Assembly: GCA_018398765.1 (NCBI GenBank)
Contig: JAHBMJ010000492.1
Span: 9,458-46,739, forward strand
Source of the DNA: Chromera velia
Taxonomy: Eukaryota; Sar; Chromeraceae
Direction: 5' to 3'
DNA length: 37,282 bases
Position 1 is the stretch's first letter. Each line of letters starts with the position of its first letter. A model generated the notes under the pieces. That model did not search any database. It was not told the DNA's origin and worked only from the letters and a program-made list of their open reading frames with translations. The position numbers and the translations under genes were made by a program. Below, one piece after another: positions 1 to 37,282 of this stretch.

Positions 1-742
1 GGGGGGGGGGGGATTGGCGCGACCGCCCGGTCGGGCCCAGGCTTTCTAGACACCGCGGCGTTTACGGTCAAACGCCGCGGTGCCGCGGAGCGGCACCAAA
101 GGCCGCAGAGCGCTCGAAGGGCGCAGCGCGGCGCGCTGCGGTTGTAAAACCTTGAAGAAAGGGGGGAACCGCGGCGTGATTATTCCGGTCTTTACCTTTT
201 CTGAGGTAAGTTGAACCAAATTGATCAGCAATTGATCAAATTTATCATTGAAACACCTTAAAAAAATTTTTGTGGCGCCTGCGGCGCGCAGAAAAAACCG
301 TTTTGACGGTATATGGGGCCATGTCCCAAATGGGAGGGGGCGCCGCCGCGGAGGGGCCTGGAGGGAACCGCGGCTGCGCCGCGGTGCTAAAAATGCCCGC
401 TCTAGAGAGCCTGCGGTCGGCTGGCCGGCGTGCGTCAATCGTGCAGTTCTCATTTTTCTTGCTTTCCGGCCGACTGCATGCCGGCCAGGAAGCCATATGG
501 AAGCCATGCATGCACATGTGCACATGGAAGCCTCGCAGATCAAGCATGATCAAGCCAACTAGCGGCATGCTTGATCCAGACAGTGTATACGTACGACGGG
601 CGAGTTCGATCAATCTAGAGGAGGAACGGAACTGAGCGGAGTGCTGCGAGACCTTGTAGAGCGCGTCGAAGCACGACAGGTCCACTCCGTGGATCCACTT
701 GATCTACGACCTCCCCCCCACACTTGATCCAGCCCAGCCGTG
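1..742. other. GC-rich intergenic DNA with hairpins, no gene recognised
   Basis: The stretch begins with a 12-base G run, which may be a sequence-end artefact or a homopolymer, and is then very GC-rich. Several overlapping open frames occur on both strands (for example 46-543 and 245-685), but none shows a recognisable domain, and they overlap each other as expected for GC-rich DNA with few stops. Short palindromes are present at 53-97. Around 540-640 the composition changes and the sequence passes without a clear boundary into the first gene. Confidence 0.5.
53..97. repeat. Two adjacent overlapping perfect hairpins
   Basis: An 11-bp perfect stem (53-63 paired with 70-80, 6-nt loop) is followed at once by an 8-bp perfect stem (79-86 paired with 90-97, 3-nt loop). 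The two share bases 79-80, so only one can form fully at a time. Function is unknown; a transposon end or a structured untranslated region are both possible. Confidence 0.6.
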
Positions 743-1852
743 ATGGTTTCTATCCTTCCTGTTGCTGTGACTTTGGGTGTGGTCGTATTCAATGTCGTCA
801 AAGTCCGACACGAAGCCTTGACCCTGCCCCCTTCAGAACCGCCTCTCATCGGTCAGGACCTTTTTGTTGCTGACTGGTGGATGACTTGCTTCTGTGGCGT
901 CTCCGAAATTGAAAACTTCTGCAGACACACGGCCTCACCCGGCCCCTATTGATTTTTTGCATGCACCTGCAGGATGGCCTTACGTCGGCGAGCTTGTAGA
1001 TCTGGCGAACTCCCAGGGGTTCTGTCACGACTCCGGCCTCTGTGACTTCCTTAACGACGCCGTTCGAAGTCCGGGAGTGGCCAAAGGAGTGAAAAAAACT
1101 GGAGTCACCATCGGCATTGCTCTACTGGTCCGTCTACATGCACCAGGGAGACACAGCGGGTGCACAGCGACTCTTTCTAACACAAACTGGTGATATTGAT
1201 CTGTTTTCTGGTTGAATGCAGGCCCACGTAGCCAGCTGCGTGTTGGGGTTCGTTCTCTCGATCCTCTGGTCTGTGTGTGCGGCTCTGCTCCGGTGTCTAA
1301 TCCTGACACCCATCTGGGCATTGCTGTACTGCCTGGGTCTCTGGGGAACGGTCGATGAGGGCATCGTGACTCCATTAATGGATACTTTCGGGTGTGCTGA
1401 AACCAAAAAGGAGGCGTGGATGGCGGAACAACTCCAAAGGAAACATGTGGTGGGACAGACCAATGCACAAAAACAAACCTGGAGAGCATCCACAAAAGTG
1501 TACGTCGGAGTGTATCTGTCCCTGAAATTTAATGTTTGTATTTGCTTTTTTGTGTGTTCTTGCATGCCCTTTGCTGCGTGGTCTTTTTTTAGCTTCACGC
1601 ACGCTGAGTTTGCACTCCTTTAGTTTGGAGGTGGACGTTTTCCTGGATTGTCTTCTCTTCTTCTTCTTCTTCTTCTTCTTCTTCTTCTTCTTCTTCTTCT
1701 TCTTCTTCTTCTTCTTCTTCTTCTTCTTCTTCTTCTTCTTCTTCTTCTTCTTCTTCTTCTTCTTCTTCTTCTTCTTCTTCTTCTTCTTCTTCTTCTTCTT
1801 CTTCTTCTTCTTCTTCTTCTTCTTCTTCTTCTTCTTCCTCTTTTTCCTCTTT

Positions 1853-1888
<36 letters not shown>

Positions 1889-2389
1889 TTCTTCTTCTTC
1901 TTCTTCCTCTTTTTCCTCTTTTTCCTCTTCTTCCTCTTCTTCCTCTTCTTCCTCTTCTTCCTCTTCTTCCTCTTCTTCCTCTTCTTCCTCTTCTTCCTCT
2001 TCTTCCTCTTCTCCCTCTTCTTCCTCTTCTTCCTCTTCTTCCTCTTCTTCCTCTTCTTCTTCGTCTTCTTCTTCTTCTTCTTCTTCTTCTTCTTCTGCTT
2101 CTGCTTCTGCAGAACTTCTGCTTCTGCTTCTGCTTCTTCTTCTCCTCCTCCTCCTCCTCCTCTTCCTCTTCCTGTTCCTCTTCTTCTTCTTCGTCTTCCT
2201 CTTCTCATCACGACCTTGCTCACGTTCCTCTTCTTTTCTGAGGGCAGAATCGATGTGCCATTAAGCTCTCCATCCCTCCTAGGTGTCTCCGTCCTCTCTC
2301 CTCGTTCTGCTGAATCATCCCTCTCTTCCTGCTTGTCTGCTTGTGTGTGTATGTGTCTGCGTCTTAGTCTGCGTCTTCGTCTGCGTCCC

Positions 2390-2434
<45 letters not shown>

Positions 2435-2656
2435 GTGTGCCCCGTCTTCTCGCCCCTGCCCACGTTGTCTTTCGTTTGCCTTTCGCGCTTTGTCCATCCC
2501 CTCGTCTGTTGTGCACGCGAAAGGGATAAGAGAGGGGAAAAGAATTCCACAGTCCTGTCTGTCAGCTGTCCGTTTTTTGGTCTGCTCAAATGAATCGAAA
2601 ACAGCCGTGCAATATTTCTCTCTCCACCCCTACCGGTCCCCTGACACAAATATGCA

Positions 2657-2698
<42 letters not shown>

Positions 2699-3223
2699 GT
2701 CTGTCTCTGCAGAGCCATCAGACAGATACGAGACGAAGCAAAGAGGCGGACAGCAGCCATCAGAGCAGAGCGCCAAAACCTCACACGTCCCGACACAAGA
2801 CCCACACTTTCATCAGCAGGGCACAGCCCTACGCCCATCCCCCCCACCGCCCAAACCCCCACCCCCGTCCCCCGAGGAGCTCAGTACCCCGGCCCGGCTG
2901 TGCCCAGCGAAGCGTCCCCATCAGACTCCAGAAGAACGAAAACCCGCGCTGACCCCCAGGGATCCCCCCCCGCAGTGCGCACACCGATGCCCTCAAATGG
3001 ACCCACCCCGACACCCCAAAGAGACATTTACGGAGGCCCTGCCATGCAGCCCATGCCCCAAATGGCACAACCACCAACACAGACCGCGCAACAGGAGGAG
3101 ACTATGGCGTCGGGGGGTGGGCTGATGCCTCCTGGGTCGGGTGGCGGCGCGCTTCGTCAGAGGAGAGACGACGGCTCGGGTCGCCCTCGGAGTCCGTCTC
3201 CGGGTCCGGGGCTGGATGTGTAG
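743..3223 (+). CDS. Hypothetical membrane protein with Pro-rich C-terminus, 4 exons
   Basis: The inferred exons are 743-851, 973-1127, 1222-1499 and 2713-3223. Together they make 1,053 nt, or 350 aa, with intron phases that agree at every junction (1, 0, 2). The ATG at 743 follows an in-frame TGA. The protein starts with a hydrophobic segment (about residues 2-19) that could be a signal anchor. A long hydrophobic region at about 79-130 is split by intron 2 and is probably two membrane helices. A charged, coiled-coil-like stretch follows (about 182-205), then a Pro/Gln/Gly-rich tail ending in an Arg/Ser/Pro-rich segment. I do not recognise the family. The frame ends at TAG (3221-3223) but stays open for about 24 more codons to a TGA. 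Intron 3 is 1,213 bp and mostly microsatellite. Donors and acceptors are standard (GTCAGG, GTCCGT, GTACGT; CTGCAG, ATGCAG). Confidence 0.72.
1652..2095 (+). repeat. (CTT)n trinucleotide microsatellite within intron 3
   Basis: About 440 bp of near-pure CTT, grading into a CTTCCTCTT-type compound repeat and ending in CTG-interrupted units near 2093-2140. It lies wholly inside the third intron of the gene at 743-3223. It creates long artificial poly-Phe, poly-Leu and poly-Lys open frames that are not genes. Confidence 0.93.
2393..2436 (+). repeat. (GT)n microsatellite
   Basis: A TG dinucleotide run in the same intron as the CTT array. It is followed at about 2659-2700 by a (CT)n run that merges into the polypyrimidine tract before the acceptor at 2712. 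Confidence 0.9.
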
Positions 3224-4391
3224 CCTGACTCCGCTTCACTCAATTATGCGAAGAGGGGAGGAAGCACGAAGTCTAATGTAGCACGAGCCGACTGTGATTG
3301 ATGTGAGGGGGGTTTGATCGGACAGATGGTGGGCTTCTTCTATTTGTTTCTATCGATGGCATTCCTGATTCGATGTAGACGTTGCAGAATCAACTCCACA
3401 TTTTCTCAGCCTTTTCATCTATTTTTCATGGAGACTTCTTTTAAGTTCTTTAATACCATGGCCGGCATAATGCAGCGACCTTCTGCTTGGTCCAGAACTT
3501 GGCTGGCACTAGGGCTGGCAATGACACCTGGCAATGTTGAAATCTAGTTTAGCATCCACTGCCATCCAGCTCAACACATGTACCTGTATTGATTGCTCTT
3601 ATAATAGACTTATATAATAATAAGTTATATTCTCACTGCGGCACTACGGCAGTGTGTTTTTCTCAGTGCTACTCTGTCTTATCTTTATGCTACTTTATAC
3701 GGTAACTTATATCTGGTCTCATATGACCTATAGCACTAGGAGGCGCAGGAGGAGGGGCTGGGGGCGGTCAGGGGCATGACGGCATCTTGGATACAAATCT
3801 GGGCGGGGGGCTAGGTGGGGGGCAGGTAGGGGAGCGACTTTTTGAAGGGAAGAAGGGCGGTGTCTGTTGTACTTCACTAGGTGCTAGACTGGGCGCGCTG
3901 CCTCTCTTATCTCTCTTTTTCTTCTACATGTTTATTATTACCAGTTTCTTAACTTAACCTAGGCTAGAACCTCGGACTTAATACGTCATTGACTCTTGGA
4001 CTCGACGGACTGACTTAGAGACTAAGTGAAATCATGTCAGTGTTGACCTAGGTGTTGACTTCAATTTTTTTTGTCAGCGTGAACACGTTTAGAAACAAAA
4101 AAAAAAAAAAACTAAATGGGGTAAATGCCTAGGTAAATGCTCTTATTTTTTTTTTGTATTGGTCGCCTAGCTATGGCATAGGTCTATAGGACGCGATTAT
4201 GTTACGATTTCTGTCCAGAGCATTTAATTATATTTAGTATCTTGATCATACATTAATTGATTAGTAGTTTTGTTTTTGTATCTTACGATCGAATCTGAGA
4301 TAGATCAAATAACAATTAACAAATTGTTAGACAAATTGTCAACAATTTTCCGGATTCAAGGACGGAATTGGACGGATTGCCCCGCGCAGTG
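3224..4391. other. Intergenic DNA, becoming AT-rich
   Basis: This is the 3' flank of the first gene. It passes from GC-moderate DNA (to about 3560) through G-rich patches near 3740-3840 into AT-rich DNA with several CTAGG-type motifs. No coding frame or RNA gene could be supported. The AT-rich part resembles the transposon-derived DNA elsewhere in the window, but I found no clean ends. Confidence 0.5.
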
Positions 4392-4818
4392 TACCCTGCA
4401 AGTTTGAGTAATTTAGTTTAGTCTTATTTAGATGAGTAATTTAAAGTAATTTACAATAATTTAGCTTAGCAATTTAAAGTAATTTAAAGCAATTTAGAGT
4501 AATTTAGAGTAATTTAGAATAGTAAACTAAAGTAATTTAGAAAGCTAAATTACTAATTTTGGTCAACCTTTGGAGGTCAATTTCTTATGAACGATAAAGA
4601 GTTGGACGTTCAAACTAACAGTGCTTATAGATCCATATAAAAGCTATAAGCACTGTTAGTTTGAACGTCTAACTCTTTATGGTGCACAAAAAATCAACCT
4701 CCAAAGTTTTAATGACCAAAATTAGTAATTTAGCTTTCCAAATTACTTTAGTTTACTATTCTAAATTACTCTAAATTACTTTAAATTACTCATCTAAATT
4801 ACTCAAACTTGCAGGGTA
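4392..4818. mobile_element. Fold-back (long inverted repeat) MITE-like element
   Basis: The sequence is one large imperfect palindrome. It starts TACCCTGCAAGTTTGAG at 4392, ends with the reverse complement at 4818, and has its centre near 4640. The arms pair almost completely, including the inner segment around 4605-4635 against 4645-4675. The left arm is longer because of extra copies of an AGTAATTTA-type unit. The outer ends are flanked by TA on both sides, which fits a TA target duplication as made by Tc1/mariner-type transposases. No coding capacity is present, so it would be non-autonomous. Confidence 0.75.
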
Positions 4819-6009
4819 GCTAGGTGCCGCAGATAAAAAAAAGAAAAAAAAAAATTAGGTGTCCTTACCTTTTTTTTTTTCTTTTTTTTTTTTTAGGTCA
4901 AAAGTTAGGTTCACATTTTATATGGAAAAGTAAGTTTCAGAGTTGAAAGTGATTCTTTTCCTTTTGGAGGCACTTGAAATAAAAAAAAAAAAAAGAAAAA
5001 AAAATTCGGCCTTCCCAACTTTTTTTTTCTTTTTTTTTTTTCTATGTACAACGCCTATAGCAGGGTAGAGATAACGTTCAAAAAAAAAAAACTGCATGAT
5101 TCCTAGCATGATTCGATCTATGAGCAACTTTTTTGAATGCTTTTGTACATTTTTGTGAGTATTAAATTATTGCCTAGCTCTACTGGCATATATAGATGTA
5201 CCTCACATTCATGAAGTGCTTTTTTTATTACAAGCTAGGGACTGCATGACATGATCGAAGTAACAATGTAACATGAAACCGTCAGGGCAACAAAGTGGCC
5301 GATGTACCAGTCTATTAAGCGATTACATGGCTAGCTACATGGACAGGTGCAAAGTACGGGGCATGCACTCACCTAGGCACTCACAACCTGGACCCATCTT
5401 AGAGGCCCAGAGAACGTGTCACCACACATTAACTTGAAGGCGTTTTGTATTAAAATGCATGACGGCGAGTCGAAGGCTCAATTCCTCCTTCCATCTGCCT
5501 GAGGCAAGTCAAGAAGTCCGCCAGATTGAATCGATGAATGAAGAAATCATTGAAGCAATCACTGAATCACTTAACCAATCATGTGTCCAGCAGCATCAGT
5601 CAGTCAGGCAAGCAGCCAGCAAAGAGAGCAGGTGTCGGAGGGAAAAAACTCCAACCCAGAGCTTTCACCACATGCATGCCAGTGACTTGAGTCACTTGAT
5701 CGATCGACTCACACAGATGGATGCGAACTTTGCACGGTCACGAGATTGCACTTAAAGATGCCACAAAACTTATTTCTGTGACAGTCCCCTCGATTAAATA
5801 AATGCATTTTGAGAGCATCCCCCGGTCTCCTTCTCCAGTGGCGATAAGAGTCGGTTTCCTCTCCGTGCGTGCATTTGTGTCGGCGCGCATGTGTGCATTC
5901 GTGTGTATGTGTGTGCGTGCGTGTGTGTGTGTATGTGTGTGTGTATGTGTGTGTGTGTGTATGTGTGTGTGTGTGTCTCTCTCTGTGTGTGTGTGTGTGT
6001 GTCTCTCTC

Positions 6010-6079
<70 letters not shown>

Positions 6080-6693
6080 GTGCGTGCGTGTGTGCGTGCG
6101 TGTGGACAGAGAAGCGCAGACGAATACATGGAGCACGTACTCAAGCACGCGAAGGGACGCAAGCCCATTTCTCGGGCGTTCTCTTTCTGTGCATGAGCTT
6201 GGGCTTCCATAAAGAAAGTGAGTGAAGTATTTATTTCGACCTTCCAGAAACTTTCCTGAGAATTTCCATTGAAACTATCCCCCCTAATATTCTATCTCCC
6301 TCCTCTCGCGCTTTGTCTTTCTCTTTTTCTTTCCTTCCCAGCATCCTGCTCCGCTCCGCTTTTCAGGTTTTTCTGTTTAAACCTGCCACGCGTATGATCT
6401 CGCCTTCAAGTTTAAAAAATACAAAAAAAAAAAACAATGGATCAGCAACCTGTACGACTGCCTGATCCGTCGACCCCTGTTGCTCAAACTCATGCACATA
6501 CACACACACACTCCCTCGCAAACTGACTCTAGCCTTTTCTCTTCTCTCTGTGTGAGGTCATCCGGCGTCTCCCCTTTCGTCGAATGCCTCTGTCCTACGT
6601 CTGCTCCAGCTTCCATTTGTCAACGCAAAGAATGCATGCATTGGCTGTGCGTGATGCATTCTCTCATTTGTCTCTCTCTTCTCTTCCCTTGTT
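4819..6693. other. Gene-poor spacer with A/T runs and a TG microsatellite
   Basis: AT-rich DNA with several mirror-like runs of A and T (4835-5100) is followed by mixed sequence. An open frame at 5459-5755 has no recognisable domain. The interval ends in the presumed 3' flank of the minus-strand oxidoreductase gene. No RNA gene was seen. Confidence 0.5.
5888..6108. repeat. (GT)n compound microsatellite
   Basis: About 220 bp of TG repeat interrupted by TCTCTC and TATG units. It produces spurious Cys/Val and His/Thr-repeat open frames on both strands. Confidence 0.93.
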
Positions 6694-6952
6694 TCAATTC
6701 TTCTGTTTGAGTCTGATCCGCAACTCCTCTTCTTGGTCTGCTTCCTTGGTCGAGGTCGGAAGGGAATTGAAGTCGTCCAGTCTGTTCAGTCCAATCAGAT
6801 GCAGCATGTACTTCTCGTAGTAGGGGTCCGTGTCTCCAGTCCGCAACTTGAACATGAAGTACTTCTCGAAGGCCATCTTCGCGAGCTTGGCAGGGACACC
6901 TCTGAAAAACCAATCTGCACATCCATCCATGCACACGGTACCAATTGCATTG

Positions 6953-6984
<32 letters not shown>

Positions 6985-9626
6985 GGCAGGCAGGCAGGCA
7001 GGCAGGCAAACAGATGAGGACTCCACGAGGACCCCGATTCATACATGATAGAAAGCCGGTGCAGACAGAGACACGCAGAGGGGAGCAAGAGGGAAAGACA
7101 AGGAAGGAAGGAAAGAAAAAAAGAAAAGAATGAGAAAAGTACCGAGACGTACTGATGTTGCGAGGAGCCATCTGCGGCACTGCCATGAAGACCGCGCCAT
7201 CGTCCCCAAAGTCAGTCAGACAGAGAGCCCCCAGGCTGGGTATCTGCATGGGATGAATGAGTCACTCAGAGAATTGCAGACGTACGCAAGAGGCAGGAGC
7301 AAGAGACTGAATCGAGGATGTGAGCTGCGTATCTTTCTCTGGTAACTCACGACTCACTAAATCAAACCAACCGATTTGGACCCTGACTGGGCGATTTGCT
7401 GGCCCATTTTCCTGTTCGTCCATTTCCCCTCTAGATCTGACTGAGGTGCTTTATGGCATTAATTCATTGGTTCATTCTTGGAGTGAAGGAAACACGGTCC
7501 GACCCGGTCTTCTCTGACTGTTTCAAGGTGCGCTGACAGGCAGGCAGGCAGGCAAGCGGGCCGGCAGGGAGACGGATAGACAGGGAGATAGACAGACAGA
7601 AAGACATGAAAACGGAAGGAGGGGGGGGCGTTGAAGCGAGAGGCAAAAGAAGGTGAAATCACAAGCTGTCAGTCGATGGGGAAAGACGCAGAAAGAGATT
7701 GTCTAGCTGTCCATCTCGCTTCCTTCCTTCCAAAACAGGCGAGAGAAAGCCTTCGGACGAAACGGATCTTCAAATACCAACGCAGAAAGAAAGAAAGAAA
7801 GAAAGAAAGAAAAAAAGAAAGAAAGGCAGGAACGCAGAGCAGTACAGAAGGACAGACCGAAGAGGGCTTCTCTCCCTGAATCATGGAAGCAACGTTGGAG
7901 GCGACTGCAGTGCCCATGGTCTCGATCATATACCTGCACACAGACATGCTATTTGTTTATTCTTCTCCCTCCTTTTCTTCATGCAGACAGACAGACAGAC
8001 AGACAGACAAGTCGTGCACACAGAAATTGCAGCCCACAAGAGCAAGAAACCTTCCACTTTAGACTGGCTACAAGGAAACCCACCCACCCACCCACCCTGT
8101 CTTGGGTGCTCCGCATGGGACGGGGCAGTCTCTGTCCACGGGGGGGATGTGCACGCAGACCCCGACCCCGAAGATGTTCGGGTAGGCGTCGTTTTGGCAC
8201 TTTTTGTTGATCTTCACCATGCCGTGTGGTCCGAACAGTTGGTCGTTCGAGCTGGCGACTCCGGGGCCATCAAACTGCATGAGTGAGTGCGTTGAAGAAA
8301 ACGAACAGAAAATCAAACTTGGAGCACAGAAAAAAGATGCGATGTCATCAATGCATCGTTTGGAGGTAAGGAAGGCAGCGAAGAAAAGAAAAGCAGCCAC
8401 GCAGAAGGAAACCTGCATCATGAAGTGTCAGTCAGCGGCAACACGCAAACCTTAAGCCGAGCGGAAAAGAGAGGCGCAGAGTGCAGATTAGACTAGAGTA
8501 GATCTGCTACTCTGCACAGACTGCATGGTAAGGCCTTCTCACTCATTGATAAATCATAAATACCAGGTTTCTTTGCTGAATGAGCATTCCTTTCTGAACT
8601 TGATCTTTTGTCTTTCCCTCTTTTAATTTCCTCCAGAAGAGAGGGGAGACAAATGGTGGAGGACTCGACTTCTGCTTTGAAATGAAGGAAACGGAACGGC
8701 GTCACTGCCACAGCCGACAAGACACACACACACAGGCACATGCAGACGGACCTGTGGAATCATCACAGAGAGGCCATATGGAATCGTCTCTTCGATCGGG
8801 TCCCCGTCTTCCTTCAGCCTGTGTCGGATTCGTATCTCCTTTTCGCCGACCTAATGCAATACGGGCATGCATGCATGCACACAAATGCATAGGTAAATAC
8901 ATGCATGCATATTTGCGCGCCGAATATAGCCACCGAGGAGAAACACTCAGCTCCATTGGAAAAGCAGCCTTGCACCACCAAATTGGGAAGACAGGTATTC
9001 AGATACATGCAGACAATCCAGCCAGCCACGTAGCCAGAGAGCACCAACCTAGAGACCCGCCGACAAAACAACCGGCAAGACCAAAGGGACACACACACAG
9101 AGACGCTCCCTGGCGAGGGTCCGTCCTCACAATTGAAAATGTGTTTGTGTGTTCGAATACATGTCTTTGTTTTCCCGTCTGACTGGATCTAGCTTGTGCG
9201 CGTGCATAAGTCTGTGTCTACACACTACGCGCAAACTTGTACGATCAAGTACGGCAGAATCCGTCTGAGGACCCATGCACACAGATAGAAACATACATTC
9301 TTTTCTCCTCGTACACACACACACACACACACACATCTAAATGTCAAGGCCTCCATGCCGTTCCATGCATGTACGAACCTCTTTGCCTGCAACCTCACCC
9401 CCTCTGCCTGCAACCTGACTCCCCCCACACGCACACCCACTCAAACAGAAAAAGACGCACCTCCAGGATCTCACAGTTGACCCTCCACTCGATGGACCTC
9501 TCCCTCAGGACGCTCTCCAGAAGATCACGAGACACACCAACGCCCTTCAACCCGAGGTGTCCCACATAGGGCTCAGGGGTCAAGTAGTACATCGGCACCT
9601 GTGGGCACCCGCACACAAGCATGCAT

Positions 9627-9659
<33 letters not shown>

Positions 9660-10620
9660 TGGATGCACAGATGCGCGCGCACACTCTCTCGCTGTCTCTC
9701 TCTCTCAGATATATGCAGGCAAAGAGGTACCTAGACAAAAAGCCTGCAAGGAAGACAAATCGACGAACAAACGAAGAGATTCATTTTCTCTTTCTATTCC
9801 AGCCAAGGCAGGGCCTCCTTCCCTCACTTCCTCCCTCCCCGCTATCCCCCCCTCTCTCAACCCCTTCGAATGCACTGCAACGATTCATCACTCAGAATTT
9901 AAGCACAGGCCGACGTACCTTGTGCCGAATCTGTCGCTGCCGCAGATCCGTCTCCATCATCAGCGCCATTTCGACTGCGGGACCAAAGCAAGAAGCCCCC
10001 TGCAGGGCCCCCACCACCACTGGGCCCTTCGAGATAGGGTCCTTCACGTACTCCTCCCACTTCTTTGCGCCCTCCAGGGCGTGCTTTGATGTGCACACCG
10101 AAAGAATGTGGTCCCGGTAGCCTGGCACCCCGGCGGAAGACAGTTTTGGTCCTGTGGCAAGCACCAGGTAGTCGTAGGGCAGGATTTCTCCCGATTTGAG
10201 CTCAATGGTCTGGATGTCTGGATTCACATGCGTCATCTTGTCCTGTTTGTATTCGATTCCTTTCTTTTCCAGTATTTCTTGCAGGTCGATGTGCGTGTCC
10301 CTCGGGTCAATTTGACGCAAGAAGATGCCCGGGTTCGAGGGGACAAACTCAAATTCTTCGTTGGGAGAGATGACGGTAATGTCAGCTGAAATTTTGGCAT
10401 CGTGGAACTCTTTTGACATGTCAAAAGCAGTCGAGACACCTCCAATTCCTCCACCCAAAATCAAAATTTTAGGGCGCGGTCTTGGGGGGGGCGCTGCGAA
10501 GGCACTCATCCATTCTCGTTGACCAAGAGAGGCGGAGCGGAGACGGCTGACTGCTTGAGGTTGGATAAACAGCAAGAGACTAACAATTACCGAGGTCGAG
10601 GCGGCGCGAATTTTCACCAT
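6694..10620 (-). CDS. Sulfide:quinone oxidoreductase, FAD-dependent, 7 exons
   Basis: It oxidises sulfide and passes electrons to a membrane quinone; the family is a flavoprotein disulfide reductase relative. Inferred exons, in transcript order, are 9919-10620, 9461-9598, 8752-8850, 8096-8274, 7858-7933, 7149-7243 and 6694-6901, giving 498 aa and a TGA stop. Phases agree throughout. Exon 6 could instead end at 7153 with exon 7 starting at 6899, which changes two residues. Visible motifs are the FAD-binding GGGIGG (56-61), the ATGP motif near 155-158, QGASCFGPAVE with Cys211, and PVPCGAPKTGYMIE with Cys367. Cys176 lies at the position of the third conserved Cys. The C-terminal CLTDFGDDG and AFEKYF motifs are typical of the family. 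The N-terminus has a hydrophobic signal-like segment (about 11-23) and a later SAFAAPP motif. An upstream in-frame ATG at 10761 is less likely because it would bury the signal. Confidence 0.9.
6952..7009. repeat. (GACA)n-(GGCA)n tetranucleotide microsatellite
   Basis: Lies in the last intron of the sulfide:quinone oxidoreductase gene. On the transcribed strand it reads as TGCC/TGTC repeats, that is, pyrimidine-rich. Confidence 0.92.
7783..7828. repeat. (GAAA)n microsatellite
   Basis: Intronic repeat between exons 5 and 6 of the oxidoreductase gene; TTTC on the sense strand. Further intronic repeats of this gene are (GACA)n at 7983-8009, (CA)n at 9313-9335 and (CA)n at 9628-9657. Confidence 0.9.
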
Positions 10621-11291
10621 CTTGATATGTTTAGTCGCGGTGTGATTTTCCCTGCATGAAACTTCCGAACCTAAGACAGAGCTGGACACACAGCGCGTCC
10701 TAAAGATAAGATGGCACTGTTTTTTCGGAGCTTTGGTAGGAGACTGGAAGTCACAAAGCAACGTAGGTGCACAATAGAGCTACCTGGACGATTCCTGGTA
10801 GGTTTGATCAAGCAAAGGATTGGCTTGAATTGGATCGAAGAATCGTGTGAGCTAACACGCCGTGGCACATGCAGTCCCAAATTCCTCCAGTTTCGATGTA
10901 TTAATATATACGTCATTGAAGCCATGTCGAAACCTTACTTCGGAGCGAGGCGTAGACGGACGAGAGACATGCATCGAGAGACTTCAACGCGCGCGCGGCG
11001 GCGCCGCGCGGCATGCATGCATGTTGCGCGCTGCCGCGCGCGCGAGACTCGTGCGCATGGAATCGCGCGGTCAAAGATTGAGTTTTATGGAGCTACTATG
11101 GAGCTACTAAGGTCAGGAAATTTGTCTGGGCAGTGGGCATGTCATGGCATGTCTGGGCAGCTTCTGATCCCTCAACGTGCATGATCAGAGGTTGAGGCGA
11201 GAAGGTCAGAGACCGTCCGTGGGGGGATTCCTGTGCATTTTGTGTTGTCCTGTGTGTGTGAATTCAGTGACGATCGATTGAAAATTAAGGG
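10621..11291. promoter_or_regulatory. Divergent intergenic region between two 5' ends
   Basis: This 671-bp spacer separates the start codons of the minus-strand oxidoreductase and the plus-strand transglutaminase-like gene, so both promoters should lie here. It contains a GC-rich CG-alternating palindromic patch at about 10988-11045 with GCATGCATGCATG inside it, and a short direct repeat (ATGGAGCTACT) at about 11087-11108. No TATA box or other core element can be assigned with confidence. The role as a shared promoter is inferred from gene layout only. Confidence 0.45.
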
Positions 11292-11966
11292 ATGAGTCTC
11301 CTCGTGCCCTTCCTGTTTGTGCTGATGGCATCCGGCTTCTCGGTCTCCCTGGAAAAGAGGGAGAATTCAAGACAACGAAGCACCCCGTCGGCTCGGCAGG
11401 TCTTTGAGGAGATCGAAAAATTCCGCGGAGGTGTGACGGGCCCAAATTCTCAGTCTGTCGGTTCTCTGTCTCTGTCCGTTGTGGAGCAGTTCACGGAGGA
11501 GGAGCTGGAATGCTGGCACTCTCTGCTGAAGAATATGCCCCCCATGGATCTGGACAGTCAGACAGGACCCACTCTGGAGGATCTGGCCGAGAACATTCGC
11601 CTCGCCCTGAAGGCAAGAGAGACTTTTCCGTGGGCAGGGAAGGAGACGGTGCCGTTCGAGGTCTTCAAAAATGAAGTTTTGCCGTCAGTCGAAGAGACAT
11701 CCAGCATGCGTCCACAAGTGCGCAGTGACAGATCCCCAGGATTGAGAAATCGGTGTTACATGCGGTCAATTGTTGTTTGCTTGCAACAGGAGTCACGCAC
11801 ACAGAGAGAGAAGAGAGACGGAGGAATAGAGTCAGGAAGGCGTGCAATGGGGAATTGATGGGCTTCGTTGCGTACTCAGAACATTTGTGCATTTGTTCCA
11901 TTGTGAATGGGAGTTGTGGGAAAAGGCTGAAGGAAGATGATAAACATGCAAAGAGGGTCTCTCTCT

Positions 11967-12001
<35 letters not shown>

Positions 12002-14879
12002 AATGAAAGAAAGAAAGACTCGTTCCCCTTTGCCCCCCCTTCTATTTGCGTGTACTGTGCGGCTGTCTGCCCTGAGGTTTCCTCGACATACTCCCTGGCC
12101 TTACCATCAACCACTGCATTCCTTCCACTGCCTGCCAATTCCAAAGTTGCCGGCTGCTGGATGGATGGATGGATGCGAGCGATAATTTTGTTCTCTCTCA
12201 GTGGTTTGCATGAGTGAATTCGCTTGTCTGCAGGTACGCGGTCATCGACGAGCTGGTGAGTCTATTCTTCTCTGCTCCCTCGAGCAGTGAGGACTCTGTC
12301 AGGTGTCCTTGAATTTCTCTCCTCGTCCATTCTACCCTTCCGCATCTTCTCATTCTCCGCTCACCCCCCGTCCGCAAATCTTGCAAGGCCGCCCCTTTTT
12401 CTCTCCTGGCCGGGATGTGTTTCCTGCTGTCCCTTCTTGATTCGTTTTTGTGGCTTTCCGTTGAGTTGTACTGATGGTGAGTGGCTGTGGGAAGCGGAAG
12501 AGAAAGAGCACGAGAAAAGAGAAAGAAACGTACAGGAAAGAAACGGATCAACTGACTTGACTGACCGCATGCCAAGCGGGGAGCCGTCCGTTTGTCGATG
12601 GACAGAGAGAGAAGGGATGGATGGAACAGAGCGGGAGGGAGGAACTGATTCATTCTCTTTCGTGTTTGCTTAAGATCCCCGCTGGTTTTTGGCTTGCAAA
12701 TACAGATCCGTTTGTGTTGCAGTGTGGTTAAGAGGCTCGAGAAAAGACGAGCCTTTTTTCCGGCCAAAAAGAAGTGCATGCACTGATTGAGCTGTACGTT
12801 GCAAAGATCCTACCAGGGCGGAAGAGTAAGGCCACTTCACATGGAAACAAGGAGGCATCAGACATTCTTGCCCCGTTGGATTTGGTGTTCCTCTTTTGAA
12901 ATTCTTTTCTCTTCCTGTATTTTCTTTTCTTGTCTATGACGTGCAGCGAGAGAGACTTCCGAACGGCCAGAGCTGGCGCAGTCTGTTCTTCGAGAAGGCC
13001 AAAGCTCTCCTCCTTCCCTCCACAGGCTCAGATACCAAGGCCGCCACAAGCCTCTCTGATGCTGCCCTTGCACTGAACCTGAAAGCATGGGAAGCCTTCA
13101 AGGAGTGGGGCCATGACAAGATCGTGTTCAAGTCCGACCAGTCACCTCAAATCATGTCTGTTGCCCAAGTGCTTCACGCAGGTATGTGGGTGCATAGACT
13201 CCCGTGGCATCTTCTTCCTTCTCTTTCCCTGTTCATTTGTCTGTTGGTCTGCACGTTGGCCAGCTGAGCGGAAAATCTTCTCGCACTCCAGTTCTCTCTG
13301 ATTGAATAAAGAAAAGGATTCAAGACGAACGGATTGAGTCATCGGGGGACCCCCTCAAGTCGATCAGGGAAAGATGTCATGAAGCTAGACCTTCAGTCTG
13401 ACTGTGGGCTTCAGAATAGCAGAGAGCAGGCGAGAGAGAATCGGCCTCTCATCGAGGGAGGGACAAAGAAACACACAGAGAAAGTTTTGCAGACTTCTCA
13501 GACGATGCCAGGCATCTCAGGCGTCTATCTAGGCCGTGCACAAGGGCATGCAGTGGACCTTCCTGTTCCTTCCTTCTTGTCTCTTCTCTTGTCTTCTCTT
13601 CTCTCTCTAGCCGTCTGCCTAGCTGTCACGCATTCATTCTGCATGCTTGCCTGTTTACCTATGCACCCATGTTCACTCACTGTATTCGTACTGTGTTCTG
13701 TCTTTGCCTTCAGGTTACGCCTCCTGCACGGGTCTCTCGATTTTCCTGGTCAACCTTTGCAGAGCCGCCGGCATCCCGGCCCGCATGGCTGGTCGGTCTG
13801 TGCGTTTATTTTTATTTGTTTTGGTTTGCTGCTTTGTATGGTGGATGTCTGACACCCAAAATATGCCTGGAAGAACGTTTTCTTGGGAGCGGATCCGTGG
13901 CACGTGGGCGTGCTGCCGATTCGACTTCCAATTTGGATGGAGAGGTGCTGGATGTGTGTGGTGTGATACCCTCCCTGCCCACCGTTGCTTGTGTCTCAGG
14001 GAGGTCGATCCTGGTGGAACACTTACTGACAGGAAGAAGAATTTGAGAGAAGACTTCATGCGCCTCCACTTTGTGCATCCTTCCTTCCCTCATTCTCTCA
14101 CTCACTCACTCACTCATTCATTCATTCATTCATTCATTCATTCATTCATTCATTCCCCTCCTTCCTTTTTGGTCCTGCATGCAGGCACCCCTCTATGGAA
14201 CACGGAGACGGGGGGGAACCACAGCTGGGTGGAGATTTGGACGGGAGCTTCGGGGGGCTGGGTGTTCACTGGGGCTGCCGAGCAGAGTCCTGACGGATTC
14301 AACAGGGGCTGGTTCTTTCCCGAGCCTGTGCAGGTTCGTTGTCTCGGTGTGCGTGTGTGCTTTTGCGCGCGCGCGCGTCTGTGTGTGTCTGCGTGCGCGT
14401 GTGCGTGTGCGTGCCGCTGAGAACACAACACAAGAACTTGAAGTTTGTAACGCTGCTTCAAGAAGGGCCGCATGGCATTTTCCTCGTGGATCTTTGTGTT
14501 GTCCTAGCACCGCTTTGTTCTGATCATTGTGTGCGTGAGAGAGAGAGACCGCAGAGAAAAAAAAAAGTAAAGCCGAATAGAAGGAAACGAAAAGAGAAAT
14601 TGTTGGGGAGCAATTCTGACACATATTTGCAAGTCACTACACTCACACCCCGGCTCCCTCGGTGTATGAATGATCTTGCAGAAGCAAATACCCGGAGATA
14701 AATACAAGGCAATCTTTGCGACCAGCTGGGGGTGGAGGGATTCCAAGTCGGGGGACCTTCTTCCTGAGTTTCCCTTCAGTTGGACGGACCCGAAGAAAAT
14801 GGTCGTCAGGGGAGTCGACAGGACAAGCGACTACCTCGCCCTCCTCCCCCCCTCCGAGTCAACGACCACCACTGTATGA
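11292..14879 (+). CDS. Secreted transglutaminase-like superfamily protein, 6 exons
   Basis: Inferred exons are 11292-11683, 12234-12255, 12947-13181, 13714-13791, 14185-14333 and 14682-14879. They total 1,074 nt, or 357 aa, and end in TGA, with phases agreeing at every junction. Exon 2 is only 22 nt and encodes YAVIDEL. Residues 1-19 form a clear signal peptide, so the product is probably exported or enters the endomembrane system. The papain-like transglutaminase core shows the nucleophile in GYASCTG (Cys221) followed by GIPARMAG, and the histidine in GGNHSWVEIW (His255). The usual third residue, Asp, is not obvious in the following WVFTGAAE segment. The motif set resembles bacterial and protist proteins with a transglutaminase-like core and an N-terminal helical region, for which I know no defined substrate. 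Cysteine protease, amidase or cross-linking activities are all possible. Confidence 0.87.
14098..14157 (+). repeat. (CTCA)n-(ATTC)n microsatellite
   Basis: Tetranucleotide array in intron 4 of the transglutaminase-like gene. A shorter (CT)n(GT)n run at 11957-11997 lies in intron 1, and GC/GT alternation at about 14360-14415 lies in intron 5. Confidence 0.9.
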
Positions 14880-16146
14880 CATGCAGCATGTCAGGGTGGA
14901 CTGATCGAATGCAAGTATACAGACCCGTGCTCATCTGTCACTGGCAATGACTTAAACATGGGAACTAGCGTAGTTACCAAGCTCTGAAATTATCGAGTTC
15001 GAATTACTTCCTAATTAACCATGTATCTACACACATCAACTTTTGAAAACACTTCAATTAGCTATAAATATTGTTTATAATAACTTTATCATCATTATAC
15101 GCCATCGTCGTTTGCCTATATAGCTAGACTAGTGGTCTAGCCTACGACTTGGATTTGCCCTGGAGACCTTTTTTTTTTTCCCTATAAAAATTACCCCTAG
15201 ATAGGATAGGATGGGATTTTATGTTCCGGGAATCCCCGCGGTCCACTGCCAGGTATCGGCTAAGATTCGGCTTGCACTGATAAAAACTAAAAATTTATAG
15301 GATGTCGATGAAACTACTAGTTGACGTTTTAATAATAATCGTAAAAGTGAACCTGTTTTTCAACCTGCTAGTCAACTTGATTCAATTCATAATTTTAAAG
15401 TTAACTTTGAACCTTGAACCTTTTTATATATAATTAAGGCTTTCATCTAGGGTTAAATGCCTAGAATATGCATGGATAAAATTCTAATAGTCTACTAATA
15501 TACTATACGGTTAGGAGTAACTACCAGGGGTTTTGAGGGTAGCCTTATTTACTCCAAATTGGGTATAACCGACGATTCGTAACTATAAGGGGGTCCACCG
15601 CACCTGCCATTGGCACTACCAAGATGAAAGGTTAAATCAATGATACTTCAACTATACTTCGTCAACTTAGACTCAACTAATAATTTAACAAGTTAAATTA
15701 CTTAAATTAAGTGTATACGAGATCTTAAAACCTAGCTTAAAACGGTTGTTCATCCATTTAAAACGTGTTTTAAACTTGAATTGTTTTTTATTTATCTTTT
15801 AACAGTTTTTAACCTATGATTATACTAAAAATACCCTACCACCGCTACCATAGTAACCTAGATGGTAACCCAACCTATAAAAGTACTACTACCGTAACCA
15901 CGATTCTGGTTACTGTGCGGCCGTCAGGCCGCGCGAGTTACCATCCAAAAATGGTTACTCCTATCCATATAGTGTAAATTCTAATAAGTTGGCAGTTGTG
16001 CATGGTTAACTTAAAAACCGGGCCGGTGAGGCTAAGCGGCGTGAGCCACCTATGATTCAGGCTATGAAAGCAAGCATGTTAACATAGATGTTAATCATGC
16101 AGGGTACAGCTTTCTTTCAATCACGCGTTCTAGCACACTCGTTCGA
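14880..16146. other. AT-rich spacer between convergent genes
   Basis: This region lies between the stop of the transglutaminase-like gene and the stop of the minus-strand 901-aa gene. It is strongly AT-rich, dense in TAA, CCTA and TTAAAC motifs, and has no supported open frame. Composition resembles the hAT-like elements elsewhere in the window, and a GGGCCGGTGA motif occurs at about 16020, but I could not pair terminal repeats or find a target duplication. It is probably decayed transposon DNA. Confidence 0.5.
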
Positions 16147-18852
16147 TCAGTTGTCTTTTGGCAACTGAGAACTGGGATCTGTACTTCTGCCCTTGAGATT
16201 GCTGTTGGCTGAGACCAGAGTGCGGCCTTTTCCATTGCTGGCATTTCGGGGTGATACCGGGTGGGGGTCCGTACTTCTCGCTTTGAGGTTGCTGCTCACT
16301 GACAGGACATTCCGCCCTTTTCCGTTTGAAGCCGTGGGACCAGTAACTGGAACGGGGAGGGGAGAGAGCGGAGGGGGGGAAGGTGCAGGGGAGGCTGCAC
16401 TGCGCTGCGTGTGTGTTGGTGCCGCTGACTGATTTCCCCCGCCCCAGATTTGCAGTCCTCTCTGCGATGAAGGTCCCGGCGCCGCTGCTGCCGCACCCCC
16501 GACTGGATTTGAATTCCCCCCCTGTTGTTGCTGTTGCAGCTGCTGTTGCTGTAGGAGAAGCACTGGGTCTTGGGGTTGCGGCAGAAGAATGAAAAAGGCC
16601 CACATCACGAGATTCGTCAGAGCATCGAAGGTCTCTGCAAGGGGGGCGAGGTCTCGTGCCTGCACCTGTCTGAAAGCACGTTTACAGACGTGAAAAAAGT
16701 GGACAGACTCAGCCACATGGGGCTCAAAGAACCTCAACCTCTCTGCAAATTCCACCACAGCCCCCACAAAACGGGAATACCGATTTCCAGCCTGGATCGT
16801 TCTCAACGCATGGAGAAACAATTTGGTGGCTGCCATCAAACGCGTCTGAGAAGACTCAAAACGAGCAGCCACTGAAAGGCCCAAACTCGTTGGGGCGGGC
16901 CCCGCAGCAGCCGCGGTTGTTGAGGTCCCTCCTGGGGCCCCGGCATTCCCCGCTGCAGATGGCGGAGGTTGTGCAACAGCCCCTGGAGGCAACGACGGTG
17001 CCGGGGTCGGTGGGCCCACATTGGCATTGACTGGGGATGCGACACCTCCTGCTGGGTTTGCAGAAGGGGCCGGGGCTGGAGAGGGTGCTGATGAAGCAGC
17101 GCCTGGGTTGGCGGGTGTGCTTACAACGAGGGGAGATTGGAGTCTGGGTTGCTTGTGCGGGGGTGAAATGAGGCTGAGAACTATCGGGGGTATGGGGGCA
17201 TTGGTTGGAAGTGCTGCGGCACTCTCAGCAAAAAAGGACTCTCGCTTGTCCCGTTCTCTGTCTTTGTCCTTTCCTTTCGCTGCTGGTCCCAAAGAACCGT
17301 TTGTATCCCTCTTCGGTTGCTTCTGTTTGGGTTTGGGGGGGGCGACAGGTTCAGTCATCGGATGCAGCGACACGGATCCCTCTCCCTCTTTCTGTTTTTC
17401 CTTTTCTTTGTCTTTTTCTCTTTTGGAATCTTTGGAGGCCGGACGCTTCTTCGGCTTCTTCTGAACCGAATCCTCTCCGACAGGCAACTCCTTCCCTCGA
17501 CTTCCACTGGCCCCACCGCCCTCTGAAGGAGTGGGAGCTGCTGCTGCCGCTGTACCTCCCCCCGTCTTCCCCCCCTTTTTCCGTGGCGAAGAAGAAGAAA
17601 GAGCTGTCGGAACAGCCGGACTTTGTGATGTGCGCACACTGATGCTCCCACCACCGGGCGCTCCCGAGGGCGACTTCTCGCTCCCCGGAAAGCCATTCGA
17701 TGAGAGGGCCGATGCCCTCACGGACATGGAACCCCCTCCTCCCTGAAGTGAGGCGCTTACCGAACCTATCGTCGCACCCCGAGCCCCCCCACGGTTCCCT
17801 GCAGAGACACTTGGGCCGTGGAAGGACCCCAGGATGCCATATTCAGACGTGGTCATAGAGGAAGGGCCCATCATGGCCCCCGCACCCGCACCCCCCGCTG
17901 CAGACGCTGCAGCAGCAGCTGCTGCCGCTGCGGCTGCGGCTGCGGCTGCTGGACCTGTTTTCTCCTTAGTAGAGGCTCTGACCCATTCTTTCTTTACATG
18001 TTGGCGGAATTCATCCGCCACTCTCGTGTTCCCACACGCCCCCTGAACCTGCCTGACCTTCTCCAACGCACCTTGTTCGATGTCTAAACCGTCAAGGGGG
18101 AAGAAACAGGGGAACAAAGCAACAAGAGCTTCTAGCTGGTGCAATGTCAGATGGGCACTTCTTTTGACAAAAATTTCAAACTTATGAAAGAGTATAAAAC
18201 TCAGACGGAAATACCGCCCCCCCAGATCCTCCCCGAAAAGGGGGACAAAAGTCGTCACGACTTCCCGAATGTCCACCTTGTCATCTGCCGACTCAAGCCA
18301 CCTGACCACTCTTTTCACATTCTCTACCTGCCTCTGCACGGACTCTTGCCTTTTGTTGGCCTGCTTTGCCAGCATAACCAGGCCTTTTTGCTTAATGGTC
18401 AAAGGCTTAGGTCTTCTCAATAATTGGTGAAGAACCTCAGAGTCCAAGGCGTAGTATCTCTCCAGGATTCGCTTCCTCTCGAAGGTACGAATCTGGAGGG
18501 TTGAGAACCTCAAAAAAGAACTGGGATGAGCCAGTGCAGACTCGAGCATCTCAAACACATGATACTGATGGGCGGTGTCCAATTTGACCAGGGACGAGAG
18601 ACGTTCTCTCCCCTCCTCATTCGGGGGGGTCGGGAAGTGACTCATCCTCTCTCCCAGAGCCTCGGCAATGGAAAAACCCTCCAGCCAAAGGTCATAGACA
18701 TGCTCGTTGTACCAAAAGGGGTCCTGCGCTACAACGAAAACGTCCCTGAGCGAGTGGAGCTGCTCGTTGGACTGTCCTGGAGAAAGAAGACGCGCACGGA
18801 GGGCGGAGGGCGCGTCCCTGACGGCTTTAAGAATTGAAGCCAGAACGTACAT
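16147..18852 (-). CDS. Hypothetical 901-aa protein with helical ends and a disordered linker
   Basis: A single uninterrupted frame runs from ATG (18850-18852) to TGA (16147-16149), unlike its intron-rich neighbours. Residues about 1-295 are ordinary globular sequence, rich in hydrophobic and charged helical patterns. A poly-Ala tract follows (about 300-316), then about 330 residues of low complexity: Gly/Ser, Lys/Glu and Pro/Ala-rich stretches with an SKREKDKEKEKQKEGE-type charged run. A second globular, helix-like segment follows before a Gln-rich tract (LLLQQQQLQQQQQGG). The C-terminus ends in two tandem copies of a unit that begins ASNGKGR and ends RSTDP. I do not recognise the family. The helical-linker-helical layout recalls vesicle-coat adaptors, but no diagnostic lipid-binding motif is visible. 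A first coding exon upstream cannot be excluded. Confidence 0.75.
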   Translation of the reverse strand: MYVLASILKAVRDAPSALRARLLSPGQSNEQLHSLRDVFVVAQDPFWYNEHVYDLWLEGFSIAEALGERMSHFPTPPNEEGRERLSSLVKLDTAHQYHVFEMLESALAHPSSFLRFSTLQIRTFERKRILERYYALDSEVLHQLLRRPKPLTIKQKGLVMLAKQANKRQESVQRQVENVKRVVRWLESADDKVDIREVVTTFVPLFGEDLGGRYFRLSFILFHKFEIFVKRSAHLTLHQLEALVALFPCFFPLDGLDIEQGALEKVRQVQGACGNTRVADEFRQHVKKEWVRASTKEKTGPAAAAAAAAAAAAAAASAAGGAGAGAMMGPSSMTTSEYGILGSFHGPSVSAGNRGGARGATIGSVSASLQGGGGSMSVRASALSSNGFPGSEKSPSGAPGGGSISVRTSQSPAVPTALSSSSPRKKGGKTGGGTAAAAAPTPSEGGGASGSRGKELPVGEDSVQKKPKKRPASKDSKREKDKEKEKQKEGEGSVSLHPMTEPVAPPKPKQKQPKRDTNGSLGPAAKGKDKDRERDKRESFFAESAAALPTNAPIPPIVLSLISPPHKQPRLQSPLVVSTPANPGAASSAPSPAPAPSANPAGGVASPVNANVGPPTPAPSLPPGAVAQPPPSAAGNAGAPGGTSTTAAAAGPAPTSLGLSVAARFESSQTRLMAATKLFLHALRTIQAGNRYSRFVGAVVEFAERLRFFEPHVAESVHFFHVCKRAFRQVQARDLAPLAETFDALTNLVMWAFFILLPQPQDPVLLLQQQQLQQQQQGGNSNPVGGAAAAAPGPSSQRGLQIWGGGNQSAAPTHTQRSAASPAPSPPPLSPLPVPVTGPTASNGKGRNVLSVSSNLKARSTDPHPVSPRNASNGKGRTLVSANSNLKGRSTDPSSQLPKDN

Positions 18853-19315
18853 TAAATGATTTCAGCAAAAATACCTCGGGCAACAGGTCAAGAAAGACAG
18901 ATCCACACGTGAGAGTACCAGGCTAAGGATCGAAAGTGACTGGAAGGACAGAGACTTGCTCGAAGGAGACGGCGGCAAAATTCGTAGGCAGACTGACGGC
19001 TACCAAGAACGAAAGAAGTGTCTGCACTGGGAGACGTAGACAAGTTAGTCTCCATTCGCTTGAGCCCGCCGTATACCAATGCAGAACTATATAGGCGTCT
19101 TAAAGCTTCTTGAATTCGAAGTGGAAATCGCACTTGAAAAAGATGTCCAATTAACCCGACGTACTCACTGCACATGCGCACGCGGTGTGATGCACCGGGG
19201 ACATACCGGGGACGGGCGTCCGCGCGCGGTCATGTCCGCGGTCATGCATGCATGAAATGGAGACGCCATGCACGAGACGGGAACCCATCGGGAGCCCCTC
19301 AGTGCATTATGATTC
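18853..19315. other. 5' flank of the 901-aa gene up to the retroelement
   Basis: Contains a minus-strand open frame (18888-19181) with plausible protein texture but no compatible splice path into the gene at 16147-18852. The stretch stops at the left end of the retrotransposon at 19316; the last flank bases before it are GATTC. Confidence 0.5.
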
Positions 19316-19483
19316 AGCTTCCACACTTCGCATGCCCTACCGTTTCTTGACTCATCTGTTGCTAGTTTTTTTGTGCTCATACTCTGGTTTTGCTAAGCAT
19401 GATCACGCTCGAGCTTTTCCGCCTTTGCCTAGATTTCTAGGCTCTAGTGTCAGGCGGCTGCAAGCCTCGAGGATCTGCCCCCA
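19316..19483 (-). repeat. Retroelement split repeat B2 (outer 3' end)
   Basis: 168 bp, about 95 percent identical to B1 at 19997-20164 with no gaps (offset exactly 681). It begins AGCTTCCACACTTCG at the left edge of the element. A unique 116-bp segment (19484-19599) separates it from A2. Confidence 0.92.
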
Positions 19484-19599
19484 TGCCCCTGAGGTAGGCC
19501 AACAAATCGGACTATAACCCTCCGCTGGCGGACCCGTTGAATATCTGGCTACCCGAAAACAGACAGACCGGGACTCCAAAGGTAGGTGGGCGGGCGTCG

Positions 19600-19996
19600 G
19601 TCCAGTCCCCGGAAACGAAAGCCCCCGCGTATATCGCTTCCACTAGCCTGCACATTTCCGGTTTTTCAGAGAAAATAAAAAAAGGTTTTTCATCGTGCAC
19701 TTTCTTGCCGTCTCGTATGACCGTCTCCTGCTTTACTGTCTGCTCTTTCTCCTCTCAGACGCCTTCCTTACTCGCAAATGAACGTTAAACCGTCTCCCGT
19801 CTCGGGTTTTTTCATTCGTGCCCGACGCTTCTCGTTTCAGCCTTCGTACATGACGCAAGGCCTCGCCAAACGTTCCGCGTCTCCCAGGCACTGCCCCGTG
19901 TGTGGCACGTGCGCGCGTGCGCCATTGGTTCCAGCTGAACCTGCGTTCTCGCTCCGATGAACGATTCTGTCTGGGCTTTACGCAAACTCCCATTTC
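19600..19996 (-). repeat. Retroelement split repeat A2 (internal)
   Basis: 397 bp matching A1 at 26550-27998 once the hAT-like insertion is removed. Several differences between copies are of the CG versus TG or CA type. It abuts B1 directly at 19996/19997. Confidence 0.92.
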
Positions 19997-20164
19997 AGCT
20001 TCCACACTTCGCATGCTCTACCGTTTCTTGACTCATCTGTTGCTAGTTTTTTTGTGTTCATACTCTGGTTTTGCTAGACATGATCACGCTCGAGCTTTTC
20101 CGCCTTTGCCTAGATTTCTAGGCTCTAGTGTCAGGTGGCCACAAGCCTCGAGGATCTACCCCCA
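19997..20164 (-). repeat. Retroelement split repeat B1 (internal)
   Basis: Internal copy of B2. Downstream of it on the plus strand (20165-20412) is a short segment leading into the recombinase gene. Confidence 0.92.
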
Positions 20165-20412
20165 AACCCCCACACACCTACAAACTGCCGACCGGCGGCC
20201 GCCCGCCTCCGCCTGATTGCTCCCCCCCAGAGAACTTCCGTGCGTGACTGCTTGGCAGGCGGCCACCATTGCCTCAGCTTAGAGTCAGCTAAGCATCAAC
20301 GCTGCCCTTTGGCTATAATAGCTACTCGTATGTCATATACTCCTTATTCACCTTCAAAAAGTTGCTGTTCCTCTTACGTACTTCCACCTTACACCCTACA
20401 TAGGCAAAGTTG

Positions 20413-21654
20413 TTACATGCCTGCAATATGCGCTGCAATCTCTTGCACGTCTCTGGCTGTATACGCCATCCATGCGTTGACGCTGTTATGACCTAGAATG
20501 TTAACCACTACGTCAACCGGCAGCCCTGCCCTCCTCGCCGTCGTGTGGCCACTCCTCCTAAGCGAGTGTGTCGTAAAGTTTGTACACTCTCGTTCGGGCA
20601 GGCACCTCTAAATCGCCTTTCGCAGCGCCCTCTGCCATGCGTCCCGCGTGAGTGCCGTACCCTTCCACCTCTTGCCGTACCCATCCGTTGCTTGGAAGAG
20701 GGCCCCATCTCGTAGGGCCTTCTCCAGAAAGTCCAAGATGTGTCTTCCTAGCGCTGTCCCATCCGTCGCCACCAATGGTATTGGACACATCGCCCCCCTG
20801 CCGAAGGGGTCACCCTTTGACCTGTGAATATAGCATGCGATGAACGCTGGGTCACCTCTCTCCTTGAGTATGAAGTCCTCCCTCTCTCTCACCAGGATCT
20901 CACCAATCCTCTTCACAAGAAAAAACGCTAACACCGCTATTGTAGCGTTTTGTACCCTATCCAATGTCTCTTGCTCTCTCCAGAACTTTATCAACTGGAG
21001 CACTTCCTCCTTTGACAGTCTCTCCTTCTCTTTAACTTTGTTGTCTGCCAATTTCTTCAGGTCTAACCAAAAGTACCTCAAACTCTCGTGCTCCAGGGGC
21101 GGGGCGCCATGCCCCTGCTTGTGATACTACCATCTCACTGCCCCTCTTAGCGTTTCAATCTCCTCCCCTCTGAGTCCCTTCAGATGTGCAAACCCCATCT
21201 TGACATCCAGCGGACTAGCCATCGACAGCAGGTGGGGGTTCGACCTCTCCATCTTCCTCAGTGCTGCTTCATATCTCTTTTTCGTACTTGGTTCAAGCGC
21301 GGCGGCTTCAATCGATATTGCCTCTTCCATGAGCTGTCTCTTTGACGTAACCTTCCTTTCTTTTTCCTCCTTGCTCACTGCCCCTATGGCGGTGGCGAGC
21401 TGTGAATGGGATACAAACCCCGCTTCCTTTGCCTTCTTTGACAACGTCTGGACACGACCCGCCCTTGTCATCGCCACCGGCTGTGCAATCCCTGCATCCA
21501 ACACACGGCACATACAGTCATCTTGATGTGCAATTCCTGCTTACCCATTGCAGATACGTCTTCTCAGTAGAGTCTCATGTATCTAGCGTCCGTATAGTAC
21601 CACCACTCCCTATCTGCTAGGACTCTCGCTACTAATACAATGTTCCTCAGCCAT
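20413..21654 (-). CDS. Tyrosine recombinase of the retroelement, interrupted by in-frame TAR codons
   Basis: The recombinase inserts the circular DNA copy into the genome. One frame runs from an ATG at 21654 (good context, followed by GCT GAG GAA) to TAA at 20413-20415. In-frame TAG or TAA codons lie at 21610, 21583, 21541, 21127 and 20608 (lowest coordinate of each). If read through, the frame stays open to a TGA at 20296-20298. The catalytic set is complete: Arg in VKRIGEILV, HSLRRSGH, GHNSVNAW, then the candidate nucleophile Tyr in MAYTARD. Two of the TAR codons fall within or beside the catalytic domain, yet no frameshift is seen across it. Under the standard code this is a pseudogene; see the finding on TAR codons for the alternative. 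Confidence 0.85.
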
Positions 21655-21833
21655 TGCATTGCCTTCCTAGTCACTGTAACGCCTGACACACGGTTTTAAA
21701 CTCAGTCTAAAACTTATATGCGATACACCATATCTACCTATATAGTTTCTTTGAGTTACTACACTCTGTCAACGACACGGCGCTACTCCATTCGCCTATC
21801 AATCAACAAAGCCTCCCACTTTTCTATAATTGG

Positions 21834-23924
21834 TCACCCTTTCGGAAGACTGAACACCTATCGACCATGGCTGTGTTGCACCTCCGTCTGTAGCGGGGGT
21901 TGGGGAGTGAAAATCTCCCTCCCTTTGCCGAATCTGTCCATCACCCTAAATTCCACCCCACCTTTCCTCCAATAATCCCCTACTGCCCTTGGCACTACCA
22001 AAATATGCGGTCGACATACCGCTGCCAGCTCTGCAGCTTTTACAACAGATTTATACTTGTCCCCCGCTGGCGCATACACTACCACGTCAGATCTCTCCCC
22101 TGCCTGCCCGACCGTTGTCGCCCTCTTCAAGGCTCCGCTTGCCTGCCTATTCAGATGGGCTAACACCCCGTCCTTCAGCACTTCCTGCCGATGGGCCTCT
22201 CCCCCCATCCTGGACAACTGGTCTGCGACACTATTCTTTCTCCCTGGAATATGCACTGTAACTACCTCGACACCTGCCTTTCTCTCTACTGCTTACACCT
22301 CTTCTACCACTTCACCCAATGCTGCGGCCGTGCTGTGACGATTGTTGATAATCCTCACTGTGACTAAATTGTCTGACCGGATCATAACTCTTCCTGAGTG
22401 GCGGCCTGCGCCCTGCTCAATAAATTTCTTCAGACACAACGCCGCTGTCTTTGCCTCTCGCTAGTTCGAGGAACATACCGCTTGTGCCCCTGACCATAAC
22501 CACCATACTGGGCTCTCCCCCCAAAACCCCCCTGCTCCCGTACCTGCCGCATCCCCTGTGATCACTGCAACATCCCTTAGGATATCTTCCCATGATGCTA
22601 GCCAATCTGCATCCCACACGTCTAACTCTCCTGTTGGTGTCACATAAAGTTTCCTAATCGGTCTTTTATTCAATGTCTCTTCCCACGACTGCAAAGAGCG
22701 TAGCATTTCCTTTGACAGCGCTAGCCCCCCCTTCTTCCATTTCCTCTGCGCCATCCTCGAATTTGGCCGCGTACTTGGAGCAAGGACTCTCCAAAATGGG
22801 GCCAACTTCTGCCTACCCTGGTATACCACGAGCCTCAGGTGACTGAGCAAGCCTACTAACTGCAACTCCTGCGTAATTGTTGCCTCACCTGCCTCTGCTG
22901 CCTTTCTCAGCCCCTCTATTCTGTTCAATGCCTTAACTACCTTCTTTTATGGGATATACAGCCCCAGACTCTTCGTGTTTATGCTAATTCCTGTGAACTC
23001 TAACGACTGAGTCGGATCCACCGTTTTTGATTCCTTCATCTTCCATCCTATATCACTGAGTATCTGCAACGCAAGTTTCAACGCCTCCCATACTTCACCC
23101 TCCGTTGCCGCTGTAATTAAGAAGTTGTCAATATAATTCAGCGATTTAATCCTCGCTGTGTGCAACCCTTTCCTTCGAAACACTTCTTGAATGTGCTCCG
23201 TCGTTCCTTGAAATACAAATGGCGCGACTTTCAGTCCAAAAGGCATCACTCTATACCTATAAAACGCTTTTGTACTTGGGTTAAAGAACCCTAACAAATC
23301 GACATGGTCTGGGTGAATATGGATGTGAAAGTACCCGTCCTTCAAATCAAGTTTTGCCATATACTCGCCTGGCTTCATAAGCCACATCGCATGCCGAAGC
23401 GTTGGCAGTCCCATGACTGTGTCTTTCGTTGCCTCGTTCACTCCTGACACTGTCATATCAATGATTATGCGCGGTTCTCCCGTTTCTGGTTTTGGAACAG
23501 CACCCAGAGGTAACACAATGTATGGTTCTTTTTTAACTCTTTTAATGAACCCCTCTGTTTCTAATCTGTCAAACTCCCTTCCTACTTTCTCTTCCCATTC
23601 GACAAGGGACGAATAATTTTCCATCTGAAATCTCGGCGGCCAATACTTCAGTGGCAGTTTTATACCTTCTTCTAACTGGCACACCAGCCTTTCATCTACC
23701 CCAAACTCTCTCATTTTCTGAAAGTTCACTTACAAACCTTCTGTCTAACGATCTGGTGTCTCCCACCCCGCGGGCAGCTCCGCTCCCATGTCTGGTAACG
23801 TCCACTCCTCCAGTGGTAACGGCCATCTCGACTTCAGCGGTGGAAGAGGTTTCTTGCCTGCACACATCCCATCAAATGTAACTAATTAGCATCCATTATT
23901 AATATTAATTTCTTGCTTTTCCAT
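21834..23924 (-). CDS. Reverse transcriptase-RNase H of the retroelement, interrupted by in-frame TAR codons
   Basis: It copies the element RNA into DNA. The frame runs from ATG at 23924 to TGA at 21834-21836, with TAA or TAG at 23886, 23745, 23730, 22947, 22461, 22293 and 21858. Reverse-transcriptase motifs are in order: LPLGAVPKPETGEPR, AKLDLKDGYFHI (catalytic Asp), VMPFGLKVAPFVFQ, and YIDN where YxDD is expected. RNase H follows: VITGDAAGTGAG (Asp), SSN-stop-REAKTAA (Glu), IRSDNL (Asp) and HIPGRKNSVADQLSR (last Asp). All four RNase H acidic residues are present. TAG at 22461 occupies a position often filled by Trp or another residue in relatives. A different-frame open stretch at 23882-24166 is basic and unassigned; 24167-24722 holds nothing else recognisable. 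Confidence 0.88.
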
Positions 23925-24722
23925 ACTCTCCCTACCATCTCACTAGAACGCACTAGTGAATTTATCCCTCTTTTGTACGATAATAATTTCACTAACTTAC
24001 TTCTCACTCCTATAATTTTACTTAACAATTTTCCATAGCCACAGCCTTTTATTCCTGAACACTGATTAACCAACGATGGTCTCTGCGTAGTCTCACTTGC
24101 AACTTTCCGCAGTCTTTTCACCGAATCGGATATCAAACTTTGATAGCTACGCGTTCTATATTGCATCCGCCCCCTTCTTTCTCAGCATAGACTCCATTAT
24201 GCTATGAAACCATGCAGCCCTGTCTCGACCCTATTCATGCCTCTGCATTGCGTGCTTTGCAGGTGCATCTCCCACGCCTCTGCCCTGTTTGTGTCTGCAT
24301 GCAGACTCTCTCTCCACCACTGTCACTCCATATATGCACGCCCCTTTTGCAACTGTATCTCCGTTGGTAACTAGTGCCCCTCAGCACACTGCTTCTAAAC
24401 CTCCCCTTTCCTCTGTCTGCTCAGCTCTGCACCATAATCAGGCCCCCCTTGGCCTAGGGACCCTCGTTGGCAGGCGATCACGACAGGGAATAGTAAGGCT
24501 TCTCCCTCTCCACACTGCCTGCACTAACTCCACCGACACACAGAAAACGAGCAAAATCGAGTCCCCTGCCAATACGGGTTAGAATTTCTTTCTGCATCAA
24601 CAGGGGCAAGTGCACGCCCCTACCCCTCTCAACGCCTTTGCTCCGTTACCCCCGCCGGAGGGACTGCTCAGCTCACTCCCCTGCAACAACCTTTCTAACT
24701 CCGCTGCCCTCAGTCTCCCTTC

Positions 24723-26297
24723 TTACTTGGTGGCCCTATATAGTTCATCAATCATTTTCCATCCTGCACAGTCTGGCAGCCCCTGGTTTGGGCACTCCGA
24801 CAAGGAGTGCTTCATCGAGGCTACGTTCTGGGGGGTCGCTCCGTGCACTCGAACCTCATACCTGTTTTTTGCTGCACAAATTCTGCATACACCCGAGGCG
24901 GCGGTTGCCCCTCCCCCGGCGTTTCCATGCCGCTGCTGCTGTTGTTGCTGCTGCGTGTGCTTTGCCTTTACAAAGGTCCTCTGCTGCTCAGCAGTCACGG
25001 GGTGCCCTATCCTCTGGATCTTCTCTTCCAGAGTCAAGACTCTGCACTCAGTCAGATGAGCTCTCTCCCTCAGTTGCGACAACCTTCTGAAGGTCAGCGC
25101 TAGCAGAGGGAAAATGAGATCAGTCGAGTGGGGAGGGATCGGGGCCCCATCTTTCTTCGCATCAAGCACGTAGCCCACCGCCTCTAGCGAGGCCTGTTGG
25201 AGGTCGGAGAAATCAGTGCAGCCATCAAAGAACCGGATCAGCACTGCTGCTGCTTCTGCAACTTTTCTGGCTCTCTCTGCCTCTCTCCTTTCTGTCCTGT
25301 CTGTGATGCTATCCCTCTCTCTGGTTAGCTGAGCAGCCCACTCCTTCAAAACTTTCTTGACCAACTCTGACGGCCACCTCCTCCTGAGCTTGTACTAGCT
25401 TGTACTCACCATCAGGGTTGGAGCCCCTAGCCAACGCCCCTGCCGTGGCGTTGTCTTTCGGGATTAGGCACGTCCCGTCTCTCCCCACCTTTGCAGGAGG
25501 CAGAAAGCAATTCACATCCCACTCTGGGACTTGCGCCACCGCTACCCCTTCCATCCCCTTCTTCTTGTACCGCTGACCTGCCAGAATCTGCGCGGCTGCA
25601 AGTGCCACAGCGATGGCCTCTTCTTGTACGTCGACCATATCGGCCTCGTTGTCTCTTTCATCGCCCGAGTCGATGGTGATGGCTCTAACACGTTTGGGGG
25701 CCCTTACCGCTGCTGCGCCCCCCCCCGTGGCATCTCCTTCCGAGTCCTCGAGCCTCTCTGCTCGGAGTGTCTCGATCTTTGCCTCCAATTCCGCTCGCTC
25801 CCTCTTCTTACTCTTACAACGGAGGCGCTCTCTTTCGTTCTTTTCCTTCCTCCTCTCTTCCTCCTTCTTGTCACCCCACCTCTCTGCCATCTTCTTCCTC
25901 GTCTCTTCATCGAGGAGCTCCATAGCTGCAGACAGATAAGGGGGGCATTCATAATTCGATTTACACCGCACCACTGGCGTCTTGCTACTGCTTACTGACA
26001 TACCCTTTGTGGCCTCTCTGGCAACCGCTGTAAGCTGACAACAGCCTTTCGCGTCTGCCTCACCTCGCTAAGGTCTTTCTTCCTCCCTTCTTTCCCTCTA
26101 CTGTTCCGCCTCACTCACTCACCATGAGCGACGGCCAACAGCAGGGCAGCTACATCCTTGACCTTCTGTTTGTCCTCGGCCAACATGCCCGCCGCCCCCT
26201 TAGTCTCGGCCCTTTTGACCACTGGCTGAGCGACTTCACCATCGCCGGCCACACCTGTGGCGCCTGCCTGCCCGTTGTTCTCCTTCGGAGCTTCCAT
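24723..26297 (-). CDS. Gag-like protein of the retroelement, frameshifted, with a probable intron
   Basis: Three open segments appear to form one protein. The first starts at ATG 26297 and runs into a GTGAGT donor; splicing out 26028-26122 (95 bp) joins it in frame to the second (to 25309). The second is rich in Lys/Arg/Glu with a coiled-coil pattern (about 25760-25900). A perfect 10-bp tandem duplication (AGCTTGTACT, 25387-25406) breaks the frame there. The third segment (25364-24723) continues with helical sequence, a Gln run and a Cys/His cluster, CRICAAKNRYEV then H and C, that may be a zinc knuckle. Position upstream of RT and this make-up fit Gag. The last TAA (24723-24725) is followed by about 40 further open codons to a TGA. 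Confidence 0.68.
25387..25406. repeat. 10-bp tandem duplication causing the gag frameshift
   Basis: AGCTTGTACT occurs twice in a row. Counting one copy only, the upstream and downstream gag frames become continuous. Confidence 0.85.
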
Positions 26298-26626
26298 GAC
26301 TTCTCGTTACATCTTCGTGTCGCGCTTCCTCAGAAAAAGACGTTGCGTTCAACTTAAAGGCATCACACACTATGAACACACTGAGTTCAGGCAGCTCACT
26401 GCTTGAGTTACCTCTACCATCGCGCAAAACGCGCCGACGGTTATGTGTCTCGCTCTCAGCCCCCGCGCACTGACCTTTGTCCGGATCCGTCACGCGCGCA
26501 CGTGGCTCGCTTATGCAAACTTGGCTGTGGGACCCTGCAAACCGCGTTAGTCCAGTCCCCGAAAACGAAAGCCCCCGCGTATATCGCTTCCACTAGCCTG
26601 CACATTTCCGGTTTTTCAGAGAAAAT

Positions 26627-27671
26627 CTAGGGTATGACACTTAAAAAAAAAAAAATATAATTTAATTATAAACCCTAGGGGTATGTGTCACTCTGATTAG
26701 CTATAACTCTAAAAAGTAGTTTTTTAAGGTTTTTAGGATGAACTGACCTTATTTCTACGATAACACAACTTTTCAAATTAAATCTCATGACCTTTTATAT
26801 ATAGGAAAGTCAATTCGCCCTCTGAGGTTCGTAAACGTTCATGACGTCGGTTTGCAAACCTAATCCCCCAACCTGACCAAACCAGTCTAAACCTGGTTCC
26901 AAATAGCTTTTGCATGAACACAGAGAAGATGCAAAGCAAACATAACCTGGCATTTTACCAGGAAACATCAGACAAACCGATCATTCAATGGATGTAGGAT
27001 AAACTTAAGAACACAAAAGCTGCCTTCATTCTTTCACACTTCAACAGACTCCTCCAGAGGTACAATTTCCTTTTCAAACGCCTGGTTATGCCCGGTTAAC
27101 TTACTCCAATTCTTTATTTTCAATTTATAAGCCGCCCTAGTAAGCCGCCATTAATGTTTAGTACAGTGTGAATCAAAAAAAATACTGCGCTGATTGGCAC
27201 ATCGTCTAAGCGTGGAGTATGAGAACGTCGCATCAGCATTAGTAAGCATTAGCATAAACATAGTGTAGCTCACCTCCCTCTGTTCATCAGCATCTTCATA
27301 CGACACAAGAGGAGCATGAAACTTCGCATTTCCATCAATGTAGCCGATCTGAGAAAGACCGATGCTCTTGCTTTTCTTGGTAACAGGGTGAACGTCTTCA
27401 GGACACGTTTGAAAAGGTTTGGAAGGTTTAAGTCTGGTGTAACCATGGTTTCTAAACCAATTCTAAACCTGACGTACCGAATGGGTTTTTAACTCATCTA
27501 AACCTACCCTAACCTACCCTAACCTTAGCCACTCAACCTTATTTTAGCGTTTTTAAAGCTTTTTTAGTAAATTAAGCTCCAAAAATATCTTTTAAAACAT
27601 CAAAAATTTAAGTTTTTATTGAAAAACCTAACTTTAAACCTAGGGTACCCTCACAGAGTGTCAGACCCTAG
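26627..27671. mobile_element. Non-autonomous hAT-like DNA transposon inserted in repeat A1
   Basis: 1,045 bp flanked by a perfect 8-bp target duplication, GAGAAAAT (26619-26626 and 27672-27679). Because A2 is the uninterrupted sequence, the empty site is visible in the same window. Terminal inverted repeats start CTAGGGTATGACACT on the left and CTAGGGTCTGACACT on the right (14 of 15 identical). The 8-bp duplication is characteristic of hAT transposases. The interior is AT-rich, has telomere-like CCTAACC runs near 27500, and has no transposase frame. Confidence 0.88.
27274..27432 (-). other. Exon-like open segment carried inside the hAT-like element
   Basis: On the minus strand this less AT-rich segment is open and reads like protein (it includes SIGLSQIGYIDGNAKF and SYEDADEQRE). 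It ends precisely at a consensus donor, GTGAGC. It could be a captured host exon or a remnant of a transposase exon. No acceptor or continuation was found, so it is not called a gene. Confidence 0.4.
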
Positions 27672-28197
27672 GAGAAAATAAAAAAGGGTTTTTCGTCGTG
27701 CACTTTCTTGCCGTCTCGTATGACCGTCTCCTGCTTTACTGTCTGCTCTTTCTCCTCTCAGACGCCTTCCTTACTCGCAAATGAACGTTAAGCCGTCTCC
27801 CGTCTCGGGTTTTTTCATTCGTGCCCGACGCTTCTCGTTTCAGCCTTCGTACATGACGCAAGGCCTCGCCAAACGTTCCGCGTCTCCCAGGCACTGCCCC
27901 GCGTGCGGTACGTGCGCGCGTGCGCCGTTGGTTCCAGCTGAACCTGCGTTCTCGCTCCGATGAACGATTCTGTCTGGGCTTTGCGCGAACTCCCATTTCG
28001 TTCGAAGATGTTATGCATGTACAAGGACTCCGCCTGGCTCTAGCTGTAGTGGTGTCAAGAAGTCGTGGTGATAGTGCGGCAGTGCTTACAGCACCAGGCT
28101 CTATAAATGGATTTGAAGGGATGTTGCAAAGTATTGAGAGTTCGTAGGGAGAACAGGCACTATTTCTGTGACTTACCAGTGTGCTGCGCTATTTGGC

Positions 28198-29826
28198 ATG
28201 ATCCGGCGGGTTCTGGCCCGTGTCTCTTCTTCCGGCTGTTCCCACGCACATTCTGTATTGCCCCCGAATGTGCACTTACCGTAAGTCAGCGTTGGAAACA
28301 TTCGTTTCGTCCAGCCGGTGTTGCTCAGTCTGTCTCCTTCTGATAGCCGTCTTTCTGGACGCATGCCCGTCTATTTGTCAAAGACCGATGCCAGAGCCGT
28401 CCTGCCACTTTTATTTCTCTGCGGGGTAAATATCGGCCTCACAGGCTTCCTTTTTTTGTTGTAGCTCTGATCCTTTGAGTTCTGTCCATAACTCTGTCTA
28501 TTAGCGCGTCTGGGAATTAAGAATCCGTTTGACTTTTACCTCTCGTCTACTTTTCATTGTCTCTTTCTCTCCGTCTGTCCCTGCAGACGCCGAGTCTTTT
28601 TTTCGACCAATTCGATTCAATTAGATCCTGTCAGTCACCTTGATGCACTTCCTCTCTTGGTTCAACATTCAGACAGTCAGACAGTCACCAAGTCAGCATG
28701 TCAGCTCGGTGTCAACAGGAGAACTAGACACACCCCGAGACGAAGAGGCTGTCTGTCCCTATTCCTTTCATGTCCATATGGACATCTCGCGTCCGTGTAC
28801 GGCACAGCTTGACTGGGGGTCGAATGCGCTCACATTGTTCTGTCGACTGCTGGCTTGAAGGGAGCCTGTGGAGACAAGGTGACATCGATATGCAACTTGT
28901 GTGCAGTGCGTGGCGGCTGGACGAAAAGAAGCGCGCGACGTCCTGAGACGTCACGACGACCCGGACCGGTCGTTGGAGGAGGTCCTCGGTCACCTGGAGG
29001 TAATTGACAGAGAGGGAGACGGAGAGGGGGGGGGGGCAGAAGGCGCAGAGAGGCTGTCACCTGAATTCAGGCCTGCGGATTTTCCGCTGCTGTGCAGACT
29101 CAAGAGACCCGGGCCCCCCGTTGATCCGGGGCCCTCCAAATGGTCTAACCATGGGCAGTTGGTAATCCAGTCAGACCCCGTGTGGTCTCAAGACGGGCAC
29201 GGGGGTGTCAGGATGCTCATGGAGGGAGGGGGGGATTCAGAAGCATCGAGACTCTTCCGCGTTGCTGCAGTCAAACTGTTTGAGTCAGTCAGTCAGTCAG
29301 TCAGTCAGTCACTCACTCAGTCAGTCGGTCAGTCCGGGGGAGAGTCAGGTGGTCGTGCAACCATTCATTCAAGCAAGAGTCCAAAGAAAGAACTCAATGA
29401 ATGTACCGGACCGAGGTGTCCCTCCTGCATTCGTCCACTGACTCTTGCTCGATACTCGGCCTCCATTCTTCAAAACAGGTGCGAGTAGAACGAGCTCGGT
29501 GTCCGTTTTTGTTGTCCCGTCGCACCCACGTCACAGCCATTCATTTTGTAGGCGACAGAGACGAAATCCCTCTTTGACTCCTCCCTCCCCTCCACCACAC
29601 CGTCCAATGCCTGCCTGCCACTCCCCCCCTCGATCGATCGATCGATCGGATGAAAATGGCCATAAATAAATACGTGCAGAAGGGGGAGGCTGGGAGAAGC
29701 ATTCGAACACGCAGTGAGGGCGTACAGGTCAGCCTTCCATCTGTCTATCTACTCAGCCTTCCTTCCGTCACACCGCCATTTCCCTTTCGATCTTCTCTCT
29801 CTCTCTCTCTCTTTTCTCTCTCTCTC

Positions 29827-29861
<35 letters not shown>

Positions 29862-30703
29862 CCCTCCCTCTCTCTGCATCTGACGGAACAGACACAAGTG
29901 AGACCAGAAAAAGATGCAGCAGGACAGAGGAAAGGGTGGAAGGAAGAAAGAGTCACGGGAACGAAGAAGACAGAAATGTTGGTGAGCCAAGAAACGAATC
30001 CAGAGGAATGGAAGTGTACGCGAGTTTTTCTAGATTCTGCCCAAGGAGAGAGTGAGTGTGCAAATCCGTTCGAAAATGGGTGAGTGCATGAGGGACAGAG
30101 CAGCGAACGACCACCTGAATGAATGAATGAATGAGTGAATGAGCAAATGCAGACTCGAGCTGGAAACTTCAATGGAGCGCTTTGGCCCCGACTGTGGAGG
30201 TCCCAGCGGATCTGGTTGTGGCCCTGCTCCTCTTTCCAGGGGTCTGCTGGAGAGCCTCATAGTCCTCGCAGGTCCGTCCGTCAGTCTGTCCGGAGGGTGA
30301 AGGAGACAGAACTTCTCAAGAGCAAAGATGGCGGTTTGAGTTCGGCAAGACAGCAGGTCCGCGTGTCTGATTGTGTCAGGAGATGCGGACTTCATGCCTC
30401 CTTCTGGGTTGCCGCGTGCGGGTGTGAATATGAATTGACACTTTTTCTCTTCAGAGGAGCCCCAGGTTTCTCTCGTTCTACTTTGTCCCCCCGTATCCTT
30501 CTTTCCTCGTGTGTGTATGTGTATGTGTGCGTCTGTGTGTGAGAGAGAGAATTTGGAGGGCGTGCGTCTGAGTGTGCCACATGCAGGACCTCTTCACCCC
30601 GCCTCTCAAGAAGCGAGGGCCCGACTGGAATTCCTGGTTCGTCTTATCTCTCCCTCTACCCCTTCTTTCTTTCTTTCTTTCTTTTCTTTTCTTTTCTTTT
30701 CTC

Positions 30704-30734
<31 letters not shown>

Positions 30735-32377
30735 TCGTTCTTTCGTTCTTTCTTTTTTTCTTTCTTTCTTTTCTTTTCTTTTCTTTTTTCTTTCTTTTTT
30801 TCCCTTTATTTCTCGCTCCATCCCTCTGCTACCTCTCTTTCTTTCGCTCTGTTTCTTTCCTAGTCCGTTCTTTTCTTTCCCTCTTTTCTGTCTCTGTTTT
30901 AGAAGTTGCTGGGAGATTGAAGCGAGTTGCTGGGAGGTTCAAGGAAGTTGCTGGGAGGTTCAAGCAAGTTTTCTGTTTCCTTTTTTTCGTCTCCTATGTC
31001 TGTCTGTCTGTCTGTCTGTCTGTCTGCCTCTCTCTCTCTCTTTTTCTTTTTTGCTTTGTTTCTTTGTTTGTTTGTTCTGTTTCCCTATTGTTATCCTTCT
31101 GGCTTTCTTTCTTCTACCCTTTCTTGCTTGCGCGCTTGATCGCTTTGTTGCTCGGGTGCTCTCTCGGTCTTACTCCTGGCTTGTGCACATGGGTCTCTCT
31201 CGCTTTGTCAGTTTATGTGCGAACATTTTGTTGTAAACTTGTATGGCTCTCTGCCATACTTTGTTTTGCCCCAGCATTTCTCCCCCCCAACCGCTCTCAT
31301 TCTTTGCTCCATCCTTGTTTCTTTGCTGTTCCACCCCTCCAGTTCTCCACAGATAAGTGGCGGAAAGTGTTCGTGTTCAAAAAGAGTATCGGCACCTTCG
31401 GAGGAAAACCACGGACGGTCAGCCACGCCACCCGATTCTTTCGGAGCTCGGCTGAGCTCATCAGCGAGACAGGCAGACAGGCAGGAATAAGGAAGAATGC
31501 TGCAGAATAACTATCCCTCCTGGTCTTCTGTCATGCTGCGTAATTTCACACCTCATGCATTCATTCATCAAGCAGACTGATTTCAAACACTTCTGTGGCC
31601 CGCATTCTTTCTCTTTTCTCCTTGGCTTATCTGTCTTTTGTCAGTCAAGTTTGTGTCATGCCGTTCGTTCTTCGGGAATCTGGAGAACTCTGACCAGATG
31701 GCTAGGAGAGAAAAATGTCCTTCTTCGTGGTCCCAGGCTTGTTTTCAAATCGAATGGGCTTCTTGATCGCATTGAATCTTCCCCCAAAATGATCGGAGTT
31801 TCCGTTTGGCTTCAAACTTTTGCTGGTTCTCCATGTGCACGTATGCGTATGTGTATGTGCATGCGGGTGCAGAAGAAAGGGCACCCCTACGTGTGGAAGT
31901 GGAAAGGCCCCGAGTGGAAACCTCCATGGGCCAACAAGTATACAAAGTGGAACGGGTAGGCAAGAAGAGAGGTTTAGGGGGATACATATCAGAGGGTACA
32001 CGGGGACTACTGTGCATGGTTCTTTTTACGTTTGTTCGTTGTTTTGTTTGAAAGGATGCATCCTTCTCTGCATGTGTGATTCATATCGGATTTCCGCAGG
32101 CTGGTTCAGACTTACAATGTGCTCCCCCTGCCCCTCCCCCTTCCTCATTCTAAATACATACAAAACTCTTCGTATTGCCCAACAGACTGAAAATTGCGAA
32201 TGGCAATTTAGGCAACAGATGAAAAGGGGAAAGACAAGAGACTCATCATGCATTGCTTTGCGCAGATGGCAACGAGCCGAATATGGTTGGGACAGGTCGT
32301 ACGATGCGACGAACCAGTTTGAGAGGGACGAGGAAGAAGAAGGGGAAATTCAACAGAGCCTTGGAAAAGAAAAGTGA
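28198..32377 (+). CDS. Unknown protein with mitochondrial-type N-terminus, at least 8 exons (middle unresolved)
   Basis: Start exon 28198-28280 encodes MIRRVLARVSSSGCSHAHSV, Arg-rich with no acidic residues, and ends at a consensus GTAAGT donor. Exon 2 (28587-28629) adds RRVFFSTNSIQLDP. Exon 3 starts at 28907 and probably runs to 29161, though a GTAATT donor at 29000 is an alternative. The 3' part is well supported by phase: 30153-30199, 30587-30640, 31343-31417, 31873-31955 and 32266-32377, ending in TGA. At least one exon between 29161 and 30153 is missing from my model because phases do not meet. The C-terminal half is basic and aromatic-rich (VFVFKKSIGTFGGKPRT, KKGHPYVWKWKGPEWKPPWA) and ends in an acidic tail. 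I do not recognise the family. A mitochondrial ribosomal or respiratory-complex accessory protein would fit the look, but this is speculation. Confidence 0.62.
29282..29336 (+). repeat. (TCAG)n microsatellite
   Basis: Tetranucleotide array just after the exon-3 open region of the gene at 28198-32377. It extends that frame artificially with Ser-Val-Ser-Gln repeats. Confidence 0.85.
29788..29876 (+). repeat. (CT)n microsatellite
   Basis: Pyrimidine dinucleotide tract in the unresolved middle of the gene at 28198-32377. A (GAAT)n run lies at 30116-30145. Confidence 0.9.
30662..30805 (+). repeat. (CTTT)n microsatellite
   Basis: Intronic pyrimidine tetranucleotide tract following the exon at 30587-30640. 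A three-copy near-repeat GTTGCTGGGAG lies at 30904-30958 and a (GTCT)n run at 31000-31027 in the same intron. Confidence 0.9.
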
Positions 32378-32602
32378 CTCTAAATTGCACTCTTGTATTT
32401 GTATCAACTGTAGGGAATGGTAGAGAATTCACTTTATAATCTTTATTGAAGCATACAGTAAGGCAGCGTAGGTCATCCATTCGATCATGCAAGTCTTGGA
32501 AATGTACTAAGTGTAGATGTCCCGCGCTGCCGCCCCTGCGTAGCGCGGGGCCAGTGCTCGCAATTAAGTATTTAAATTTCGTTAAAGAGTTCCGCTACCG
32601 AG

Positions 32603-33804
32603 TAGGGCTTAGAAAAGGTGCACCTCAGAAAAGGTGCAAACCAAGAAGCTGCACCAGATACACCTGTTTTGCACCAGATGCACCTGATACACCTGTTTTG
32701 CACCTGATTGAATGGAATTGGGTGAAAAGTGTCAGCGTCATGGCCATTTAACGCACCATGGCCCCGCCCCCACGGCTCCCCGCGGCCCATGCATGCAAGC
32801 GTGTTACTGGGCCGTGGTATGCACGGAAGAAGGCCTATTAGCCGAATTTAAAATAAAAATCGGCTAAATACAGGGCCGGTGATAATCCGGGTCATTGAAT
32901 GTGAAACCAAAAGACAAAGCCAAAGCCCCCCTTCCATCCGCCCGCATCAGACCCGAGGAATTTCTGGGAAGAAAGACGACATACTGACGTTGGTTTTCAA
33001 GTGGGACTTCGAGTGGGAGAAAGTCTATGAGAGGTCTGCTTTTTCTTCTTCTTCTCCTTTGTCTTCCTTTTCTTCCTGTTCTTCCTCCTCTATTGTCGGT
33101 TTGGGGTGGGGTGGGGGGGTGAGTGAAGACGATAGCCAGGTTATGATGGGGTTGGGCTCTTACCCTTTGAGATCAGACCCTCACTTGCATGTACATGCCC
33201 TTGCTCAGAGAAGAAATGCAAATCAAGATTAAAAATTGCTTTTGTTTCATTCTTTCTTCTTTTCTTTCTCATGAAACTATACCATTTGTCGTTGTTTTCT
33301 TTATGAGTTTGCTTCAAAGGGGTATGCATGCAGTAATATTGCAGTTTGAAGGTTTTATGGACCATAGGGACAGAACTGGACTACAGTACAGCACGCAAAC
33401 AGCACCAAACATATTCAAATACTGTAAATCCATGCAGGAAAAACATTGGGCAGGTCAAAAACGTTGCTTAAACTGGCCCATAAAGAGATGAAGTCATGAG
33501 ACAATTGGAGACATGTTCTTTAATTGGAGTAAAAAACTTTTTTTTACCTGTCGTCGCCTTTTTGCTCACATTTTAGGCTGTTTTATATAATAAAAGTTTG
33601 TGTAGCTAATTTATATCATAAAAAGCTCTTAGGCCTTGAATAAGGCACCTTTTGGCCGCTAGAAACACTAGAAATCAGCCCTAGAAATCTAGTTTTTATA
33701 AGGTAAAGGGTGCATCTTATTTTGCACCTGTTTTACACCTGATTTAAAGTGCAAACTTATTTTTGCACCAGCACCAGCACCTTATGCACCTTTTCTCAGC
33801 CTTA
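32603..33804. mobile_element. Second non-autonomous hAT-like DNA transposon
   Basis: 1,202 bp with a perfect 8-bp target duplication, CTACCGAG (32595-32602 and 33805-33812). Terminal inverted repeats start TAGGGCTTAGAAAAGG (left) and TAAGGCTGAGAAAAGG (right, reverse complement), about 18 of 20 identical. The TARNG start matches the hAT terminal consensus. Subterminal regions carry repeated CACCTG/GCACC motifs (32610-32705 and 33735-33795), typical of transposase-binding clusters. A CAGGGCCGGTGA motif at about 32871 looks like another hAT-type end and may mark a nested insertion. No transposase frame is present. Confidence 0.87.
32951..33033 (+). other. Exon-like segment inside the second hAT-like element
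   Basis: Bounded by an ATCAG acceptor-like site and a GTCTGC donor-like site. It encodes TRGISGKKDDILTLVFKWDF and about eight further residues with no stop. It is GC-richer than the element ends. It may be a captured gene fragment. Confidence 0.35.
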
Positions 33805-33812
33805 CTACCGAG

Positions 33813-35280
33813 TTATACAGAATCATACTAAATAATCTATCGTCTGACTTGAATTATATAATGTGTTGTAACTTAGGTTTTGATATTATCCTGCAAATTT
33901 AAAGCATTTGATTGATTAATTTAACCTTAGTAATTCAAAGTAATTTAGCTTAGTAATTTAAAACAATTTGGAGTATTTTAAAGTAGTAGTAATTTAAATC
34001 TAGAAAAGTAACTTGAAACTTTATGAAGGAAGTTCGGGTAATTAACTTTGTGTAAACCTTCAATTTTAGCCAATAGTTTTACGGCATATTTTAATTATAA
34101 AAAAATTAATATTTAAAATTATAGAGTTTAGGGGGTTTAGACTCTTTAGCTATATGGAGATTAAACTTGCTACACAGCTTTGGTTTCATTAGTTTTAAGC
34201 TTCCTATAGCAATAATAGTATTTTGGATAGCATTAATAGTTTTTAGGCTAGTTTTTAGGTGTGATCTGTAAAGTTTTAAAGTGAAATAAAGTTTAAAGTC
34301 CGGTTTGAGTCTGTGAACTCTAAAACATAACTTTTGAAACGCATTTTAAAAATCTTTTAACATTATTTAACGTACATACATGCATTGAAAAATGTTTTAA
34401 AATGTTAAACAATCCAAAATAACACATCAATGTGTTCAAACCTTTTATTATTAAAGTTTTTAAACCAGAGAAGTTTTAAAGTCTAAAGTTTATGGTCAGG
34501 CCTCATTATAAAAATATTTTTACAGATCACACCTAAACTAGTTTTTAGGGTCGATCAGACATGTTATACTCTAACCACTTAGGGCAATGTAATGTAACAT
34601 ATATAGGGTAAAAGTTGAGATACAATTTTATCCTTACTGTGACTCTACTAATTGGGTACTATCGGGTACTACAGTTTTATCAAGATGCCCCTGGGACACC
34701 GCAGCTCTCCCTCTCTCCCCCCACTCAGTTCTGGATCTCCAACCTCAGGTTCCTCTACATGGAAATGAAAAATTGAAGAACAGTTCATGAAAGTTTCTTT
34801 CAGACACTCATACATTGGGCGCATTGAACGTTTGAAGTCACCGCTTTCAGGTACAAACAGAGAAAGAAACTGAAAGAAACCATCTTGACTTTGTTAGGGA
34901 ACCGAACATGTGATGAATCCTCGTTATTTTGCTTTGCTTTCTTTCTGCTCATCTTTATTCATACATGAACCTTTCTACCCTTCCGTCTTTGCTGTCTCTT
35001 CTCTTTTCTTCTCTTCTCTTCTTATCTTTTTTCTTGTTTTCTCTTCTCTTCTTTTCTCTTCTTTTCTCTTCTTTTCTTTCTTTCTTTCTTTCTTTCTTCC
35101 TTCCTTCCATCCATCCATCCCTCCTTTTTTCCTTTCTTCCTTCCTTCCTCCGCCTTTCCATGCTTCATTGCTTCGATCCTTCTTTTCTGTCTCTTCTCCT
35201 TTTGTAGGTAAAGAACTACAAAAATCATCTCAAAGACAGCTAATGGCATCAAGCAATACAGAAGACTGAGAAAGTGCCAT
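33813..35280. other. AT-rich spacer, then a pyrimidine-rich tract
   Basis: 33813-34660 is AT-rich with AGTAATTTA-type units like those in the fold-back element at 4392-4818. 34930-35210 is a CTTT/CTTCC pyrimidine tract on the plus strand ending in a good acceptor (TTTTGTAG at 35208). After that acceptor a short frame runs to TGA at 35267-35269. This suggests the last exon of a plus-strand gene, but no upstream coding exon was found. Confidence 0.45.
34256..34535. repeat. Inverted repeat pair, possible small MITE
   Basis: A perfect 17-bp inverted repeat (TAGGTGTGATCTGTAAA at 34256-34272, its complement at 34519-34535) encloses about 245 bp of AT-rich DNA. Both flanks contain CTAGTTTTT, so the target duplication cannot be placed exactly. 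Confidence 0.55.
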
Positions 35281-36596
35281 TCATAATCTACCTTCAGGTA
35301 TTTGTGCGATCGATGATACATCATGAATGCTCTTTGTGTTAACCAGCTCGAGCGACCGAGCGCAACCTTTACTGACCGCAATCTTGAGAAGCTGCGCCTC
35401 GACCCACTCAAGGCAGGGTTGGTCCGACACAGGGAGGCGGTGGAGAAATCTGTACTGCTTCTCCTCAAAGGACAGGTTTGGCCTGGTCAGGCTGCATGCA
35501 AGTATATGGACAAGAAGTTTGAATAAACTAAGTGAGTCAGTGAGTTGTCAGATACAAAAGGACCTGACTGTTTATGCATGGTCTCTAACTCTTCATGGAT
35601 TCATTCCTCGGCTCGACTGACCAGATTGCGATTTCCAGCAGTTGACGGGCCGCACCCTCCCGACCTGCCCATGCCACCGAAGGACCCCCGAAGTCGCAAA
35701 ACTCGTCTCTGAGTTGTTGGTCAGAGTTTTGGCCGTTCGGCTGCAGAGATGATGCAACACATGTTTAATGCATTTCTATAAAAACCAAAGACATGCAGAG
35801 AAAGGAATAACAGACACACACACATGCATACACATTCAAATGTATCCGATAGACAGGCAATGTAAGACAAAAGAAAAGGACCGTCGAACATCAAACAACA
35901 ACGTTCATACAGTCAGACTCACCCCACGGATTTCCCAGTGAATTGTTGTGCCCAACGCATCACAAACATCGAAAATGAGGGCCTCCCTACGAAGAACAGA
36001 CAGGATGAAGGCCCTGAGAGCCCAAAGGTCCGGCCGATCATCTATCAGCCATACGAGGGACATGACGCCTCCCTCCACTGAGGGTTCTGCATACTGTGAG
36101 TGAATGTGCTCATGAACGAATGAGTTGAGGTTGTTGAGCCAACAAGAAAGTTAGAAAATGAGGGAATCAATTGAACCAAAAGAAATGGAAAACAAACTTC
36201 ATGCACACTGCTTTAGAACAAACGCTCTAACTGAAATCATGAGAGCAAAAAGAATGCACGGAAAAAAATAGTTTCTATTTCTGACTTAGTCTGTCTCCGA
36301 GGTTTCCGCCTTTGTACCACGGTGAGAGGATCGCCTTACTACCTGGGGCTTCGCAGACTCTAAGGGTTTGGATTACATTTTCCCCCCCTCCGTCCCTCCT
36401 CCTCACCCTCTCAACCTGCCTGGCCATTCTGATTTCCCGGTCCAGTGCATCAGGCTGACTTTTCAGGCACAGCTTCATTGCAAACCATGCTACACGCAGA
36501 AGACAGAGGAAGAGGGAGGAGAAGGCAGAAGGAACAGTTACTGAGATATAGAACATCTTTTCTGTAGTTAACAGGTCTGCCTATCATGTCTTCCAT
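35281..36596 (-). CDS. Unknown mostly helical protein, 5 exons
   Basis: Exons in transcript order are 36542-36596, 36407-36489, 35923-36093, 35622-35740 and 35281-35491. They total 639 nt, or 212 aa, ending in TGA. Every junction agrees in phase (1, 0, 0, 2), and donors are GTAACT, GTGAGG, GTGAGT and GTCAGT. The ATG at 36596 follows an in-frame TAA. The product starts MEDMIGRPVNYRKDVLYLTW and is rich in amphipathic helix patterns, for example LWALRAFILSVLRREALIFD and ARQLLEIAICLTRPNLSFEE. There is no signal peptide or obvious catalytic motif. The segment after GREGAARQLL loosely recalls a TerB-type helical bundle, too weakly to name it. The 3' end could instead splice at 35292 to an exon at 34669-34754, giving 237 aa; I prefer the simple stop because that intron would be purine-rich on the sense strand. 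Confidence 0.7.
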
Positions 36597-37282
36597 TTCA
36601 TCTTATAAAATCCTCGACATGCACCAACTTCTAAGTTTATGGGTGCATATTGGGTTTTCCGGACTTTTTAGTCACGCTTACATTCAAACATGCCCAAACA
36701 CATCCACAAATCACGAAGAACTCTAACAGTCATTCGTTCTTGTATTGGCAGGACCGTAGTATATATAAGCCGAGGAAGAGTCCGGTGTGTGGTTCTTTTG
36801 TGAGCACCTTTGCATGTGAGTCTTTCAGTTCAGAAGTATACCCCGAGACAGAGAGACCATGAAGCCATTGAAATCTTTCCTTCCTTTCTTCCTCCTTGAT
36901 TCCTTCCGTCCATTCTTTCTTGCTTCCTGTATTCCTGTTTTCCTTTCTTTTTTTGCTGCTTGCTCCTTCTCTTCTTTCTTGCTATCTTCCTGCGTTCCCT
37001 CCTTTCCTCCTTCTTTTCTTTGTGTTGCCTTGCCTGCCTGCAGAAAGTAATCTAGTCTGTCTGTCCTGTCTGGCTATAGAGTCTGTATCTAAAAGAGAGA
37101 GAGACAGGGACAAACAGAGAGAGAGAGAAAGAGAGAGAGAGAGAGCAGAAAAATTGATGAGGGAAAGGAATGCTCTGAGTGATTGTTTGATTTTATACAG
37201 TAAAATGGCAGCTGCTGATTTGATTGTTTCGTTTTGTGCGCAGGTGGTTCATTGCGCTTTTTCTTTCTTTCTTTTTTTCTTC
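36597..37282. other. 5' flank of the minus-strand gene; no confident gene
   Basis: Contains a plus-strand open stretch (36752-36862) after an acceptor-like TTGGCAG, a pyrimidine-rich CTTCC tract (36870-37040) and a (GA)n microsatellite (37097-37146). The pattern resembles the intron of a plus-strand gene continuing beyond the window, but no exon pair could be matched. Confidence 0.45.
37097..37146. repeat. (GA)n microsatellite
   Basis: Imperfect GA dinucleotide repeat with short interruptions. Confidence 0.9.

Follow-up and report, generated by a model that had tools for sequence, protein, structure and literature searches.

Introduction

Open reading frames that are repeatedly interrupted by TAA or TAG (TAR), and never by TGA, raise the question of whether these codons act as stops at all. 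The question is posed by a retroelement in a stretch of 37,282 nucleotides of the Chromera velia genome (hereafter the window; assembly GCA_018398765.1, contig JAHBMJ010000492.1), for which a first-pass annotation, made from the window's letters alone, weighed three explanations: UAR is a sense codon and UGA the only stop, the element is expressed by readthrough, or the frames decayed by a CpA-to-TpA process, the last of which was judged to be disfavoured. By comparison with sister copies in the same genome, we find a non-functional DIRS-order copy with PAT-like repeats, the stops of which arose, with near certainty, from C-to-T decay after insertion and involve no change of the genetic code.

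Results

Anatomy of the element

The element is of the DIRS order, encoding a reverse transcriptase (RT) and a tyrosine recombinase in place of an integrase (Table 1). In Pfam searches, a piece of the RT frame matched RVT_1 (PF00078, E=5.4e-19) and the C-terminal piece of the recombinase (20412-20607), which has the same orientation as the RT, matched Phage_integrase (PF00589, E=1.3e-6). Two pieces between stops gave no Pfam match to RNase H, a label taken over from the first-pass annotation, and the gag-like region gave none above the cut-off, its label coming from position alone; likewise the element pieces scanned gave no match to a methyltransferase domain. The window copy and the copy L028 both have split direct repeats, arranged A1-ORFs-B1-A2-B2, and inverted pairs of 40 nt or longer, as the inverted terminal repeats and internal complementary regions of DIRS1-like elements would give, numbered zero between window positions 18500 and 30000. 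By its repeat pattern, one that Ngaro and VIPER share, the element would fall in the PAT-like subgroup. For the DNA transposon-like insertion that splits A1, 40 places of its family were scored, counting the one in the window.

Table 1. Features of the retroelement and of the in-frame stops discussed in the text (window coordinates)
Feature	Position	Strand	Evidence or sister comparison
YR (DIRS-order) retrotransposon, split direct repeats A1-ORFs-B1-A2-B2	19313..27999	-	Repeats, RVT_1, Phage_integrase, 26 other matching places
Left terminal repeat A1	27672..27999	-	Remainder at 26626-26544 beyond the insertion; direct repeats and L028 comparison
DNA transposon-like insertion within A1, about 1.04 kb	26627..27671	-	ATTTTCTC on both flanks
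Insertion-flanking ATTTTCTC copies	27679-27672 and 26626-26619	-	Motif positions
Gag-like ORF region, two overlapping frames, TAA at end	24723..26001	-	Position only
RT/RNase H frame in the sister-based reading, ending in TAG (21785-21783) and containing decay stops	21783..23747	-	RVT_1 and sisters
TAA in RT, codon 326	22947..22949	-	One sister TGA; others Arg, Gln, Pro, Leu or Glu
TAG in RT, codon 488	22461..22463	-	Trp in 19/24 copies, Cys in 1; other copies TAG 2, TGA 1
TAA in RT, codon 544	22293..22295	-	Gln in 19/25 copies, His in one; four others also TAA
TGA taken by the first-pass annotation as RT end	21834..21836	-	Arg codon in 5/5 aligned sisters
Tyrosine recombinase ORF	20413..21471	-	Likely start ATG at codon 62 (frame of the first-pass annotation); true stop TAA at codon 414
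TAG in recombinase, codon 176	21127..21129	-	Trp in 14/16 copies, TGA in one
TAG in recombinase, codon 349	20608..20610	-	Gln in 4/6 copies, Arg in 1
Repeat B1	19994..20170	-	Direct repeats and L028 comparison
Repeat A2	19594..20002	-	Direct repeats and L028 comparison
Repeat B2	19313..19489	-	94% to B1

Sister copies and the meaning of each stop

A DNA search of the 178 Mb, 4040-contig assembly revealed 27 places matching the RT frame, the window's own included. Loci L002-L005, L014 and L020 share 82-94% identity with the window copy and are referred to with it as the window's group, L003 and L020 being two parts of a single element copy on one contig; L006-L013 and L017 constitute a nine-copy family with 67-69% identity to the window copy and about 94-97% among themselves; the loci outside these two sets are more distant from the window copy. 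A protein search with a stop-free RT piece gave at least 147 matches, some with internal TAR and some with internal TGA.

Read literally, the RT frame (23924-21834, minus strand) holds seven in-frame TAR codons and the recombinase frame (21654-20296, minus strand) nine, with zero internal TGA in either translation, just as first described. Alignment to the sisters sorted these 16 codons into seven that are common non-coding stops or the true stop of the recombinase, one upstream stop and eight decay stops. Within the recombinase frame, all four aligned copies, one of them the window's, have stops at codons 15, 24 and 38, ahead of the likely start; codon 414 (20415-20413) is the true stop, being TAA in three and TAG in one of the four aligned copies; codons 422 and 427 (stops in 4/4) and codon 437 (3/3) lie downstream of it. 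Because stops common to the copies are thus found both upstream of the start and downstream of codon 414, the span from the ATG at 21654 to the TGA at 20296, first described as the recombinase frame, is not a gene. The gag TAA, which had been regarded as a stop that the frame passes over, is an ordinary terminator, corresponding to TGA, TAA and TGA in L028, L029 and L030, respectively (a fourth sister that was tried did not align). The same ORFs terminate with TAA, TAG or TGA depending on the copy.

In the RT frame, codon 13 is an upstream stop in three of four copies (the window's included; two of three sisters) and Gln in the other, and codons 60, 65, 326, 488, 544 and 689 are decay stops at which most sisters have sense codons. 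Recombinase codons 176 and 349 are of the same kind and bring the decay sites of the window to eight; Trp predominates among the sisters at four of them and Gln at three, and RT codon 326 is mixed. CAR, TGG and further sense codons thus occupy these positions in sisters, and TGA occupies four of the eight in other copies (RT codons 60, 326 and 488 and recombinase codon 176), an outcome that the first-pass annotation had itself named as the mark of simple decay and that tells against both a sense reading of UAR and readthrough. The TGA at 21836-21834, taken as the end of the RT frame, is a premature stop, since the aligned sisters L002, L003 (read in L029), L004, L005 and L014 all have Arg codons there and the frame continues, by 14-17 more codons in four sisters and by 6 codons to a TAG in L014. 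It is the kind of stop that a CGA codon would yield at CpG.

Pooled over the 27 loci (RT codons 60-697 and recombinase codons 66-413), 129 in-frame stops were tallied at 80 sites, a count that includes descent-shared stops once per locus and a few RT codons twice through the contig overlap of L020 and L003, and that leaves out five stops that lie in insertions absent from the window frame as well as the terminal RT TGA (codon 697), because the alignments stop at 696. Fifty-three of the 80 sites are private to one locus. The stops comprise 70 TAG, 36 TAA and 23 TGA, giving a TAR to TGA ratio of 106 to 23. Tracing each stop to the most frequent sister codon that differs from it by one base (n=129) assigned 43 to Trp->TAG, 12 to Trp->TGA, 26 to Gln->TAA, 19 to Gln->TAG (45 Gln->TAR in all), 7 to Arg->TGA and 22 to other changes, so that 107 of the 129 fit a single C:G>T:A step from a sister Trp, Gln or Arg codon.

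Mutation spectrum and predicted stop mix

Private changes in the nine-copy family are dominated by C:G>T:A (485/579 at sites with conserved neighbours; 661/779 unfiltered). Counted over copy-sites, C>T change reached 4.3% at CpG (125/2930) and 3.2% at CpA (184/5778), compared with 1.4% at CpC (79/5527), 1.5% at CpT (97/6632) and about 0.2% for T>C; CpA followed by G was struck at a lower rate (25/1303) than CpA with any other base after it (104/2894). The same excess was observed in the window's group, where private changes, polarised by two outgroup copies, were C:G>T:A in 84/97 cases for the window copy and in 59/76, 161/200 and 28/37 cases for the others, with context counts of 99/1088 at CpG, 134/2048 at CpA, 42/2129 at CpC, 57/2313 at CpT and 40/6192 for T>C.

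In the decay account, cytosines on both strands turned to thymine after insertion, fastest at CpG and CpA. Such changes convert CAA and CAG to TAA and TAG, CGA to TGA, and TGG to TAG more often than to TGA, the middle G of the codon pairing with the C of a CpA; a TGA could in turn become TAA through the same CpA-type change. Because of these codon routes, TAR comes to outnumber TGA without any change of code. The decay explanation that the first-pass annotation had set aside is essentially right, as the sisters and the spectrum show, while its focus on CpA holds in part: CpA is indeed hot, but CpG is as hot or hotter and also yields TGA.

Applied to the codons of a close sister, the context rates predict a stop mix of.60 TAG,.12 TAA and.28 TGA. 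The seven loci of the window's group carry 24 TAG, 8 TAA and 8 TGA against predicted shares of.58,.14 and.28, a good fit (P of at most 8 TGA = 0.19). The nine-copy family carries 21 TAG, 1 TAA and 7 TGA (TAA 1/29, P=0.039), a comparison that is partly circular since the context rates derive from that family. Across 11 distant loci there are 21 TAG, 24 TAA and 5 TGA, with more TAA than the predicted share of.23 (P of at least 24 = 0.00007) and too few TGA (predicted share.23; P of at most 5 = 0.016), and in the pooled set TGA makes up 20/119 against 25% predicted (P=0.021). The TAA surplus of the old copies is likely explained by the TGA-to-TAA change, and their loss of CpG is likely a further reason for the poorer fit outside the window's group.

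For the window itself, the absence of TGA is unremarkable: at an expected TGA share of 0.28, the probability of no TGA among the five core stops is 0.19, and that of at most one TGA among nine, when the eight decay TAR are taken together with the terminal TGA, is 0.23. Treating all 16 TAR as independent gives P=0.005, which is an unfair test because 7 of the 16 are common or natural stops and one more is a stop in two of three sisters. Since a CpG/CpA C-to-T spectrum generates far more TAR than TGA, a short frame with TAR only is expected by chance. What is observed directly is the state of the sister codons, the mutation spectrum and the agreement between predicted and observed stop mix within the window's group.

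The poorer fit beyond the window's group runs against the decay account, as do the 22/129 stops that do not correspond to a single C:G>T:A step from Trp, Gln or Arg.

Cause of the cytosine loss

Slow deamination of repeat cytosine, perhaps methylated, has about an even chance of being the underlying chemistry. The share of C>T was similar in the nine copies of the family (chi2 11.5, 8 df, p 0.18), both strands were struck in each copy (151 C>T and 203 G>A in total, on a G-rich strand) and one-strand runs were found in no copy (lowest p 0.37). This evenness, together with changes on both strands without runs, favours steady change over bursts or the editing of cDNA.

A RIP-like, repeat-directed mutation system operating in a non-fungal host, rather than slow deamination, appears improbable. 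RIP is confined to repeats, with duplication as its trigger in the sexual cycle, and acts in bursts that are uneven between copies; neither an uneven C>T share nor strand runs were seen across the nine copies. The preference for CpA alongside CpG is what such a system would share with the spectrum observed here, in which, however, CpG is struck harder than CpA. A control family of DNA transposons (21 rows) was equivocal, with 234 C>T among 384 changes (49 T>C) when up to three variants per site were admitted, a count that shared ancestry may inflate, as against 54 C>T of 153 versus 44 T>C among singletons alone, a count from which fast sites struck repeatedly drop out.

Base composition bears indirectly on the same point, and on confinement to repeats. 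The TpA/ApT ratio reaches 1.33 at 15-16 kb, 1.25 at 4-5 kb and 1.11 at 33-35 kb, compared with 0.90 in the ORF part of the element, 0.60 at 35-37 kb and 0.43-0.53 in three host stretches, one of which, a gene with a FIBP domain, is single copy apart from short matches. Of the AT-rich stretches, those at 15-16 kb and 33-35 kb are partly repetitive, as a RIP-like reading would have it; 15050-16000 has partial matches elsewhere, many of about 60 bases, but all matches of 33100-35000 fall within its first 0.7 kb. Because they are only partly matched elsewhere, these stretches lend weaker support to that reading, and there are hints, short of proof, of a faster loss of cytosine in repeats than in genes.

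Searches for cytosine methyltransferases returned four matches to PF00145, of which L087 had DNMT2 as its best PDB match and L088 and L089 matched the general cytosine methylase model only; no RID-type methyltransferase was identified in this search, which does not bridge introns, a result that may weigh against a RIP-like system. That the sole classable methyltransferase locus is DNMT2-like speaks against a methylation step.

Editing by a cytosine deaminase while the cDNA is being made, which a C>T excess in a retroelement might suggest, is highly improbable and was rejected, given that changes on both strands are mixed within each of the nine copies without runs and that C>T is also in excess in the DNA transposon family under one of the two counts.

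Readthrough and altered code

Expression by stop-codon readthrough would accommodate several TAR per frame in a window copy that has no frameshift. The distribution of the stops is of another kind: 53/80 sites have a stop in a single locus only, many different conserved Trp and Gln codons are affected instead of one constant recoding position, and the stops that end gag and recombinase are common terminators of mixed identity. No conserved internal stop that could serve as a recoding site was seen in the sister alignments. We consider readthrough very unlikely and rejected it on the private, scattered stops and the mixed common terminators.

The proposal that the element's own lineage, or the one it came from, reads UAR as an amino acid such as Gln, with UGA as the sole stop, draws on the literal window frames without internal TGA and on a pooled TGA share somewhat below that predicted by the spectrum (20/119 versus 25%, P=0.021). 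The stops themselves point the other way, as 43 TAG stand at sister-Trp sites and 45 TAR at sister-Gln sites, so that no single amino acid fits both; TAR and TGA occupy the same sites in different copies; and in both the window's group and the nine-copy family the recombinase stop is TAA or TAG. Among 50 tRNAs detected by ARAGORN in 40 loci (46/52 tRNA hits; 63/4117 candidates scored), none has a suppressor anticodon TTA, CTA or TCA. The host genes, said to be free of in-frame TAR, bear this out for HSP70, in which none of 38 matches holds TAR and one holds TGA, and less uniformly for light-harvesting proteins, in which internal TAG occurs in 4 and internal TGA in 7 of 58 matches, although these may be introns or pseudogenes. 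Comparison with PDB yielded no clear named match for the light-harvesting proteins, and a search for psaA/psaB was negative. With Trp as well as Gln replaced, TAR serving as terminators and sense codons in the sisters, UAR as sense was rejected and has next to no probability.

Discussion

According to passages in two papers, the order A1-ORFs-B1-A2-B2 is the split direct repeat pattern of PAT-like elements (PMC6681497, PMC5890265), one of these passages also assigning it to Ngaro and VIPER (PMC6681497). The element resembles PAT, TOC and Kangaroo, the PAT-like DIRS elements, in having an RT, a tyrosine recombinase and split direct repeats; its recombinase is oriented as the RT, and a methyltransferase domain was not matched in the pieces scanned. 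The PAT-like placement here follows the repeat pattern rather than an RT tree.

Decay of methylated transposons through deamination is a general process. The decay observed here is like it in that CpG is hottest, both strands are affected and the C>T share is similar in each copy, and unlike it in that CpA is nearly as hot as CpG. In fungi, C:G>T:A change in repeats with a preference for CpA is the context of RIP, as described in part of PMC12543289. The C. velia element has in common with it C:G>T:A change in repeats with CpA preferred, and differs in that CpG is struck at least as hard, that the changes appear to have accumulated steadily and that the host, which has light-harvesting genes, is not a fungus. 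Among the matches listed, titles and abstract openings yielded no report of cytosine erosion of chromerid repeats; the element may already stand in a published table of C. velia transposable elements, supplements being outside the literature search.

It is possible, though on balance we doubt it, that this protist has a repeat-directed, RIP-like or non-CG methylation-linked C-to-T erosion with a preference for CpG and CpA, under which genes would remain GC-balanced while old repeats turn into AT-rich islands. The comparison of copies removes a false lead for stop-codon reassignment and exposes a trap, in that a CpG/CpA C-to-T spectrum loads dead coding repeats with TAR, mostly from Trp and Gln codons. 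The erosion of repeats by C-to-T change is strong here and, if it is confined to repeats, would represent a RIP-like process outside fungi.

Features of the window

The single long frame of the host gene with a FIBP domain contains no in-frame stops. A DNA transposon-like insertion lies inside repeat A1 of the element; its ends read CTAGGGT... and are flanked by an 8-base target duplication, and the genome holds 40 scored places for it, including the window's own. Three AT-rich stretches combine a high TpA/ApT dinucleotide ratio with 30-37% GC.

Coordinates and properties of features in the window
Feature	Position	Strand	Remarks
Host gene, FIBP domain	16147-18852	-	single 901-codon frame
DNA transposon-like insertion	26627-27671
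AT-rich stretch	4001-5000
AT-rich stretch	15000-16000		partial matches to dozens of genome places
AT-rich stretch	33000-35000		dozens of matching places, confined to first 0.7 kb

Loci elsewhere in the genome

Exons of cytosine methyltransferase were observed at three loci (L087, L088 and L089); the L087 exon resembles DNMT2, and the L088 exon, judged by eye from its motifs, looks DNMT2-like. L015/L016, whose sequences were taken from L041 and L042, belong to a related group of YR elements in which TGA closes the recombinase frame and TAG the RT frame; thus, terminator identity varies within the element family.
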